Below, piece by piece: positions 1 to 64,000 of a stretch of DNA of 64,000 nucleotides (its first letter is position 1; every line of letters begins with the position of its first letter). The DNA is from Providencia rettgeri (GTDB lineage: Bacteria; Pseudomonadota; Gammaproteobacteria; Enterobacterales; Enterobacteriaceae). A program made the translations under genes and the position numbers. The stretch covers positions 1,736,001 to 1,800,000 of the forward strand of contig NZ_CP163512.1 in assembly GCF_041075285.1 (NCBI RefSeq), given 5' to 3'. Below the pieces are notes generated by a model. It was not told the DNA's origin, did no database searches, and was given only the letters and a program-made list of their open reading frames with translations.

Positions 1-501
1 CGTGAAATCGACTTTCGCAACACAGTAATTTTAATGACTGCCAATTTAGGCAGTGACTTATTGATGCAACAGCTTGAAGAATTCCCGGATTCCAGCGACA
101 GCGAATTGCATGAATTACTGCGCCCAACACTGCGCGACCATTTCCAGCCTGCCTTATTAGCCCGTTTCCAAACCCTTATTTACCGCCCATTAGGGCCAAC
201 CGCCCTGCGCACCATTGTTGAAATGAAGCTAGGCAGCGTCATCAAACGTCTGCAACTGCATTACGGTTTAGCAGGACATGTTGAAGAGGCTCTCTATGAC
301 ACATTAGTCAGCGCCTGCCTGCTGCCCGATACCGGGGCCCGTAATATAGATAGCCTGCTCAATCAGCAAATTTTGCCCGTCCTTAGCCAGCAGTTACTGA
401 TGCGCCAATCCACACAACAGCACGCTCAATCCATAACTCTTGGTTATGATGAGGAAGAAGGTATAACCTTGAGTTTTGACGATCGAGGAGTCACATTATG
501 A
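1..501 (+). CDS. tssH: T6SS AAA+ ATPase TssH/ClpV, C-terminal end (5'-truncated by window)
   Basis: The reading frame is open from base 1 and the residues before the first ATG (REIDFRNTVILMTANLGSD) read as the sensor-1 region of a ClpB/ClpV ATPase, so this is the end of a larger gene and not a separate protein starting at base 34. The rest is the small C-terminal AAA+ lid domain (LRPTLRDHFQPALLARF, then the REIV-like helix). ClpV disassembles the contracted TssB/TssC sheath so that its subunits can be reused. The stop overlaps the vgrG start by four bases (ATGA), which indicates translational coupling. Only about 167 residues of a protein usually near 850-900 residues are seen. Confidence 0.93.
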   Translation, partial: REIDFRNTVILMTANLGSDLLMQQLEEFPDSSDSELHELLRPTLRDHFQPALLARFQTLIYRPLGPTALRTIVEMKLGSVIKRLQLHYGLAGHVEEALYDTLVSACLLPDTGARNIDSLLNQQILPVLSQQLLMRQSTQQHAQSITLGYDEEEGITLSFDDRGVTL

Positions 502-2891
502 GAATAACTGAGATTGCTGAAGCCCTCTTACCCGGGCAAAACCGCTACCAACTTGATGTTCAAGGCTATCAAGGCCTGTTGGATGTGGAACATTTTTCAG
601 GGGATGAAGCCGTTAGTGACACCTACCGCTACCAAATCACCTTTACCTGCACTGATAAAGACCTGCAACCCCAGCAACTGCTGCGCCGCAATGCCACATT
701 GACCTTTAACGCCCCCGCCACCACCGTTTTAGGCGTCCCGACGCGCACCGTAACCAAACGCGTGCACGGGACCGTCACCGATTTCCAGCGATTATCTGGC
801 TCCGCCGACGAAGCGCGTTACCAACTGGTTATCGAGCCGTTTTTTGCCCTATTGCGCCACCAAATTCGCACCCACCGCTTTTTTATCAACCAATCGGTGC
901 CTCAAGTCGTGGAGCAAATTCTGCGTGAACACGATTTTAAAGGCTGGCAGTTTGAGTTTACTCTACAAAAAAAATACCCCAAACGCCTGCAAATCAACCA
1001 AATCAATGAAAGTGATAAGCAGTTTATTGAGCGTTTACTCAGTGAAGTGGGGATTTTTTACCACTTTACCCTGCAAGTAGATACCCAAACTGAGGTGATT
1101 AACTTTACCGACAGTCAGCGCGGGTATATTTATGGTAAATCCTTGCCATTAAACAGCCCATCGGGGCTCAGTGATAACCATGCCGACAGCGTGTGGGGTT
1201 TGGCGTTACGTCACCAAGTGGTTGAAAACAGTGTCTTTACCAAGGACTATAACCCTCTGCTGGCTGAAGACACTATGATTTCAGCGGTGGCGGATAGAAG
1301 CTACGGGGAGTATGAAACGCTCAGTTACGGTGATGTCTACCATTACAAGGCACGCCACCTCACTCGCGGCGACAAAATTCAACCTGAGCCGGAAACCGCT
1401 AACTTTTGGGCGCGATTAGACCACGAGCGCTTTCTCGCTCGCCAAACCTTACTGAACGGAAAAACCACCGCACCCGATGTGGTGCCGTTAATGGTGCTAA
1501 AAATCACTGATGACTCGCCAATATCTACCCTGCCCTCCATTTTTCAATCCCCAGTGCTGCTAACCCGCTTGCACTTTGCCGCCAGCCGCGCCAATGCGTT
1601 AATCGTGACATTTGATGCCGTGCCGTACACCGAATCCATCTGTTGGCGTCCTGAGCTCAAACCGCGCCCAGTGATTTCCGGTACCTTGATGGCCCGTGTC
1701 ACCAGCCCAATAAACAATGATATTTATGCCAACCAAAACGAACATGGCTACTATTGGGTCAAATTTGATGCCGACCGTGATACCAAACCTCAAGGGTTTG
1801 AAAGTATGCCTGTGCGTCTTGCCAAACCCTACGCAGGGGACACGTATGGCATGCATTTTCCGTTAATTCAAGGCACGGAAGTGGCGATTGCCTTCCACGA
1901 AGGCGACCCCGACAGGCCGTATATCGCCCATGCCCTGCACGATTCGTCTCACCCTGACCATATCACCGAGCGCAATCGGACCCGCAATGTGATACGCACC
2001 CCGGCAAATAACAAACTGCGCATGGAAGACCTGCGCGGGGAAGAACACATTAAAATCAGCACCGAATACGGCGGTAAAACCCAGCTCAATTTGGGGCATT
2101 TGGTGGACAGTGACAAGCAAAAACGCGGCGATGGTTTTGAATTACGCACCGACAGTTGGGGGGCAATAAGAGCAGGTAAAGGGTTGTTTATCTCCACCGA
2201 TAAGCAAGAAAAAGCTGGCGGTGATGTGTTGGCGATGGAGTCTACAATTAATCAGCTAAGTAGTGCGCTTGATTTAGCACAAACAATAATGAACTTGGCT
2301 AAAAACTCCCAAGTCGTAACATCTGATCATAATAGCCACTCAAATCAAATCGATAATAACTTTGATAAATTATCTCAATCTGCATTAGTTATGTCTTCCC
2401 CAGACGGTATTGCATTTAGTACAACTGGCTATATGCAACAAAGCTCTGATAAAGACTATGTTCTGACCTCTTCAGAGAATGCCTCTATTTCAGCATTTAG
2501 GAGGATCACGATTGCAGCCAAAAAAGGTATTTCAATGTTTGCACACGAGCTAGGTGCAAAAATAGTTGCTGCTTTTGGAAAAGTGGAGATTGAAGCCCAA
2601 GATGATGAAATGGCATTAACCGCTCAAAAAGCGATCAACATCACCAGCAATGAGGACGAAATAACCATCACTGCCAATAAAAAGATCACAGTGCAATGTA
2701 ATGGCTCTTCTATCATTTTGGAAAATGGCAAAATAACATTCGTCACTTCTGGGGACATTGATTTCAAATCTGCTAACGTAAATATGTTATCGCCTGAAAG
2801 TATCTCTGTGCCTTTCAAAGGATTTTCGCTTTGTGAAGCCAAAACACTCAGTGATACATTTAATAACGAAGCTATTGTTAAAATGGACTAA
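498..2891 (+). CDS. vgrG: T6SS spike protein VgrG (TssI)
   Basis: A 797-residue trimeric spike protein that caps the Hcp tube and carries effectors. The N-terminal two thirds show the gp27/gp5-like VgrG core (FINQSVPQVVEQIL, DKQFIERLLSEVGIFYHF, an OB-fold region ending in GDPDRPYIAHALHDS). From about residue 580 the protein continues as a repetitive beta-rich extension of the DUF2345 type (ITIAAKKGISMFA, then repeated short beta strands). It starts inside the tssH stop (ATGA) and is followed two bases later by the DUF4123 gene. Codon and base use change sharply near base 2235: the core is GC-richer and the extension AT-rich, as if the 3' end had been exchanged together with the downstream cargo. 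The extreme C terminus is the part expected to choose the adaptor and effector. Confidence 0.96.
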   Translation: MRITEIAEALLPGQNRYQLDVQGYQGLLDVEHFSGDEAVSDTYRYQITFTCTDKDLQPQQLLRRNATLTFNAPATTVLGVPTRTVTKRVHGTVTDFQRLSGSADEARYQLVIEPFFALLRHQIRTHRFFINQSVPQVVEQILREHDFKGWQFEFTLQKKYPKRLQINQINESDKQFIERLLSEVGIFYHFTLQVDTQTEVINFTDSQRGYIYGKSLPLNSPSGLSDNHADSVWGLALRHQVVENSVFTKDYNPLLAEDTMISAVADRSYGEYETLSYGDVYHYKARHLTRGDKIQPEPETANFWARLDHERFLARQTLLNGKTTAPDVVPLMVLKITDDSPISTLPSIFQSPVLLTRLHFAASRANALIVTFDAVPYTESICWRPELKPRPVISGTLMARVTSPINNDIYANQNEHGYYWVKFDADRDTKPQGFESMPVRLAKPYAGDTYGMHFPLIQGTEVAIAFHEGDPDRPYIAHALHDSSHPDHITERNRTRNVIRTPANNKLRMEDLRGEEHIKISTEYGGKTQLNLGHLVDSDKQKRGDGFELRTDSWGAIRAGKGLFISTDKQEKAGGDVLAMESTINQLSSALDLAQTIMNLAKNSQVVTSDHNSHSNQIDNNFDKLSQSALVMSSPDGIAFSTTGYMQQSSDKDYVLTSSENASISAFRRITIAAKKGISMFAHELGAKIVAAFGKVEIEAQDDEMALTAQKAINITSNEDEITITANKKITVQCNGSSIILENGKITFVTSGDIDFKSANVNMLSPESISVPFKGFSLCEAKTLSDTFNNEAIVKMD

Positions 2892-2893
2892 AT

Positions 2894-3736
2894 ATGGACG
2901 TTTCACTACACTTTCAGGATGCCTATCCAATCCACTTTCATACCCATGTAATTATTGACAGAGTGATTTACCCCAACTTGCCTATTGCATGGAATGCAAG
3001 TCCGATTATTACTGAGATTACAGCACCACAGGCTCACTTATATCCTTTTCTTGTCGACTTATGTCATCTAAACACTGAACAAATACCGATACTAGAAAAA
3101 ATGATATTAGATTCAAAAAAAAGCGGTGGTGTAATGTTAATTAAAAGCCATTATGACCATGATACGCTCATCTATCTACTCGCTAATGCTTTAATCTACA
3201 CGCCAAGCACAGGTGATAATTATTTACTACGTTATTATGACCATAATGTTATTCTACAATTAATAAGAATAATCCCGCATAATCAACTTTATAATAAAGT
3301 AAAATCTCTGGGAATAGAATTTTTTACATTCCATAGCCAATTTGGCCATATAACCTATACACTTGATTTTGAACAAACAACAAATAATAACAAAGTCGAG
3401 TTATTAACTCACCTTGCAAATATCGGTATAATAAATATAGCCATTAGAAAAATAAATAATGATATGGATATCGATACATATTTTAAAGTCAGCCAAACAC
3501 TTGAAGATAAAATCAATATTGCACGCAATACATTTTCTCTAACGGATATTAATGATATCGTTTCTTTTATTACACAATGTATACTTATTCATGATATTTA
3601 TTATCAATCACCTCTGATCATCAATATATTAAAAGAAACAAGTCAATATCCAGGTTGCTTCCATGAAAGTCTTTCTTTATTAAAAACTAACGACTGGAAT
3701 AGCATTCTCACGTATTGTGAAAACACATATAATTAA
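2894..3736 (+). CDS. DUF4123 T6SS effector adaptor/chaperone (Tap/TEC type)
   Basis: A 280-residue soluble protein immediately behind vgrG and eight bases before the effector gene, the usual place for a DUF4123 adaptor that loads an effector on its cognate VgrG. The family pattern is visible at residues ~75-125: a GGVMLIKS strand, then a helix, then LLRYYDHNVILQLI, which matches the typical 'fRfYDPRvl' signature. The gene is very AT-rich, like the rest of the cargo block. Substrate specificity (the VasX-like protein downstream) is inferred from position. Confidence 0.8.
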   Translation: MDVSLHFQDAYPIHFHTHVIIDRVIYPNLPIAWNASPIITEITAPQAHLYPFLVDLCHLNTEQIPILEKMILDSKKSGGVMLIKSHYDHDTLIYLLANALIYTPSTGDNYLLRYYDHNVILQLIRIIPHNQLYNKVKSLGIEFFTFHSQFGHITYTLDFEQTTNNNKVELLTHLANIGIINIAIRKINNDMDIDTYFKVSQTLEDKINIARNTFSLTDINDIVSFITQCILIHDIYYQSPLIINILKETSQYPGCFHESLSLLKTNDWNSILTYCENTYN

Positions 3737-3744
3737 GGAATATT

Positions 3745-6315
3745 ATGTCTTGTAATTTTTGCGAAAGAAGAGGCGTGGCTATCCTCCCTGTCCGTTCAGC
3801 TATCAACAAAAAAAATTCGGGGGCACCAGAATTGCCACCTGAATTTTCGGTTAGTGTTAGTGCCCGTGGTGAGATTAAATATACTGCTCGTCTTCTTAGA
3901 AAAGGCTATCTTCACGTATTCGATGAAAACAGAGAGATATGGACTGATTATATAATTACGGAAGATGGCTATTACTGGAAAATAACATCGGATACACCCT
4001 CAATTATTCCTAAATTAGGTCAAAAACCTTGTGCTTCAAACCCAAATGAAGTTGCAAGGGCCTCATTTATCTCTTTACCGCTTGCATTAAACCCAAATGA
4101 TAATGGCCGTTTTTGGTTTGCATGGTCACAATATGCATGGACCGATGCTGTTCGCGAAATGCATCACCAAACAGAAGTTCGTGAAAAAAACATGCAATGC
4201 TTTGATTTAAAACTGTGGTTGTCAGCGAAAAAAGCAGATCAGACTGTGCCATTAACTCAACTTCGCCAAGTTGTTGCTGAATATTGTGACACAAAAATCC
4301 CAGAATCTTCTTTTGAGTTTTATTCATCCCCATGGTTAATAAAAACAAAGTCGGATGGTGACTTTTTATTAAATACGGCCACAAATTTAGCCTGCTCACC
4401 ACTAAAACCCGATTCATCTCGCGCAGCAATTATCCACCTTCAAGACCCTATCGCAATTTCAGAAGATTTATCTCAGTTAATGCTACAATCACACGATAAC
4501 TTTCAAACCGTATGTAAAAACAATCCTAAATTAAGTGATTTTGAAAGAAAACTCGCTTCATTTTCAAACATGACCTTAGCAGAATATAACGTCAAGGAAA
4601 ATAACAAACGCCAGCAATTCTTAGCCACTGAAGAGCTTGAAAACAAAGCCTATTTTGGTGATGGCGAAACATTTATCTGGCCAAGCATTGCAGAAAAGAA
4701 TGCAAAAAAAATACGAGATTATACAAATGAAAATTACGAGTCGTGGGCTGATAATGAATGGGACCGCTATTTAGCTCATACGAATAAAAACAATATTGAA
4801 CAATTCAAACACGATTTCGATACACAAAAAAAGGAATATGAATCTAACTACGAACACCCTCTTTTTGATATGTACCTCGCAACACTAAAACATTCTTTTT
4901 TTATAAATTACTTTATTTATAATTTTGACAAGAATAATAAAACAAGTGGAGGAAATTATATAGACACCTTAAGTTCTTGCTTAATTGGTAGCCAGCTCAG
5001 TTCTGAATGTGCAGATTATATTGAAACACAATTAAATGGTAATTTTCTTGATACAAAAAATATTTTTATGCGAGCCTATATTTTTAATCAAAATGATACG
5101 ACGCAATTTTATAAAGAACATATCCCAAAATCCATTGATAATTTACAACTAAAATCATTACCATGGGGAAACTTATTCTCTTTCCACAGTGAAATTATAA
5201 GCAAGTTAGCCGACAATATTAACTTTCATGATAAACTTAATACATTAAATTATGTGTTAGCTGCCCCCATCATTCGAGTATTAAAAAATGCCTCGCTTTA
5301 TAAAACTTCAAGCTTTCCCGTATTGCTTGCTATCAATGAAAATAGCCCATTGATTAGTATGTTAGAGAAAAACACACGAAATAAACTATCCAAAAAGCTG
5401 ACGGAAGTAATTGTTCGTGAAACCTTTAATGGTCATGGAATGAAACCAATGGAAAAAAACAATGCTAGAAAGATTTTTAGCAACGCAATTGAAAGCCAGA
5501 TAAAACAACAAGGTATTGCAGACACAGTACTCACAGAAATGGGAATAAAAAATGCTCATGGGGGAAACTTAACCGGAGATGGAGTACTGCGTAGCAATGT
5601 ATTATTAACCGAAAATATGCACTTTGAATTTAAAGGAAAAACGCCTACTCAAATCTTAGAGATAGCCAAGGATATTACTAATAACATTACAACCTCTGAA
5701 CAAGCTCATAATTTTTACTTAAAACAGAAATTGTCCGTCACTGCGGCCACTGGAGGGATTGCTTCTATTCTTTTTCAACTTGCTGCGATTGCCTCCATGG
5801 TAGAACAAGAAAGTGCCTGGTATGGCGGCATAAAAACTCACAGTGCACAACGGCTATCCGCAAGTTGGATTGGCGTTACAGGTGCGACTCTTGAATTTGC
5901 ATTTGCCTCACTAAATGCAGGAGCTAAAGGGGCACTAACGGAGGTTCGCTGGTTTAGAGTACTTTCTAGAGCTGCTAAAGGTGTATCTATCGTGGGTATT
6001 GCTATACTTGCTTATTTAGACCTATTAGACGCAAATAAAGAAGAATTAAAAGGAAATATAATATTAACGAGATTATATTATTTTTCTAGTTTCCTAGGTT
6101 TTTTATTAATAGTTTGTATTCTAGGTAAAATTCCTGTTTTGGGAGTCATTATCTCACTTATCTATGTCGCAACTGCTTTTTATATTGAATACTATAAGCC
6201 AAATGATTTAATGATATGGATGAATAAATGCATGTATTTTGGCAAAAACAATGAAGGATTATTTACATTAGCTAAAGATGAAGATGAAGCCTTTGCTAAA
6301 CTTTGGGATAATTAA
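3745..6315 (+). CDS. VasX-like T6SS membrane-targeting effector (BTH_I2691 family type)
   Basis: An 856-residue protein with a clear AAGGA ribosome site. The N terminus, CNFCERRGVAILPVRSA, carries the Cys-x2-Cys and 'ILPVR' motif typical of the VasX N-terminal region, and is followed by a beta-rich segment (ARLLRKGYLHVFDE). The middle is hydrophilic. The C terminus holds hydrophobic segments at about 665-686, 707-727, 745-762 and a long pair at 777-816, then a conserved 40-residue tail with NKCMYFGKNN and DEDEAFAKLW. By family knowledge such proteins are injected by T6SS and permeabilise the target inner membrane in a colicin-like way. It lies after vgrG and its adaptor and before the probable immunity genes. 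Pore formation is inference from the family. Confidence 0.82.
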   Translation: MSCNFCERRGVAILPVRSAINKKNSGAPELPPEFSVSVSARGEIKYTARLLRKGYLHVFDENREIWTDYIITEDGYYWKITSDTPSIIPKLGQKPCASNPNEVARASFISLPLALNPNDNGRFWFAWSQYAWTDAVREMHHQTEVREKNMQCFDLKLWLSAKKADQTVPLTQLRQVVAEYCDTKIPESSFEFYSSPWLIKTKSDGDFLLNTATNLACSPLKPDSSRAAIIHLQDPIAISEDLSQLMLQSHDNFQTVCKNNPKLSDFERKLASFSNMTLAEYNVKENNKRQQFLATEELENKAYFGDGETFIWPSIAEKNAKKIRDYTNENYESWADNEWDRYLAHTNKNNIEQFKHDFDTQKKEYESNYEHPLFDMYLATLKHSFFINYFIYNFDKNNKTSGGNYIDTLSSCLIGSQLSSECADYIETQLNGNFLDTKNIFMRAYIFNQNDTTQFYKEHIPKSIDNLQLKSLPWGNLFSFHSEIISKLADNINFHDKLNTLNYVLAAPIIRVLKNASLYKTSSFPVLLAINENSPLISMLEKNTRNKLSKKLTEVIVRETFNGHGMKPMEKNNARKIFSNAIESQIKQQGIADTVLTEMGIKNAHGGNLTGDGVLRSNVLLTENMHFEFKGKTPTQILEIAKDITNNITTSEQAHNFYLKQKLSVTAATGGIASILFQLAAIASMVEQESAWYGGIKTHSAQRLSASWIGVTGATLEFAFASLNAGAKGALTEVRWFRVLSRAAKGVSIVGIAILAYLDLLDANKEELKGNIILTRLYYFSSFLGFLLIVCILGKIPVLGVIISLIYVATAFYIEYYKPNDLMIWMNKCMYFGKNNEGLFTLAKDEDEAFAKLWDN

Positions 6316-6337
6316 CTTAAATTGAGATGGAACATAA

Positions 6338-7315
6338 ATGAAAAAAATTAAAGAAATATTGATTAATTTTCCCATTAATCGCTACTTAGATGCAAAAGAT
6401 TTAGACAATCACTTACGCCAAGGCCAGCGACTTGACAATATTATACAGCAAGATTTAATGAGTGATTTATCACTCATTAAATTAAACTCAACCTTTTTAG
6501 AAGTCACGGATGCTCACTATAAAGATAGGGGTTTTTTTTCTTTTGCAATTTTATTTTTTATAACATTAGCAGTCTCTTTCACGGTTATAACAGCTTTTTC
6601 TCCGTTTGGACTCGATTGGTTTAAGATTTCAGTTTCAGCCTCATCTATATTATTTATGCTTTATTTTCTAAAAATTGAATGCTTTATTTATACCCACTAC
6701 CCTATTCGCTTTAATCGCAAAAAGCAGCTTGTTCATCTTTTCCGTATCAATGGTAAAGTACAAACTATTCCATGGAAAAATATCTATTTTACGCTACGGC
6801 AAGAAAGACCCGATGGGCTCAGCCCGAAAACATGGTACCTGTGTGGCCATATCCTTGATGATGAAGGGCTGCGAGTAATTGATACATTCACCGTCAGCAT
6901 GTGCTCACTCTATAAAGATGAAGTGTTGCGCTTTTGGGAGTTTGTTCGCCGGTATATGGAAGATAAGAAAGGGGTGAAAGAGGTTGCTGAGATTTCCCAC
7001 TGGTTTTTACCCATCAACGAGCAAAAAGAGCCGTTAGGGCTTGGTTTTCGCATGCTCAATATGCGCGTGGGTCGCATTGGGTCGATTCTGCTTTTTCCGC
7101 TGCATATACTGCAAGCCCCTGCCCGCTGGTTCTCTTTTCAAACCAGTAAAATTCCCCAATGGACACCCGAGGTGGAAGCTGACTGCCAGATTGAGGACAA
7201 TGACCCATATCAATTGGATTGCCACAGTGTTGATATGAAATGGCATTGGCGGTATTTACTTTTTTGGCGTTACGCGAAAAGCACTGCGGTAGCAAGTAAA
7301 CGTTGGAAAAAATAA
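6338..7315 (+). CDS. Putative immunity membrane protein, copy 1
   Basis: A 325-residue protein with a soluble N terminus, two membrane segments at about residues 66-88 and 96-117, and a ~200-residue C-terminal domain after the invariant HYPIRFNRKKQL motif. It resembles the DUF6708-type membrane proteins found beside T6SS effectors, though I am not certain of that family number. It starts 22 bases after the effector stop. A membrane-located partner for a membrane-attacking effector suggests an immunity role, as with TsiV2 for VasX; this is inferred from position and topology. Two further copies follow. Across the three copies the C-terminal half is almost identical, while residues ~10-105, including the first membrane segment, differ. 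Confidence 0.72.
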   Translation: MKKIKEILINFPINRYLDAKDLDNHLRQGQRLDNIIQQDLMSDLSLIKLNSTFLEVTDAHYKDRGFFSFAILFFITLAVSFTVITAFSPFGLDWFKISVSASSILFMLYFLKIECFIYTHYPIRFNRKKQLVHLFRINGKVQTIPWKNIYFTLRQERPDGLSPKTWYLCGHILDDEGLRVIDTFTVSMCSLYKDEVLRFWEFVRRYMEDKKGVKEVAEISHWFLPINEQKEPLGLGFRMLNMRVGRIGSILLFPLHILQAPARWFSFQTSKIPQWTPEVEADCQIEDNDPYQLDCHSVDMKWHWRYLLFWRYAKSTAVASKRWKK

Positions 7316-7333
7316 CGCATCTCTCTTTAATAT

Positions 7334-7630
7334 TTGGTATGCCTGTATAAAAACGCGAGGTGCTCAGCGGCTACATCTAATTTATATTTCGTTTCTGGCT
7401 CGCTAGGTATAGCGTTAATACTTTGCCTATTATTTTTGCGTCGAATTCCCATTGTAGGTTTTTTCATATCAATCCTTTACCTTGGTGTTACATTTTATAT
7501 AGAAAACTATAAGCCAAATGATTTAATGTTATGGATAAATAAATGCATGTACTTTGGCAAAAATAATGAAGGGTTATTTGCATTAGCCAAAGATGAAGAC
7601 GAAGCATTTGCCAAATTGTGGGAAAAATAA
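7334..7630 (+). pseudogene. Orphan effector C-terminal tip, copy 1
   Basis: An open 98-codon stretch whose last ~82 residues align with effector residues 777-856: hydrophobic hairpin, then YKPNDLM, NKCMYFGKNNEGLF and AKDEDEAFAKLW. The only upstream initiator is TTG at 7334, without a Shine-Dalgarno sequence, and the preceding residues do not resemble the effector. I read it as a displaced toxin tip left by recombination at the effector/immunity junction. The frame is still intact, so it could act as a donor for recombination with the full effector gene or be expressed as a small membrane protein. Confidence 0.8.
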
Positions 7631-7650
7631 ATTAACGTATTGAAATAGTT

Positions 7651-8628
7651 ATGACAAAAATCCAAGAGAAGTTAATACAATTTACCATTGATCGCTTTTT
7701 AGATAGTGATGATTTGTGGAACCATGTACGCCAAGGCCAGCGACTTGACAATATTACACAACGAGACTTAATGAGTGATTTATCACTCATTAAGTTAAAC
7801 TCAACCTTTTTAGAAGTCACGGATGCTCACTATAAAGATAGAGGATTCCTTTCTTTTGCAGTTCTATTATTTTCTGCATTATTATTATATTTTATAGTCG
7901 ATATTATTTTTTTTTCATCACATATAAATTTGTTCGCTGTTACTATAGTGACTCTTACCCTGTTATTTACACTTTATTTTCTGAAAGTTGAATGCTTTAT
8001 TTATACCCACTACCCTATTCGCTTTAATCGCAAAAAGCAACTTGTTCACCTTTTCCGTACCAATGGCAAGGTACAAACTATTCCATGGGAAAATATCTAT
8101 TTTACGCTACGGCAAGAAAGACCCGATGGCCTCAGCATGAAAACGTGGTACCTGTGTGGCCATATCCTTGATGATGAAGGGCTGCGAGTAATTGATACAT
8201 TCACCGTCAGCATGTGCTCACTCTATAAAGATGAAGTGTTGCGCTTTTGGGAGTTTGTTCGCCGGTATATGGAAGATAAGAAAGGGGTGAAAGAGGTCGC
8301 TGAGATTTCCCACTGGTTTTTACCCATCAACGAGCAAAAAGAGCCGTTAGGGCTTGGTTTTCGCATGCTCAATATGCGCGTAGGTCGCATTGGGTCGATT
8401 CTGCTTTTTCCGCTGCATATACTGCAAGCTCCTGCCCGCTGGTTCTCTTTTCAAACCAGTAAAATTCCCCAATGGACACCCGAGGTGGAAGCTGACTGCC
8501 AGATTGAGGACAATGACCCATATCAATTAGATTGCCACAGTGTCGATATGAAATGGCATTGGCGGTATTTACTTTTTTGGCGTTATGCAGAAAGCACTGC
8601 GGTAGCAAGTAAACGTTGGAAAAAATAA
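7651..8628 (+). CDS. Putative immunity membrane protein, copy 2
   Basis: The second 325-residue copy, with the same topology: two membrane segments near 67-88 and 95-117, then HYPIRFNRKKQL and the conserved cytoplasmic-type domain. It differs from copy 1 mainly at residues 1-30 (for example DSDDLWNHVRQ) and in the first membrane segment (FLSFAVLLFSALLLYFIVD). No strong ribosome site is seen before its ATG, so it may depend on readthrough or coupling from upstream. The role is inferred as for copy 1; different N-terminal and membrane regions could give protection against different toxin tips. Confidence 0.7.
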   Translation: MTKIQEKLIQFTIDRFLDSDDLWNHVRQGQRLDNITQRDLMSDLSLIKLNSTFLEVTDAHYKDRGFLSFAVLLFSALLLYFIVDIIFFSSHINLFAVTIVTLTLLFTLYFLKVECFIYTHYPIRFNRKKQLVHLFRTNGKVQTIPWENIYFTLRQERPDGLSMKTWYLCGHILDDEGLRVIDTFTVSMCSLYKDEVLRFWEFVRRYMEDKKGVKEVAEISHWFLPINEQKEPLGLGFRMLNMRVGRIGSILLFPLHILQAPARWFSFQTSKIPQWTPEVEADCQIEDNDPYQLDCHSVDMKWHWRYLLFWRYAESTAVASKRWKK

Positions 8629-8646
8629 CGCATCTCTCTTTAATAT

Positions 8647-8943
8647 TTGGTATGCCTATATAAAAACGCGAGGTGCTCAGCGGCTACATCTAATTTAAAT
8701 TTCGTTTCTGGCTCGCTAGGTATAGCATTAATACTTTGCCTATTATTTTTGCGTCGAATTCCCATTGTAGGTTTTTTCATATCAATCCTTTATCTTGGCA
8801 TTACATTTTATATAGAAAACTATAAGCCAAATGATTTAATGATATGGATAAATAAATGCATGTACTTTGGCAAAAATAATGAAGGGTTATTTGCATTAGC
8901 CAAAGATGAAGACGAAGCATTTGCCAAATTGTGGGGAAAATAA
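8647..8943 (+). pseudogene. Orphan effector C-terminal tip, copy 2
   Basis: A near-duplicate of the fragment at 7334-7630, with only a few substitutions (Tyr to Asn early, Val to Ile, LWEK to LWGK at the end). Again there is only a TTG at the left edge and no ribosome site. It sits between immunity copies 2 and 3. The open frame has been kept over 98 codons in both orphan copies, which implies recent duplication or selection. Confidence 0.8.
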
Positions 8944-8963
8944 ATTAGGACATTAAACCTATC

Positions 8964-9941
8964 ATGAAAAAAATTAAAGAAATATTAGTTCGCTTTCCGA
9001 TTAATCGTTTTTTAGACAACGATGACTTGGGGAACCATTTACCACAAAGTCAACGAATTGATCGTATTTCACAACGAGACTTAGTGAGTGATTTATCAGT
9101 CATCAAATTAAACTCCACTTTTTTAGAAGTGACTGATGTTCACTATAAAGATAGGGTTTTTTTGACTTTTACTATTTTACTATTTTCTACTTTAATACTT
9201 TATTTTTTAGTCGATACACTTTTTTCTCCTTTTGAATTTAATTGGTTTCCAGTCACGATTTTCTCTCTGGGTTTGTTATTTATGCTTTATTTTTTAAAAA
9301 TTGAATGCTTTATTTATACCCACTACCCTATTCGCTTTAATCGAAAAAAACAGCTTATTCACCTTTTTCGCACTAATGGCATGGTGCAAACTATCCCTTG
9401 GCAAGATATCTATTTTACGCTACGACAAGAAAGACCCGATGGGCTCAGCCCGAAAACATGGTACCTGTGTGGCCATATCCTTGATGATGAACGGTTGCGA
9501 GTGATTGATACATTTACCGTCAGCATGTGCTCACTCTATAAAGATGAAGTCTTGCGCTTTTGGGAGTTTGTTCGCCGGTATATGGAAGATAAGAAAGGGG
9601 TGAAAGAGGTCGCTGAGATTTCCCACTGGTTTTTACCCATCAACGAGCAAAAAGAGCCGTTAGGGCTTGGTTTTCGCATGCTCAATATGCGCGTGGGTCG
9701 CATTGGGTCGATTCTGCTTTTTCCGCTGCATATACTGCAAGCCCCTGCCCGCTGGTTCTCTTTTCAAACCAGTAAAATTCCCCAATGGACACCCGAGGTG
9801 GAAGCTGACTGCCAGATTGAGGACAATGACCCATATCAATTAGATTGCCACAGTGTCGATATAACATGGCATTGGCGGTATTTACTTTTTTGGCGTTACG
9901 CGAAAAGCGCTGCAGTCGCAAAAAATCGATGGAATCGATAG
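8964..9941 (+). CDS. Putative immunity membrane protein, copy 3
   Basis: The third 325-residue copy. The N terminus begins MKKIKEIL like copy 1, but residues 15-40 (NRFLDNDDLGNHLPQSQRID) and the membrane region (VFLTFTILLFSTLILYFLVD) are distinct, and the C-terminal tail ends KNRWNR rather than SKRWKK. Its last 650 bp closely match copies 1 and 2. It is followed by the PAAR gene and not by another effector tip, so it marks the right edge of the array. Confidence 0.7.
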   Translation: MKKIKEILVRFPINRFLDNDDLGNHLPQSQRIDRISQRDLVSDLSVIKLNSTFLEVTDVHYKDRVFLTFTILLFSTLILYFLVDTLFSPFEFNWFPVTIFSLGLLFMLYFLKIECFIYTHYPIRFNRKKQLIHLFRTNGMVQTIPWQDIYFTLRQERPDGLSPKTWYLCGHILDDERLRVIDTFTVSMCSLYKDEVLRFWEFVRRYMEDKKGVKEVAEISHWFLPINEQKEPLGLGFRMLNMRVGRIGSILLFPLHILQAPARWFSFQTSKIPQWTPEVEADCQIEDNDPYQLDCHSVDITWHWRYLLFWRYAKSAAVAKNRWNR

Positions 9942-9979
9942 CCCCCTCAGCATACACACATAACCAAGAGAAAATATTT

Positions 9980-10237
9980 ATGAAAGGAATTATTCGATTA
10001 GGTGACAAAACATCATCCAATGGTCGCGTTTTATCCGCCTCAAGCAGAATACATATACATGGGAAAGGTGTCGCACGAGTCGGCGATACCGCATCATGTC
10101 CCAAACATGGTACTAATCAAATCGCCGAAGGAAGTACCAAAGTTAATGACCAAGGACAGGCTATTGCTTTTCATGGACATCGGCTCTCATGTGGGTGTTT
10201 CTTGATTACTTCTCTACCGAATATTTCAGCTGGATAA
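9980..10237 (+). CDS. PAAR-domain T6SS tip protein
   Basis: An 85-residue protein; the open frame extends further upstream (to 9845), but the PAAR fold begins at the ATG at 9980, which has an AGAG-type ribosome site. It shows the family pattern GIIRLGDKTSSNGRVL, then ARVGDTASCPKHG and FHGHRLSCGCFL, including the Cys/His residues that hold the metal at the tip. It forms the sharp end that sits on the VgrG trimer. There is no C-terminal toxin extension, so it is a stand-alone tip shared by cargo delivered through VgrG. Confidence 0.92.
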   Translation: MKGIIRLGDKTSSNGRVLSASSRIHIHGKGVARVGDTASCPKHGTNQIAEGSTKVNDQGQAIAFHGHRLSCGCFLITSLPNISAG

Positions 10238-10240
10238 AAA

Positions 10241-11380
10241 ATGATGCGGCCAGATGCAACCTTACCCTCTGCTAAACGAATCCCAAACAAATTCAATTTA
10301 TTTCACAATATAGTATTTTCTTTATCTGTTGGATTAATTTCATTTGTGATTTTATTTTATTTACCTATTTTAAAAAATAGCCATAGGTTAATTGCTATTA
10401 CTTTTTTTTCTTTCATCATCTCTCTTAGCATTTTTTTATTCTGTTATTTACTATACATCCAAAAACTCAGTTATATCAACCAATGGAATTTAGAACGCGA
10501 GCAACTCATAAAAGAGAAAATAGATTTAAAAAAAAGAAAAATCACTGGAAATTTGATTTTCACAATGACAGCTCTGGGTGATTACGGAAATAGTCTCTTT
10601 GCGTTAACCAATAACTCTCTTTTAAAACAAATAGAAAAAGCAGACAAATCTATAACAAAAATTTCAAACATCCCCATATTAACCACACAGAATAATATGG
10701 AAAGATTCTCTGGTATTTTTGACCATTTTTTAATACGCAATAGCGCATCAATATCAAGGATAGCGTCAGAAAAGCAAAAAAGACTAGTAATTATAGATAA
10801 CATCAATGAATCATATAAAGAAATTATAATTGAAAAGGTAAATAAAATTTTAAGTAAAAATATATCAGATCAAATTCAATTTTTACCTCCCAATAAATTA
10901 AATGCATTTATAAATAAACAAGCTAACCTTCAAGCTACCCCTTCTATTTTTTTATTAGGCATACAGATTAATACTGAAACAAGTTACTTTTCAGAAGCCA
11001 TTATATTAATTGAGCTTTTATCTAACTCAAAAGAGCATGAACCCAAAATACATCAATCCCCCGAAAACAATCTAGATCTCTGTATCGAAAACGTTTTATC
11101 TTTCGGTGGAAATATACCTTATGCAATAGAGAATATTTGGTACTGTAATATAGATGAGTTTGAGATTACTCAAATATTAGATAAATTAACCACACTAGGA
11201 ATATCCCCACCACCTAACTTAGTTAATGTTAACAAAATATTTGGAGATACTAATGAATTGTCAGATTTATTATTAATAAGCTTAGCATTAGAGCAAACCA
11301 AAAAAAATAATTTACCACAGTTAATTATAAATACAGAAAGCATGCATAACGCTAGAATTATTTCTAATAATCATCGTTAA
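10241..11380 (+). CDS. T6SS-locus protein of unknown function, two TM segments
   Basis: A 379-residue protein I do not recognise with confidence. It begins three bases after the PAAR stop and has two adjacent membrane segments (about residues 25-45 and 50-73), then a lysine-rich linker and a ~300-residue AT-rich soluble domain. It ends 34 bases before tssM. Enterobacterial T6SS clusters often carry a poorly described membrane gene directly before tssM, and a role in the TssJLM membrane complex is possible, but nothing in the sequence proves it. The ATG at 10244 is an equally good start. Confidence 0.6.
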   Translation: MMRPDATLPSAKRIPNKFNLFHNIVFSLSVGLISFVILFYLPILKNSHRLIAITFFSFIISLSIFLFCYLLYIQKLSYINQWNLEREQLIKEKIDLKKRKITGNLIFTMTALGDYGNSLFALTNNSLLKQIEKADKSITKISNIPILTTQNNMERFSGIFDHFLIRNSASISRIASEKQKRLVIIDNINESYKEIIIEKVNKILSKNISDQIQFLPPNKLNAFINKQANLQATPSIFLLGIQINTETSYFSEAIILIELLSNSKEHEPKIHQSPENNLDLCIENVLSFGGNIPYAIENIWYCNIDEFEITQILDKLTTLGISPPPNLVNVNKIFGDTNELSDLLLISLALEQTKKNNLPQLIINTESMHNARIISNNHR

Positions 11381-11414
11381 TTCATTCTTCATTTCAAACA
11401 CAGAGAACATTAGA

Positions 11415-14400
11415 ATGTTATTTTATGTCACTATCGCCCTTACACTTGTGTCTTTATTGTTCACTTGGTTTTGGAATGGCGCTTATGCTATAGAACCAAG
11501 TCAAAAAAACAACATTTCTTTATATATTATTTCATTATCTATAATATTTATTGGATTAATTAAATTAATAACAAAATTTAGAAATAAAATTATCAGTATT
11601 AAAATTAGAAAAGCTACTGATAATTTGAATGAAGAGCAATTTGAAAAAGATCTATCTAAAAGATACCAAACAGAACTTCCGTCATTGATAATAAAAGAAT
11701 ACCTCCACAACCAACATGGCCTTTTTTGGCGTAAAAAAGTCTCTATCCAACTGCTTATCGGCTCCCCCACTGCCATTGACAAACTGGCACCACGGTTATC
11801 TCAAGAAATCTGGCAGGAAAACAATGGCACCGTGTTGATTTATGGTGGTGATGTCACCGCCGCAGTGAGTGAAGACAACGCCTTGATGCTCAAACAATTA
11901 CGCCGTCGTCGGCCTGTAGATGCGCTGATTTGGGTGACCGAAAGCACCGTCACTAACCAATTGATGCACAGTACGCTCACCTTTAATCACCTCAATGCCC
12001 CCACCGCCGATATGGCCAGCCGCTTTATCTATGGGCTGTTTAAAGCGCTAAAATGGCAAGCCCCTGTTTGGGTGTGGAATGTCAGTGATAATCCCGAGCT
12101 TTGCGCTGCGGATGCTCCTGCGGTGTTGTGTTTAACCGAACCTCACGCCCAACCTGAGCAACTCACCCCTGCGCTACGTGAGCTGGTTCCTGCACTCTCT
12201 CGGCACGGCAGCCAAGCCCTGTTTCTCAATCGTTCGTACACTTATTGGCTAATTTTAGCGCAGTTTTTACGTGATAACGGCAGCGAAGCGTTAGCCGTAA
12301 GATTAGCCCCTCTAACCTCTGGCATCCGCGGATTGCCCTTTGCAGGGCTGGCGTTTAGCACCCCAGTAACCCAAACCAGTAATACCCTATTACCCCACAC
12401 ATGGTTAGAAGATAACCGCTGGAAAAGCCTGCTTACCGCCCAAGCCGACATTGCGCCAGCGCTGCAACCGTCACCCCTTGGCATCAACCCGCAACGCGTG
12501 ATGCAATATGCCGTTGCCACCGCCATGACCTTGTGGGGAGTGGGGTTGGTGGTATCCTATTTTGCCAATCGCCAATTGATTAATGACAGCCAGCAACTGG
12601 CGTTTGCCGCCGTTGATAGCCAACGCAATGGGACCGAACGCCTTAATGCCCAGTTCGCTTTCCAACAAATGTTAGGGAAAATCGACCACCACGCCGCCAC
12701 CTTTATCCCCGTTTGGCAGCGCTTTGGCTTAAACCAACATGATGCCCTACTCGCCCAGTTATGGCCCACTTACACCCAGACTATGTTGCCCCTGTTGCGC
12801 GACAACATGCGCCAGCAATTGGAAGCCAAATTGCAACAGTATGCCGAGCTTCCCCCTGATAGCCCGGCCCGTGCCGAAGCCACCCCCGCCACCTACGCTC
12901 TGTTAAAAGCCTATTTAATGATGAGCACCCCCGAGCGTATGGAGCCCAAATTTTTCACTCGAACCGTGTTAGACAACCTTACCGCCATTGAGGGGGTCAA
13001 TAGCGGTGAGTGGCAGACATTAGGCCGTGAAGGGTTGTCGTTTTATGCCACCCAATTGCCGCAACACGCCGAGTGGGCCATCAACACAAATCGCTCGCTG
13101 GTTAGCAGCAGCCGTAATTTATTGGTACGCCAAATTGGTCAGCGCAATGGCGAGTCCGCTCTGTATCAAAAAATCCTTCTGCAAGCCAAAAATAGTTATG
13201 CGGACATGACACTCGATGACATGACCGGAGACACCGATGCCCATTTCTTGTTCACCACGGATGAATTTATCCCCGGAGTGTTTACCCGCCGTGCGTGGGA
13301 AACCACCATTGAGCCCGCCATTAACCGCGCCGCGGACACGCGCCGCGAGGAGATTGACTGGGTGTTGAGCGATAACCAACAGCCCGTCGACCGTGATATG
13401 TCCCCTGAGCAACTCAAACTGCGCCTCACCGAGCGCTATTTCGCCGATTTTGCAGGCAGTTGGCTAAACTTTATGAACAGTTTGCAATGGCGTCACACCG
13501 AAAACTTGTCCGATGCCATCGACCAGTTAACCCTAATGGGGGACGTGCGCCAATCGCCGATGATCGCCTTGATGAATACCCTCGCTTACCAAGGCAAAAC
13601 GGGACGTCAGCAAGAGAAACTCACCGATTCGTTTATCAACTCCACCAAGGAATTGCTCAATAAAGATAAAACGCCGGTCATTAGCCAAAAAACCGAGTTT
13701 AGCGGCCCCTTAGAAGCCACCTTTGGACCCGTATTAAACTTGACCGATCCGCAAGCCAGTAATAATAGCGATAACCTCAGTTTGCAAGCCTACCTCACCC
13801 GCGTGACTCGTGTGCGATTAAAGCTGCAACAAATCGCCAACGCCCCAGATCCGCAGGCCATGTCCCAAGCCCTTGCCCAGAGTATTTTCGCCGGTAAAAC
13901 CGTCGATTTATCTGAAACCCGGGATTACGGCAGCCTGATCGCCGCCAGCCTTGGGCAAGAGTGGAGCGGCTTTGGTGAAACCCTGTTAGTCCAACCGATG
14001 ACCCAAGCGTGGGAGCAGTTGCTGGCCCCCACAGCTGAGGGGATCAACGCCGAATGGCAAAATGCCATCGTCAACGAATGGAACACCGCATTTGGTGGTC
14101 GTTACCCCCTAAAAAACACCCAGAGCGAGGTGTCACTGCCGTTGATGGCGCAATATTTACGCCCAGATGACGGTCGCATTCAACGCTTTTTAGAAACGCG
14201 CCTTCAAGGAGTATTACGCAAAGAAGGTAACCACTGGGTGACCAACAGCACCACCGCACAAGGGCTGCGTTTTAACCCTGCGTTCCTCAAGGCGTTAGAC
14301 ACCTTGAGTTATTTGGGGGATGTGGCCTTCGCCAATGGGGAAGCGCGCCTGTACTTTGAAATTCGCCCATCCACCAGCCGCGATGTGATGCAAACAGTTC

Positions 14401-14747
14401 TGGTGATTGATAAACAAACCCTGACCTATGACAACCAGTTCCCTGAATGGCAGCGGTTTGTCTGGCCGGGGGACACCATCGCATCGGGTGCATCCCTGCG
14501 CTGGATGAGCAATACGTCCGGCACGCGTTTACTGGCAGATCACCGTGGGGTGTGGGGCGTGATCCGCCTATTGGAAAGTGCCCAAGTCACCCCTTACGCT
14601 GGCACTACCAGCAGTTACACCCTGTCGTGGCAAACCAAAAACGGCAATACCCTGCCCTTTATGTTGCGTACCGAGATGGGGGAAGGCCCCCTCGCGCTGT
14701 TAAAACTGCGCGATTTTGTGTTACCGGAAAAAATCTTTTTGGATTAG
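11415..14747 (+). CDS. tssM: T6SS membrane-complex protein TssM (IcmF family)
   Basis: An 1110-residue inner-membrane protein whose periplasmic part spans towards TssJ. Two membrane segments lie at the N terminus (about 1-22 and 33-55) and a third near residues 357-377 (MQYAVATAMTLWGVGLVVSYF), followed by the long IcmF periplasmic domain. In the cytoplasmic domain, where many TssM proteins carry a GxxxxGKS/T Walker A motif, this one reads LLIGSPTAIDKLAP, so the nucleotide-binding loop is missing. The first ~105 codons are AT-rich like the cargo block; from about base 11725 the sequence becomes GC-richer, as in the core genes. It is followed 13 bases later by tssA. Confidence 0.93.
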   Translation: MLFYVTIALTLVSLLFTWFWNGAYAIEPSQKNNISLYIISLSIIFIGLIKLITKFRNKIISIKIRKATDNLNEEQFEKDLSKRYQTELPSLIIKEYLHNQHGLFWRKKVSIQLLIGSPTAIDKLAPRLSQEIWQENNGTVLIYGGDVTAAVSEDNALMLKQLRRRRPVDALIWVTESTVTNQLMHSTLTFNHLNAPTADMASRFIYGLFKALKWQAPVWVWNVSDNPELCAADAPAVLCLTEPHAQPEQLTPALRELVPALSRHGSQALFLNRSYTYWLILAQFLRDNGSEALAVRLAPLTSGIRGLPFAGLAFSTPVTQTSNTLLPHTWLEDNRWKSLLTAQADIAPALQPSPLGINPQRVMQYAVATAMTLWGVGLVVSYFANRQLINDSQQLAFAAVDSQRNGTERLNAQFAFQQMLGKIDHHAATFIPVWQRFGLNQHDALLAQLWPTYTQTMLPLLRDNMRQQLEAKLQQYAELPPDSPARAEATPATYALLKAYLMMSTPERMEPKFFTRTVLDNLTAIEGVNSGEWQTLGREGLSFYATQLPQHAEWAINTNRSLVSSSRNLLVRQIGQRNGESALYQKILLQAKNSYADMTLDDMTGDTDAHFLFTTDEFIPGVFTRRAWETTIEPAINRAADTRREEIDWVLSDNQQPVDRDMSPEQLKLRLTERYFADFAGSWLNFMNSLQWRHTENLSDAIDQLTLMGDVRQSPMIALMNTLAYQGKTGRQQEKLTDSFINSTKELLNKDKTPVISQKTEFSGPLEATFGPVLNLTDPQASNNSDNLSLQAYLTRVTRVRLKLQQIANAPDPQAMSQALAQSIFAGKTVDLSETRDYGSLIAASLGQEWSGFGETLLVQPMTQAWEQLLAPTAEGINAEWQNAIVNEWNTAFGGRYPLKNTQSEVSLPLMAQYLRPDDGRIQRFLETRLQGVLRKEGNHWVTNSTTAQGLRFNPAFLKALDTLSYLGDVAFANGEARLYFEIRPSTSRDVMQTVLVIDKQTLTYDNQFPEWQRFVWPGDTIASGASLRWMSNTSGTRLLADHRGVWGVIRLLESAQVTPYAGTTSSYTLSWQTKNGNTLPFMLRTEMGEGPLALLKLRDFVLPEKIFLD

Positions 14748-14760
14748 TTAGGAATATACC

Positions 14761-16380
14761 ATGCCACTACTCACTTCGTTACGTGCGACCTGCTTTGCTG
14801 ATGATCTTGAAAAAGCTAAACAGCTTGAGCAACAACAAATCGCACTTTGGGAACGCTGGTTGTTACCAATCAGCCCTGATGCCCCGGTTGGGGAAGATCC
14901 CGGCTACAATGACGACTTTGAAATTATGCGTGAGGAGGTGAATAAACTTTCTGGCGCAGATACAGAACTGATTTGTACCCTAGCTGAGAAGCTGTTGACT
15001 ACCGTCTGTAAAGACCTACGCGTCGTGACTTACTATGTTTGGGCTCGCTTGCACAAAGAAGGTGAATCCGGTTTTGCAGATGCATTAGGCCTGATGGCTG
15101 GGCTAGTTTCGCGCTATCAAGATACCTTGCTTCCTGCACGGCCTAATAGCCGTAAATCGGCAATTGAATGGCTAGCAGGGCAACGCGTTCTGGATAGCTT
15201 ATCCCTTTACCCTGAAGTCGACCAACAAGAATTCACGCGTATTATCGCCTTGTTAAGTGCATTAGTTAACGCGTTTTCCACATGGGATGAAGCTAATCGA
15301 CCACAATTGGCTTCATTATTAAAAGCATTGGAAAAACGACTCGCTCAATCAGGGGGGGCGAACAGTGTGGTACCACAAAATATTCGTAGCTCAGATGCCT
15401 CACGCAGTCCCCATACTACGACAGTCAACGCATCGAGTAGTGCTTTAGCCCCTGTGCAATCAGGGCGTGAATTGCTCGACCAGTCAAAAGTATTGGCAGC
15501 TTACCTACGGGGTCAACCGAATGGCTGGCTATCCGGGCATCGGCTGATGAAAGCGGTTCGCTGGGATACGTTACATCAGGCCCCACCACAAAATCAGCAA
15601 GGATGTACCCGTTTAGCTCCACCGCGTTCCGATGCCAGAGCCCAATTAAAACGCCTGTACCTACAACAAAACTGGATTGAATTAGCAGAGCAAGCTGACC
15701 GCTTATTTAGCGAAGGAGTTAACCATTTTTGGTTAGATTTGCAATGGTACCTTTACCAAGCTTTGAGCAAATCCCCCGCTCCTTGGGATAGCTGGGCAGA
15801 TGTGATTGTTGCAGACCTCAAACTCTTTTTAACACGTTTACCTGGGTTAGAAACCCTTGCGTGGGAGGATGGTACCCCGTTTGCAGATGACGTCACCCTC
15901 AATTGGATTAAACAGCAGGTGTTTGAAGAAAACATTCACTCATTGCATACCATGCCCGCTGAACATACGCCACAAGCTGACCAAGAGTCTATTTTAGCCC
16001 TTGAACAAGAAGCCTTGACCCAAGCCGATAACCAAGGCATTGAAAAAGCCATAGGGTGGCTGATGAACCGCTCAGATATTCGCACACCTCGGCAAAAATG
16101 GTTATTACAATTAGTGATGGCCCGAGTGGCAGAGCAATTTTCCCGCCATGACCTTGCACTTAATGTATTGCAGGAGCTTGACCAACAAGCTGAGCATATG
16201 CCATTAGCCAACTGGGAACCGCAATATATTTTTGAGATCAAAGCTCGCCAATTGCAGCTATTACGCAGCAAAACCCAACGAAATAACGCTGATAAACTGG
16301 CCTTGAACCAGCAAATGAGTCAATTATTAGCCGAACTGACTCGCCTTGATCCAGTTCGCGCGCTGGTTTTGTATCCCTAA
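14761..16380 (+). CDS. tssA: T6SS baseplate/sheath-priming protein TssA
   Basis: A 539-residue protein with an ImpA-type N-terminal domain (PISPDAPVGEDPGYNDDFE, then the helical YYVWARLHKEGESGFADALGLM) and a C-terminal VasJ-like helical region (RSDIRTPRQKWLLQLVMARVAEQ). TssA primes assembly of the baseplate and coordinates tail-tube and sheath polymerisation. An AGGA site precedes the ATG. It lies in the core order tssM-tssA-tssF-tssG, with short gaps. A second TssA-like gene closes the cluster at 20220. Confidence 0.92.
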   Translation: MPLLTSLRATCFADDLEKAKQLEQQQIALWERWLLPISPDAPVGEDPGYNDDFEIMREEVNKLSGADTELICTLAEKLLTTVCKDLRVVTYYVWARLHKEGESGFADALGLMAGLVSRYQDTLLPARPNSRKSAIEWLAGQRVLDSLSLYPEVDQQEFTRIIALLSALVNAFSTWDEANRPQLASLLKALEKRLAQSGGANSVVPQNIRSSDASRSPHTTTVNASSSALAPVQSGRELLDQSKVLAAYLRGQPNGWLSGHRLMKAVRWDTLHQAPPQNQQGCTRLAPPRSDARAQLKRLYLQQNWIELAEQADRLFSEGVNHFWLDLQWYLYQALSKSPAPWDSWADVIVADLKLFLTRLPGLETLAWEDGTPFADDVTLNWIKQQVFEENIHSLHTMPAEHTPQADQESILALEQEALTQADNQGIEKAIGWLMNRSDIRTPRQKWLLQLVMARVAEQFSRHDLALNVLQELDQQAEHMPLANWEPQYIFEIKARQLQLLRSKTQRNNADKLALNQQMSQLLAELTRLDPVRALVLYP

Positions 16381-16398
16381 TAAATAAGAGATTGAAAA

Positions 16399-18162
16399 AT
16401 GGATGATTTGACCCTGCGTTATTACGATGCAGAAATGCGCTACCTACGTGAAGCCGCCAAAGAGTTTGCGCAAGCACACCCAGACAGAGCGGCAATGCTC
16501 GATTTAGACAAAGTGGGCACCCCTGACCCGTTTGTTGAAAGGTTGTTTGAAGGCTTTGCCTTCTCTATGGGGCAACTGCGCCAAAAAATTGATGATGACC
16601 TGCCAGAGCTTACCGAAGGGCTAGTAAGCTTATTATGGCCCCATTATCTTAAAACAGTTCCTTCACTCTCCATTGTTGAACTTGCTCCAAGTATTGATAA
16701 CATCAAAATAAACAGTCACGTCCCTGCACATTTTGAAGTACTTTCACGCCCTATTGGTCCACAAAGAACTGTATGCCGCTATCGCACAACAAGAGAACTA
16801 AAATTAACCCCGATCAACCTAACCAATGTTAGTTTAGGTACTGAGCCAAACGGTCTTTCAGTGATCCATCTGAAATTTAAGTGCAGCGAATTGGTTGATT
16901 GGCGTCAAATAGATCTAAGTGCACTCTCATTTTACCTTGCTGGTGATATTCCTACTGCTTATGCCCTGCATCTTGCATTTACCAAGCAAATTAGTGCTAC
17001 TTACTTAAAACTTCCTCAAACAACTAACCGCATCTCCTTGCCATTATGGTTTTCGCCAGGGGGGTTTGCACAAGACGACCACTTATGGCCAAAAGGCGGA
17101 ACCACCTTTAGCGGTTATCAGCTGTTGTTGGAATATTTTACCTTTCGCCAAAAATTTTTATTTGTGGATTTACATGGCCTTGGCGAGGTGAAATTTCCGG
17201 CAGGCACCACTGAGTTCGAGTTGGATATTGTGCTGGATTCGAAATGGGACAATGATTTAACTTTAACCACTGACAATATCAAAATGCACTGCGTCCCAGT
17301 GATTAATCTGTTTAATATTGAAGCAGATCCTTTAACGGTCAATGGGTTAGAAAACGAATACCTTTTACAGCCTAAACGATTACAGGACGGTTATACCGAA
17401 ATCTATTCTGTTGATACTGTACAGGGTATTCTCAGTAATAAAGTCGTTCATTATGTGCCTTTTACTAGTTTCCGTCACCGTGGTGGCATGCTACGCCACA
17501 GCGCTCCTACGCATTATTTTCACACCCGTGTGAAACGCGGCGTCACAGGACTGCACAACACATGGCTAATTTTAGGAGGGGAAGATAACGATGTAGAAAA
17601 GCTGCATGAAAACCAAACCCTTTCCCTACAAATAACTGGCACTAATGGCCAGTTACCGCGCAAATCATTACAAAGTACATTGTTAGATAGAACCGAAGAA
17701 ACTATGCAAGTACCCCTTCGGGTGCGTAACCTCTGCAAACCTACATTACCTTGCTATCCGCCTGTTGAAGACCGTTTCCACTGGCGCGTACTCAGCCATC
17801 TTGGGGCAAGCTTCTTAAATATGATGGATAACGCAGAAGTGCTACGCGGCACCCTTGCCCTATATGATTGGAGTGATGATGATATGAATAAGCGCCAATT
17901 AGACGCTATTGTTCAGGTTGAACATCAGCTTATTGAGCGCTTCGAAAAAGGTTTTTTACAACGTGGAATCGCCATCAATATTACCCTTGATAGCAACGGG
18001 TTCAATGGTGAAGGTGATATTCACTTATTTGGTGAATTACTCAATCGGTTTTTTGAATTGTATACTGATGTACATTTATTTAACCAACTGACTCTCCACA
18101 TTTTACCGACAGGACAACGCTTACAATGGACAGAAAACCAAGCGCCTCAGCAACTGCGGTAA
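16399..18162 (+). CDS. tssF: T6SS baseplate protein TssF
   Basis: A 587-residue baseplate wedge component. The N terminus MDDLTLRYYDAEMRYLREAAKEFAQAHPDRAAML and the DPFVERLFEGFAF motif are characteristic of TssF (VasA/ImpG). It forms wedges with TssG, TssE and TssK around the VgrG hub. The gene overlaps tssG by 37 bases, implying coupled translation of the two partners. Confidence 0.96.
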   Translation: MDDLTLRYYDAEMRYLREAAKEFAQAHPDRAAMLDLDKVGTPDPFVERLFEGFAFSMGQLRQKIDDDLPELTEGLVSLLWPHYLKTVPSLSIVELAPSIDNIKINSHVPAHFEVLSRPIGPQRTVCRYRTTRELKLTPINLTNVSLGTEPNGLSVIHLKFKCSELVDWRQIDLSALSFYLAGDIPTAYALHLAFTKQISATYLKLPQTTNRISLPLWFSPGGFAQDDHLWPKGGTTFSGYQLLLEYFTFRQKFLFVDLHGLGEVKFPAGTTEFELDIVLDSKWDNDLTLTTDNIKMHCVPVINLFNIEADPLTVNGLENEYLLQPKRLQDGYTEIYSVDTVQGILSNKVVHYVPFTSFRHRGGMLRHSAPTHYFHTRVKRGVTGLHNTWLILGGEDNDVEKLHENQTLSLQITGTNGQLPRKSLQSTLLDRTEETMQVPLRVRNLCKPTLPCYPPVEDRFHWRVLSHLGASFLNMMDNAEVLRGTLALYDWSDDDMNKRQLDAIVQVEHQLIERFEKGFLQRGIAINITLDSNGFNGEGDIHLFGELLNRFFELYTDVHLFNQLTLHILPTGQRLQWTENQAPQQLR

Positions 18163-19208
18163 TCGAGGCATTAGGCGAAAAGCTACCCGCCATCAATTTT
18201 TACCGTTTTTGCCAATTAGTTGCACCTTCTTCGTTAGGCAGTACGCAAGATCCGAAAACTGACCCTGTGCGCTTTCGCCCGCACCGTGGTATGGGTTTCC
18301 CCGTTACGGAAATTAAGGGGGTTGACAAGGACGATAGCTATCGAAATAGCAACACCCCCAGTATTCGCACCACATTTTTAGGCTTGTATGGCGTGACCTC
18401 ACCATTGCCAACTGCCTATTTGGATGATATCGCCCAACATCGTGATGGTACCCAAGCACTCACTGATTTTTTAGATATTTTTAACCATCGCCTTACCACA
18501 CAGTTTTATCGTATTTGGCGCAAATACTCCTACCCTGCAACCTATGAAGCTGGCGGAAAAGATGAAACTTCACAATATCTATACGGGTTGATTGGGCTGG
18601 GGATCCCCGGTTGCGCCGAACACGTGCAAACGCCATTATCTCGCTTTTTAGCCTTATTAGGTACGATGCGTTTACCCAATCGTACTGCTGAAGGTGTGAT
18701 TTCGTTGGTTCAATTGCTCGCGCCGCATACACAAGTGCAAATCAAGCCTCACGACCCTCGTAGGATTGAGTTAGCCTCAAGCACCTCGCTTTGTTGCCGG
18801 CAACCGATTTCATTACGTAATAAACCCGTGTTAGGTCAATATGCTTTTGATGTTAATAGCCAAATACTGATCCACCTATATACCCAAGATCTTGACGAAG
18901 CGCGAAATTGGTTACCAGATGGCAATTTGCACCAAGATCTGATGGCATTACTGCATGTCTACCTTGGCGCACGTGTAAATGCACGGTTGAGTTTGACGTT
19001 GCCCCGGCACTTATTGCCTGATGCGAAATTAAATACCGAGCCACAGCATGGTGCCCAATTGGGGCGTACCGCCGTCATGAAAAAACACGCATCAAACCAA
19101 AGTACCGCACCCGATATTACCATCGGTTTAGGCATTTATCAGCGCCTACAACCGTGCAGTTCAAACCAACAGCATCATGAATACGCCAATTATCGATTTC
19201 AACAATAA
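18126..19208 (+). CDS. tssG: T6SS baseplate protein TssG
   Basis: A 360-residue protein with typical TssG (VasB/ImpH) features: NFYRFCQLVAP near the start, then RFRPHRGMGFPVTEI and the LLGTMRLPNRTAEGVISLVQ segment. It is the second baseplate wedge protein and binds TssF. The ATG lies inside the 3' end of tssF. The frame runs 32 bases past the upstream in-frame ATG of tssJ, but the tssJ signal peptide starts later (19219). Confidence 0.95.
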   Translation: MDRKPSASATAVIEALGEKLPAINFYRFCQLVAPSSLGSTQDPKTDPVRFRPHRGMGFPVTEIKGVDKDDSYRNSNTPSIRTTFLGLYGVTSPLPTAYLDDIAQHRDGTQALTDFLDIFNHRLTTQFYRIWRKYSYPATYEAGGKDETSQYLYGLIGLGIPGCAEHVQTPLSRFLALLGTMRLPNRTAEGVISLVQLLAPHTQVQIKPHDPRRIELASSTSLCCRQPISLRNKPVLGQYAFDVNSQILIHLYTQDLDEARNWLPDGNLHQDLMALLHVYLGARVNARLSLTLPRHLLPDAKLNTEPQHGAQLGRTAVMKKHASNQSTAPDITIGLGIYQRLQPCSSNQQHHEYANYRFQQ

Positions 19209-19218
19209 GAGTAATGTA

Positions 19219-19764
19219 ATGAAAAATAATCTTTTTTTAAACTCTACCGCTATTTCGCTTTTATTAGCTACAGCCTTAGGTTTAACAGGATGTGGGTTAA
19301 CCCAAATGGTCAGTGATGGCACAAGTAACGTTGCAAAATCTATTTTTTATAAGCAAATCAAAGTCGTTCATTTAGATTTTGTGGCGCGTGATGCGTTGAA
19401 TACAGATGACAATGGAACCCCGTTATCCACGGTTATCCGTATTTACCAATTAAAAAATGCCGATAGCTTTAATAACAGTGACTATGAAACGTTGTTTGAT
19501 AAAGACAGCGAAGTTTTAAAAGGCGTGCTTGTAGCACAAAAAGACATCCGTATTCGTCCCGGTGAGTCCATCGCTGTCAATATGCCTATGGAAGAAGGTG
19601 CCGAATTCGTTGCCATCGCAGCCATGTTTAATAACCCAGATAAGATAACCGATGACTGGCGAGTGGTGATCCCGAAAAAACATCTACTACCTGATGACCC
19701 ACGCAGATTAGTACTTACTGAGCAAAGTATGACCTTAAACCCATTGGGAGATTATAAACTATGA
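19219..19764 (+). CDS. tssJ: T6SS outer-membrane lipoprotein TssJ
   Basis: Chosen start is the ATG at 19219, because a normal lipoprotein signal peptide begins there: MKNN, a hydrophobic core, then the lipobox LTGC with Cys25. The mature part fits TssJ (SciN/VasD), with the VIRIYQLKNADSF strand. TssJ anchors the TssL/TssM complex to the outer membrane. An earlier in-frame ATG at 19177 would add 14 polar residues. The stop overlaps the tssE ATG (ATGA). Confidence 0.94.
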   Translation: MKNNLFLNSTAISLLLATALGLTGCGLTQMVSDGTSNVAKSIFYKQIKVVHLDFVARDALNTDDNGTPLSTVIRIYQLKNADSFNNSDYETLFDKDSEVLKGVLVAQKDIRIRPGESIAVNMPMEEGAEFVAIAAMFNNPDKITDDWRVVIPKKHLLPDDPRRLVLTEQSMTLNPLGDYKL

Positions 19765-20189
19765 GCCAGCCGTCGCTATATGAAATGCTGACGGGATATT
19801 TTTCGGGTGGGCTACCCATTGATACAGTGGATGCCAATGAACAAGTTATTATTTCTGTCATGGAAAATATTCGGCGCATTTTAAATTCACGAGCCGGCAG
19901 TATCAAGCATTTACCCGATTATGGCTTGCCCGATATGAGTAAGATGATCCAAGGCCTCCCTGGTACTGCGCATAATATTATGGAGGTTTTATCCACCACG
20001 TTACTTAAGTATGAACCGCGTATTAAAACGCTTTCACTCGTACTATTGCCACAAGAAACCTTTGGTTCATTGCGTTATACCCTGAATGTAGAACTGCATC
20101 AGCAGGGGCTGATACGTTATGGCACTGAGTTTGTTCCTGACGGCCGTATTGTACTTCATCACTTAAAAAAACAATTTAGCCAAATTTAA
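19761..20189 (+). CDS. tssE: T6SS baseplate gp25-like protein TssE
   Basis: A 142-residue gp25/lysozyme-like baseplate protein. Family motifs include VIISVMENIRRILNSRAGS and LPDYGLPDM, and the EPRI strand near residue 90. TssE links baseplate wedges to the sheath. It overlaps tssJ by four bases. Confidence 0.95.
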   Translation: MSQPSLYEMLTGYFSGGLPIDTVDANEQVIISVMENIRRILNSRAGSIKHLPDYGLPDMSKMIQGLPGTAHNIMEVLSTTLLKYEPRIKTLSLVLLPQETFGSLRYTLNVELHQQGLIRYGTEFVPDGRIVLHHLKKQFSQI

Positions 20190-20219
20190 TTTTATTGAAG
20201 ACAAATTTTTGGGGTGAAT

Positions 20220-21593
20220 ATGAATTCTGATTTAACAACCATAAATGTGGGGGGAGACCCGCGAACATTAAGCGATTTTTCCGCCTTAAAAGACGAACTA
20301 AACAAACGTTTCCACCCTGCTCGGCCAGATATTGATTGGGCAAGAGCTCATGGATTATGCCTTTCGTTATTTAGCCAAAACGGTGCCGACCTACAAACCG
20401 CCTCATGGTTTACACTAATCCGTCAGCACCAAATAGGCATGGCGGGACTCAGTGAGGGGTTAGTGTTATTACAACGATTACTAGCTCAACACTGGCAGAC
20501 CTTATGGCCGCTACAAACCCATGCACGCGTCGAAATTTTATCGGTTTTAAGCCAACAGTTAATTACTGGGTTACGGGGAAATTCCCCTGTTTACACCGAT
20601 TTACCCGCGTTATACCAAGCAGAAGCCGCCTTAAGTAAGATTGAGCAACAGTTGCAAACATTAGAGTTAAAGCATCTTACTCAACTCGATAGGCTACACG
20701 ATTTACTCACCAACCAAGCTCGCAATTTAGAGAGTACCGATGCTCCCGAAAGCGGCTTTATGCCGTCCACGCCGTTACATATCCCAAAAACAGCGCCTTC
20801 AACATTCCACGCACGTACCGCAGCAGCGCCCATTGCGATAAAAGCAAATGCGACCTTATCACCAAAGGTTGAACCTACGGGTAAATCGAAGCCCCTCTCA
20901 TTTCGCCGTGGTGTTGGTATCGGTTTTCTTGCCGGTATACTAATAACGGGTATTTCATCCTCTGCTATTTTTTACTCCTTTTCGCCATGGGATGGCTCAC
21001 ACGAAATGACGAAAATTTTCCCCCACTATGCCGAATTTACCCCCGAGATTGCCACATTGTTGGATCAACAACTGCAACCAAGTTCCGCCCAGTCCACTGA
21101 GGTTTCTAACGAAAAACTCAGTGTACTTGATAACTATCTGGTGGAGTTAGGGGCACTTTCCCCTATTTGGGCGCAGCAGTACGGCTTAAATATGGTAAAT
21201 TACTTAGCGGATCAATATAGTGGGCAAGCCAATGTCAGCTCTTTCAATGACAAATGGCAACAGACGATTCAGACTAACGCTTTGTCCCAAAATCAATTAA
21301 ATCAATGGGCTCAAGGAATGGATCAACTCAATAAGTTGAGTGTTCGCCTCGATAGCTTAGACGGTAAACCACGCAGCTACATTACGGGCTCTGAGCTCAA
21401 AACAATTATTTTTAACGCAAGGCAGTATTTTAACCAAGGTATACCTTTAGAAGAGGAGTTACGGCGTTTAGAGGCGTTACAAGCTCAAGGTACTGTGGCA
21501 GAGTCTGAGTATCAACGTATTGATAATCATTTCAAACAATTACTTAATCGCTACGCGCTTTTGCGCCACCCGCAAGAGGGGCAAACAAAGTAA
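20220..21593 (+). CDS. TssA-like membrane-anchored T6SS accessory protein (ImpA-N plus VasL-type)
   Basis: About 457 residues. I take the ATG at 20220, with GGGG five bases upstream, over the GTG at 20214. The N terminus has an ImpA-type fold (DWARAHGLCLSLFSQNGADLQTASW), then a proline/alanine-rich linker, one membrane segment (about 232-255, RRGVGIGFLAGILITGISSS) and a C-terminal helical VasL-like domain. TssA paralogues of this layout (TagA/VasL group) are thought to stop or stabilise the distal end of the extended sheath at the opposite membrane. It is the last gene of the operon. Confidence 0.8.
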   Translation: MNSDLTTINVGGDPRTLSDFSALKDELNKRFHPARPDIDWARAHGLCLSLFSQNGADLQTASWFTLIRQHQIGMAGLSEGLVLLQRLLAQHWQTLWPLQTHARVEILSVLSQQLITGLRGNSPVYTDLPALYQAEAALSKIEQQLQTLELKHLTQLDRLHDLLTNQARNLESTDAPESGFMPSTPLHIPKTAPSTFHARTAAAPIAIKANATLSPKVEPTGKSKPLSFRRGVGIGFLAGILITGISSSAIFYSFSPWDGSHEMTKIFPHYAEFTPEIATLLDQQLQPSSAQSTEVSNEKLSVLDNYLVELGALSPIWAQQYGLNMVNYLADQYSGQANVSSFNDKWQQTIQTNALSQNQLNQWAQGMDQLNKLSVRLDSLDGKPRSYITGSELKTIIFNARQYFNQGIPLEEELRRLEALQAQGTVAESEYQRIDNHFKQLLNRYALLRHPQEGQTK

Positions 21594-21613
21594 GTTTTGC
21601 TTAGATATCTCTC

Positions 21614-21650
21614 GGGCTTTTATTTTATTAAAAGCCCAATTGTTTTTAAC
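21614..21650 (+). terminator. Intrinsic terminator of the T6SS operon
   Basis: A perfect 9-bp inverted repeat (GGGCTTTTA at 21614, TAAAAGCCC ending 21637) with a 6-base loop, then a T-rich run (AATTGTTTTT), 20 bp after the last T6SS gene. Confidence 0.8.
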
Positions 21651-22092
21651 AATAAGGCAACTGTTTAGCTTTAGGATAACCTTGCTCTTGCAGCCAACTC
21701 TAACCCGCTTCAATCGTTGAGGTTTGAACGATTAAAGACAAACAACAAACCAATTCCTCCCGCCAATTATCAAACCGCCTAAAAATCCACCGATATAAAT
21801 GCAAACGCTATTAAAACACTCCCGAAAGCAATACACCGTAGTACCACTAACCCATTTAAATACCAATATATTTTACCAAGACAGTTTTTTCCCTCTTTCA
21901 AGCATCGTTTAAACAACGTTTTTGTTCTTTGCTTTCTAAGCCTTTTAGCTCGGGCAGGCTATCTGCCGTCTAATAGGCCATCTGCACATCTTTCATAATA
22001 TAACGTGTTATTTTCAATGTATTTTATACGAAAAGTATGCGCAAAAATGCGAAGATAGCGCTGGGATCTGTCAGATTTAACAACATACGCTG
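21651..22092. other. Non-coding gap between T6SS operon and LysR gene
   Basis: No convincing gene. On the minus strand there is an open stretch of about 40 codons around 21750-21880 with a glycine-rich hydrophobic segment (IYIGGFLGGLIIGG), without a good start or ribosome site; it may be a decayed membrane gene but could be chance. Confidence 0.4.
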
Positions 22093-22986
22093 CTATGATT
22101 TGCTGATATTTAGCATGGTTATAGCTAGGTTATGCCAAGCTTGCGCACGACGACTTTTTTGATGACACTTCAAGGTCGCTAGTGCTAAATCATATGTCAG
22201 GGTCGGTTCAACAACGGGAATAATAGCTAAACCATCTGAGCTGGTGTTATGCCACATACTATCTGGGAGCAACGTGATCCCGACCCCCGCCCTAACCAGC
22301 CCCGTAACTAAATCCAAATGGCTGCTACGCCCTGAGATCACGGGTTTATAGCCATAAATTCCACAAGCACTTACCACAAGCTCATTAATAAGAAAATCAT
22401 CAGAAAAGAAGATAAATGGCTGTTTAACTAATTCAATAAACTTCACGTGATCTCGTTTTGCTAAAGGATGTTGCTCATTGACCAATAACATCAGCCGATC
22501 GGTCGAAAACACGTGTAAGTCAAAACGTTCGTCATCAAAAGGAAGCATAACTGCTGCGGTTTCTACCTCACCGTTTAACATAGCATCGCGCATTTTACGT
22601 GTGCCCAACTCAAGGATTTTTAACTCCACTTGGGGGTAACGCTGGCTAAACGCCATGATGATATCGGCAAAATAGGTCGACGCAATCACTGGGGGTAAGC
22701 CAACGGGTAAAACCCCCGTTAATGCCCCAGATTTTTCTTTTAATGCTTGTTCCATGCTCTTAAATTGAGCCAGAATTTGTTTAGCATGGGTTAACAAAAT
22801 GATCCCTTCATCGGTCAGTCTAACCCCTTCCTTCTCCCTGATTAACACGCTATAGCCCAATTCATCTTCTAGTTTTTTAATACTGCGGCTAATCGCAGGC
22901 TGGGTGACAAACAGTTGTTCAGCGGCGCGACTAAACCCATTGAGTTGAACAACCTCAACAAAATAGCGTAACGAACGAATATCCAT
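22093..22986 (-). CDS. LysR-family transcriptional regulator
   Basis: A 297-residue regulator. The start is set at the ATG at 22986 because the winged-helix domain begins there (MDIRSLRYFVEVVQLNGFSRAAEQLFVTQPAIS); an upstream in-frame ATG at 23037 would add 17 residues and run into the promoter of the neighbour. The rest is a type-2 periplasmic-binding-like effector domain (GVLPVGLPPVIAS). It is divergent from the decarboxylase gene, the classic LysR arrangement, so it most likely controls that gene. The inducer is unknown. Confidence 0.9.
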   Translation of the reverse strand: MDIRSLRYFVEVVQLNGFSRAAEQLFVTQPAISRSIKKLEDELGYSVLIREKEGVRLTDEGIILLTHAKQILAQFKSMEQALKEKSGALTGVLPVGLPPVIASTYFADIIMAFSQRYPQVELKILELGTRKMRDAMLNGEVETAAVMLPFDDERFDLHVFSTDRLMLLVNEQHPLAKRDHVKFIELVKQPFIFFSDDFLINELVVSACGIYGYKPVISGRSSHLDLVTGLVRAGVGITLLPDSMWHNTSSDGLAIIPVVEPTLTYDLALATLKCHQKSRRAQAWHNLAITMLNISKS

Positions 22987-22993
22987 GCCCCAC

Positions 22994-23012
22994 CTATAAA
23001 TTTTAGTTATAG
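22994..23012. promoter_or_regulatory. Probable LysR operator
   Basis: An inverted repeat CTATAA-N7-TTATAG (with T-N11-A geometry) lies just upstream of the regulator ATG, inside the 124-bp divergent promoter region shared with the decarboxylase gene. Confidence 0.45.
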
Positions 23013-23110
23013 CTAGAATGATTATAAATGATTTCACATTAAGAAAAATATACGCTAAAAATAAGATAAAGCAACATTATCATCTGCTGTATTGCATAGG
23101 AGTCAATATA

Positions 23111-24760
23111 ATGAACCTCACCGTTATTGAATATGTTTTGAGTCGTCTACAAGAAATCGGTATCAACGATGTTTTTGGCGTTGCAGGGGATTATGCCTTT
23201 CCGATTGAAGATGCGGTCTGTGAAAATAAGTCGATGCGCTGGATTGGTAATTGTAATGAACTTAATGCCGCCTATGCCGCCGATGGTTACGCTCGCATAA
23301 AAGGTGCAGCCGCACTCTCTACCACTTTTGGGGTTGGCGAACTAAGTGCCTTAAATGGGATCGCTGGCGCTTATGCTGAACACTTACCTATTTTCCACTT
23401 AGTGGGCATGCCACCCAGTGGAGTACAGAAAAATCATCGATTAGTTCACCATACATTAGGCAATGGTGATTTTGATGTGTTTTACCAAATGGGCCAACAT
23501 TTAAGCTGTGCTCACGGGATTTTTACCCCTGAGAACTGTATTGCGGAAACCGAGCGTTTGATCACAGCCGCCTTACAAGAACGTCGCCCTGTCTATTTGG
23601 GTTTCCCTTCAGATTATGCCGTTATGCCTGTTACCGCAGATAAAAATTCTAGCAAGCCAATTATTCCTCAAAGTAATAGTAAATCACTATCCGCTGCGCT
23701 AGCCGCTATCTTAGCGAAGTTAAATTCCTCAACACAAACCTGTTTTGTTCCGGGGATACTCGCTGCCCGTTTAGGTCTTGCACAACAAGTCCAAACCCTG
23801 ATTGATAAAACAGGCTCCCCCTACACAACAATGTTTATGGATAAGGGCGTCTTGAGCGAATCTAATCCAACTTATATTGGGCTGTATAATGGGCACTTAA
23901 TGAACCCTAAAGTCGCCGAGTTTGTCGAAAGTTGTGATTGCTTAATTGGTATTGGCGCAGTATTAACAGACTTTAACTCTGGCAGTTTTACCGCCAAAAT
24001 AAACAGTGAAAACTGTATTAACATTCTGTCAGACCGTGTTATTGTCGGCTCCGCTGTGTATCCCCAAGTGTATATGAAAGACGTGCTTAATCAGTTGGTT
24101 GCTCATGTGCCAGCGTTAAATCATCCGACCATCCGAGCCGAAGGGCTAGGCTCTCCCATTCAAGGCGAGCAGGATAGCATTACTGCCGAATACCTTTATC
24201 CACGCCTCGAAAACATGTTCCGTGAAGATGATATCATCATTGCGGAGACGGGGACGGCATCAATGGGATTAGGTTTTGCTTTATTACCCAAAAACGCCCA
24301 GTTTCATAACCAAACTTTGTGGGGAGCAATTGGCTGGGCGACCCCTGCGGCTTTTGGTGCGGCAATTGCTGCCCCCAATCGCCGCGTCATCCTCGTGACG
24401 GGTGAAGGTTCACACCAATTAACAGCGCAAGAAATCAGCCAATTTGCTCGATTTGGCTTAAAACCGATTATTTTTGTCCTTAATAATGATGGTTATTTAA
24501 TCGAAAGGTTACTTTGCAAAAATCCTGAAGCCTATTTCAACGATATACCTCAGTGGAATTACGCTCAGTTACCCCACGCATTAGGCTGCGAAAATTGGTA
24601 TTGCCAGCGAGTCAGTCGTTGTGATGAACTTGATACCGCAATTAATATCGCACAGTCATCTGATCGTGCGGCTTATATTGAGGTGGTCATGGACAGATAT
24701 GCATCATCTGAATTGGCGAGAAAATTGGGTGAGTCTGTGAGTTCATTATATTCATTTTAG
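23111..24760 (+). CDS. ipdC: Thiamine-diphosphate 2-oxo acid decarboxylase (indolepyruvate/pyruvate decarboxylase family)
   Basis: A 549-residue enzyme; the ATG at 23111 has an AGGAG site and begins the Pyr domain (MNLTVIEYVLSRLQEIGI). Catalytic-pocket features of the PDC/IPDC family are present: GNCNELNAAYAADGYAR (Glu50), the paired His in LVHHTLGNGDF, and a C-terminal cofactor motif. That motif reads GEGSHQLTAQE followed by NNDGY, with Glu where the family usually has Asp (GDG). Substrates may be indolepyruvate, phenylpyruvate or pyruvate; sequence alone does not decide. In indolepyruvate users it makes indole-3-acetaldehyde on the way to auxin. It is divergent from a LysR gene and stands alone. 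Confidence 0.82.
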   Translation: MNLTVIEYVLSRLQEIGINDVFGVAGDYAFPIEDAVCENKSMRWIGNCNELNAAYAADGYARIKGAAALSTTFGVGELSALNGIAGAYAEHLPIFHLVGMPPSGVQKNHRLVHHTLGNGDFDVFYQMGQHLSCAHGIFTPENCIAETERLITAALQERRPVYLGFPSDYAVMPVTADKNSSKPIIPQSNSKSLSAALAAILAKLNSSTQTCFVPGILAARLGLAQQVQTLIDKTGSPYTTMFMDKGVLSESNPTYIGLYNGHLMNPKVAEFVESCDCLIGIGAVLTDFNSGSFTAKINSENCINILSDRVIVGSAVYPQVYMKDVLNQLVAHVPALNHPTIRAEGLGSPIQGEQDSITAEYLYPRLENMFREDDIIIAETGTASMGLGFALLPKNAQFHNQTLWGAIGWATPAAFGAAIAAPNRRVILVTGEGSHQLTAQEISQFARFGLKPIIFVLNNDGYLIERLLCKNPEAYFNDIPQWNYAQLPHALGCENWYCQRVSRCDELDTAINIAQSSDRAAYIEVVMDRYASSELARKLGESVSSLYSF

Positions 24761-24820
24761 CCGGACTAAATTGGCAGCTTGCTATTTTATTATTAGTAAG
24801 CTGCTAATTTATTATGCTTA

Positions 24821-25798
24821 TTATTCAAAAACTAGCCCTACATTTTCTCGACCTTGAGTGAGTACTTGAGACACATTTAACGCAAGTTCTAATAATTCAC
24901 TACTTTGCTGATGTTTTTGCGAAGCAATTTGATCGCGAAAATAGGCAAATTCATACACCATATGGTTGATAGACTCATCACGGATCACCGTGGAGGTTTT
25001 CCCGTCAATACACACTTCGACTTTTTGGCAAAGGCTTGGTGCGCCATGCACTTGAATATAACCTTTTGTTCCTTGAATAATAAAGAAACCGGGGCTGGCG
25101 GAATCTTTTGCCCCCATGCAAGAGGCTGTTGCAGTCGCATACTGAGCGGTGAATATCCCTGAAGTATCAATGCCATTGAACCCTTTATTACATATATACT
25201 GGCTATTTTCAGGTTTCCCCATTAATGCAACCAATAAATAAATGTTATAGAGGTTAATATCGTATAGCGCTCCCCCCGCCTGTTTTGGATCAAACGCACC
25301 ATGAACGCGCCCTTGCAAGTAATCATTATAGCGACTTGAATATTGCGAATAGTTACCTTGGATGGCTTTTATTTCACCAATTTTGTCGATATTCTGCTGA
25401 ATGATTGCAAATTCAGGTGTATGAATTGATGTAATTGCTTCAAATAAAAAAAGATTCCTTTTTTGTGATAAGGCAATTAATTTTTGCAGTTGCGCCCAAT
25501 GTGGCGTAAACGGTTTTTCGCAAATAACGTGTTTATCGGCCATCAATGCTTGCTGGGTATACTGATAATGCAAATGATTTGGCAGCCCAATATAGACTGT
25601 GTCAACTTCATCATCCTGCAATAATGTTTGATAATCCGTGTAAAGTTTCGCAATAGCAAATTGCTGGCAAAGTGCTGCACCTTTTTCTTCACTTTCTGGC
25701 CTGACACACAGTGCAACTAACTCAATCCCTTGGATTGTTTTCAATGCATCGAGAGCCATCATAATTATTTTGCCTGAACCAATGAGTGCAAGTTTCAT
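24821..25798 (-). CDS. Gfo/Idh/MocA-family NAD(P)-dependent oxidoreductase
   Basis: A 325-residue dehydrogenase-type protein. The Rossmann nucleotide-binding loop is at the N terminus (LALIGSGKI) and the family motif VICEKPF is near residue 95, supplying the conserved Lys. The C-terminal domain is the usual beta-sheet substrate domain. The substrate, probably a sugar or cyclitol derivative, is unknown. It is convergent with the decarboxylase gene. Confidence 0.85.
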   Translation of the reverse strand: MKLALIGSGKIIMMALDALKTIQGIELVALCVRPESEEKGAALCQQFAIAKLYTDYQTLLQDDEVDTVYIGLPNHLHYQYTQQALMADKHVICEKPFTPHWAQLQKLIALSQKRNLFLFEAITSIHTPEFAIIQQNIDKIGEIKAIQGNYSQYSSRYNDYLQGRVHGAFDPKQAGGALYDINLYNIYLLVALMGKPENSQYICNKGFNGIDTSGIFTAQYATATASCMGAKDSASPGFFIIQGTKGYIQVHGAPSLCQKVEVCIDGKTSTVIRDESINHMVYEFAYFRDQIASQKHQQSSELLELALNVSQVLTQGRENVGLVFE

Positions 25799-25891
25799 TT
25801 ACTTTACCTGTCGCGAATAAAATCAGTGTTAGTTGGCTCATTAATAGCAATACCTGAGCAGACAAGCAATAGATAATCCCTTGATACAAGT

Positions 25892-26058
25892 CTAACCTTT
25901 AACTCGTTGCTGGTATTCACCGCCCACGGCAAACTGAGTTTGTAAAAAATCAATAAATGCCTTGAGCTTGCAGGGTAAATACATCTTTTCAGGAAAAACC
26001 GCGTAAATATTATGCTCGGGTAATTGATAATTCGTTAATAATGGATGTCGTTGTATTC
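25892..26058 (-). pseudogene. LysR-family regulator, C-terminal remnant
   Basis: On the minus strand, ~53 codons end at the stop at 25892-25894 and read as the last part of a LysR effector domain (YQLPEHNIYAVFPEK, then KLKAFIDFLQTQF). No N-terminal part or start exists; upstream the frame runs into the remnant of a transporter gene on the other strand. The 5' three quarters of the gene have been deleted. Confidence 0.8.
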
Positions 26059-26334
26059 GCCCTAAATCAATATCAATTTAATATTGAAGAAATACCTATA
26101 ATTGCGTTTGTTGGAGGGATAATGGGGGCATTTTTTGTCGTCATCAACAGCTACATTTTACCATCATTAGGGGTAATGCTAACGTCTGTATTCACAATTT
26201 GCGGTCAAATGGTATCAAGCTTAATAATTGATGTGTTCAATGGGATGCAAAACCAAAATACTTTTTTGCAATTAATCGCTGTTGTTTTAATTATTTTAGG
26301 TGTGGTAATAAACTTTAATCAAAAGGTTAAATAA
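26045..26334 (+). pseudogene. DMT-family transporter (DUF606/YdcZ type), C-terminal remnant
   Basis: About 95 residues, three hydrophobic segments: PIIAFVGGIMGAFFVVIN, LPSLGVMLTSVFTICGQMVSSL and a last helix ending VVINFNQKVK. The GGxxGAFFV...GQ...SLIID pattern matches the DUF606/YdcZ family of drug/metabolite-type transporters, which are longer. The apparent ATG at 26041 lies in LysR-remnant sequence and has no ribosome site, so it is a junction artefact. The gene lost its 5' part in the same event as the LysR remnant. Confidence 0.7.
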
Positions 26335-26362
26335 AGCTAATACCTTATTGAGGTTGTTGAAA

Positions 26363-26393
26363 AAGTGGGATAAAAGCGTAGTTTTTCCCACTT
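26363..26393. other. Stem-loop in the gap before the binding-protein gene
   Basis: AAGTGGGA at 26363 pairs with TCCCACTT ending at 26393. No clear T-run follows on either strand; it may be a weak terminator between convergent transcripts. Confidence 0.35.
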
Positions 26394-26484
26394 GGTGTTA
26401 TCAGACAAAAACCAATACATTTATGTTCAATAATCTACCCAACTGCTGCCAAACAGAATATGTTTAGCAGCAGTTGAATAACCA

Positions 26485-27624
26485 CTATTCCGCTTTCACC
26501 CAAAATACACCATCCCCCTCTAATGCGGTGAAGGTCTTATGCAGATAATCGCTATCCGCTTGTGGGTCAAGTTCCGTAAATAAATTTGGATGAAGGAATT
26601 TGGCGATCGCTTCTACCGCAATAATATTGAACGGAGTATCGTAATATTGCTGGTATAGTGCTAAAACCTGCTTATTTTTATATGCGGTTAATGAATGCAG
26701 TTTTGGGCGCGCCATCAACTTTGCTAACCTTGCTTGCGATTTAGTTTTATCGCCCGTATAGCCTAAAGGTACTGATGCGCTGCCTTTTCGCGTACTATCC
26801 CAATCGGCAGCTGTCATCAAATAGTAGTCAGGATCGCTGTGAATTAGCTGCTCTTCGTTAATTTCACCGCCCATTCCGCTACTGAACCACTGTGAACCAA
26901 GGTTATTGCCCCCTGCTGCTTCAACAAACTCACCAAAGTTACCGTTTCCAAAGGTTTTACAGCAGTAATCTTCCCCCGAAATCCCTGCGGCTCTTTCGAT
27001 AAATACGCTCGGGCGCTGGCTTTTATCAAGGGTAGCCACCTTACTGCGGATCAAATCCAGTTTTTGTTGATAAAACTGATTAAAGGCTTCAGCTTGTTGC
27101 TCTTCACCAAACACTTTACCTAATAACGCCATACTCGGCATGGTGTTTTTTAACGGGTATTGGCGAAAATCGATAAAAATAACGGGTAGACCACTTTTTT
27201 CCAATAACGATAACGTGCCACTTTCCGAAAGTTTACTTTTTAAACCGATATCAAAAATCAATAAGTCTGGTTGAGCCACCAAGGCTTTTTCGACACTGAA
27301 ATCCGTTGTGTAAGGGTTTGGAAAAACTGGAATTTTGCTCAGTTCAGGAAACTTTTTGCTGTATGCCGCACTTAAATCAGGTGCTTTTTTAATCAGCGCG
27401 TCATCCCAAGCAATGATGCCTTTTAATGGACTTTGTGGATGTAAAATATTTAATGCCACCAGCACACGGCTGTCGGCTAGCATCACCCGTGAAACCGGCG
27501 CATTGACGGTGACTTCACGGCCTGCAATATCGGTCACTGTGATGGGAGCAGCGAAACTTGCCGCTGCACAGAACATACTGAATAACCCCAATAAGCAATA
27601 TTTATTGATAAATCGACCTATCAT
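26485..27624 (-). CDS. Periplasmic iron/siderophore (or cobalamin-type) substrate-binding protein
   Basis: A 379-residue class III binding protein: signal peptide at residues 1-25 (cleavage near ASFA-AP), then VTDIAGREVTVNAPVSRVML, the standard N-lobe start of FecB/BtuF-like proteins, and a long inter-lobe helix. It follows the TonB receptor gene by 18 bp in the same direction and so shares its Fur-type promoter. No permease or ATPase gene is adjacent, so it would have to use a transporter encoded elsewhere. The ligand is unknown; ferric siderophore is most likely. Confidence 0.82.
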   Translation of the reverse strand: MIGRFINKYCLLGLFSMFCAAASFAAPITVTDIAGREVTVNAPVSRVMLADSRVLVALNILHPQSPLKGIIAWDDALIKKAPDLSAAYSKKFPELSKIPVFPNPYTTDFSVEKALVAQPDLLIFDIGLKSKLSESGTLSLLEKSGLPVIFIDFRQYPLKNTMPSMALLGKVFGEEQQAEAFNQFYQQKLDLIRSKVATLDKSQRPSVFIERAAGISGEDYCCKTFGNGNFGEFVEAAGGNNLGSQWFSSGMGGEINEEQLIHSDPDYYLMTAADWDSTRKGSASVPLGYTGDKTKSQARLAKLMARPKLHSLTAYKNKQVLALYQQYYDTPFNIIAVEAIAKFLHPNLFTELDPQADSDYLHKTFTALEGDGVFWVKAE

Positions 27625-27642
27625 TATCCTGCCTTTTCTTAA

Positions 27643-29766
27643 TTAGAATTTCACTGATGCTTGAACATAATATGTTCTCGGCTGCCCTACATAGATCCCA
27701 TAATTGTTATCCGTCGAGCGAGTAAAATAGGTTTGATCAAATAAATTCTTAATACCAGCGGATAGCGTTAAATCAGACAAACTTTTTCCAAAGTGGTATT
27801 CTCCCCGCGCATCCCACACCATATAACCCGGTATTGTGCCATAACGCCCATCAGCACTTGGTGCTGTGACATAATGACTTGTTGTGCCAGGTGATTCCTG
27901 TGTAGATTGCGCATAGGTGTTCAAATTCCATACCCAATTGCCTGTTTCATAGCGCCCCCCGGCAGTAAGCACTTGGCGCGAATAGAACGGTAAGTCTTTA
28001 TGGGCAAAGTCCCCTTTCTTGCTTACCGCCTTGGTATAGGTATAGGTGCTGTACACACTAACCCCGTCCAGTGCATCCGTAAGATCGGCTAAATTGTACC
28101 TTGCCGCAAGTTCGACACCTTGATGAGTCGTCGCACCTAAGTTAGTCCAACCTGTGGTGTTTTCGACATAAAGTAGTTGATCATCAAAATCGATATAAAA
28201 TAATGTCGCTTCTAAAGATAGCGCCGTATTATCGTATTTCGTCCCAACTTCATAGTTATGGGCTTTTTCGGCACTTAACCCGTTTGCGGGAGAGTTACCA
28301 ACCCCTTTGGTATTCAGTTGGAAGTACTGCAAGCTGCCAAATGAGGTGCTGGCATTGGCAAATAATTTCCATTCATCATCAATATGATAAATTACCGCTA
28401 GCGCTGGAAGTGGCTCGCTGTAACGCTTGCTACGGTCTTGGTGTTTAAAACTGTCGTTTAAATGAATATTGATGTTTTCGTAGCGAATACCCGGGATGAT
28501 AGTCCAGTTGCCCACATCAATGGTATCATCAAGGTAGATAGCATGTGCTTGTGTCCCACCTGAAGTGTGTTGATAATATTCATTGGTGCTAGGGCGTGTA
28601 TTTTGCGTACCCGCTTGGTACCAATTTGAGCGGTATGCTTTCTCATCCGCCGTTTCATTTAAGTAACGGTAACCCACGGTCACTTCGTGTGACATATTAT
28701 CGAAACGGAACAGTTGTGAATAACTCGGCTCAATGGCATACGCGGTATAGTGGCGCGGGTAAGAAACCAAACGCCTTTCATTCGCTTTGTCTTTATGGTC
28801 ACTTTCAATATAACTGCCGCGATAACTTTTACTGAACCACGTCATTAATTCAAATTGCTTGTCATCTTCTTCATGTTTATATTTCAATGACATATCTTGG
28901 CGATTGCCTTCAAAACGGTCATATGGTCGTGTTGATTGGAATGGATCTGCATTATATTGGGCTTGGGTTAACCCGCCTGGCATTCCCGACATTGCATGAT
29001 AGTAGTGAAAATTGGCTAATAGTTCATCGTTATCCGTGATGGCGTAGCGAGTTTTCAACATAAAGTCATCAATATCGGTATTATCGTTACTTTTACGATA
29101 ACCCTGTCCATGTAAGCCAGAATACAAGATCATCGCTCCCGCAGAATCATCGGCTTTAGAGCCACCTAAAGAGGCATCCACTAACGTCTTTAACCCGCCA
29201 GTTTTTGCCCCTTGGGTTTGCAGCGCAACCCCACCACCAAACGCTTTTGGAATTGGCTTGGTCACAAAGTTAATCACCCCACCCACGTTTTGCGGTCCAT
29301 AACGCACTGAGGCACCACCGCGGATCACATCAATGGACTCAATGCTGCCTAATGAGAGTGGCGACATGGAAAGTTGTGGCTGTCCATAAGGCGCTGCCGC
29401 TAGGGGCATTCCATCAAGTAAAATGGTAGAACGTGGTGACAAACGAGAGGTTAAACCCCGTACACCAACGTTTAATGACACGTCACTTCCCCCAGTTCCG
29501 TTACTTTCACGGACTTGAACACCGGGGATCCCCTTTAATGCATCAGCAATAGTTTCACTGCCTGTTTCTTTAATTTGTTGTTGCGTTTTAACGGTGCGTG
29601 CACCGGGATGGTTAAACACCACTTCGCTGTCTTCGGTATTTTCGAGCCAGTTACCTGTGACGGTTATTTGGTCATTTTTAGCGGTATCCGCAGCGAAGGT
29701 GTGGTGAGAAATCAATGCAGTAGAAATTGCCAATGGCAAGAGTAATTTGCGCGTTTTAAAGTTCAT
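27643..29766 (-). CDS. TonB-dependent outer-membrane receptor (FecA-like)
   Basis: A 707-residue receptor with a signal peptide (cleavage near HTFA-AD), a TonB-box-like DQITVTG segment, a plug domain (TIADALKGIPGVQVRESNGTG, RGLTSRLSPRSTILLDGMPL, VIRGGASVRYGPQNVGGVIN) and a 22-strand barrel ending in Phe (YYVQASVKF). The plug closely resembles FecA-type ferric citrate/siderophore receptors, but there is no N-terminal signalling domain, so it would not act with an anti-sigma partner. A Fur-type site lies ~32 bp upstream. Confidence 0.9.
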   Translation of the reverse strand: MNFKTRKLLLPLAISTALISHHTFAADTAKNDQITVTGNWLENTEDSEVVFNHPGARTVKTQQQIKETGSETIADALKGIPGVQVRESNGTGGSDVSLNVGVRGLTSRLSPRSTILLDGMPLAAAPYGQPQLSMSPLSLGSIESIDVIRGGASVRYGPQNVGGVINFVTKPIPKAFGGGVALQTQGAKTGGLKTLVDASLGGSKADDSAGAMILYSGLHGQGYRKSNDNTDIDDFMLKTRYAITDNDELLANFHYYHAMSGMPGGLTQAQYNADPFQSTRPYDRFEGNRQDMSLKYKHEEDDKQFELMTWFSKSYRGSYIESDHKDKANERRLVSYPRHYTAYAIEPSYSQLFRFDNMSHEVTVGYRYLNETADEKAYRSNWYQAGTQNTRPSTNEYYQHTSGGTQAHAIYLDDTIDVGNWTIIPGIRYENINIHLNDSFKHQDRSKRYSEPLPALAVIYHIDDEWKLFANASTSFGSLQYFQLNTKGVGNSPANGLSAEKAHNYEVGTKYDNTALSLEATLFYIDFDDQLLYVENTTGWTNLGATTHQGVELAARYNLADLTDALDGVSVYSTYTYTKAVSKKGDFAHKDLPFYSRQVLTAGGRYETGNWVWNLNTYAQSTQESPGTTSHYVTAPSADGRYGTIPGYMVWDARGEYHFGKSLSDLTLSAGIKNLFDQTYFTRSTDNNYGIYVGQPRTYYVQASVKF

Positions 29767-29797
29767 AAAGGACGAGTTGAATAAGAAGATTAAGATA

Positions 29798-29820
29798 GAT
29801 AATGATAATTATAATCATTA
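29798..29820 (-). promoter_or_regulatory. Fur box upstream of the TonB receptor
   Basis: GATAATGATAATTATAATCA, a close match to the Fur consensus built from GATAAT repeats, lies 32-54 bp upstream of the receptor ATG. Confidence 0.8.
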
Positions 29821-29903
29821 GTAATAATCAATAAATTTTACTCGATTTTTTTATAATAAAAATATCTAACTGGTTAAATAACTCGTCATTATTTTTTTAG
29901 GCT

Positions 29904-29932
29904 AAAAAAATCCGAAGGTAAAGCCTTCGGAT
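29904..29932 (-). terminator. Intrinsic terminator of the dms-type operon
   Basis: Read on the minus strand, ATCCGAAGG and CCTTCGGAT form a 9-bp stem with a 5-base loop followed by seven T. It lies about 40 bp after the dmsC stop. Confidence 0.85.
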
Positions 29933-29970
29933 AGTTTTAGTTTCGGTTTTAAGACGACGTAAAGACGAGC

Positions 29971-30816
29971 TTAGCCACCAAGGGAGAAAAACACTACGCG
30001 CCCCACGCCTTCACCAAAGAATATACATAATGCAGCGAATGACATTACCAGCGTTGCATTGATTGACTCACTTGATTTTTGACAGACTAGACGCCCAACA
30101 AAAAGGACGCCTACCGCGATTAACGCTATACGTACAATGCTCAGGCTAAGCAATCCCTCTGGTAATTCACGGGGTGTCATCCCCATATAAATCGGCTCAC
30201 CGATATTGCTCAATAATGATAATGCACCCAGTAACATCAACAGGATACCAATCACACCCACGCCCAATGAGGTTTTCACGACACGTTTAAGCTGCTCTTC
30301 TTTACCTAACGCACGCAAGTTACCCACCAGTAGTGCAGCCGCAATCACGCCCCCCAGCAGTAAGACAGCCCCAAAGAAACTGGCGTAGGTAAATAAGCCC
30401 CCCCACAAGTTAAACAAGGTGTTAGCATATAGTGCTGACATTGCATACATGTATATCAAGCCGGCGCCAGCACTGAGAAGCAATAACCCATTGTTCGCTT
30501 TATTTTTAAGTAATAACAACGCCGTACTCAGGAACAACAGTGCCATATAAATCGCAGTTGCCCAGACTTCACGGCTCATCCAAGAGCTAGAAACATGCAC
30601 CATAGTGTAAAACATGTGTAATGGATTACCCATATGGAACAACGAGCCCAATAACCCCACGCAACCCAAAATAAAACTGACAGCAACAGGTTTCTTAAGA
30701 AGCTGGGCTTTCTCGTTTCCTTCCAGTATGCGGCAGTAGCACAATAGTGACACCGCTAAGCAGCCGACTGACGCCTGCATAAATAAGGTGAAAATCACCA
30801 ATGGAAATTCATGCAT
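29971..30816 (-). CDS. dmsC: DMSO-reductase-type membrane anchor subunit DmsC
   Basis: A 281-residue protein with eight hydrophobic segments and the DmsC start (MHEFPLVIFTLFMQASVG). It anchors the catalytic dimer in the inner membrane and passes electrons from menaquinol to DmsB. It is the last gene of the operon, 11 bp after dmsB, and is closed by the terminator at 29904-29932. Confidence 0.9.
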   Translation of the reverse strand: MHEFPLVIFTLFMQASVGCLAVSLLCYCRILEGNEKAQLLKKPVAVSFILGCVGLLGSLFHMGNPLHMFYTMVHVSSSWMSREVWATAIYMALLFLSTALLLLKNKANNGLLLLSAGAGLIYMYAMSALYANTLFNLWGGLFTYASFFGAVLLLGGVIAAALLVGNLRALGKEEQLKRVVKTSLGVGVIGILLMLLGALSLLSNIGEPIYMGMTPRELPEGLLSLSIVRIALIAVGVLFVGRLVCQKSSESINATLVMSFAALCIFFGEGVGRVVFFSLGG

Positions 30817-30827
30817 GATAATTCTCC

Positions 30828-31370
30828 TTATCCTTTTGTGCCAACAACGAGGTTGGGTTTAGTGATACTTGAACTTGGCAGTCCCTCAATATCTGCATTC
30901 GTACCGTATTTTTTGCGCAGTTCACTAATAAGACCAAATTCAATGGCGCGCATTGGGCAAGAATCAACACACATAGGATTCCCCCCTTGCTCGCGTAAAT
31001 CGATACAGGTATCACACTTGGTCATCATGCCGATGCTAGCGTCAAATTGTGGTGCTTCATATGGACAAGCCCATGTGCAATAACGGCAACCTACGCATTT
31101 AGTATGATCGACCAACACCACGCCATCTTCTTCACGTTTATGCATCGCCGTTGTAGGACAGTGACTGACACATTGCGGATCATCACAGTGATTACAGGCA
31201 ATAGATAAGTGCCAACGACGTGGTCGCGGGTACTCACCTACCTCAATATCGTACACACGGCGAAAATTCCGCCCAACCTCAAGGTCATTTTTATCTTTAC
31301 ACGCCACAACGCAGGTTTTACAACCAATACAGGTGGCAACATTAATATAAAATCCGACTTGTTTATCCAT
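30828..31370 (-). CDS. dmsB: DMSO-reductase-type iron-sulfur subunit DmsB
   Basis: A 180-residue electron-transfer subunit with four ferredoxin-like cysteine groups: CIGCKTCVVAC, CNHCDDPQCVSHCP, CVGCRYCTWACP and CDTC...CVDSCP. These would bind four [4Fe-4S] clusters, giving a wire between DmsC and DmsA. It lies 12 bp after dmsA in the same operon. Confidence 0.93.
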   Translation of the reverse strand: MDKQVGFYINVATCIGCKTCVVACKDKNDLEVGRNFRRVYDIEVGEYPRPRRWHLSIACNHCDDPQCVSHCPTTAMHKREEDGVVLVDHTKCVGCRYCTWACPYEAPQFDASIGMMTKCDTCIDLREQGGNPMCVDSCPMRAIEFGLISELRKKYGTNADIEGLPSSSITKPNLVVGTKG

Positions 31371-31382
31371 TATTATCGCCCC

Positions 31383-33962
31383 TTAAAAAATAATACGCTG
31401 TGGAATTGCAACATCAGGCACCAATTGTTCACCGTTCCATTTTTCAATATTGCATAACATGGTGTTCCAACCTGATGTTCCTAATCCTGTTGGCACTTGT
31501 ATTGTCAGCGTATTATCTGCACCAGCCATATCTATTCCTGTTTTTTCATCTACATCCGTCCAACTACCATGTGGTAACGCCACTACCCCCGGTTTCATGG
31601 TTTGTGTGACGAGTGCTGGGCGAACGATTTTCCCTTGGGGGCTGGTAATCAATACCGTTTCACCGTGCTTAATACCTAAACGTTTAGCATCAGAAGCATT
31701 GATATAAATTGGGCTTGGCCACTGCTCACGCAGCCATGGCACATTATCTAATGTACTGTGTGAACGGCGTAAATAGTGCGGGTTATAGATTTGGAATGGG
31801 TAATCCCCTTTCTCTTTTTTGGCGAAGTCTTTAAAGCTGGCTTCATAACCACTGGCAGCAGGGATGTATTCTGGAATTGGCGGTAATTTCGTCCAACCAC
31901 ATTCATCGGCTTTTTCGACCAATGTTTGGCAATAAATTTCAAATTTACCACTTGGCGTTGGACGTGGGTTCGCTTGGGGGTCACGAACGAAATCTTCATA
32001 AGCGATATAACCGTAATTATCCCCGGGTGTACGTTGTACTTGGTATTTCCCTACAGTTAAGAACTCATTTAACGTCAAGCGACCTTGCTGTGGCTTCCCT
32101 GTGACTTGCCATTCATCAATATCCGCTTGAGTAATGGTCAGTAACGGTTCTTTAGTCTGCCCATCTTCCCCAATAATCGTTGCTCCATTAAGTTTATTGA
32201 AAAACTGCTGTTTTTCTGAAATAGGGAAAACTTCATCTACATTAATTCCAAGACGTTTCCCCAGTTCTTTGGCAATCCATTGGTCACTTTTCGCTTCATA
32301 AAGGGGGGGAGTCACATTCACCGCAGCAATAATAACTTCTCGGTTACTTGGGTTTAAAATCGTACCTTCACGTTCCCATTCTGTGGTGACGGGTAAGACA
32401 ATATCAGAATATTTTGCACAGGTGTGAGGCACATACGCTGCGGTCACCACAAGTTCAACATCTTTTCTATAGGCTTCAATACTCTGTGTGATATTCGCAC
32501 GAGTTTGCAATGTCGCATTGAACGGGTGAATGATCATTTGGATATTGGCATCCACATCCCCCACACCACGCTGACGGAATTTTTTCTCTAACAATGCACG
32601 ATTAAGCTCATTATGATTGATTTTTAAGCTTACTGGGTTGGGTATTGATGGTAATCCACTCGCTCCCGCCATCACTAATCGTGTTCCGTTATTGCCCGCA
32701 GCAAAGTGGCAGCTTACTCCAGTCATTCGCCCTGGACGCCCCATATGCCCTGTCATAAAGCCCAAGGTGGAGAATGCTTGAACCCACCCCTCTCCGTTAT
32801 GAATACGTGCAGGTGCCCAACCCGTCAGCAAAGCAACACGGTTTGTGCCGCCAATTTCACGGGCTAATGTTCGAATATCTGTCGCGGATAACCCGCAAAT
32901 ATTCGCTGCCCATTCCGGCGTTTTTGGCTCCCCAGAATATGTCCCCAATAAGTAATCTTTAAAATTGCCTTTCGGATCCGCACCTGCTGGCATATTATTT
33001 TTATCGAAGCCAACTGTACAACGCCGTAAAAATTCCCAATCAATTAATGGGTTATCAGGGCTATCCATTTCCAGCAACGCATACATGATCCCCAACGCAA
33101 GGGCATGATCGGTACCTGGGTTGATGGGATACCAATCTGCATCCATTAATTCAGCAGTCGTGGTATAACTCGGGTCGATGCTAATAAAACGCGCACCCGC
33201 TTTTTTCGCTTGATAGTAATTATAGGTCGGGCTTCCCGGGCTACTCCACGCTGGGTTAGCCCCCCACATCACAATTAGCTGTGAGTTACGCAGATCAAAA
33301 CGGTCATTGGTACCGAACGTGTAGAACCCTTCCAATAAACCGAGGTGTGCAGGCGTTTCAAACCAAGCCCCCCATGAGGTGGTTCCCCAATCCCCGACAA
33401 AACCTCCAGCTTTGGCATATACATTTTGAATATCAACGCCATTTCCACCCGTGATCCAAATAGATTCTGTGCCGTATTTTTCTTTTATACGTTTTGATTC
33501 AGAGGCAACGATATCAAGGGCTTCATCCCAACTGATCCGCACCCATTGGTCACGCCCACGTAAGCTTTTGTCACCACCGCCGGGGGCCCATCCTTTGCGT
33601 TTCATTGGGTATTTTAAGCGATCCGCACCAAAAACTTGCTTACGCTGAGACCGCCCACGCAAGCAACCTCGTTGTTGTGGAAAATCGGGGGAGTCAGCAA
33701 CCACATCATCCGTTTTTTGCCTCACCACGACACCGTCCACCACTAGTGCTTTATTCACGCAGCGTCCGCCACAGTTATGCCAACACGCCACAGGTTTCCA
33801 CTTTCCTTTCGTGGCAGCATCAGTAGCTTGTATAATCGCCTTTTCTTCTGGTGTGGATGCATAAAGCCGTTTGCTCATGGGTAATGTGGCCATTACCGAT
33901 GCCGCCGACGTCCATGCAATAAATGAACGACGACTTAAGGCTATTTTCTGTCTTTCTGACAT
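31383..33962 (-). CDS. dmsA: Molybdopterin catalytic subunit DmsA-type (DMSO/selenate reductase family)
   Basis: An 859-residue Mo-bisMGD enzyme. A Tat signal with twin arginine is at residues 11-12 (SRRSFIAWTSAASVMA). The FS0 cluster Cys motif is C60-x3-C64-x3-C68...C100. GTTSWGAWFETP near residue 193-204 is the region of the Mo ligand, where Ser196 is a candidate. The C-terminal dinucleotide-binding domain is complete. By family it reduces an S- or N-oxide, or a related oxyanion, in anaerobic respiration at the periplasmic face; the exact substrate cannot be read from the sequence. Its dedicated chaperone gene precedes it by 29 bp. Confidence 0.9.
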   Translation of the reverse strand: MSERQKIALSRRSFIAWTSAASVMATLPMSKRLYASTPEEKAIIQATDAATKGKWKPVACWHNCGGRCVNKALVVDGVVVRQKTDDVVADSPDFPQQRGCLRGRSQRKQVFGADRLKYPMKRKGWAPGGGDKSLRGRDQWVRISWDEALDIVASESKRIKEKYGTESIWITGGNGVDIQNVYAKAGGFVGDWGTTSWGAWFETPAHLGLLEGFYTFGTNDRFDLRNSQLIVMWGANPAWSSPGSPTYNYYQAKKAGARFISIDPSYTTTAELMDADWYPINPGTDHALALGIMYALLEMDSPDNPLIDWEFLRRCTVGFDKNNMPAGADPKGNFKDYLLGTYSGEPKTPEWAANICGLSATDIRTLAREIGGTNRVALLTGWAPARIHNGEGWVQAFSTLGFMTGHMGRPGRMTGVSCHFAAGNNGTRLVMAGASGLPSIPNPVSLKINHNELNRALLEKKFRQRGVGDVDANIQMIIHPFNATLQTRANITQSIEAYRKDVELVVTAAYVPHTCAKYSDIVLPVTTEWEREGTILNPSNREVIIAAVNVTPPLYEAKSDQWIAKELGKRLGINVDEVFPISEKQQFFNKLNGATIIGEDGQTKEPLLTITQADIDEWQVTGKPQQGRLTLNEFLTVGKYQVQRTPGDNYGYIAYEDFVRDPQANPRPTPSGKFEIYCQTLVEKADECGWTKLPPIPEYIPAASGYEASFKDFAKKEKGDYPFQIYNPHYLRRSHSTLDNVPWLREQWPSPIYINASDAKRLGIKHGETVLITSPQGKIVRPALVTQTMKPGVVALPHGSWTDVDEKTGIDMAGADNTLTIQVPTGLGTSGWNTMLCNIEKWNGEQLVPDVAIPQRIIF

Positions 33963-33991
33963 TGCTCTTACCTCTTCCTTTCGTTTTATTA

Positions 33992-34675
33992 TTATAAATT
34001 GACTAATTCTTTGATTTGTTTTTGATCATTACGTAAAAATGGTTCTAAAAGCAGACTCAGTTGACGATAAAATGGCGTGTTTGCGTGATTATGCAGTTCA
34101 CGACAAAATGACGTAATAAAAGCCAAAAGGTGGTCATTTAAGAAGGTGTATGACGCCTGCAATAGGGCTTTTGTCTCATCCGTTAGCTCGGGTGTTAATA
34201 TTGCCCGTTCAACGATCTGCTGACTGAGGTTCCACATAAAATCCAATTCATAGCCAATATGATCTGCTGCTTCTAGCTCTTTTTGTGTTAACTCAAAGCC
34301 GTATTTTTTATAGAAGGATTTCACTGCCAAAGTGCATTCTTGAAAAAGCAGTTTGTCTCGAGAAACATAGGTTGATTCCCATGGCGGCGCTGGGGGCGCA
34401 TCGGGGCCAATAAATAACCGAGTAAAATCCCAATGTAATGCTTCAAAATCATCAGTCCCTACCTGCAAGTTTCTTGCCTGCAGATCTTTTTGCATCGCGG
34501 TAATTGCCTCTGCCATCACGGGAAAATGGTCTTCACAGGGAAATAAGGCCAATCCCGCTTCACGTAAATATTTCAATAGTTCAGGTGTGGGCTCTTCGAT
34601 GAGTAAGCGACGTAATACGTCATAAGCAAATTGCCTTGCAGACAAAAATGCTAACGTTGGGTTTTCATTATTCAC
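33992..34675 (-). CDS. TorD/DmsD-family molybdoenzyme chaperone
   Basis: A 227-residue, all-helical protein of the TorD/DmsD/NarJ group; the motif around WDFTRLFIGPDAPPAPPWESTY is characteristic, with the E-P-x-x-P-like surface for the Tat peptide. It holds apo-DmsA until the cofactor is inserted. GTG start at 34675 with GGAGG five bases upstream; it overlaps the upstream radical SAM gene by eight bases. Confidence 0.9.
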   Translation of the reverse strand: MNNENPTLAFLSARQFAYDVLRRLLIEEPTPELLKYLREAGLALFPCEDHFPVMAEAITAMQKDLQARNLQVGTDDFEALHWDFTRLFIGPDAPPAPPWESTYVSRDKLLFQECTLAVKSFYKKYGFELTQKELEAADHIGYELDFMWNLSQQIVERAILTPELTDETKALLQASYTFLNDHLLAFITSFCRELHNHANTPFYRQLSLLLEPFLRNDQKQIKELVNL

Positions 34676-36029
34676 AGGAACCTCCCTGTATATCGGTCAA
34701 TAAAAATTCAGTGGGTGTCGTTAATTCAATTCGCACTTCTTTGATAAGCGGTTCGCCGTTTTCATCGGGTTCAACGATATGAGAAGTCAGTGCAATAGCT
34801 AGGGTTGGTAACGCTTTTAGGCATAAAATCGCTTCAGGATTAAACTGTAAGAAACCGTGAAGTAGCTCTTGCTGATAAGGTACATTGGCTTGGTTTAAGT
34901 ATTGCGCCACTTTCTCGCAATCATCCCCAAACACTTTGGCACTCTTAAAAAAATAATCCTTTGTGGAGAAAAGATAATGCGGCCCCATCACTGACTCATC
35001 GTGCTGGAAAAATGCATTGCTTTGATACACTTGCCCCGTATGTTTATTTTCTAGGGAACAATAATGCACACCAATGGATAAGCGTTTTTCAAGTGCAAAT
35101 TTTAGTACTCGTAAGCAAGCTAACTCGCTACCAGCAACAGCAAGACCGCCAGCATACCAATAGTTGTAATACACCTCATAAGGCGGGTTTTTTAGGCGAA
35201 AACCGCGGGTTTTATATTCATGGCTATTAGTAAGAGGAAAGCAAAATTCCAATAGATTAATGCCATCAATTCCCATCTCATCCAACTGCGTTACTAACTG
35301 ATACATTTGCGGTTCGGTATAAGGGATCACGGGCATTTCTACCATCACAGTGGGAAAAATTTCACGGGCTAGGGCTATACGGTGTAACACTTTATCAATG
35401 CGTTCTTTCGGGTCATCAATTTTGATACTAAAACGCACTTCTTTAAGCCCTGCTTTTGCCAAAGACAACGCTGTATTACGGTCAAGGGGATCACCTGCGG
35501 TATATAACCGAGTATGGACATGGGGTAATTTTTGTTGCACACGTTGAAAGAATTGAATGCTTTCTTCGCGAAATAACAAGGGTTCTCCCCCCGTTAATGC
35601 AATATGAGATAACGGATAACCTTGCTCTGCAATAGTGTCAACTTCCCCTATCGCATCGCGCATCTCACGCTGAAAGCCCGCGTAATTCTCTTGGTTAGGG
35701 TTAAAACAAAAATAACAATCACGATGGCATTGTAAAGACAAAAATGTGGTGTGGCTCCCCTCCCCCGTACGACATTGCACACAAGCGCTGGAGAGCCAAC
35801 CACTGTGAATACTTTTACCATTATTTGCAAAAATTGCTCCACAGGCTTTTAATTCCGTTTTCAATTGCTGGATTTCAATTTGCTGAGAAAAAGGTGTTTC
35901 AAAACCTAAGCCATATTCTGAAATAGCCGATTGCGTCTGTTCCTCAATCGCTAAATAGCGCATAGCATAACGTATAAATTTATCATTTTTGATTGTGGAC
36001 AACGTGCTATCTGTCATCGGATAGATCAT
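34668..36029 (-). CDS. Radical SAM protein heading the dms-type operon
   Basis: A 453-residue radical SAM enzyme. The cluster motif is C101-x3-C105-x2-C108 (CHRDCYFCFN); there is an extra Cys pair upstream (C83, C86 in CVQC), and the SAM-binding GGEPLL motif follows. The region after the barrel has several more cysteines but no obvious SPASM domain. The ATG at 36029 has AAAGG eight bases upstream. It is the first gene of an operon with the chaperone (8-bp overlap) and dmsABC, so I infer a link to anaerobic respiration, for example maturation of the molybdoenzyme or its cofactor. No reaction can be assigned from sequence. Confidence 0.85.
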   Translation of the reverse strand: MIYPMTDSTLSTIKNDKFIRYAMRYLAIEEQTQSAISEYGLGFETPFSQQIEIQQLKTELKACGAIFANNGKSIHSGWLSSACVQCRTGEGSHTTFLSLQCHRDCYFCFNPNQENYAGFQREMRDAIGEVDTIAEQGYPLSHIALTGGEPLLFREESIQFFQRVQQKLPHVHTRLYTAGDPLDRNTALSLAKAGLKEVRFSIKIDDPKERIDKVLHRIALAREIFPTVMVEMPVIPYTEPQMYQLVTQLDEMGIDGINLLEFCFPLTNSHEYKTRGFRLKNPPYEVYYNYWYAGGLAVAGSELACLRVLKFALEKRLSIGVHYCSLENKHTGQVYQSNAFFQHDESVMGPHYLFSTKDYFFKSAKVFGDDCEKVAQYLNQANVPYQQELLHGFLQFNPEAILCLKALPTLAIALTSHIVEPDENGEPLIKEVRIELTTPTEFLLTDIQGGSCE

Positions 36030-36772
36030 TAACTTACCTTTTATAAGGGCTGGGTTTTATTTGCTTACTTTGTTATAGAATTTAGCAATACAATCGTGGC
36101 CTAATCAGGCAATGAGTTTCGACTGGTGCTGTTCGCCGGAATTATGACTATATACCAAGCCTTCAGTGTGATTGACTTTGTTTCAACTGAAAATTAAAAC
36201 CTTCTATTATTGGCTATTTTAATAAAACCAGTATAAATAATTAACGCAAAATGAAATTGCGCAGGATCAACAAAATTTTCTATTTCATCCTATTTTCTTC
36301 ACAATTATTAACCCAAAAATTCTTTATATACTCAAAGTGTTACAATTAACCCATCATTTAATCCAATTAAGAATGGTTATATTTTTATTTATATTTCGGA
36401 TTTTAGAGGGTTTAAAAACATCAGTAAAAATAATATTTATCATGGTGCTTTAAAATAACTGTTTTATTTTATATATAAAAGATAATCAGTCTCATTAACG
36501 CTTTTTATAAACTTTCTATTTATCGTTTAAATTGAATAGAAAATAAAATCTAACTAATCTTGAAATGTGGTTCTCTGTATAAGCCAATATACGTCTTTAA
36601 CTGATTAACAAAAATTAATTTTTCTATGTACTTTATTTTTTATACCAATAATATTTTAGGATTATTTACATCGTTTTTGTTGTATGGCTTGGCTATGATT
36701 TCGCGAATTAATCACATTCAGTCATTAATTATATTAAACTTAAAGGAAATCAATAGTAATAGTAGGCAGTAT
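36030..36772. other. AT-rich promoter region between the radical SAM gene and kptA
   Basis: About 740 bp without a convincing gene. It must hold the promoter of the dms-type operon. The only FNR-like match is weak: TTGCGCAGGATCAA at 36257-36270, with one good half-site, ~230 bp from the first gene. The open frame that runs into kptA from 36626 lacks a ribosome site. Confidence 0.5.
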
Positions 36773-37318
36773 ATGCAAGACAAATTCATTCAATTTAGTC
36801 AATTTTTAAGCTACGTTTTACGGCACAAACCCGAGTCCATTTCGCTCACACTCAACACAGAGGGTTGGGTATCTGTTGATAATTTATTATTACAAGCTAA
36901 CCGTCACGGTAAAAAATTAACTCGTGAAATACTAGAATATGTGGTTGAAAATAATAATAAAAAAAGGTTTACTTTTAATGACGACCACTCGCAGATCCGT
37001 GCCGCACAAGGGCATTCAACCCAGCAAGTTCGCCTAAATCACGTTTCGCAAACACCCCCTAAGTTTCTTTACCATGGAACCGCAACACGTTTTGTTGATT
37101 CGATTAGGCAGCAAGGGTTATTAGCTGGCAACCGCCATCATGTACACTTATCCGATAACATTGACACGGCAACCCGTGTTGGCGCTAGACATGGCAACCC
37201 CATAGTTCTGGTGATTGAAGCACAGAAGATGGTGGAGCTAGGTTATCTATTTTATCTATCAGATAACCATGTTTGGCTGACTGAGCATGTTCCGGCGCAA
37301 TTTATCCAACAATCATAA
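36773..37318 (+). CDS. kptA: RNA 2'-phosphotransferase (Tpt1/KptA)
   Basis: About 181 residues from the ATG at 36773, where homology begins (DKFIQFSQFLSYVLRHKPE). The Tpt1 residues are visible: Arg-His in LRHKP, the FLYHGTATRFVDSI strand, HLSDNIDTATRVGARHG and a late WLTEHVP. KptA moves an internal 2'-phosphate from RNA to NAD+, giving ADP-ribose 1''-2''-cyclic phosphate. Its bacterial role is unclear. It is convergent with the Lrp gene; the stops are adjacent. Confidence 0.93.
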   Translation: MQDKFIQFSQFLSYVLRHKPESISLTLNTEGWVSVDNLLLQANRHGKKLTREILEYVVENNNKKRFTFNDDHSQIRAAQGHSTQQVRLNHVSQTPPKFLYHGTATRFVDSIRQQGLLAGNRHHVHLSDNIDTATRVGARHGNPIVLVIEAQKMVELGYLFYLSDNHVWLTEHVPAQFIQQS

Positions 37319-37780
37319 CTAAAGTGGCAACGCATAAGTGACTTTGACCGTTTCCATAGGTACTTCGGTCTTAATGCTTTGAATACTGTTAATTTGCGTT
37401 AAATGATCAGCATGAAAACGGCGATACGATGCAAGATCTTCGGTAACAATACGAATTAGCGCATCACATTCCCCTGCCATCAGATGACATTCCACCACTT
37501 CTGGCATCTGTTTAATATCTTCTACAAACTGATTAATCGTCTTCGCGTCTTGTGTTTTAAACCAAATGCGGGCAAAAAGCGATAACCCTGCGCCTATTTT
37601 TGCGCCATCAAGCACTGCCACATAACGCTTTATCACACCAGCTTCCTCCAGCAACTTTACGCGGCGCAAGCATGGAGATGGTGACAGGCCAACTTCTTTA
37701 GCGAGTTCAATATTCTGTATTTTTCCATCCCGCTGTAGAACCTGTAAAATACGTCTATCTATGGCATCCAGTTTTATCAT
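37319..37780 (-). CDS. Lrp/AsnC-family transcriptional regulator
   Basis: A 153-residue regulator: N-terminal HTH (LDAIDRRILQVLQRDGKIQNIELAKEVGLSPSPCLRRV) and a C-terminal RAM ligand-binding domain. It is divergent from the amino-acid exporter gene across a 171-bp AT-rich region, so it probably controls that exporter in response to an amino acid. Confidence 0.92.
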   Translation of the reverse strand: MIKLDAIDRRILQVLQRDGKIQNIELAKEVGLSPSPCLRRVKLLEEAGVIKRYVAVLDGAKIGAGLSLFARIWFKTQDAKTINQFVEDIKQMPEVVECHLMAGECDALIRIVTEDLASYRRFHADHLTQINSIQSIKTEVPMETVKVTYALPL

Positions 37781-37951
37781 TTATAACCCCATTGAAATTT
37801 GACACTCATTTTCAATTAAAAATTAATATTGAATGCTAATTAATAATCATTTTTAAGCAAGAAAACAACCCTATTCTACCGCATTATCGCTATAATTTTT
37901 ACGCAACTGGCCAGTTGCCTCATTAACAATAAAAACCAAAGAGGTCATCAA

Positions 37952-38563
37952 ATGGAGTTACAAACATTGCTATTATTCAGTGCTACCGTGATCCCGCTGG
38001 TTTGCACCCCTGGTCCAGATATTTTATTTATTTCAGCACAAGGGATCTCGGGGGGAACGAGTGCAGCTTGGAAAGCCAATTTCGGCATTATTTTAGGTTA
38101 TGTCGCCCATGCAATACTGGCCGCACTTGGACTGGCCGCGATTGTCGCAGCCTCACCGATAATATTTCATACCATAAAATGGGTAGGCGTTGCCTATGTG
38201 GCATACCTTGCTGTACGAATGTTAATATCTGCAATGAAGGTCAGTGAGGCCAAAATTCAAAAAGTGTCTAACCACGCGGTGATCGGTAAGGCATTTTTGA
38301 CCAGTTTCCTTAATCCGAAAGGCCTATTGGTCTATTTTGCAATTTTACCTAACTTCATTCAGTTAGGTGAAAGTGTTGCTCTGCAATCCCTCATGCTTTC
38401 CGCCACCTTTATTTTATCTTGTGTGATAATTTATGGGGTGATTGGGATGTTATTTGCGTCCATGCATAAAAAACAGTGTTATAACGACAATAAACGACGC
38501 GTCACAGAAGGCGTTGCAGGTGGTCTATTAACCTTTGCGGCTATTGGTTTAGCGACTAGCTAA
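37952..38563 (+). CDS. LysE/RhtB-family amino-acid exporter
   Basis: A 203-residue protein with about six membrane segments and the RhtB family start (LLFSATVIPLVCTPGPDILFI). A second family motif, AFLTSFLNPKGLLVYFAILPNF, is near residue 112. It exports an amino acid or derivative from the cytoplasm; the substrate is unknown. It is divergent from an Lrp regulator, and its stop overlaps that of the convergent ves gene by four bases. Confidence 0.9.
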   Translation: MELQTLLLFSATVIPLVCTPGPDILFISAQGISGGTSAAWKANFGIILGYVAHAILAALGLAAIVAASPIIFHTIKWVGVAYVAYLAVRMLISAMKVSEAKIQKVSNHAVIGKAFLTSFLNPKGLLVYFAILPNFIQLGESVALQSLMLSATFILSCVIIYGVIGMLFASMHKKQCYNDNKRRVTEGVAGGLLTFAAIGLATS

Positions 38564-39126
38564 CGGGGAAACAGTTCAATCCAAATCAACTGGCTATCGG
38601 CACTCAGAGGAGTCACCTCACCCTCGCCGATATCCGGTAACCACCAGCCACCTTGCCCAGCGGCCATTCGCTTACAACTTCCACCAGATACAGCCCACTC
38701 GCCACTCAGTACAAAAACTAAGCCTGCTTGATTGGTCGGTAATTTATCGCTGTCTGTGATCAAAGTGCTTGTTGCTGACCATCTGTCTGCGCGAAAAATA
38801 AAATTTAATAACCGTGTATTTGGTTGACTCACATTAACCGCGGCATATTGCTGCGCCGAAAACTGGGCATGATCCCCGATATGCTTTAACTGCTGAGTGA
38901 AGTTTTTATTATCGGTTAATGTTATTTTTTGATCATTGAGCAAAACAACCAACCTTTCACCTTCTGCGTAGCGTTTAAGGTAACTATCTTGGTTGATCGT
39001 GGCAATACTTGCACGTAATGAATAATCCGAGGCAACCGGCCAGCAAAAAACTTCTTGGCTGGCTCCCCCGCCATCATTCCATTCAAGATTAGGCAACTCA
39101 GTGATATCAAAACATTTAATTTTCAC
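38560..39126 (-). CDS. ves: HutD/Ves-family cupin protein
   Basis: About 188 residues. I choose a GTG start at 39126 because GGGAGG lies four bases before it; the longer ATG form adds nine residues without a site. The family signature is clear: FDITELPNLEWNDGGGASQEV, then SLRASIATINQDSYLKRYAEGERLVVLL. Ves (HutD-like) proteins are small cupins of uncertain function; in E. coli Ves is linked to cold and stress. Confidence 0.85.
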   Translation of the reverse strand: MKIKCFDITELPNLEWNDGGGASQEVFCWPVASDYSLRASIATINQDSYLKRYAEGERLVVLLNDQKITLTDNKNFTQQLKHIGDHAQFSAQQYAAVNVSQPNTRLLNFIFRADRWSATSTLITDSDKLPTNQAGLVFVLSGEWAVSGGSCKRMAAGQGGWWLPDIGEGEVTPLSADSQLIWIELFPR

Positions 39127-39222
39127 ATTACCTCCCAAAACGTTGTCATTCACTGTTTTAGACTTGTACTTAGAGTCGCAAAGTTAGTCTCCTCAGGCAA
39201 TGAATTTGCAACGATAATGTGA

Positions 39223-39496
39223 CTAGGGACTGTTTATCTTTGATGGTCAATTTTTATTCGAATTAAAGCCATTTTAGCCAAGGGGAGAGGTTCGCCGTCG
39301 AGTGAACCTCTCAACGCAGCATTAAATGAGTGAAACGTGCGTTAATCACCCCCGTAGAGCAGCGTTTAGTGTTTAGGGGCAATGGTTTATTCAAATTGTC
39401 TTCAGTCTGTACGATGGCTACATTTAGTCATTTTTGGGATTATTTATTAACCCCTTTTAGCGGTTAAAATCAGCAGAAAAGATAAACAGCACCTAG
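39223..39496. mobile_element. MITE-like dispersed repeat, copy 1 (274 bp)
   Basis: Starts CTAGGGACTGTTTATC and ends GATAAACAGCACCTAG, so imperfect terminal inverted repeats (consensus GGGGCTGTTTATCTTTG) are bordered by CTAG on both sides. The interior contains a 9-bp hairpin (GAGAGGTTC/GAACCTCTC at ~39286-39312) and no gene. It aligns over its whole length with copy 3 (52346-52592, inverted). Its right end supplies the stop codon of the MocR gene. Confidence 0.82.
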
Positions 39497-40917
39497 TCAC
39501 GCTTCTCTTTAATTAAATAGTGACATAAACGCCCTAACGTTTTCATCGCCTCTTCAATACGCTCAGTCCATGTAAAAGAGACATTCAAACGAAATGCATG
39601 GTTAAACTGTTCACTTGTGGAAAACATGCTACCCGGCGCAATACTAATACCTTCTTTTAATGCGAGTTGATATAAGCGTAGTGCATTAAACGGCGGTTCA
39701 AATTCTAGCCACAAAAAGTACCCACCTTTGGGCATATTCACTTTTACTGAAGAGGGCATATATTTGGCTATTGCCCCTAACATCAAGTGCTGCCTTTGTT
39801 CCATCGTGACCCGTAACTTACGGAGGTGGCTATCATAGCCTCCTAAAGAGAGGTATTCTGCAATAGCAAGTTGTGTTGGAACGCTAGCTGAAACAGTACT
39901 CATCATCTGCAGATGCTGAATTTTTGTTGCATGATGGCCAGCAGCAACCCATCCCACACGATATCCAGGTGCTAAACACTTCGAAAACGACGAACAGTGA
40001 AAAAAGTGTCCTTTGGTATCTAAGGCCTTTGCAGGAATAGGCTGCTTACTACCAAAATAGAGTTCGCCATAAACATCATCCTCAATTAACGCAATTTGCT
40101 GTTTATTTAAAATATCAACTAATCGCTTTTTATTGGCTTGCGGCATTGTACCGCCGAGTGGGTTTTGATAATGAGTCATTAACCAACAGGCTTTGATGGG
40201 GTATTTATCGACAACCTCGTCTAAAGCATCAAGATCAATACCAAACAAAGGATCGGTTTTAATGGCGATAGCTTTGAGTTTTAACCGCTCAATGGCCTGT
40301 AATGAGCCATAAAATGCAGGGGATTCAATCACAACCCAATCCCCAGGTTGAGTGACCGACTGTAAACTTAACACCAATGATTCCATCGCGCCTGCGGTGA
40401 TCACAATTTCATCGGGGGCGACATGGATACCTTGCGTTGCATAACGTTGGGCAATATTGCGACGTAACTGCTCATTTCCGGGGGGCAAATTAGCAGGGGT
40501 ATTAAATTTGGATAAACGCCTTGCTACCGATGCTAATGATTTGGCCAGCTTCGGGTCATCCAATAACGCAGGTTCTGGAAATGCGGAGCCAAATGGGATA
40601 ATATCAGGATCCTTACAAGCCTGTAATACCCCAAATATCGAGGCGTTAATCTCTACATTTTCATTTAAATGTAGTCCTTTTCCCCCTTTTGCTGCCGCAA
40701 AAGCGTTATTTCGGTTGGCGACATAATATCCAGACTGTGGACGTGCGGCGACCCATCCTTGGCTTTCAAGTAATTGGTACGCTTGTACTACCGTCATTAG
40801 ACTCAGACCTGATTGTTTAACACTTTCCCTCAGTGAAGGCAATCTGTCACCCACTTGCCAGATATTGTCTTCAATTTGTTGACGAATTTGTGCTGCTAAT
40901 TGTTCATATCTCGTCAT
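39493..40917 (-). CDS. MocR/GabR-type regulator (GntR HTH plus aminotransferase-like domain)
   Basis: A 474-residue fusion of a GntR winged helix (MTRYEQLAAQIRQQIEDNIWQVGDRLPSLRES) and a class-I aminotransferase fold. The PLP lysine region is present (FHCSSFSKCLAPGYRVGW). MocR proteins bind PLP or an external aldimine and act as transcription factors. The neighbours do not reveal the target; the gene is divergent from the cytochrome bd genes. Its TAG stop lies inside the CTAG at the end of the MITE-like repeat, so the insertion has redefined the C terminus. Confidence 0.9.
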   Translation of the reverse strand: MTRYEQLAAQIRQQIEDNIWQVGDRLPSLRESVKQSGLSLMTVVQAYQLLESQGWVAARPQSGYYVANRNNAFAAAKGGKGLHLNENVEINASIFGVLQACKDPDIIPFGSAFPEPALLDDPKLAKSLASVARRLSKFNTPANLPPGNEQLRRNIAQRYATQGIHVAPDEIVITAGAMESLVLSLQSVTQPGDWVVIESPAFYGSLQAIERLKLKAIAIKTDPLFGIDLDALDEVVDKYPIKACWLMTHYQNPLGGTMPQANKKRLVDILNKQQIALIEDDVYGELYFGSKQPIPAKALDTKGHFFHCSSFSKCLAPGYRVGWVAAGHHATKIQHLQMMSTVSASVPTQLAIAEYLSLGGYDSHLRKLRVTMEQRQHLMLGAIAKYMPSSVKVNMPKGGYFLWLEFEPPFNALRLYQLALKEGISIAPGSMFSTSEQFNHAFRLNVSFTWTERIEEAMKTLGRLCHYLIKEKRD

Positions 40918-40927
40918 AGCCGCCTCA

Positions 40928-40969
40928 ACTGTTATAGTTAATATCTCTTTAATTGTTACTATTATAGTT
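40928..40969. promoter_or_regulatory. Direct-repeat operator for the MocR-type regulator
   Basis: ACTGTTATAGTT at 40928 and ACTATTATAGTT at 40958 are direct repeats exactly 30 bp (about three helical turns) apart, next to the regulator start. An inverted AACTATAA lies near 41016. MocR/GabR dimers typically bind spaced direct repeats. Confidence 0.55.
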
Positions 40970-41161
40970 TATCGTCTCATGTTCTACTTATCCACACATT
41001 CACCTGACTTTTTTTAACTATAAGCACAAACCATTTTTAGTCGGATTGCGACATTTTGCATATCGGTGTGAGCAATTTTTTTAGCTAGGGATAAGCGCCT
41101 TAATTGTCACCACCAAGGCTTTAAATGCGGCGTGCACTTACATATCCACTCAGGGGTTAAT

Positions 41162-42499
41162 ATGTTTGGACTAACTGCGCTGGAACTTGCCCGTATACAA
41201 TTCGCGTTTACGGTCTCGTTCCATATTATTTTCCCGGCCATTACCATTGGGCTAGCAAGTTATCTTGCCGTGCTACAAGGTTTATGGCTAAAAACACGTG
41301 ACGAAGACTATATAAAACTGTTCCATTTCTGGGCTAAGGTTTTTGCGGTTAATTTTGGTATGGGCGTCGTATCAGGATTGGTAATGGCATACCAATTTGG
41401 CACCAACTGGAGCTTTTTTTCAGACTTTGCAGGCGGGATCACAGGACCGCTACTCACTTATGAAGTGTTAACTGCCTTTTTCCTTGAAGCCGGTTTCCTT
41501 GGCGTAATGCTGTTTGGTATGAACCGTGTGGGTGAAAAGCTACACTTTTTTGCCACTTGTATGGTGGCACTTGGCACCATTATTTCTACTTTCTGGATTT
41601 TGGCTTCCAACAGCTTTATGCAGACGCCACAAGGTTTTGAAATCATCGATGGTCGCATTGTTCCCGTTGATTGGCTGGCCGTCATTTTCAACCCATCATT
41701 CCCGTACCGTTTATTACACATGACCACTGCGGCCTTCTTAGCTGCGGCATTCTTTATTGGTGCCTCTGCAGCATGGCATTTGCTCAAAGGTAACCAATCC
41801 AGCGCGATGAAGAAAATGTTTTCCATGTCGCTGTGGCTGATTTTAGTTTTAGCTCCTCTCCAAGCGTTAATTGGTGATGCCCATGGCTTAAATACGTTGA
41901 AACATCAGCCTGTTAAAGTAGCTGCGATGGAAGGCCACTGGGAAAACAAACCGGGTGAAGCAACACCGCTTATCTTATTTGGTATTCCTAACCAAGAGAA
42001 AGAAAAAACCGAGTATGCCATTGAAATTCCTTATCTCGCGAGCCTGATTTTAACCCATAGCATTGATAAACAAGTGCCCGCGTTAAAAGAGTACGCGCCA
42101 GAAGACCGCCCTAATGTCTTTATGGTGTTCTGGTCGTTCCGTGTGATGGTCGGCTTAGGTTTATTAATGATAGCGGCTGGGGTTTGGGGTTTATGGTTAC
42201 GTTACCGTAAAAACCTCTACCGCTCTAAGACATTCCTGCGCTTTATGTTTTTGATGGCCCCATCCGGCCTGATCGCTATTTTGGCAGGGTGGTTTACCAC
42301 AGAAATAGGTCGTCAGCCATGGGTCGTGTATGGATTACAACGCACCTCAGACGCGGTTAGTGCGCATGGTGAAATACACATGAGTATCAGTTTAATCACC
42401 TTTTTTGTGGTTTACGGCGGCGTATTCGGCATCGGCTACATGTACATGATGAAATTAATTCGTAAAGGTATCGCGGAGGACGCAGCACATGGGCATTGA
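41162..42499 (+). CDS. cydA: Cytochrome bd-type quinol oxidase subunit I (CioA-like, short Q-loop)
   Basis: A 445-residue membrane protein; the ATG at 41162 follows an AGGGG site. The start (FGLTALELARIQFAFTVSFHIIFPAITIG, with heme-ligand His21) and the GRQPWVVYGLQRT motif are those of subunit I. It is shorter than E. coli CydA because the quinol loop lacks the long insertion, as in cyanide-insensitive (CioA) oxidases. With subunit II it reduces O2 to water with electrons from quinol. The subunit II start overlaps by 11 bases. Confidence 0.92.
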   Translation: MFGLTALELARIQFAFTVSFHIIFPAITIGLASYLAVLQGLWLKTRDEDYIKLFHFWAKVFAVNFGMGVVSGLVMAYQFGTNWSFFSDFAGGITGPLLTYEVLTAFFLEAGFLGVMLFGMNRVGEKLHFFATCMVALGTIISTFWILASNSFMQTPQGFEIIDGRIVPVDWLAVIFNPSFPYRLLHMTTAAFLAAAFFIGASAAWHLLKGNQSSAMKKMFSMSLWLILVLAPLQALIGDAHGLNTLKHQPVKVAAMEGHWENKPGEATPLILFGIPNQEKEKTEYAIEIPYLASLILTHSIDKQVPALKEYAPEDRPNVFMVFWSFRVMVGLGLLMIAAGVWGLWLRYRKNLYRSKTFLRFMFLMAPSGLIAILAGWFTTEIGRQPWVVYGLQRTSDAVSAHGEIHMSISLITFFVVYGGVFGIGYMYMMKLIRKGIAEDAAHGH

Positions 42500-43499
42500 T
42501 TTACCTCTCATTTGGTTTGTCATCATCGTATTTAGTATGCTGATGTATATCGTAATGGATGGCTTCGATTTGGGGATCGGTATTCTTTACCCTGCCCTAA
42601 AAGATAGCCAAGACCGCGACTTAATGATGAACAGCGTTGCCCCTGTGTGGGATGGGAACGAAACGTGGCTAGTACTTGGTGGTGCCGCTTTATTTGGAGC
42701 TTTCCCCCTCGCCTACGCGATAGTGTTAGATGCGTTATCAATTCCACTAACTTTTATGTTATTAGCTTTGATTTTCCGGGGTGTGGCGTTTGAATTTCGC
42801 TTTAGAGCCGATGAATCTCACCGCCGTCATTGGGATCACGCATTTATCTGGGGATCTATTTTCGCCACCTTTGTGCAAGGTGTTGTAGTCGGTGCCTTTA
42901 TCCAAGGTTTCCACGTGGAAAACAGAACCTTTATCGGGGGATACTTCGATTGGTTTGCCCCCTTCCCACTGTTTTGTGGTTTTGGTTTAGTTGTCGCTTA
43001 TGCCTTATTGGCTTGCGGCTGGCTAATCATGAAAACACAGGGCCACTTGCGTCGTACAATGTACCGCCTTCTACGTCCTTTAACTTTACTGATGGTTACG
43101 GTTATTGCCGTGATCAGCCTATGGACCCCCATGTTAAATGAAGCCATTTTTGACCGCTGGTTCACGCTGCCAAATCTGTTCTTTTTCTTACCTGTCCCAT
43201 TATTGGTGTTGGGTTGCACAGGGGTGATCTTTAAAAGTGCGAAGCGCCAACAACATGATAGTGTTCCATTTTTGTCTGCATTAATGTTGATATTCCTTGG
43301 CTTTACTGGTCTTGGGATCAGCATCTGGCCGACGCTTATTCCACCTGCAATCAGTTTCCGTGACGCGGCGGGCCCATCAGAAAGTTTAGGCTTTATGCTA
43401 GTGGGTGCGTTATTTATTATTCCTGTTATTTTGGTTTATACCTATTGGAGTTACTATGTCTTCAGAGGAAAAATTACCCCAGACCAAGGCTACCACTGA
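42489..43499 (+). CDS. cydB: Cytochrome bd-type quinol oxidase subunit II (CioB/CydB)
   Basis: A 336-residue protein with eight or nine membrane segments and the CydB motif MDGFDLGIGILYP near residue 19, then WDGNETWLVLGGAALF. It is the structural partner of subunit I. The 3' end overlaps the small third subunit gene by 44 bases. Confidence 0.94.
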   Translation: MGIDLPLIWFVIIVFSMLMYIVMDGFDLGIGILYPALKDSQDRDLMMNSVAPVWDGNETWLVLGGAALFGAFPLAYAIVLDALSIPLTFMLLALIFRGVAFEFRFRADESHRRHWDHAFIWGSIFATFVQGVVVGAFIQGFHVENRTFIGGYFDWFAPFPLFCGFGLVVAYALLACGWLIMKTQGHLRRTMYRLLRPLTLLMVTVIAVISLWTPMLNEAIFDRWFTLPNLFFFLPVPLLVLGCTGVIFKSAKRQQHDSVPFLSALMLIFLGFTGLGISIWPTLIPPAISFRDAAGPSESLGFMLVGALFIIPVILVYTYWSYYVFRGKITPDQGYH

Positions 43500-43635
43500 T
43501 AACGCAGTGGCATCCCCTTGGTGGAAAAAACTCGGTTGGATGGCACTCATCTGGCTGGGAAGCGTGTTAGCACTGTTTGCTTTTTCTTCCGTATTTAAGT
43601 TGATGATGACTGCTGCCGGGATGAAAGTGAAATAG
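43456..43635 (+). CDS. DUF2474 small subunit of the CioAB-type oxidase
   Basis: A 59-residue single-pass protein starting at the ATG at 43456 inside the 3' end of cydB. The pattern PWWKKLGWMALIWLGSVLAL...LMMTAAGMK is the DUF2474 signature. Such proteins are the CydX counterpart of Cio-type oxidases and probably stabilise the hemes. Confidence 0.88.
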   Translation: MSSEEKLPQTKATTDNAVASPWWKKLGWMALIWLGSVLALFAFSSVFKLMMTAAGMKVK

Positions 43636-43643
43636 ATTATACC

Positions 43644-43677
43644 AGTGCCTTATGGTGACTCATAAGGCACTTTTTTA
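43644..43677 (+). terminator. Terminator of the bd-oxidase operon
   Basis: AGTGCCTTATG and CATAAGGCACT form a perfect 11-bp stem with a 6-base loop, followed by TTTTTT, 9 bp after the small subunit gene. Confidence 0.9.
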
Positions 43678-43737
43678 TTGGTTTGTGTGAAGCAGATTGA
43701 ATAAATATAAATGGGTATATAATTAATATTCATGATA

Positions 43738-43779
43738 TGATAATGATAATAATTACCAAATAATAAAATTATCATTAAT
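43738..43779 (+). promoter_or_regulatory. Fur boxes upstream of the siderophore-interacting protein gene
   Basis: TGATAATGATAATAATTA at 43738 and AATTATCATTAAT at 43767 resemble Fur sites. They lie 15-56 bp upstream of the GTG start. Confidence 0.75.
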
Positions 43780-43793
43780 GAAGGAGAACGTCC

Positions 43794-44633
43794 GTGGCTA
43801 CTGAACAATCCGTTGAAAAAAATATCTACCGCCCGGCGCCACCGCAGCTTATTCAAGTTAAATCCATTACTGATGTCAGCCCTTCTATTCGTAGTATTAC
43901 TTTCACCGGTGAGAAGCTCGCCGACTACCCAACAGAGTGCGAAGGTGGACACTTAAAAATCTTTTTAGCACCTGATTTAGCCAGCCCACCTGCTTTGCCT
44001 ATCCTTAGTAAAGAGGGGCGCAGTTGGCCTGAAGGTAAACCTCGCCCATTTGTACGCACTTATACAGTTAGAGCGATCCGCCCTGAAGTCAGGGAAATTG
44101 ATATTGAATTTGCTATGCATGATGGGGCAACAGGACCGGCGTATTTATTTGCTCGCGATGCAAAACCGGGGCATTGGATGGGGATCACCAATCCGGGGGG
44201 GCCAGATCCACTGTTACCAATCAGAAAACACTATTTTATGGCAGGAGATGCCAGTTCGCTGCCAGCCATTGCCGCATTATTAGAAAAAATGCCCGCAGAT
44301 GCACAAGGGAAAGTGGTTTTACGCTTAGATAAGCACGCAGATATACGTCCACTTAACAAACCCGAGCAGGTTGAAATTATCTGGATTTGTGGCGATATCA
44401 ATAAAACAGCTGAATTAATTAGTACATTTAAATCTTGGCAGATCCCTGCCACAGATTGCGCATTCTGGATTGCAGGTGAAGACCAAATTATTCGTGATTT
44501 ACGTCGTTTTATTCGTCGTGAAAAAGGATTTGGCCGCGATGATATCTATGCAATCCCATACTGGCGCTTTGGTTACGATGAAGAAGGTTATCACCATGAA
44601 CGCCATGCTGTGATGGATAACCCTGACGATTAA
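43794..44633 (+). CDS. viuB: Siderophore-interacting flavoprotein (ViuB/SIP family ferric reductase)
   Basis: A 279-residue NAD(P)H-dependent ferric-siderophore reductase. GTG start with AAGGAG nine bases before. FAD-domain motifs include RPFVRTYTVRAIRPEVREIDIEF and GPAYLFARDAKPGHWMGITNPGG; the NAD-binding half ends with IRRFIRREKGF-like and YWRFGYDEEGYHHER, a typical SIP C terminus. It releases iron from imported siderophores in the cytoplasm. The Fur-type promoter supports iron control. Confidence 0.92.
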   Translation: MATEQSVEKNIYRPAPPQLIQVKSITDVSPSIRSITFTGEKLADYPTECEGGHLKIFLAPDLASPPALPILSKEGRSWPEGKPRPFVRTYTVRAIRPEVREIDIEFAMHDGATGPAYLFARDAKPGHWMGITNPGGPDPLLPIRKHYFMAGDASSLPAIAALLEKMPADAQGKVVLRLDKHADIRPLNKPEQVEIIWICGDINKTAELISTFKSWQIPATDCAFWIAGEDQIIRDLRRFIRREKGFGRDDIYAIPYWRFGYDEEGYHHERHAVMDNPDD

Positions 44634-44654
44634 TTCGCCCTCATTTACCCTCAA

Positions 44655-44685
44655 CGCTTATCAGTGGCTCCATCGCTGATAAGCG
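44655..44685. other. Stem-loop after viuB
   Basis: CGCTTATCAG (44655) and CTGATAAGCG (ending 44685) make a perfect 10-bp stem with an 11-base loop. No T-run follows, so it may be an RNA-stabilising structure or a weak terminator. Confidence 0.5.
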
Positions 44686-44757
44686 CCTCTTAAACATTCG
44701 TCTCTCTTTTTTAGTCTCTATTTCATTTGCTTGATTAGGTTTATTTTTTTATTGCAT

Positions 44758-44780
44758 GAAATGTTATGTTATAACATAAT
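44758..44780 (+). promoter_or_regulatory. Zur box upstream of zinT
   Basis: GAAATGTTATG-TTATAACATAAT, a palindromic match to the enterobacterial Zur site (ATGTTAT/ATAACAT halves), lies 35 bp upstream of the chosen zinT start. Confidence 0.85.
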
Positions 44781-44814
44781 AAAAATATGTTTTTTATCTC
44801 AATAGGAAATGATC

Positions 44815-45468
44815 GTGCATAAATATACCTTTCTCAACGCAGCAGTTAGCGCCATTTTTGCCATTAGCAGCTTTTCTGCTATTGCGCACGGTTCACACAG
44901 CCACACACATCCACAATCCGAAAAAGCCCTTCAAGCCGCAAAAGGTATTTTTGACGATAGTGATGTCAAAGACCGCACATTAACTGATTGGCAAGGGATA
45001 TGGGTTTCTGTGAATCCGTTATTGTTAAATGGCAAGCTTGATCCTGTTTTAGAAAGCAAGGCTCAGAAAAACAAAGACAAAACGGTTGAAGAATACCGTG
45101 CTTACTATAAAAAAGGCTACGCAACAGATGTTGATACTATTGGTATTGAAAATAATGTGATTGAATTTACCCAAAACGGCGTCGTCAATAGCTGCCAATA
45201 TGCGTATTCAGGCTTTAAAATTTTACATTACGCTTCAGGTAAAAAAGGGGTTCGTTACTTGTTTGAGTGCCAAGATGCCAAATCAAAAGCACCGAAATAC
45301 ATTCAATTTAGTGACCACATTATCGAACCGCAAGCCTCAGGACATTTCCATTTATATATGGGTAATGGATCGCAAGAAAAGCTCTTAGAGCAGTTAGAAA
45401 ACTGGCCAACCTATTACCCCTATTCATTAACCGATGAACAAGTCATCCACGAAATGTTGCACCATTAA
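44815..45468 (+). CDS. zinT: Periplasmic zinc/cadmium-binding protein ZinT
   Basis: About 217 residues. An ATG at 44809 exists, but AGGA sits one base before it, so the GTG at 44815 (spacing seven) is the better start. There is a signal peptide, then a His-rich N terminus (HGSHSHTHP), and the ZinT/YodA core (LTDWQGIWVSVNPLL, then HFHLYMGNGSQEKLL and a terminal HEMLHH). It scavenges zinc and hands it to ZnuA. The Zur box upstream means expression on zinc starvation. A terminator follows. Confidence 0.93.
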   Translation: MHKYTFLNAAVSAIFAISSFSAIAHGSHSHTHPQSEKALQAAKGIFDDSDVKDRTLTDWQGIWVSVNPLLLNGKLDPVLESKAQKNKDKTVEEYRAYYKKGYATDVDTIGIENNVIEFTQNGVVNSCQYAYSGFKILHYASGKKGVRYLFECQDAKSKAPKYIQFSDHIIEPQASGHFHLYMGNGSQEKLLEQLENWPTYYPYSLTDEQVIHEMLHH

Positions 45469-45485
45469 TTATAAGTGACAGACAA

Positions 45486-45524
45486 AAAAATCTGCCCCGA
45501 TAATCACTTACGGGGCAGATTTTT
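45486..45524. terminator. Terminator of zinT
   Basis: AAAAATCTGCCCCG and CGGGGCAGATTTTT form a 14-bp stem with an 11-base loop; the A/T ends allow it to work on both strands. Confidence 0.9.
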
Positions 45525-45532
45525 AGCATTTT

Positions 45533-45648
45533 CTAGGGGCTGTTGAATGTTGCTGGTGAATTTGCATCCGAACTAAAGCCATTTTACGGATGGTATTTAA
45601 CCTTTTGTAGCTGCACTCATCCGTTGTGTTAAAGATAAACAGCCCTAG
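45533..45648. mobile_element. MITE-like dispersed repeat, copy 2 (116 bp, internal deletion)
   Basis: Begins CTAGGGGCTGTTGAA and ends AAAGATAAACAGCCCTAG; the left subterminal part (AACTAAAGCCATTTTA) matches copy 1 (AATTAAAGCCATTTTA). Most of the interior found in copies 1 and 3 is absent. CTAG borders both sides. It lies 10 bp from the phoH stop. Confidence 0.78.
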
Positions 45649-45657
45649 ACAAAACTA

Positions 45658-46443
45658 TTAGTCGTTATAGGCTAATAGTGCTTTATGGCATAGCTGAGAT
45701 CTCACGCAATCATCAATGGTAAAATTCACCATAGAGACCATTTCATCACTACTGAAACGTTGTAAAGCATCCGCAAGGCCAGATTGCACACCATCGGGTA
45801 AGTCACATTGGGTGACATCCCCATTAACAATAACCGTGACGTTCTCACCCAAGCGCGTTAAAAACATCTTCATTTGGGTAACAGTGACATTTTGCGCTTC
45901 ATCCAAAATCACAATCGCATTTTCAAAGGTTCGGCCGCGCATATAAGCAAATGGGGCAATTTCCACCTTCGCAATTTCAGGGCGCAAGCAATATTGCAGA
46001 AACGAGCTACCCAGCCTTTTCGCTAAAACGTCATATACCGGACGAAAATAGGGAGCAAATTTCTCTGACATATCCCCCGGTAAAAAGCCAAGATCTTCTT
46101 CTGCCTGAAGAACAGGCCTTGTCACGATGATTTTACTGATATCTTTATTAAATAATGCATCAGCGGCTAGCGCAGTACTGATGAAGGTTTTACCACAACC
46201 CGCTTCACCATTGGCAAAAATTAATTGCTTGTGTTTAATCGAATTAATATAGAGCTTTTGAGCTTCATTTCGTGGCAGGATTGGGGAGCCATCACGACGT
46301 TCTTTTGCCATACCGATAGGCTCGATGCCTGTCAATTCGGCAAAGGATGCAACGTTATTCATGTCAAATCGACCGGAACGTTCTTTACGTGATGAGCGTT
46401 TCATTTCACGACGTGCTTTTGTTGCGGCTTTCTGTCTACTCAT
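45658..46443 (-). CDS. phoH: Phosphate-starvation-inducible ATPase PhoH
   Basis: About 261 residues from the ATG at 46443 (MSRQKAATKARREMKR), preceded by a GGAAGGG site; an upstream in-frame ATG at 46476 lacks one. Walker A GEAGCGKT and Walker B VILDEAQNV are clear, with TRPVLQAEEDLGFLPGD and MFLTRLGENVTVIVNGD, all typical of PhoH. The protein is an ATPase/helicase-type enzyme of poorly known function. The promoter region carries a Pho box, a leader ORF and a terminator. Confidence 0.95.
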   Translation of the reverse strand: MSRQKAATKARREMKRSSRKERSGRFDMNNVASFAELTGIEPIGMAKERRDGSPILPRNEAQKLYINSIKHKQLIFANGEAGCGKTFISTALAADALFNKDISKIIVTRPVLQAEEDLGFLPGDMSEKFAPYFRPVYDVLAKRLGSSFLQYCLRPEIAKVEIAPFAYMRGRTFENAIVILDEAQNVTVTQMKMFLTRLGENVTVIVNGDVTQCDLPDGVQSGLADALQRFSSDEMVSMVNFTIDDCVRSQLCHKALLAYND

Positions 46444-46579
46444 AGTATTAACCCTTCCAGGTATCAGTGATGTCAATTTCAGATGACGAACTATTCAGAA
46501 CAGAGAGGAGCTCCCTTCAAGCTCTTAGTTAATGGTAAAACGGTGTAATACGGTTTAATCCTCTTTTTCAACTGGACAT

Positions 46580-46634
46580 AAAAAAACCGGTTAGTCATCT
46601 CACCATGACAATTTCATGATGGAAGCTAACCGGT
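46580..46634 (-). terminator. Terminator/attenuator hairpin in the phoH leader
   Basis: On the minus strand ACCGGTTAG (46634-46626) pairs with CTAACCGGT (46594-46586); an inner CATGA/TCATG stem extends the hairpin, and seven T follow (46586-46580). It lies between the Pho box and phoH, 137 bp before the phoH ATG, so it would stop phoH transcription unless bypassed. The 5' arm lies within codons 12-15 of the leader ORF. Confidence 0.82.
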
Positions 46635-46668
46635 CTTGTGTTTGTGTTAACAAATACTTACTTCCCAT
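46600..46668 (-). CDS. Candidate 22-residue leader peptide upstream of phoH
   Basis: ATG at 46668 with a strong CAGGAG six bases before; 22 codons, starting MGSKYLLTQ and ending MKLSW, with the TGA stop inside the terminator hairpin. Its position right behind the Pho box promoter, its ribosome site and the overlap with the hairpin suggest a translated attenuation leader. A stand-alone PhoB-induced micropeptide with its own terminator is the alternative. No known peptide is recognised. Confidence 0.55.
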   Translation of the reverse strand: MGSKYLLTQTQDRLASIMKLSW

Positions 46669-46712
46669 TAGTTTCTCCTGTGACAGCGATACCGTTAAAC
46701 TAATGAATCTGT

Positions 46713-46730
46713 ATGACACTAATATGACAA
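46713..46730 (-). promoter_or_regulatory. Pho box (PhoB site) for phoH
   Basis: Minus strand TTGTCAT-ATTA-GTGTCAT: two 7-bp direct repeats with a 4-bp spacer, matching the CTGTCAT-N4-CTGTCAT Pho box. phoH is a known PhoB target in E. coli. Confidence 0.8.
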
Positions 46731-46949
46731 ACTGCAATATTTTTTAGGGCTCAATGACCTACTGTTTTTATTGCAGTTTTTACTTACCTTAAATATAGCG
46801 CTAATTTTTTTCAGAAAGCAACATTTATTTAACACATTTTTATGTTTTACCTGCCACATCAAATTTTCATACTTAAAAAAGCTAAAACAATCCATTTATT
46901 ATTAGGGTCTTAACCTTTAATAGCCCTATTTTATCCGATGGGCCATAAA

Positions 46950-46980
46950 ACTCCGTCCTTCAGGGCGGGGAGGATGTCAA
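46950..46980 (+). mobile_element. Orphan right end of an IS200/IS605-family (TnpB-type) element
   Basis: CTCCGTCCTTCAGGGCGGGG plus GAGGATGTCAA is the conserved hairpin and 3' end found after tnpB genes in enterobacterial IS605-like elements, which also forms the 3' end of the omega-RNA scaffold. No tnpA or tnpB remains nearby; only this end is left. Confidence 0.6.
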
Positions 46981-46995
46981 TCAACCCCTAGCCTG

Positions 46996-47027
46996 TAAAA
47001 ATCAGCAGCAAAGATAAACAGCTACGA
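46996..47027. mobile_element. MITE-like repeat, single-end fragment
   Basis: AAAAATCAGCAGCAAAGATAAACAGC matches the right terminus of copy 1 and, inverted, the left terminus of copy 3. No partner end is found, and the bordering CTAG is CGAG here. It directly follows the IS605-like right end. Confidence 0.65.
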
Positions 47028-47042
47028 GGGTTCAAATAACCA

Positions 47043-48032
47043 TTAACGTGCTTTACAGTTACCAGCTAGCTGATACCCCGCATCTTGAGCGGCTTTTTCA
47101 GTTATAAACATCACCGCATTTTTATCAGATAATGTTTTAAAGCCTGAGCAATGAGGGAAATGGTATTTTTTAGAATTTTTATTGCCTTTAATTTCAACTG
47201 AAATTGGCAAGTTAACGCCTGTTTCAAGCCGTTTAAGGGGAATTTTATTGGAGGATGGGGAAACTTTCACACCTTCTCCACCATTTTTATGGTTTAAGTT
47301 CCACTGTTTTTGCCCTGTCACAAATGGATTATGATGCCCCATCACTTTTGCAATACGTTCGTCACGGGTACGTTCCCACTGGCTTGGCGGGTATTGTTTA
47401 TCCCATGCCATTAATAATTGTTGTTGCTGACGTGACATGGATAAATTATAGCGGTCATGCATATAAAAATAGACACGAGCCACCTGCCCTTTGACTTCAT
47501 CACGGGGTTCAAACACTTTTTGTTTAAAATCAACGCGGCTACGGCACATTCCATAAGGGTAAGGTGTATTTTTCGGTAATTGGCCAAAGCTAAAATTACT
47601 TCTATCCCCATTCACTTCACCAATGGATGGTGCCAGATTGTGTAAATCCGCCTCCATTTGACTAAAAATTGGATCAGTTGAAACGCAATTTTTCCGCCCG
47701 CCATTTTGCCAACATTGGCGCTGATGACCAAATACCCATGCTGGTACAATATGCTCCCACTCAATACGTTCCGCACGGCTTTGTTGCTTACGAGCTTGAT
47801 AGCCACATGATGCTAAATCCACTTGCCCACCACTTTTCCCCGTCCATTCCCACTGGCAACCACAATAAATCGTTCCTTCCCCTTGTTTGTTTTGATCGGA
47901 ATAGACATGCGTTTTACTAAGCACTTTGGCGTCAGTAAATGAGCTTGGCGCTGCAAAAGAAAAGGAAATTGGAAAATATAAAAAGAGGCACAGGATAAAA
48001 CGGAAGAAAGACACAAAGCTGAGTTGTTTCAA
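47043..48032 (-). CDS. endA: EndA-type secreted endonuclease I with C-terminal Ada-like metal-binding extension
   Basis: A 329-residue protein with a signal peptide (about 1-27). The nuclease motifs are WEHIVPAWVFG, DLHNLAPSIGEVNGDRSNFSFG and later DKQYPP. Several cysteines (CGCQW, C-Q-W-Q-N, NC) suit the periplasmic disulfide-containing fold. Residues ~283-325 add an unusual tail, GNKNSKKYHFPHC...AQDAGYQLAGNC, that resembles the Cys-rich metal-binding domain of Ada seen fused to some nucleases. E. coli EndA is about 235 residues and has no such tail. Confidence 0.85.
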   Translation of the reverse strand: MKQLSFVSFFRFILCLFLYFPISFSFAAPSSFTDAKVLSKTHVYSDQNKQGEGTIYCGCQWEWTGKSGGQVDLASCGYQARKQQSRAERIEWEHIVPAWVFGHQRQCWQNGGRKNCVSTDPIFSQMEADLHNLAPSIGEVNGDRSNFSFGQLPKNTPYPYGMCRSRVDFKQKVFEPRDEVKGQVARVYFYMHDRYNLSMSRQQQQLLMAWDKQYPPSQWERTRDERIAKVMGHHNPFVTGQKQWNLNHKNGGEGVKVSPSSNKIPLKRLETGVNLPISVEIKGNKNSKKYHFPHCSGFKTLSDKNAVMFITEKAAQDAGYQLAGNCKAR

Positions 48033-48296
48033 AATAACACCACTAATCAGAATATACGCGAAAAATTAATATAGACATGTTAGTGTTATTGCTAACACCC
48101 TAATGTATATAGAAAATATCGTATATTCTAATCAAATTAAAACATTTATGATATCAGTGATTGTCTTTTTTTATTCAATAAGTACACCATCAGATTTCCT
48201 GCAAACTTAGTCGTTCGTGTTAGTTTTAATCAAAGTTAAAAATCAAGTGATCCCCCCGCTTTAAATGCAAGAAGCGCCCCTTGATGTTACTGCATA

Positions 48297-48767
48297 TCAA
48301 ACACTTGGTCGTTTACGATATAACCACAAGCCCGGTAATGAAATACCGATGGATAATGCCCCAACAATAAAAGAGGCTTTCAAAAAGTTTGTCACTAAGA
48401 CTTCAACTAATTCAGGGCTATAACCAAACTGGGATAGTTTTACAACCGAGATCATCGCCACATATGCACTGATACCGGGGAACATCGGGATCACCGCCGC
48501 TACAGTAAACACTTTCGGATGTGCTAACCACCAACGTGACCATTGAATACCGATAATGCCAATTAAAATCGCCGCAAGGAAACTTGCCCATTCAATTTGC
48601 AGCCCTAAGGCCATCAATATCATCCGAAAACCATAACCAATCGCACCGAGTAAAGCACAGTATTTGAGCGCTCGCGCAGGAACATTGAACACCATGGCAA
48701 AACCAATTGCTGGAATGGCGGCCAACACCATTTTTTCGATTAATGTTAATACAAACTCTATGCCCAT
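48297..48767 (-). CDS. yjjB: YjjB-type exporter subunit (ThrE family C-terminal half)
   Basis: About 156 residues from the ATG at 48767, which overlaps the yjjP stop by ten bases. Four or five membrane segments include [29 protein letters not shown], the YjjB/DUF3815 signature. With YjjP it forms the split ThrE-type exporter, reported to export succinate in E. coli. Confidence 0.88.
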
Positions 48768-49570
48768 TCTTTTAAATTCCAGATAGTCATTGCCAGTACG
48801 ACACCAATACAAGTTGCCAGTGTTAATAGACTCGCCATCGTCCAACGTGCTAGGCCGGTATTCACATGGCCTTTAAACATATCTGCAACCGCATTAATCA
48901 ACGGAAAACCGGGAACAAGTAACAAGACACTTGCCGCCATAGAGATGGTTTCTGTGACTGCCAAATAAGGTATTTTGAGTAATAACCCCGAAACGGAGGT
49001 TGCAACAAAAGCGGTAATGCAAAAATTGATCAATGGGTTCATTTGGTGAGACGTTAAAACCTGCCTAATATACATCGCACAACCACTGGCTAAGAAGGTA
49101 ATTAAGGCACTTTCCCAACCTCCCCCATTAAGCTTACTAAAGCACGCACAGGACAAAGCAACCATTAATACCATCAACCAACGTGGATAACGCAATGGTT
49201 TTATCAAAGACAGTTTCTTTTGTAGCTGTTTTCTGTCTAATAAGTGGTGTTCAACTAATATCACTGCATGTTGAACTTCAGTCACCACATGCATATTAAT
49301 GCCACGATCTATAATTCGCCGTGTTGACGTTAAACAGCGGTTATCGATAATGGTCGTTAACACTAAAGAGTTAGACGAAATCGCACTATCCACTTGACTA
49401 GCACCAAGTGCAATACCTAATCGTGTCGTTAATTGTTCAACTAACATGCTCTCAGCACCATGCTGTAGCAATAACAAGCCACATTCAATACACAGTCGTG
49501 TGATCTCCCGTTGTATTTCAACAGGATCTCCCTCTGTTAAACTTTGTTCATTTAACGTACAACCTACCAT
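48758..49570 (-). CDS. yjjP: YjjP-type exporter subunit (ThrE family N-terminal half)
   Basis: A 270-residue protein: N-terminal soluble part with [27 protein letters not shown], the DUF1212 signature, then five membrane segments ([18 protein letters not shown]). It is the partner of yjjB in the same operon. Confidence 0.9.
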
Positions 49571-49768
49571 TTTGCCCCCAAGATTGTGACAAGCATTCAG
49601 AAATTCACTTAAACATGTTAATCTTTACCAATATCATAGAGCTATCTACCAGCTTAAATCATGATCTCTTTCAGGTAAATCTGTGATCCAAAGCAACTGA
49701 TTTAAACTTTTTAGGCAAAATGACTACTTTATTTCTCTGTTCAAACATAATGCTAGGGTCAATCATTT

Positions 49769-50410
49769 ATGAATAGCTCACCGACTGCCAAAACACCAAA
49801 AGGTCGACGCCGTCATCAAGCAATTATTGCGGCGGCAGTGGAAGTGTTTCTTCAATATGGCTTTGAAGGGGCAACATTGGACATGGTGATTGAACGCGCA
49901 GGTGGATCGCGCTCTACGCTATACAAAAATTTTGGGGATAAGGAAGGGTTATTTGCGGCTGTTATTGCCGATATGATTGATGATATTTTTTCAGAACCCA
50001 ATGAAAAAGTGCCAGATTTTAATACCATTGAATCCGTATTGGCCTTTTATGGTTCACGGTTTTTGCTTAATGTTCTTAAACCTAAGTCCATCAGTTTATA
50101 TCGATTGATCCTTGGCGAGTACAATCGTTTCCCAGAGATCAGCCAAGCATTTTTTGAACAAGGACCTGTAAAAAACTACCGCTTGTTGACACAGCAACTC
50201 CTTGCATTACCTGAAGTTAATATTGATGAACAAACGTTGTTAAGTATTTCATCGCGATTTTTGGAGATGCTTAAAGCCGATATCTTCATCACCACATTTT
50301 GTGTTGAAAACTTCAAACCTAGCGATGAATTTATCAACCAACAAATTGCACTTTCTGTTGATATCATCGCCAGTTATATTCGAAAAATAAGTGCCGAGCT
50401 TAATCCTTAG
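49769..50410 (+). CDS. TetR-family transcriptional regulator
   Basis: A 213-residue regulator. The HTH is typical (GFEGATLDMVIERAGGSRSTLYKNFGDKEGLFAAV). It is convergent with the 134-codon gene at 50407 (4-bp stop overlap) and lies close to a perfect palindrome at 50830-50855 in that gene's promoter, so it may control that gene. Confidence 0.9.
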   Translation: MNSSPTAKTPKGRRRHQAIIAAAVEVFLQYGFEGATLDMVIERAGGSRSTLYKNFGDKEGLFAAVIADMIDDIFSEPNEKVPDFNTIESVLAFYGSRFLLNVLKPKSISLYRLILGEYNRFPEISQAFFEQGPVKNYRLLTQQLLALPEVNIDEQTLLSISSRFLEMLKADIFITTFCVENFKPSDEFINQQIALSVDIIASYIRKISAELNP

Positions 50411-50808
50411 GCTAAAGCTGCTTGAGCTTGCACTTTAGCTGATTGAATATCTTTAGCCAATAACACCTCAGTACCATAGAGCGCAGATAACATCGGCGCT
50501 AAACGTTCTTTTTCTTCCTTATCACTGCCATCAGGCTGTAATGTCACCACTATCGCGCGGCAATATTGCTCCATTGGCTGTTTTGCATGTTTTAACCAAC
50601 CGCGTACATACTTCATGCTTTCAATATCTTCTGCCGACGGCTTTTCTTTTGTCTCCATTGGTGGGTACACCAAGGTAAACAGCTCTCTTCTTGCTAATAA
50701 GAGATCCATCTCTTCTAACCATAACCGTGTTTCGTCCATTGAAGAAGGGAATGCATTCATAACACAAACAGGCCAACTATTTGTATCCACCATAATTTTA
50801 TTCTGCAT
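50407..50808 (-). CDS. Protein of unknown function, Fur/TetR-type promoter
   Basis: A 133-residue soluble protein that I do not recognise. It begins with a beta strand (KIMVDTNSWPVCVM), then helices rich in charged residues (MDETRLWLEEMDLLLARRELFTLVYPPMETKEK), with a Trp-Leu-Lys motif in the middle. No signal or membrane segment. A palindromic operator and a Fur-type site lie between this gene and the divergent secreted-protein gene, so iron control is plausible. Confidence 0.6.
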   Translation of the reverse strand: MQNKIMVDTNSWPVCVMNAFPSSMDETRLWLEEMDLLLARRELFTLVYPPMETKEKPSAEDIESMKYVRGWLKHAKQPMEQYCRAIVVTLQPDGSDKEEKERLAPMLSALYGTEVLLAKDIQSAKVQAQAALA

Positions 50809-50829
50809 GATATTCTCACTGTGCCGTAT

Positions 50830-50855
50830 AAAAGTGTACTAGAATGTACACTTTT
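50830..50855. promoter_or_regulatory. Perfect palindromic operator, probably for the TetR regulator
   Basis: AAAAGTGTAC and GTACACTTTT, ten-base arms with a six-base spacer, lie 22 bp upstream of the 50808 start codon. The size and symmetry suit a TetR dimer site. Confidence 0.6.
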
Positions 50856-50872
50856 TAATTAAGCTCAGTCAA

Positions 50873-50892
50873 GAATGATTATCATTTATATT
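50873..50892. promoter_or_regulatory. Fur box between divergent genes at 50.8 and 51.0 kb
   Basis: GAATGATTATCATTTATATT contains the Fur-type core AATGATTATCATT, placed between the two divergent genes. Confidence 0.7.
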
Positions 50893-51043
50893 TTGCAAAA
50901 TATGCTATCCCATGGATCGGGCATAGGAATAACCTTAATGTGAGTAAAATTATTCTCCCTAAAAATATTAATAAAGGTTGAGTGATGCGTTTTTTAATAT
51001 GGAATGTTATCCTGATCATATTGTGACTTTTAAAAGCGAAAAT

Positions 51044-51340
51044 ATGATGAAAAAAACTCTTCTGATTGCGTATGGGTTATTTATGGCTGTTCCTGCCTTT
51101 AATGCAAATGCAGGGGCAACATGTGATGCCTACTTTAAAGAAATGAATGAGCTCGTTAAACAGGCTGAAGAACAATATAAAGATGAAGCCAATGCGGGAG
51201 AGCAAATTGCGCTAATGAAATCCCAACTAGAAGAAGCGAAAAAAGTATTATCCAGTTACCCAGATGATGCTCAAGAACAAGCTTGTAGCCAAGCATTAAA
51301 AGCGATCGAACAAGCGAAAGAAGCGGTTAAAACGAAATAA
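51044..51340 (+). CDS. Small secreted protein, DUF5339-like
   Basis: About 98 residues from the ATG pair at 51044/51047, where a signal peptide begins (MMKKTLLIAYGLFMAVPAFNANA-GA). The mature part is a helical protein with two cysteines (CDAYFKEMNELVKQAEEQ..., QACSQALKAIEQAKEAV), matching my recollection of DUF5339. A longer frame exists upstream, but it lacks secretion features. It ends in a strong terminator. The function is unknown; the upstream Fur-type site hints at iron. Confidence 0.65.
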   Translation: MMKKTLLIAYGLFMAVPAFNANAGATCDAYFKEMNELVKQAEEQYKDEANAGEQIALMKSQLEEAKKVLSSYPDDAQEQACSQALKAIEQAKEAVKTK

Positions 51341-51363
51341 CGCTCTCTTGCCTATATTCTAGA

Positions 51364-51392
51364 AAACAGCCTGAATATCAGGCTGTTTTTTT
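51364..51392. terminator. Bidirectional terminator
   Basis: AAACAGCCTGA and TCAGGCTGTTT form a perfect 11-bp stem with a 3-base loop, then T-rich sequence on the + strand. It serves the small secreted protein gene and may also stop the convergent uspA-type gene. Confidence 0.88.
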
Positions 51393-51395
51393 ATA

Positions 51396-51833
51396 TTAAC
51401 GTACCACTAGCACCGATATTTTTGCATAAGAAACAATACCTGATGCATTCGAACCTAATAAATGTGTCGTAATACTTGGATTTCGAGAACCAATCACAAT
51501 TAAATCAGCATTAACATTTTCAGCTTCTGCTAGAACTTTATCTCTTGGTGAACCAAACTCAACTTTGTAAGTGATTTTATCTGATGGGTAATCAATTTTT
51601 TCGATAATTTCTTTGATTTGTTCTTCAGAACGTTCAATCGCTTTTTTCGCAAATGAAGACAGTAAATCATAGTGATAACTGTAGCTCATCGAAAATCTTG
51701 AAACATCCGGCACAGAGTGAAATAAGTGAATTGTTGCATTAGAAACTTTTGCCAAGTAGACCGCATGTTTTAATGCATTATCTGTTAAAACATCTTCAGA
51801 TATGTCCACAGGAACCAAAATAGTTTTATACAT
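51396..51833 (-). CDS. Universal stress protein (UspF/UspG-like)
   Basis: A 145-residue UspA-fold protein: KTILVPVDISEDVLTDNALKHAV at the start and the ATP-binding-type motif VIGSRNPSITTHLLGSNASGIV at the end. It is paralogous to the protein at 52710-53138, and the two genes flank a channel-like gene and a MITE-like repeat. Confidence 0.93.
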   Translation of the reverse strand: MYKTILVPVDISEDVLTDNALKHAVYLAKVSNATIHLFHSVPDVSRFSMSYSYHYDLLSSFAKKAIERSEEQIKEIIEKIDYPSDKITYKVEFGSPRDKVLAEAENVNADLIVIGSRNPSITTHLLGSNASGIVSYAKISVLVVR

Positions 51834-52003
51834 ACGATGCCCCTTATTAATTGTGTTTATTCATTTTTCAAATCGTATTGTTGTTCATTTTCACGATTTG
51901 GTTATTAGGTATTGCGGGTGAATAGTTATCATTAAGCCTTTAAAAGTATAGCCCTACCCTACTTAAAAAGCTGTGAAGTTCCCTACCTTTACAGCAAAAA
52001 AGT

Positions 52004-52339
52004 TTATTGTTCTAAATGCCATTTATGCAAAATACGATGAATAAATGGGGTTACAATCAACCCAATACTAATAATAAAAACACTTTGCAAAAATAAACCA
52101 TAAATCGCAATAAAAAAACGCCCACCTTGGGTGATTGGAGAGGGTTCGATAGCCTGCCCACTCAGCATTGAGAGCGCATTGAGCATCGATTCAACAATGG
52201 AGTGCCCTTCAATAAAATAAAAACCAATAATACCCGGCAATAACCCAAGGAAAAAAACCAACAGGGCCAATAAATAAAAACGCACTACCCTGAGGACAAA
52301 ATGCTCAATACGCACTAATTCCTTCGAAAATTTTTCCAT
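52004..52339 (-). CDS. Small channel-like membrane protein
   Basis: About 111 residues from the ATG at 52339 (the frame extends to a GTG at 52345). Two membrane helices flank a re-entrant-like segment: LLALLVFFLGLLPGIIGFYFIEG, then VESMLNALSMLSGQAIEPSPITQGGRFF, then a second helix and FIHRILHKWHLEQ. The layout resembles two-TM ion channels, but the TVGYG filter is replaced by a LSGQAIEP stretch; such filterless relatives are common in bacteria. The MITE-like repeat ends ten bases upstream and may carry its ribosome site and promoter. Confidence 0.75.
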   Translation of the reverse strand: MEKFSKELVRIEHFVLRVVRFYLLALLVFFLGLLPGIIGFYFIEGHSIVESMLNALSMLSGQAIEPSPITQGGRFFIAIYGLFLQSVFIISIGLIVTPFIHRILHKWHLEQ

Positions 52340-52345
52340 ATACAC

Positions 52346-52592
52346 CTAGAAGCTGTTTATCTTTGCTGCTGATTTTTACCGCTAAAAAGGTCAAAAACAA
52401 TCCAAAAAATGAATAAATATATCCGTCGTGCTGACTGACGACAATTTGAATCAACTATTGTCCCTAAACACGACCCTACGGGGTCGATTAAAGCACGTTT
52501 CACTTATTTGATACTGTGTTAAGAGGCTTTTGCCTTGCTTAAAATGGCTTTCAAGCAAATAAAAATGACCATCGAAGATCAACAGCCCCTAG
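52346..52592. mobile_element. MITE-like dispersed repeat, copy 3 (247 bp, inverted relative to copy 1)
   Basis: Starts CTAGAAGCTGTTTATCTTTG and ends CAACAGCCCCTAG. Its reverse complement aligns with copy 1 throughout, including AGTGAAACGTGC, TTCAAATTGTC and TTTTTAGCGG stretches. CTAG borders both ends. It sits between a uspA-type gene and the channel-like gene. Confidence 0.82.
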
Positions 52593-52666
52593 TAAAGCCT
52601 TATTACTGGTTAAATTGATTAAATATAAAATTAATCTCATTAAGTCTATACGTTAATCAATAAAAA

Positions 52667-52703
52667 ATAAAAAAGAGCCTACCCTACAATGTAGACTCTT
52701 TTT
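52667..52703 (-). terminator. Terminator of the uspA-type gene at 52710
   Basis: Read on the minus strand, AAAAAGAGTCTAC pairs with GTAGGCTCTTTTT (one G-T pair), loop ATTGTAGG, then a T-run. It lies 7 bp after the stop. Confidence 0.85.
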
Positions 52704-52709
52704 CTATTA

Positions 52710-53138
52710 TTAACGAACAACAAGTACTGACGTTTCAGCATAGCGAACAATACCCGCTGCTGTTGAACCTAGCAAATGAGTCGTGATATTAGGACGGCGA
52801 GAACCAATCACAATAATATCGGCATTAATATCTTTAGCAGTATTAATCACTTCATCACGTGGTGAGCCAAAGGTAATTGTATAGCTGACATCATCAAGCG
52901 GTAAGTTAATCGAATCCATCAACATTTTCATGTCTTCTTCCGCTTTAACCGTCGCACGATCTTTTATTTCCATATAACCTAACGCATAGGCGTTAATAAT
53001 TGCAGACGAAATAGGCAAAACATGGATTAAGTGAATTTTTGCACCTGATTGTTTTGCCAGATTTACCGCATGGTGAACCGCTTTACTGGTTAATTCGTCT
53101 TCAGTTAAATCAATAGGGACCAGAATCGTTTTATACAT
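52710..53138 (-). CDS. Universal stress protein (UspF-like)
   Basis: A 142-residue UspA-fold protein: KTILVPIDLTEDELTSKAVHHAV at the start and the terminal VIGSRRPNITTHLLGSTAAGIVRYAETSVLVVR nucleotide-binding motif (cited in part). It is a clear paralogue of the protein at 51396-51833. Confidence 0.94.
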   Translation of the reverse strand: MYKTILVPIDLTEDELTSKAVHHAVNLAKQSGAKIHLIHVLPISSAIINAYALGYMEIKDRATVKAEEDMKMLMDSINLPLDDVSYTITFGSPRDEVINTAKDINADIIVIGSRRPNITTHLLGSTAAGIVRYAETSVLVVR

Positions 53139-53251
53139 AACCCCTCCTAAATAAACGTTAAAATTAAGTTCTACTATAAATTATAAACAATTACTCATAA
53201 ATGTCTCTTATCCTCAAAGATAAATGCGATCTCTAGCGACAAATTGAAATA

Positions 53252-53689
53252 CTATTCCCTTAACCAAGGTGTTACTGTTAACCCCACTAACATACCTTCA
53301 GGGCTTAATAGGCGAGTGACGGTCTGTCCCCATGGCTCCATTCGGTTACTGATCAGCAATTGGTAACCATGTTCTTGGCAAGTCTGAGTCATTTTTTCAA
53401 TATCAACAACTTCAAACTCCATCCAACTTTGCGGAATCGGAATATGGGCTGGCCACTGTTGTTTATTAAAACACGATTGTGCTGCGTGACTTAAAGGCCA
53501 AAGTGCAAAATGTTTCACGCCATCAAGATGTTCAGGCTCGCAGATTAAATATTGGCTTCCCTCTTCTATCGGTTTCAGTGGCAATCCTAAAACGTTTAAA
53601 TAAAAATGACGACTTTTTTCAAAATCAGCCACAATTGGCCCAAATCCTGCGACAAATAATATATCGGAGCTATCTTGTAGATTTAACAT
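53252..53689 (-). CDS. VOC-family (glyoxalase/bleomycin-resistance fold) protein
   Basis: A 145-residue protein with the vicinal-oxygen-chelate layout: FGPIVADFEKSRHFYLNVLGLPL in the first module and MEFEVVDIEKMTQTCQEHGYQLL in the second, ending VTRLLSPEGMLVGLTVTPW. Metal and substrate are not predictable from sequence. Confidence 0.88.
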   Translation of the reverse strand: MLNLQDSSDILFVAGFGPIVADFEKSRHFYLNVLGLPLKPIEEGSQYLICEPEHLDGVKHFALWPLSHAAQSCFNKQQWPAHIPIPQSWMEFEVVDIEKMTQTCQEHGYQLLISNRMEPWGQTVTRLLSPEGMLVGLTVTPWLRE

Positions 53690-53761
53690 GATATGACCTC
53701 AGCAAAGCTAATGGCTAAATATTATACGGAATAACAAACCATTACATCTCGATATCGCAAA

Positions 53762-54697
53762 CTAGTTGTGATGTCTGTTATTTTTTAACTGCAAAATCAT
53801 GGCTTCAACCACGCGTTGAGCAATAATACCCTGCTCTGCACTCATTAACGGTTGCGTCTGATTTGCTACTGAATCAATAAAATGACGAACTGCACCATCA
53901 AAACCGCGCTGTAGCAGAATTGAACTCCAGCTCGCGGGCTGCTTCTCACAGATCCCAACTGCGCTCTCTTGACGCCAGTGATTCATATTGGTGATTTGAT
54001 ACAGTGTATCTTCCGTGACAGCCATAACCTGCTCTTGCTGGCTACCAGCCTTACGGTGCATGGCCGTTGTTAACCAGCAATTTCCCGCCTGTAAATGGTG
54101 TTCGGCGTAGAATAATTCACCATGACTAGTCTGCTGAATATCCCCACTTCGTAAAACAGCTTTCGTGCCAGCCAGCCAAAGTACCGTATCAACCACATGT
54201 AGATAATCATCATACAGTGTAAAAGCAGTATCTCTTGGCCCAACACTATTAGTACGGTGTTTGTCCATGCGGATAGAAAAGAAATGTTGCGTGTTTTGTT
54301 TTAATTCTAAATAGAAAGGAGCAAACCGGCGATTAAAGCCGACCATTAACGTTTTTTTCTGTTGATGAGCCAATTCAATCAATTGTTCAGATTGCCCAAT
54401 TTGTTCAGCCAGTGGTTTATCCACATACACATGGACATTGGCGTGTAATAAACGTTGTACTACCTCGAAATGACTTGATGTTGCGCTATGGACAAATACA
54501 GCGTCACATTGAGCCGCTAGTGCATCAATACAACTAAATAAGGGGATGCGATAGCTATCACACACTAATTTTGCTTTTACTTGATTTGGCGAAAAAGCAC
54601 CAACTAACTGCCAATTATCTTCTTTGGTTAAAATCGGTAAATAGGCTTTTTGCGCAATTCCCCCTAACCCCACAACCCCAATCTTTAATTTGCCCAT
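53762..54697 (-). CDS. mviM: Gfo/Idh/MocA oxidoreductase, YceM/MviM type
   Basis: A 311-residue protein that matches E. coli YceM closely in my recollection: KIGVVGLGGIAQKAYLPIL, CDAVFVHSATSSHFEVV, HVYVDKPLAEQ, MVGFNRRFAPFYLELK and SVGPRDTAFTLYDDYLHVVDT. The NAD-binding loop is GLGGIAQ and the conserved Lys is in VDKPL. The true substrate is unknown. Confidence 0.92.
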   Translation of the reverse strand: MGKLKIGVVGLGGIAQKAYLPILTKEDNWQLVGAFSPNQVKAKLVCDSYRIPLFSCIDALAAQCDAVFVHSATSSHFEVVQRLLHANVHVYVDKPLAEQIGQSEQLIELAHQQKKTLMVGFNRRFAPFYLELKQNTQHFFSIRMDKHRTNSVGPRDTAFTLYDDYLHVVDTVLWLAGTKAVLRSGDIQQTSHGELFYAEHHLQAGNCWLTTAMHRKAGSQQEQVMAVTEDTLYQITNMNHWRQESAVGICEKQPASWSSILLQRGFDGAVRHFIDSVANQTQPLMSAEQGIIAQRVVEAMILQLKNNRHHN

Positions 54698-54877
54698 TCA
54701 ATTTGGCTCTTTCCTAGTTTACCTAAACTGGAATAGTCTCATTATTATGTTTTTTTTGAAATATTTTTTTATCCAACAACACACAGCCAAAGGGTAAAAT
54801 TACAACATGCTGTTTTTAATAGAATTAATGGCATTTAAACCCCCAAAAAACAATCAGTAACAATACAAAAAAAGGGG

Positions 54878-54908
54878 TTGATTTATTAAATGAGAATGGT
54901 TATCTTTT
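54878..54908 (+). promoter_or_regulatory. RyhB promoter with overlapping Fur box
   Basis: -35 TTGATT (54878-54883), 17-bp spacer, -10 TATCTT (54901-54906). The Fur-type site GAGAATGGTTATCTTTT overlaps the -10. Confidence 0.75.
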
Positions 54909-54913
54909 ACCTT

Positions 54914-55009
54914 GTGAATACTTGAGTGAATCACTCAAGTTTGTCACAAACGACATTGCTCACATTGCTTCCAGTTTAGCAGGCCAACTTCACCGTTGGC
55001 CTTTTTTTT
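54914..55009 (+). ncRNA. ryhB: RyhB iron-responsive small RNA
   Basis: Contains the diagnostic RyhB core GACATTGCTCACATTGCTTC(CAGT) at about 54952-54975. A first stem-loop is formed by ACTTGAGTG/CACTCAAGT, and the rho-independent terminator by GGCCAAC/GTTGGCC plus eight T (55002-55009). The predicted start is near 54914, giving ~96 nt. RyhB base-pairs with mRNAs of iron-using proteins with Hfq when iron is scarce. The Fur-controlled promoter fits. Confidence 0.92.
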
Positions 55010-55029
55010 ATTTACTTTATAGTACATTA

Positions 55030-55809
55030 TCATTGCTTTCGTATTGCACGACTAAAACTCCATGACTTTAAGTGCCCGACATACGCTAAGCGCTGAGTTG
55101 GCATAAATGTCGGGACATCCCCTGTACGCATATGCAATATATCTGCTGGCGTTATCCAAGATGAATTTCCTTCAAACAACGGAATGCCTGCATACTTATA
55201 AGCATCTAGGACAAACTGCGAGCAAAAGAAACCATTCGCTTGGTCAATATCATCACCTAATTGGACTTTCGCTAATGTGCTAAGGCAGAAATTCCGTATC
55301 GTTTCACCAATTAAAGGTAATTCACAGACCCGCTTTGTGATCATCCACGGCGCTATCATCACAATACCTTTATAATTGTATTTATTCCCATTATTACGTA
55401 CTGAAAACTCACGTAGCTTATCCGCATGTAATGAGGTTAACCCTGTTTGCCTTAACACCACCATATTATTCGAATCTTTAACCGCCTGTTGCAATGTAAT
55501 AATTCTCACCCCACTACCAACAGATTCCGCCACTTCACCAAGCCCTAAATAAATAGAGGCATGGCTTACACCGCTAATACTAAATAACCGAATTCCCCAA
55601 GAATTTAGCCCAGTAGCAGAAGACAATAAAATATCACCAGGCAGCATATCTGTAACGGCAAGAGGCTCCACGCTATCTTTTATGGGTACCGTATTGGCAT
55701 GTTGAAAACTAAATTTTAAACGATTAGTTTCTTCATCGGATTTGAATTGAGTTGAGCAACCGGAAAGAAAAACACAAAATACAAACCAAAGCAAAAAATA
55801 AGACTTCAT
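55030..55809 (-). CDS. yaeF: YaeF-family permuted papain-like lipoprotein
   Basis: A 259-residue lipoprotein with lipobox LSGC (Cys18). It matches E. coli YaeF: LPGDILLSSATGLNSWGIRLFSISGVSHASIYLG with the catalytic His in SHASIYL, and the Cys in GFFCSQFVLDAYK (order His then Cys, the permuted NlpC/P60-like type). A cell-wall amidase/peptidase or acyl hydrolase role is likely but unproven. Confidence 0.9.
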   Translation of the reverse strand: MKSYFLLWFVFCVFLSGCSTQFKSDEETNRLKFSFQHANTVPIKDSVEPLAVTDMLPGDILLSSATGLNSWGIRLFSISGVSHASIYLGLGEVAESVGSGVRIITLQQAVKDSNNMVVLRQTGLTSLHADKLREFSVRNNGNKYNYKGIVMIAPWMITKRVCELPLIGETIRNFCLSTLAKVQLGDDIDQANGFFCSQFVLDAYKYAGIPLFEGNSSWITPADILHMRTGDVPTFMPTQRLAYVGHLKSWSFSRAIRKQ

Positions 55810-56000
55810 CCAAGAGCACCTAACATTCCATTTTTACATTTTTAATTGAATACTAATCTTATCGCTTAAAGGTATTGATGACTATCAATTATTATTGGGG
55901 AGATTAAAATTAAAAGGCGAGGTCACAAAATTTAAATAAGAGAATTTAAGACAATAATAAGGGACAAAGAAATATTATATGCAGGATTTAATCATATTTA

Positions 56001-56024
56001 ACCCTCTAGATAGTCCTAGAGGGT
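56001..56024. terminator. Weak terminator/stem-loop after the small gene
   Basis: ACCCTCTAG and CTAGAGGGT form a perfect 9-bp stem with a 6-base loop; only TTAAAT follows on the minus strand. Confidence 0.55.
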
Positions 56025-56037
56025 CACATATTCTCAG

Positions 56038-56226
56038 TTAACTCACCACATATTCAGGGTAAAATACGGTCACTGAGTGATATGTTTTCTTTTCTGTCGC
56101 TTTATTTTTTTGAATCGCTACAGTTTTATTATCTTGTAAACCAATTGATACACGAATATTTTTTTTCGAACGGCTCTGCTTATAAGGCATTCCTAATAAA
56201 CGACGTGCACTATTATTACTAACCAT
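56038..56226 (-). CDS. Small basic protein of unknown function
   Basis: 62 residues. Two successive ATGs occur; the second, at 56226, has the better spacing (six bases) to a strong AAGGAG. The protein is Lys/Arg-rich (SARRLLGMPYKQSRSKKNIRVSIG) and has no signal peptide. I recognise no family. The strong ribosome site and the following stem-loop suggest a real gene. Confidence 0.55.
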   Translation of the reverse strand: MVSNNSARRLLGMPYKQSRSKKNIRVSIGLQDNKTVAIQKNKATEKKTYHSVTVFYPEYVVS

Positions 56227-56529
56227 CATCGACTCCTTATACTAGTCAATTTAAATTCATTAATTTAATGAATATCAAATAGATAGTCTTCGTTGACCAC
56301 AAGGGTATTTTTATGTTTTACATCAAATGCAAAACCATATGTAACCTGTCCAGTATAGCACTAAATTTAGGTTATTTAATGTAATTAAACTTATTAATTT
56401 CAAATTGAAATCAATAAGTTATTTTGTCAAATGTCTTAATTAGTTAACTAGAAACTGTAAAAATACAAATTGCAACATAAAGATACTTGTGTTAATTGAA
56501 TAGAAAAAATCATCCATTCAGAGGTGTCA
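56227..56529. other. AT-rich gap before the GST gene
   Basis: About 300 bp. I see no gene, repeat or regulatory motif that I can name. Confidence 0.4.
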
Positions 56530-57174
56530 ATGTTAAAAATATTAGGTCGTACCTCATCAATCAATGTACGTAAGGTTCTTTGGACAGCCCATGAACTTAA
56601 CCTTCCGTTTATTCATGAAGAACATTGGGGGAGTACCGCTGACTTAAAACAGGCCGAATTTATCAATTTAAATCCGAATGCACTTATCCCGGTTTTAGTT
56701 CATGAAAAAGGTGCACTGTGGGAAAGTAACACGATTTGCCGTTACTTAGCGGCGATATCGACTCAACAGGAGATATACCCCAACGAGGCGTTAGAAAAAG
56801 CCGAGGTTGAAAAATGGATGGATTGGCAAGCCAGCGAATTAAACCCTTCTTGGCGCGCCGCTTTTATGGCTTTAGTAAGGCAAGATCCTTTTTTTAAACA
56901 AAATAGCGAGCTCGTTGAAAAAAGTATAACGAGTTGGAATGAAAAAATGTCCATGTTGAATTCTGTCTTAGCACAAAACAAAACAAGACAGAAACAGTAT
57001 AATTATATCTGTGGAGAGCAATTTACATTAGCGGATATTGTTCTTGGTTTATCTATTCAACGTTGGTTATTAACACCGATTGAACGCCCTAACACACCTT
57101 TTATACTAGACTATTATCATCGAATTATTAATCGCCCAGCTGCCTTAAAGTGTATCGACCAGAATATTGTATAA
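56530..57174 (+). CDS. Glutathione S-transferase family protein
   Basis: About 214 residues from the ATG at 56530 (AGAGGTG upstream). The N-terminal thioredoxin-like domain reads MLKILGRTSSINVRKVLWTAHELNLPF with NPNALIPVLV and ESNTICRYLA (the Glu-Ser glutathione-binding pair); the C-terminal helical domain has FTLADIVLGLSIQRW. A Ser in SSINVRK is the likely catalytic residue. The substrate is unknown. Confidence 0.92.
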   Translation: MLKILGRTSSINVRKVLWTAHELNLPFIHEEHWGSTADLKQAEFINLNPNALIPVLVHEKGALWESNTICRYLAAISTQQEIYPNEALEKAEVEKWMDWQASELNPSWRAAFMALVRQDPFFKQNSELVEKSITSWNEKMSMLNSVLAQNKTRQKQYNYICGEQFTLADIVLGLSIQRWLLTPIERPNTPFILDYYHRIINRPAALKCIDQNIV

Positions 57175-57207
57175 AACATGAACATTTACGCTGTGTGCTA
57201 ATCAATA

Positions 57208-57273
57208 ATAGAGGCTGTTTATCGTTAATAGTGAATTTTCAAATTAAAGTCACTTTAGCTAAGCGCCTCTTAG
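57208..57273. mobile_element. MITE-like repeat, minimal derivative (66 bp)
   Basis: ATAGAGGCTGTTTATCGTT at the left matches the left end of copy 1, with AAATTAAAGTCACTTTAGCTAA as its subterminal part. The right end, GCGCCTCTTAG, pairs with the left AGAGGC. It is bordered by a TAG on both sides and sits between the GST and the gene at 57285. Confidence 0.6.
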
Positions 57274-57284
57274 TACGCATTTAA

Positions 57285-57698
57285 TTACTCTAATGGTGAC
57301 GCTGGGCTAGAACATTTTTCTTTCCAAATTTGGTTAACTTGTTCGGGTAATAGAATTTCATGACCGCCTTCAACAAAGGGAATTGAAATATCCATCCGTG
57401 CGTCATCATCATGAGTATATGCTTTTACAATGAAGCGCTTATATCCATCGGGTTTGTCATTTTTATACCGAAACACTTCACCACAAACATAGCCTACCTT
57501 GCCATTATCTGCGGTATAGCGTGAAAAATGATATTCAATATTCTTAAATTTTGCAGCTTGAGGGTAAGCTAGGACATCATTTACATTTTTTTTTACTTGC
57601 TCAACTAAACTTAGTTGGGTTGGCTTCATATACAATGCACCAAGTAAAAATGCAGCCCCAAAAATAAGTATCGCAATGATTATTTTAAAAAAATTCAT
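57285..57698 (-). CDS. Membrane-anchored periplasmic protein of unknown function
   Basis: 137 residues with one N-terminal membrane segment (FFKIIIAILIFGAAFLLGALY), then a soluble domain with two cysteines (VGYVCGEVF and KEKCSSP) and the phrase YPQAAKFKNIEY, which recalls small phage/prophage-like secreted proteins. No function can be assigned. Confidence 0.7.
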   Translation of the reverse strand: MNFFKIIIAILIFGAAFLLGALYMKPTQLSLVEQVKKNVNDVLAYPQAAKFKNIEYHFSRYTADNGKVGYVCGEVFRYKNDKPDGYKRFIVKAYTHDDDARMDISIPFVEGGHEILLPEQVNQIWKEKCSSPASPLE

Positions 57699-58016
57699 TT
57701 CATTGTCGCCATTAATTGCAAATATGAGGTTATTTATTATTCATGATAATAACCTTATATCATCTAAAATCCATCATAAAAGCGTAAATAATATTATTTT
57801 TACCTCTACGCGGGATAATAACCATACGTTTATTAATGTTAAATGCCTAAATAAATACTCCCTAAGCTAAGCTTTAAAATAACACCAACTCATACCTCAC
57901 TATTAACCCCATTTATCCCCTTATTTTTCACTCGCATACATGCATTCGTTGTGCTTGTATAAGAATTATCAGTATAGTGAGTGTATGAGTTTAATCCTTT
58001 ATTCGGGGGGCTTTAC
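57699..58016. other. AT-rich gap before the racemase gene
   Basis: About 318 bp with no gene or motif I can support; the short open frames here lack ribosome sites. Confidence 0.4.
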
Positions 58017-58712
58017 ATGAAAACAATCGGCTTAATTGGTGGAATGAGTTGGGAGTCCACATTGTTGTATTACCAACAAATCAATGAATCAGTCAAACAA
58101 CATTTAGGAGGGTTACACTCGGCTAAAATCGTACTTTATAGTGTTGATTTTGCAGAAATAGAACAGTATCAAGCACATGGGCAATGGGATCTTGCGGCTC
58201 ACTGTTTGGCCGATGCGGGAAAGCGCTTAAAACTGGCTGGCGCAGACTTTCTTGTACTCTGTACTAATACGATGCATAAGGTTGCGAATGAAATTGGCTC
58301 TCAAGCTCAGCTTCCATTATTGCATATCGCCGATGCGACAGGCGAACGTATCGTCCAATCTGGATTAAAAAGAATTGGTTTATTAGGCACCGCATTCACC
58401 ATGGAACAACCTTTTTATAAAGAGAGATTAGTGGATCAATTTGAATTAGAAGTACTCACGCCAAATAGCCATGACAGAAAAATTATTCACGACATCATTT
58501 ATAATGAGTTGTGCCTAGGGAAAATTAACAATTCATCTAAGAAAGAATATCAACGGATTATGGCATCACTTGTTCAGCAAGGCGCTGAAGGCATCATCTT
58601 AGGTTGTACCGAAATTACATTACTGGTTGGCCCTGATGATACAACCGCAAAGGTTTTTGATACAACCGCGATCCACGCTGAAAAAGCAGTCGAAATCGCA
58701 CTATCGATTTAA
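58017..58712 (+). CDS. Aspartate/glutamate racemase family protein (YgeA-like)
   Basis: About 231 residues from the ATG at 58017 (GGGG upstream; homology begins MKTIGLIGGMSWESTLLYYQQIN). Cofactor-free racemase: two catalytic cysteines in LCTNTMHK and GCTEITLL. It interconverts L and D amino acids; the substrate is not certain. Confidence 0.9.
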   Translation: MKTIGLIGGMSWESTLLYYQQINESVKQHLGGLHSAKIVLYSVDFAEIEQYQAHGQWDLAAHCLADAGKRLKLAGADFLVLCTNTMHKVANEIGSQAQLPLLHIADATGERIVQSGLKRIGLLGTAFTMEQPFYKERLVDQFELEVLTPNSHDRKIIHDIIYNELCLGKINNSSKKEYQRIMASLVQQGAEGIILGCTEITLLVGPDDTTAKVFDTTAIHAEKAVEIALSI

Positions 58713-59028
58713 TATTAGAATGTGGAGATACTATCTTAAAAATAAAAAAACAAGATAGTATCTATCTGTAATTTGCTTACCCCATCATAATTTGATTAAT
58801 CAAATAAAACTTAACTTAGAATAAAAAACTATATTTATATACTTTGCCTTGATTAAATAATTTAAATTAAAATTTTACAACCAACAATTCATAAATTTTA
58901 TTAGCTAAAAATTTTTTCTTATTAATTATCAAAATTTAATAGACTATTTAATTTACAGACTTTTTCCCATTGAATATTCATTTTTAATCATGATAATCGG
59001 ATAAAGTTTAACTTTAGACAAAATCATC
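58713..59028. other. AT-rich gap before the XRE gene
   Basis: About 316 bp, very AT-rich. I see no gene or motif. Confidence 0.4.
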
Positions 59029-59271
59029 ATGACAAATAAGAAATCAGGCAATATCGCTTTAGGCCAATTTATTAAGAAAAAACGCTTAGCAAGCCAAATA
59101 ACATCACAAGAAATGGCGAAAAAAATCGCCATTTCTGAGACTGCTTATCAAAAGTATGAAGATGGCTCATTATCCATATACGTTGACCATCTTGTTATGT
59201 TCTCTAAGATATTTAACATTGATTTAAACTTACTATTTGAAATTTATCTTGGTTCAGAGATAGATAGCTAA
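59029..59271 (+). CDS. XRE-family helix-turn-helix regulator
   Basis: 80 residues with a single HTH (LGQFIKKKRLASQITSQEMAKKIAISETAYQKYEDGSLSI). No effector domain. The size and layout resemble small fimbrial or phage regulators such as the MrpJ group. It lies ~130 bp before the catA leader; a link to catA is not shown. Confidence 0.85.
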   Translation: MTNKKSGNIALGQFIKKKRLASQITSQEMAKKIAISETAYQKYEDGSLSIYVDHLVMFSKIFNIDLNLLFEIYLGSEIDS

Positions 59272-59401
59272 CTTATGTGAATTAAAACTTGGCGTTAGCG
59301 TCAAATGTGCTCTTTTATTGATATAACAAAATTGTTCTCGACAACATTCATAGGGTCATTAATATAGTCTTAACCATCAATGACTACCACGAGGCAATAG
59401 C

Positions 59402-59437
59402 ATGTTGTTTTCAACAGCAGAAAAGCTACCCTTCTAA
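59402..59437 (+). CDS. Candidate catA leader peptide (11 residues)
   Basis: ATG at 59402 with GAGG seven bases upstream; sequence MLFSTAEKLPF, stop TAA at 59435 inside the 5' arm of the stem that hides the catA ribosome site. Ser-Thr-Ala at codons 4-6 suits chloramphenicol-dependent ribosome arrest, which prefers Ala, Ser or Thr in the penultimate residue. Confidence 0.6.
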   Translation: MLFSTAEKLPF

Positions 59438-59470
59438 TAAGTAAGGTTATTATTTTTATTATTAGAAGGG
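59429..59470 (+). promoter_or_regulatory. SD-sequestering stem-loop before catA
   Basis: CCCTTCTAATAA (59429-59440) pairs perfectly with TTATTAGAAGGG (59459-59470); the second arm contains AGAAGGG, the ribosome site of catA. In the folded state catA translation would be low; a ribosome stalled on the leader would free it. Confidence 0.8.
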
Positions 59471-59477
59471 AAAAACA

Positions 59478-60134
59478 ATGAATTACAGCCGTTTTAACGT
59501 TGAAGCATGGCAACGGAAAGAGCACTACCATGTTTATAACACACAAATTAACTGTGGGTTTAGCCTAACAGCAAAAATCGACATAACCTCATTGCTCACT
59601 TTTATAAAACTTCGTGGTTATCGTTTTTACCCTACGATGATTTATTTATTATCATCACTGGTGAATAAGCACGATGAGTTTAAATTATCTAAAAAAGATA
59701 ATGAGCTGATTTTATGGGATAAGGTGAATCCCAGTTTTACGACTTTCCATAATGAAACCGAAACCTTTTCATCTTTATGGTGTGAATATTCTGATAACAT
59801 CCAGATTTTTATGGAAAATTATGAGGAACAGATCAGGTTGTATAAAGGTAATTATGACCTAGCGCCACAACCTGAGCAGGCAGAAAATATTTTTTATATA
59901 TCATCATTACCGTGGGTGTCGTTCGATAGTTTTAATTTAAATATTGCCAATATTGCTAGCAATTTCATGCCTATTTTCACAATGGGTAAATTTTACGCAG
60001 ACGGCGATAACATCTTGCTACCCCTTGCTATTCAGGTACATCATGCCGTTTGTGATGGGTTTCATGTGGGGCGGTTTATCAATGAATTACAAAAGCTGTG
60101 TTATAACCCAATGAATGAATCCGTTTTAGCGTGA
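59478..60134 (+). CDS. catA: Type-A chloramphenicol O-acetyltransferase
   Basis: A 218-residue CAT. The active-site motif HHAVCDGFHVG is at residues ~188-198, with the catalytic His as its second His. N-terminal and middle parts fit the family (FYPTMIYLLSSLVNKHDEF, then FTTFHNETETFSSLWCEY). It acetylates chloramphenicol with acetyl-CoA and so inactivates it. As a chromosomal gene it matches the resistance typical of Providencia. The region upstream carries a leader ORF and an SD-hiding stem, suggesting drug-induced translation. Confidence 0.94.
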   Translation: MNYSRFNVEAWQRKEHYHVYNTQINCGFSLTAKIDITSLLTFIKLRGYRFYPTMIYLLSSLVNKHDEFKLSKKDNELILWDKVNPSFTTFHNETETFSSLWCEYSDNIQIFMENYEEQIRLYKGNYDLAPQPEQAENIFYISSLPWVSFDSFNLNIANIASNFMPIFTMGKFYADGDNILLPLAIQVHHAVCDGFHVGRFINELQKLCYNPMNESVLA

Positions 60135-60211
60135 AGCCACTATGTGGCTAAAGGAAATCAATTTATTGCGGTTTTCATGGTAAATCAATAGCTTATTCCT
60201 GTTACTTAACA

Positions 60212-60243
60212 ACCTAAAGGGAAGCGCTTGCTTCCCTTTAGGT
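60212..60243. other. Strong stem-loop after catA
   Basis: ACCTAAAGGGAAG and CTTCCCTTTAGGT form a perfect 13-bp stem with loop CGCTTG. No T-run follows on either strand; it probably ends or protects the catA message. Confidence 0.6.
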
Positions 60244-60270
60244 CACTCTTCGGCAATCATTTTTCTATCG

Positions 60271-60411
60271 TTAGTTAAGAAAAAACCAACTAAGATAAAA
60301 TAAGTCACCAATTGCCCCACTTTGGAAAACGTAATCCATTGGGGTAACCACCATTTTAATAGTATTGGCGAGTGTCAAAGCAATAAGATCGATAGGGTTT
60401 GTTGCTGGCAT
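60271..60411 (-). CDS. Candidate 46-residue membrane-type protein
   Basis: An ORF too short for most gene finders, on the minus strand: ATG at 60411 with a strong AAAGGAG site five bases upstream. It starts MPATNPIDLIALTLANTIKM and ends LFYLSWFFLN, with a hydrophobic middle and end. No family is recognised; it could be a small membrane protein or the 5' part of a lost gene. Confidence 0.45.
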   Translation of the reverse strand: MPATNPIDLIALTLANTIKMVVTPMDYVFQSGAIGDLFYLSWFFLN

Positions 60412-60677
60412 ATTTTCTCCTTTTACCTAAGACTAAATGGCAATACTCAATTATTCAATCAGATAAACACGATAAATGTACTTTATAACGCTCAGCGATT
60501 AACTATTCATGATGTCTTTTTACTAACCAGTACCACTCCCCCCCATGCTTCTGTTATTATGTGCCTCTTTTCACAGATTTTGCTGATAGCGATTTATAAA
60601 CAAATAATAACAACTACATCTTATAAAACCACTATCTATCAGTAATATAAATAATAACCGTAATAGAACCGTATAGA

Positions 60678-61592
60678 ATGACAACCAATAAAGAGCAGTA
60701 CAATTTAAACAAATTACAAAAACGGCTCCGCCGTGATGTTGGGCAAGCTATCGCTGACTTCAATATGATTGAAGATGGCGATCGCATCATGGTCTGTTTA
60801 TCTGGCGGAAAAGACAGCTACACTTTACTTTCCATTTTGCAAAATTTGCAAAAAAGTGCACCAATCCAATTTTCGTTAGTTGCAGTTAACCTTGACCAGA
60901 AACAACCGGGTTTTCCTGAGCATATTTTACCTGCCTACCTCGATAATTTAGGGGTTGAATATAAAATCGTAGAAGAAAATACTTACGGTATTGTAAAAGA
61001 AAAAATACCCGAAGGAAAAACAACCTGTTCTCTATGCTCACGTTTGCGCCGTGGTATTCTTTATCGCACAGCGACAGAATTAGGCGCAACAAAAATTGCG
61101 CTGGGTCATCATCGTGATGATATTTTGCAAACACTGTTTTTGAATATGTTTTATGGCGGTAAATTAAAAGGCATGCCTCCTAAATTGATGAGCGATGATG
61201 GAAAACATATTGTTATTCGCCCATTAGCTTATTGCCGTGAGAAAGATATAGAGCGTTATGCACAAGCAAAAGAATTTCCAATCATTCCTTGTAACCTTTG
61301 TGGTTCGCAACCCAATTTACAGCGTCAAGTGATCAAAGAAATGCTACGTGACTGGGATAAACGTTATCCTGGTCGTATTGAAACCATGTTCCGAGCAACC
61401 CAAAACGTTATCCCTTCTCACTTGTGTGATACTGAACTTTTTGATTTCAAAAATATTGCTCATGGTGATGATATCGTTGATGGCGGGGATCTCGCATTTG
61501 ATAGAGAAGAGATGCCAACACAATCTTTTCTTGACGAAGATGATATGCCCGATTTTACCGCGCAACGCTTAGATATTGTTGAAGTAAAATAA
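60678..61592 (+). CDS. ttcA: tRNA 2-thiocytidine(32) synthetase TtcA
   Basis: A 304-residue protein with the PP-loop SGGKDS at residues 42-47 and two CxxC motifs, TTCSLCSRL and PCNLCGSQ, that hold the [4Fe-4S] cluster. Almost every stretch matches E. coli TtcA ([24 protein letters not shown]). It thiolates C32 of some tRNAs. A terminator follows. Confidence 0.97.
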
Positions 61593-61600
61593 CCTGCTAG

Positions 61601-61629
61601 ATAACCTTCTGATTGGAGGTTATTTTTTT
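61601..61629 (+). terminator. Terminator of ttcA
   Basis: ATAACCT and AGGTTAT form a 7-bp stem with a 9-base loop, then TTTTTT, 8 bp after the ttcA stop. Confidence 0.82.
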
Positions 61630-61643
61630 ATCAGATTTTAAGC

Positions 61644-61767
61644 AAAAAAAAGCCGATGTAAATTACATCGGCATTACAGTGGTCAATTATTCTGTATAAG
61701 AACTCAATATGAGAAAAACTACAATTATGGAGCACAACGTTCATCGCTCAACGTTGCATTCACCTGC
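61644..61767 (-). ncRNA. fnrS: FnrS anaerobic small RNA
   Basis: Minus strand. The first bases GCAGGTGAATGCAACGT, then GAGCGATG and GTTGTGCTCCATA, match E. coli FnrS almost exactly, including the seed regions. The 3' terminator is GCCGATGTAA/TTACATCGGC with eight T (61651-61644). About 124 nt. FnrS is made under anaerobiosis by FNR and represses aerobic-metabolism mRNAs with Hfq. It lies between ttcA and zntB; in E. coli it likewise neighbours zntB. Confidence 0.94.
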
Positions 61768-61802
61768 GGAAGTAATATTGCCCTAAAACTCTATTAGTTT
61801 TA

Positions 61803-61816
61803 TTGATTTATCTCAA
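61803..61816 (-). promoter_or_regulatory. FNR site of the fnrS promoter
   Basis: Read on the minus strand TTGAGATAAATCAA, one mismatch from TTGAT-N4-ATCAA; its centre is about 42 bp upstream of the FnrS start, the class II activation position. Confidence 0.85.
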
Positions 61817-61850
61817 ACTAGGTCTGGTTATACAAAATAAGTCATCAAAT

Positions 61851-62834
61851 TTAGAGCCAACGGCTTCTTCTTAGCCACCAGAGTACTATCCCAATTAAGA
61901 CGGCGAGTAATACGCAAAATACACTGAAGGCAAAACGAAATTCATTTCCGGGGATCCCGCCTAGATTGACGCCAAATAAGCCTGTCAAAAAAGTGGTTGG
62001 TAAAAAAATCATCGCCATCAGTGACATCGTATAAATACGGCGGTTCATCATTTCTGTCATCATATTCGTAATTTCATCAGAAATAATCGCAGTTCGCGCA
62101 ATAAAACCATCTAAATCTTCGATACAACGACCTAATCTGTCTGAGATTTCTTGGATCCTACGACGATCAGTATCATCTAACCAAAGTAACTTTTCAGCCG
62201 TTAAACGAGATAACATATCTCTTTGTGGTGCCATATAACGGCGCACAACAATAATTTGCTTACGTAATAGTGCTAATTCACCACGCTCAGGAATTTCGCC
62301 ATTTAATATAATATCCTCAAGTCCAATTAGCCGTTCATGTAAAGAGTCGGTGAAGTCACTAATTTCATCTGTAATAGCATCAGCCACTTCGACAAGCCAA
62401 TCTCCTGTACTTTGAGCACCAACCCCCTGCTGCAAATCATCAATGACAGTGTCCAAAGAATTCACTTTGCGATGACGACTCGAAATAATAATGCGGTTAT
62501 TGATAAACACACGAAACGCAACCAGTTGCTCTGGACGTTGCCCTGCATTGGTATTTAGTGTTTGTAATGTCAATAAGATACCATCGCCAACGCGAATCAA
62601 CCGCCAGCGCCCTGACTGCCCTGATAATGCAGATTTAACTTGATCATTAAACAACTCTGACCGTTGGATCCAATTAAAACTTTGCGGGTCTTTATAATCA
62701 TAATGAAGCCAAAACGGAGATTGTTGCGTCGCACTGGCATTAATATCAATAGGGAGTAGTCCCCCATCCCCATTTAATTGAAATGCATGTACCGGATTTG
62801 AGTTTTCAAATAACGAACCATAAACCAACGCCAT
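61851..62834 (-). CDS. zntB: Zinc transporter ZntB (CorA-type)
   Basis: About 327 residues from the ATG at 62834 (GGGAG upstream); an in-frame ATG at 62903 would add 23 residues unlike the family. The long cytoplasmic domain (RIQEISDRLGRCIEDLDGFIARTAIISDEITNMM) leads into two C-terminal membrane helices around the GVN motif (FGVNLGGIPG). ZntB moves Zn2+, probably with protons. The fnrS promoter lies just beyond its stop. Confidence 0.94.
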   Translation of the reverse strand: MALVYGSLFENSNPVHAFQLNGDGGLLPIDINASATQQSPFWLHYDYKDPQSFNWIQRSELFNDQVKSALSGQSGRWRLIRVGDGILLTLQTLNTNAGQRPEQLVAFRVFINNRIIISSRHRKVNSLDTVIDDLQQGVGAQSTGDWLVEVADAITDEISDFTDSLHERLIGLEDIILNGEIPERGELALLRKQIIVVRRYMAPQRDMLSRLTAEKLLWLDDTDRRRIQEISDRLGRCIEDLDGFIARTAIISDEITNMMTEMMNRRIYTMSLMAMIFLPTTFLTGLFGVNLGGIPGNEFRFAFSVFCVLLAVLIGIVLWWLRRSRWL

Positions 62835-63200
62835 GCAATATCTCCCTTTTATAAATAATAAGTTATTTTTAATAGAAGAGAGGAAATAATGCAATAATTT
62901 CAACGAAATGTTTGATAGTGCTATTTACGGAGCTGTTTGCAGCTAGCAAATGAGATCAATAAGATACAAACTATAATCATATGTTTGCTATTTAAAAAAA
63001 TATCGCCATTTTTGCTAAAACTCATATACAAATTTGACACAAACGAGCAATAAACTCGCCTATAAATTTTTTATGATTAAAAGGTAGTGTTTATTCCTTT
63101 TTGGTCCTCCTTCCCGTTCTCCAGAGGAAGGAGTTTTTTTTCAAAACATCACAATATAAATAGCCCATACAAGGTACAGGCCATTAAATCACATCAAATA
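62835..63200. other. Gap between zntB and the peptide-binding gene, with possible small RNA
   Basis: About 366 bp. It must hold the zntB promoter. On the + strand there is an orphan terminator at 63107-63141 (listed separately) with no + strand gene before it. Confidence 0.5.
63107..63141 (+). terminator. Orphan intrinsic terminator (possible small-RNA end)
   Basis: CTCCTTCC and GGAAGGAG form an 8-bp stem with an 11-base loop, then eight T on the + strand. Upstream are TTGACA (63034-63039) and TATAAA (63061-63066), but the 21-bp spacer is too long for a standard promoter. A short RNA starting near 63072 is possible. Confidence 0.55.
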
Positions 63201-64000
63201 TTAGTGCTTAATAATATAGAAGCTATGGCTATAAGCTACGTCCTCAGGGTTTTCAATAGGATACCCCTTAAGCCAAGGTTTAATCAGCCGAGCATTGGTG
63301 TATTGATAAATAGGCGCGATAGGGGCTTCTTTCGCTAAAATAGCTTCTGCACTGTTATAATAACGGTTCCGTAACTGTGCATTAGTTTCAATACTTGCAG
63401 AACTCATCACTTGGTCATATTGCTGGTTATTGAATTTCGGAATATTGCCACTGTGTGTCGATGTCAAAAGGGATAAAAATGTAGAAGGCTCATTAAAGTC
63501 ACCAATCCAAGATGCGCGAATAACATCAAAATCTCCCGTATTACGGCTATCAATGTATGTTTTCCATTCTTGATTGACTAATTTGACATCAACGCCTAAT
63601 TTTTTCTTCCACATTGATGCAATTGCGATGGCTATTTTTTGATGGTTTTCTGAACTGTTATATAGCAACGTCAGCTCTAATGGATGATGAGGCCCAAAAC
63701 CAGCTTCTTTTAATAACGCTTTCGCTTGTTGATCTAATTCTTTTTGCGAATAGCTATTATAAAGCCCTTTTTCAGGTTTAAAGCCATCCGTGACATCAGG
63801 TGTAAAATAATAGGCAGGCTTCTCACCTGTGCCTAACACCTTACTCGCAATTAATTGGCGATCAATCGCCATTGACAAGGCCTTTCTCACTCTCACATCG
63901 TTTGTCGGTGCACGTTGTGTATTAAAAGCATAATAATAAGTCCCTAATTGATCTGGGGTGAAAACTTCATTAGGAATATCTTTGAGCAGTTTTTGATATC
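63201..64000 (-). CDS. Periplasmic oligopeptide-binding protein (OppA/MppA family), C-terminal part
   Basis: The frame is open from the right window edge to the stop at 63201; about 265 residues are seen. The diagnostic SBP_bac_5 stretch is LGTYYYAFNTQRAPTNDVRV, then RKALSMAIDRQLIASKVLG and YFTPDVTDGF. The C terminus YSHSFYIIKH resembles OppA/MppA ends. It binds peptides for an Opp-type ABC importer. The N-terminal half is outside the window, so OppA and MppA cannot be told apart. Confidence 0.92.
   Translation of the reverse strand, partial: YQKLLKDIPNEVFTPDQLGTYYYAFNTQRAPTNDVRVRKALSMAIDRQLIASKVLGTGEKPAYYFTPDVTDGFKPEKGLYNSYSQKELDQQAKALLKEAGFGPHHPLELTLLYNSSENHQKIAIAIASMWKKKLGVDVKLVNQEWKTYIDSRNTGDFDVIRASWIGDFNEPSTFLSLLTSTHSGNIPKFNNQQYDQVMSSASIETNAQLRNRYYNSAEAILAKEAPIAPIYQYTNARLIKPWLKGYPIENPEDVAYSHSFYIIKH

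What the first reader, a model, noticed from the sequence alone, without database searches (positions are those of the whole stretch)
59380..59480. Translational attenuator in front of a chromosomal Gram-negative catA
An 11-codon leader (MLFSTAEKLPF) with its own GAGG site ends inside the 5' arm of a perfect 12-bp stem whose 3' arm hides the catA ribosome site. Ser-Thr-Ala at codons 4-6 is the context preferred for chloramphenicol arrest; a ribosome held at codon 7 would cover about seven bases of the 5' arm and free the site. This mirrors cat-86/pC194 in Gram-positives and cmlA, whereas catA in Gram-negatives is generally taken to be constitutive.
Basis: partly seen in the sequence, partly recalled or inferred. 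Interest (0 to 1): 0.78.

Follow-up and report, generated by a model that had tools for sequence, protein, structure and literature searches.

The report
Drug-responsive switch on a resistance gene
A short leader peptide and an RNA hairpin in front of a chromosomal chloramphenicol-resistance gene look like a switch that lets the enzyme be made when the drug stalls ribosomes, and related switches sit in front of related genes in several genera and on plasmids.

Summary
Leader 59402-59437 (MLFSTAEKLPF) has its own GAGG. Its stop lies inside the 5' arm (59429-59440) of a perfect 12-bp stem whose 3' arm (59459-59470) holds the whole catA ribosome site. One of 247 candidate starts in the window and 0 of 4000 shuffles show this layout.
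It is conserved: 45 of 108 CatA loci examined carry it, with 28 distinct leaders in the 44 tabulated. They come from the window's genus (Providencia), three other genera and plasmid catA2 and catA3. The putative arrest site reads Ala/Thr (-1), Glu/Thr (P), Arg/Lys (A; one Asn), like the toeprinted cmlA arrest. Inner arms covary (0 of 5000 permutations). The stem starts 8-10 nt after the P codon in 42 of 44. No examined locus with this stem lacks the leader frame. In folding, a ribosome parked there opens the catA site (median 0.001 to 0.62); so does one at the stop codon.
Best reading: a chloramphenicol-induced translational attenuator, probably ancestral in one catA clade and carried along on catA2. 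New member of a known kind; induction untested.

The parts
59338..59365 (+). promoter-like pair TCGACA-16-TAATAT upstream of the leader; the word CTCGACAA stands at a similar place in 6 of 9 Providencia upstream regions listed
   Evidence: 3 promoter-like sites found, 4.1 expected by chance, so weak alone; listing
59391..59394 (+). GAGG ribosome site of the leader
   Evidence: 7 nt before the leader ATG
59402..59437 (+). leader ORF MLFSTAEKLPF + TAA
   Evidence: conserved in relatives
59417..59425 (+). putative arrest core: Ala6 (-1), Glu7 (P site), Lys8 (A site)
   Evidence: residue table over 28 distinct leaders; rule from PMC8987054 and PMC11190716; arrest inferred
59429..59440 (+). 5' arm of the sequestering stem
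59459..59470 (+). 3' arm of the stem, contains the catA ribosome site
59464..59470 (+). catA ribosome site AGAAGGG, hidden in the stem
   Evidence: accessibility
59478..60134 (+). catA, type A chloramphenicol acetyltransferase, 218 aa
   Evidence: NF000491 287.5 bits, cut-off 270; nearest solved structures type III CAT

Best explanation
A translational attenuator. Without drug, the leader is translated and released at its stop, the stem re-forms and covers the catA ribosome site, so little enzyme is made. At low chloramphenicol, drug-bound ribosomes stall with leader codon 7 (Glu) in the P site and Ala6 in the penultimate position of the nascent chain. The parked ribosome covers the outer 7 pairs of the 5' arm, the remaining five A-U pairs hold poorly, and catA is translated. 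Shown: the parts, their conservation, covariation, spacing and modelled opening. Inferred: transcription of the whole unit from upstream, fast release at the stop without drug, stalling by the drug, and induction.
For: Layout unique in the window and absent from shuffles. Leader plus stem in 44 tabulated loci (35 distinct regions, 28 peptides) plus L107, where the loop has grown to 138 nt yet both arms (12 bp) and the leader remain. Leader read in frame: synonymous:nonsynonymous codon differences 37:83 in frame against 14:112 and 10:121 in the other two frames for 8 Providencia leaders, 68:88 against 17:132 and 12:139 for 13 leaders of genus g83, 9:17 against 4:23 and 4:26 for 5 of g138. Arrest core over 28 peptides: -1 Thr 19, Ala 9; P Glu 17, Thr 11; A Arg 21, Lys 6, Asn 1. 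cmlA leader stalls with Asp8 in P, Lys9 in A, motif KNAD (PMC11190716, passages); chloramphenicol favours Ala, then Ser/Thr, at -1 (PMC8987054, passages). P codon to stem 8-10 nt in 42 of 44, while the frame in which the arm is read changes between groups (PF-stop, ALLR-stop, PSDY-stop). The cat leaders of two Gram-positive plasmids found with the same script (MKKSEDYSS, L057, L058) show the same geometry: Ser4-Glu5, stem 8 nt after the Glu codon (positions). Covariation of the inner stem 103 pairs against 49.9 (sd 10.6) in permutations, 0 of 5000. Ribosome-site accessibility for the window 0.00 free, 0.42 when stalled at codon 7, 0.00 at codons 1-5. In 24 genomes of the genus the stem pattern occurs at one place in each of 9 genomes, each time just before catA (places).
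Against: No expression or stalling data for any member. Codons 6 to 10 would all open the window's site about equally in folding (0.37-0.50), so folding does not single out codon 7. A ribosome sitting at the leader's stop also opens the site in the model (window 0.27; others 0.19 to 0.99), so the off state needs quick release there, which is assumed. Modelled opening for the window is only partial (0.42), and only 0.02 and 0.13 for L013 and L007. Leaders of L010, L011, L012 and L014 have no clear ribosome site, L010 has a weaker stem (9 bp) and its catA site is already partly open (0.26). One leader (L026) has Asn, not Arg/Lys, in the A site. Shared ancestry inflates the permutation test. The arrest-core pattern was set after seeing the leaders. 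RNAalifold on the plain alignment found only one covarying pair of seven.
Confidence: 0.85

Rival explanations
1. The stem is a constitutive damper of catA translation (or a structure for mRNA stability) and the leader is translated but does not sense the drug.
For: Site accessibility is near zero without a ribosome in most members; no induction data exist.
Against: The leader's residues, not only its nucleotides, are conserved in frame, the conserved residues sit at -1/P/A for a stall that opens the stem, and the P codon to stem distance is nearly fixed. A mere damper does not need this.
Confidence: 0.08
2. The leader is a stall sensor, but for another signal: other peptidyl-transferase drugs, or slow decoding at the Arg/Lys codons in starvation.
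For: Linezolid shares the Ala/Ser/Thr penultimate preference (PMC8987054, passages). Arg or Lys follows the core in 27 of 28 leaders.
Against: The gene under control is a chloramphenicol acetyltransferase. The Arg/Lys codons are one or a few scattered ones, not a run as in amino-acid attenuators (that comparison is recalled). cmlA has Lys in the A site and answers to chloramphenicol.
Confidence: 0.05
3. The hairpin is a transcription terminator or transcriptional attenuator.
For: Strong hairpin between a possible promoter and the gene.
Against: 0 terminator-like sites in 59230-60260 on either strand (that scan allows loops of 3-8 only, but no T run follows the stem either). The 3' arm holds the ribosome site 4-9 nt before the start codon in the 44 members.
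Confidence: 0.02

Closest known systems
cat attenuators of Gram-positive bacteria (cat-86; pC194/pC221-type cat)
   Same: Short leader with its own ribosome site, stop inside the 5' arm, stem hiding the cat ribosome site, small/hydroxyl residue then acidic residue at the putative stall, 8 nt to the stem; seen directly in L057 and L058 (MKKSEDYSS).
   Different: Different leader sequence and stem, host and CatA branch. cat-86 details are recalled. The Gram-positive pC221 gene has been reported inducible by this mechanism (Lovett 1990, seen only as cited in PMC11489765).
cmlA leader of the Tn1696 integron
   Same: Gram-negative, chloramphenicol; leader motif KNAD with Asp in P and Lys in A site (PMC11190716, passages), here mostly (K/Q)(A/T)(E/T)(R/K).
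   Different: cmlA encodes an exporter and its region is described with two alternate stem-loops (PMC8876359, passages); here one stem suffices in the model.
ermC macrolide attenuator
   Same: Drug-stalled leader unmasks the resistance gene's ribosome site (PMC5418344, passages).
   Different: Other drug and other arrest peptide; an alternative RNA structure forms there.

Membership tests
chloramphenicol-induced translational attenuators (cat-86/pC194/cmlA kind) | downstream gene gives chloramphenicol resistance | tested here: met
   By family only: NF000491 type A CAT 287.5 bits against cut-off 270; activity not measured
chloramphenicol-induced translational attenuators (cat-86/pC194/cmlA kind) | short leader ORF with its own ribosome site, stop at or in the stem | tested here: met
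   conserved in frame
chloramphenicol-induced translational attenuators (cat-86/pC194/cmlA kind) | stem sequesters the resistance gene's ribosome site | tested here: met
   (computed, not probed)
chloramphenicol-induced translational attenuators (cat-86/pC194/cmlA kind) | leader offers a chloramphenicol arrest context at a place where the ribosome opens the stem | tested here: met
   Sequence and folding only: Ala6-Glu7|Lys8, 7 bases of the arm covered; rule from PMC8987054 and PMC11190716 (passages)
chloramphenicol-induced translational attenuators (cat-86/pC194/cmlA kind) | drug-dependent ribosome stall on the leader | not testable with these tools
   needs toeprinting
chloramphenicol-induced translational attenuators (cat-86/pC194/cmlA kind) | induction of the gene by sub-inhibitory drug | not testable with these tools
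   needs reporter assay
transcriptional attenuator / terminator | hairpin followed by a T run | tested here: not met
   0 sites; no T run after the stem
any curated Rfam family | score above gathering threshold | tested here: not met
   two matches far below their gathering scores

The most novel reading that the evidence does not exclude
A whole clade of Gram-negative catA genes (Providencia, three further genera, and the plasmid genes catA2 and catA3 that group with it) is chloramphenicol-inducible by one inherited leader-stem switch. Plasmid catA2 still carries it in most copies seen (46 of 59 E. coli genomes with the stretch), and some mobile copies of catA2 and catA3 lack leader and 5' arm, so copies of the same gene differ in regulation.
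Probability: 0.72. Interest if true: 0.7.

Novelty: new member of a known kind. Interest (0 to 1): 0.62.

Why it matters
It would make inducible, leader-controlled expression the likely ancestral state of a group of Gram-negative chloramphenicol acetyltransferases, including catA2; a 301-base stretch of catA2 with its leader had a match in 637 plasmid records. It supplies 28 natural variants of a candidate chloramphenicol arrest peptide, in which the (A/T)(E/T)(R/K) core is held while neighbours vary; this is a ready-made set for working out what arrest needs beyond a penultimate alanine. It also bears on measurements: expression assayed without drug, or from the coding sequence alone, would miss the switch. 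Ten literature searches showed no title or abstract describing it for Gram-negative catA, catA2 or catA3. Only the listings were seen (1 to 20 papers each, often a small part of the papers that matched), and older subscription papers are not in that library and could hold one.

Tried and rejected
Terminator reading: no terminator-like site. Rfam: nothing. RNAalifold on the plain MAFFT alignment gave only 7 pairs with one covarying, because the outer pairs are fixed by the ribosome site and the inner arm has shifts and bulges; a bulge-tolerant pairing test on the arms was used instead. First listing of relatives left minus-strand loci unturned; redone. In one search the leaders of L008, L010-L012, L014 and L050 were not listed because of the ribosome-site filter; found on reading. 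Start codons were misassigned by script for L003, L018, L019, L059 and L088; L018 was set by hand, the others left. L003, L018 and L070 were dropped from the tree as too short; also left out were L006 (same genome as L001), L019 (catA remnant) and 16 loci (L072-L087) under 36% identity, leaving 87 of 108 rows. Codon-7 specificity from folding: not supported, codons 6-10 are alike. The HTH gene 59029-59271 as catA regulator was considered; no evidence beyond neighbourhood.

Full report
What is there. Reading: the leader ribosome site GAGG is at 59391-59394 and the leader ORF at 59402-59437 (MLFSTAEKLPF, TAA). A perfect 12-bp stem pairs 59429-59440 with 59459-59470 across an 18-nt loop. The catA ribosome site AGAAGGG (59464-59470) lies wholly in the 3' arm and catA starts at 59478. 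The region folds with z -4.14. Of 247 candidate start codons of ORFs of 100 aa or more in the window (several per ORF), one has an SD-covering perfect stem of 8 bp or more, and it is this one, with a leader stop in the 5' arm. Of 4000 dinucleotide shuffles of the upstream 110 bases 2 have such a stem of 9 bp or more, none of 12, none with a leader. catA is a full-length type A CAT (NF000491, 287.5 bits, cut-off 270; closest solved structures are type III CAT) and the only match in its genome.

Host. The window's genome shares its genus with G020. L006 (G020, contig of 548,405 bases) and L001 (Providencia vermicola DSM 17385, contig of the same length, identical leader region) are evidently the same genome, so the host is a Providencia.

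Conservation. CatA relatives (E <= 1e-20) were found in 15 of 24 genomes of the genus, 36 of 392 of the family, 33 of 394 of the order (the last two draw in part on the same genomes, and each count includes the own genome), 16 of 20, 7 of 12 and 4 of 6 in three other genera g83, g138, g93, and in 1636 plasmid records. I examined 108 fetched loci (some are duplicates and 16 are distant CatA-like genes). Of these, 44 carry the leader with the stem in tabulated form and L107 makes 45. The 44 hold 35 distinct regions and 28 distinct leaders, among them MLFSKAERSPF, MVFSKAERAPF, MSQSKAEKPPF, MSPIKAERVALLH, MSPIQTERAALLI, MLPIQTTRFALLR, MLPIETTRLPSDY, MLSIQTERMPF. No locus with this stem lacked the leader frame. 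In the CatA tree (87 rows, quick method) the 43 leader rows fall in one group of 48 (SH-aLRT 84). The 5 exceptions are Myroides L002, L024 and three catA3 copies that begin inside the loop (L053, L055, L061). The neighbouring group of 34 rows, with catA1 and catA4, has none; the Gram-positive L057 and L058, which have their own kind of leader, were labelled 'none' there. The label needs 4 changes on the tree against 28.6 in shuffles (these do not allow for near-copies). The ten Providencia genomes with the orthologue keep the HTH gene and the racemase upstream; ttcA was found downstream in 5 of the ten and not within the 1.5 kb held in the other five. The stem pattern CCTTCTAAT-N6..36-ATTAGAAGG occurs in 9 of 24 genomes of the genus, at one place each, and each place lies directly before catA (against places).

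Selection on the peptide and on the RNA. Codon differences between leaders are more often synonymous in the leader frame than in the other frames (37:83 against 14:112 and 10:121; 68:88 against 17:132 and 12:139; 9:17 against 4:23 and 4:26). Over the 28 leaders the residue at -1 of the putative stall is Thr (19) or Ala (9), in the P site Glu (17) or Thr (11), in the A site Arg (21), Lys (6) or Asn (1) (the core pattern was set after seeing the leaders). Distance from P codon to stem is 8-10 nt in 42 of 44 loci (7 in L015, 12 in L010). The part of the leader that overlaps the stem is read in different frames in different groups, which suggests that the stem is kept as RNA, not as peptide code. 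In the inner stem the native arms pair far better than permuted arms (103 against 49.9, sd 10.6; 0 of 5000; 24 distinct arm pairs; relatedness not removed). RNAalifold on the plain alignment finds 7 pairs; six hardly vary and one varies as A-U 15, U-A 14, G-C 4, U-G 2. In L107 an enlarged loop of 138 nt (16 nt in its relative L108) leaves leader, spacing (9 nt) and a 12-bp stem intact.

Mechanism. Folding with a ribosome footprint (P codon -14 to +15, my assumption): catA site open probability median 0.001 free, 0.001 with a ribosome at the leader start, 0.62 when stalled at the P codon, over 34 distinct regions; window 0.00, 0.00, 0.42. A ribosome at the leader's stop opens it too (window 0.27, range 0.19-0.99), so the off state must rest on quick release there, as is assumed for the known systems. 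Along the window's leader, P-site codons 1-5 give 0.00 and codons 6-10 0.37-0.50, so a stall anywhere from codon 6 to 10 would do. The choice of codon 7 rests on conservation and on the drug's known preference: chloramphenicol arrests best with Ala, less with Ser/Thr, as penultimate residue (PMC8987054, passages), and the cmlA leader stalls with Asp8 in P and Lys9 in A after KNAD (PMC11190716, passages). Positive control: the catA7 genes of an Enterococcus and a Staphylococcus plasmid (L057, L058) give MKKSEDYSS, a 12-bp stem and 8 nt from the Glu5 codon to the stem with the same script.

Mobile relatives. catA2 on the three plasmids read (L054, L060, L063) has the leader MLPIETTRLPSDY and an 11-bp stem, the region being identical to that of L038, a chromosome of genus g93. 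In complete E. coli genomes 59 of 5426 match the catA2 stretch. In 46 of these the match runs through the leader (31 at 99.7-100%, 15 at 97.3-97.7%; the leaders of the latter were not read), and in 13 it begins at query base 70, so leader and 5' arm are missing and the 3' arm stays. In plasmids 637 records match and 591 are covered to 80% or more, which does not by itself prove an intact leader (not sorted further). catA3: of 11 plasmid records 1 (pEIB202, L062) keeps the leader MLSIQTERMPF and 10 begin inside the loop; an IS5-type transposase gene ends about 35 bases before catA in L053 and L055. The same leader stands on a genome of the genus, G019 (L018), before a catA3 whose frame is interrupted. 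Reading: the switch is old in this clade and was carried off with catA2 and catA3, sometimes cut. The direction of transfer, and that cut copies are not drug-dependent, are inference.

Limits and results against. No induction data. Leaders of L010, L011, L012 and L014 lack a clear ribosome site; L010's stem is 9 bp and its catA site is partly open without a ribosome (0.26). L013 and L007 open little in the model (0.02, 0.13). The promoter-like site 59338-59365 is not above chance. L031 has an SD-covering 10-bp stem of other sequence without a matching leader, so a stem alone is not proof.

Novelty. Ten searches of the held papers listed no report of a leader before Gram-negative catA, catA2 or catA3; I saw listings, and passages of seven papers (in part on other questions). 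The one paper with both catA2 and translational attenuation (PMC11489765, passages) applies attenuation to the staphylococcal pC221 gene and clones only the catA2 coding sequence. The uORF tool paper (PMC10219788, search for four terms) does not mention chloramphenicol. Older subscription papers are not held. I file it as a new member, in fact a new conserved family, of a known kind.

Noticed in passing
window 59029-59271: A small HTH gene lies directly upstream of the leader, same strand, and stays beside catA in all ten Providencia genomes with the orthologue. It may be a partner or just a neighbour.
   Followed up: partly
L019 (G012): A decayed catA remnant with two stops in the matched part, next to the racemase gene and an HTH gene that matches in two pieces in different frames: the catA unit is being lost in some Providencia.
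   Followed up: no
L107 (G797:C1, upstream of catA): A loop of 138 nt (16 nt in its relative) inside the attenuator hairpin, 51% GC, both arms kept; a natural test of loop length.
   Followed up: partly
L018 (G019:C3:1596219-1596719): catA3 in a Providencia genome with the leader intact but the catA frame interrupted near codon 44; could be a real break or a sequencing error (genome 94% complete).
   Followed up: partly
L020 (G008) and L008 (G008): One Providencia genome holds both its own catA and a catA2-like gene on the same contig, each with its own leader.
   Followed up: no
E. coli records H188-H200: Thirteen E. coli catA2 copies (two from strain C21) share the same left junction at query base 70, just after the 5' arm, pointing to one event that then spread.
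   Followed up: partly
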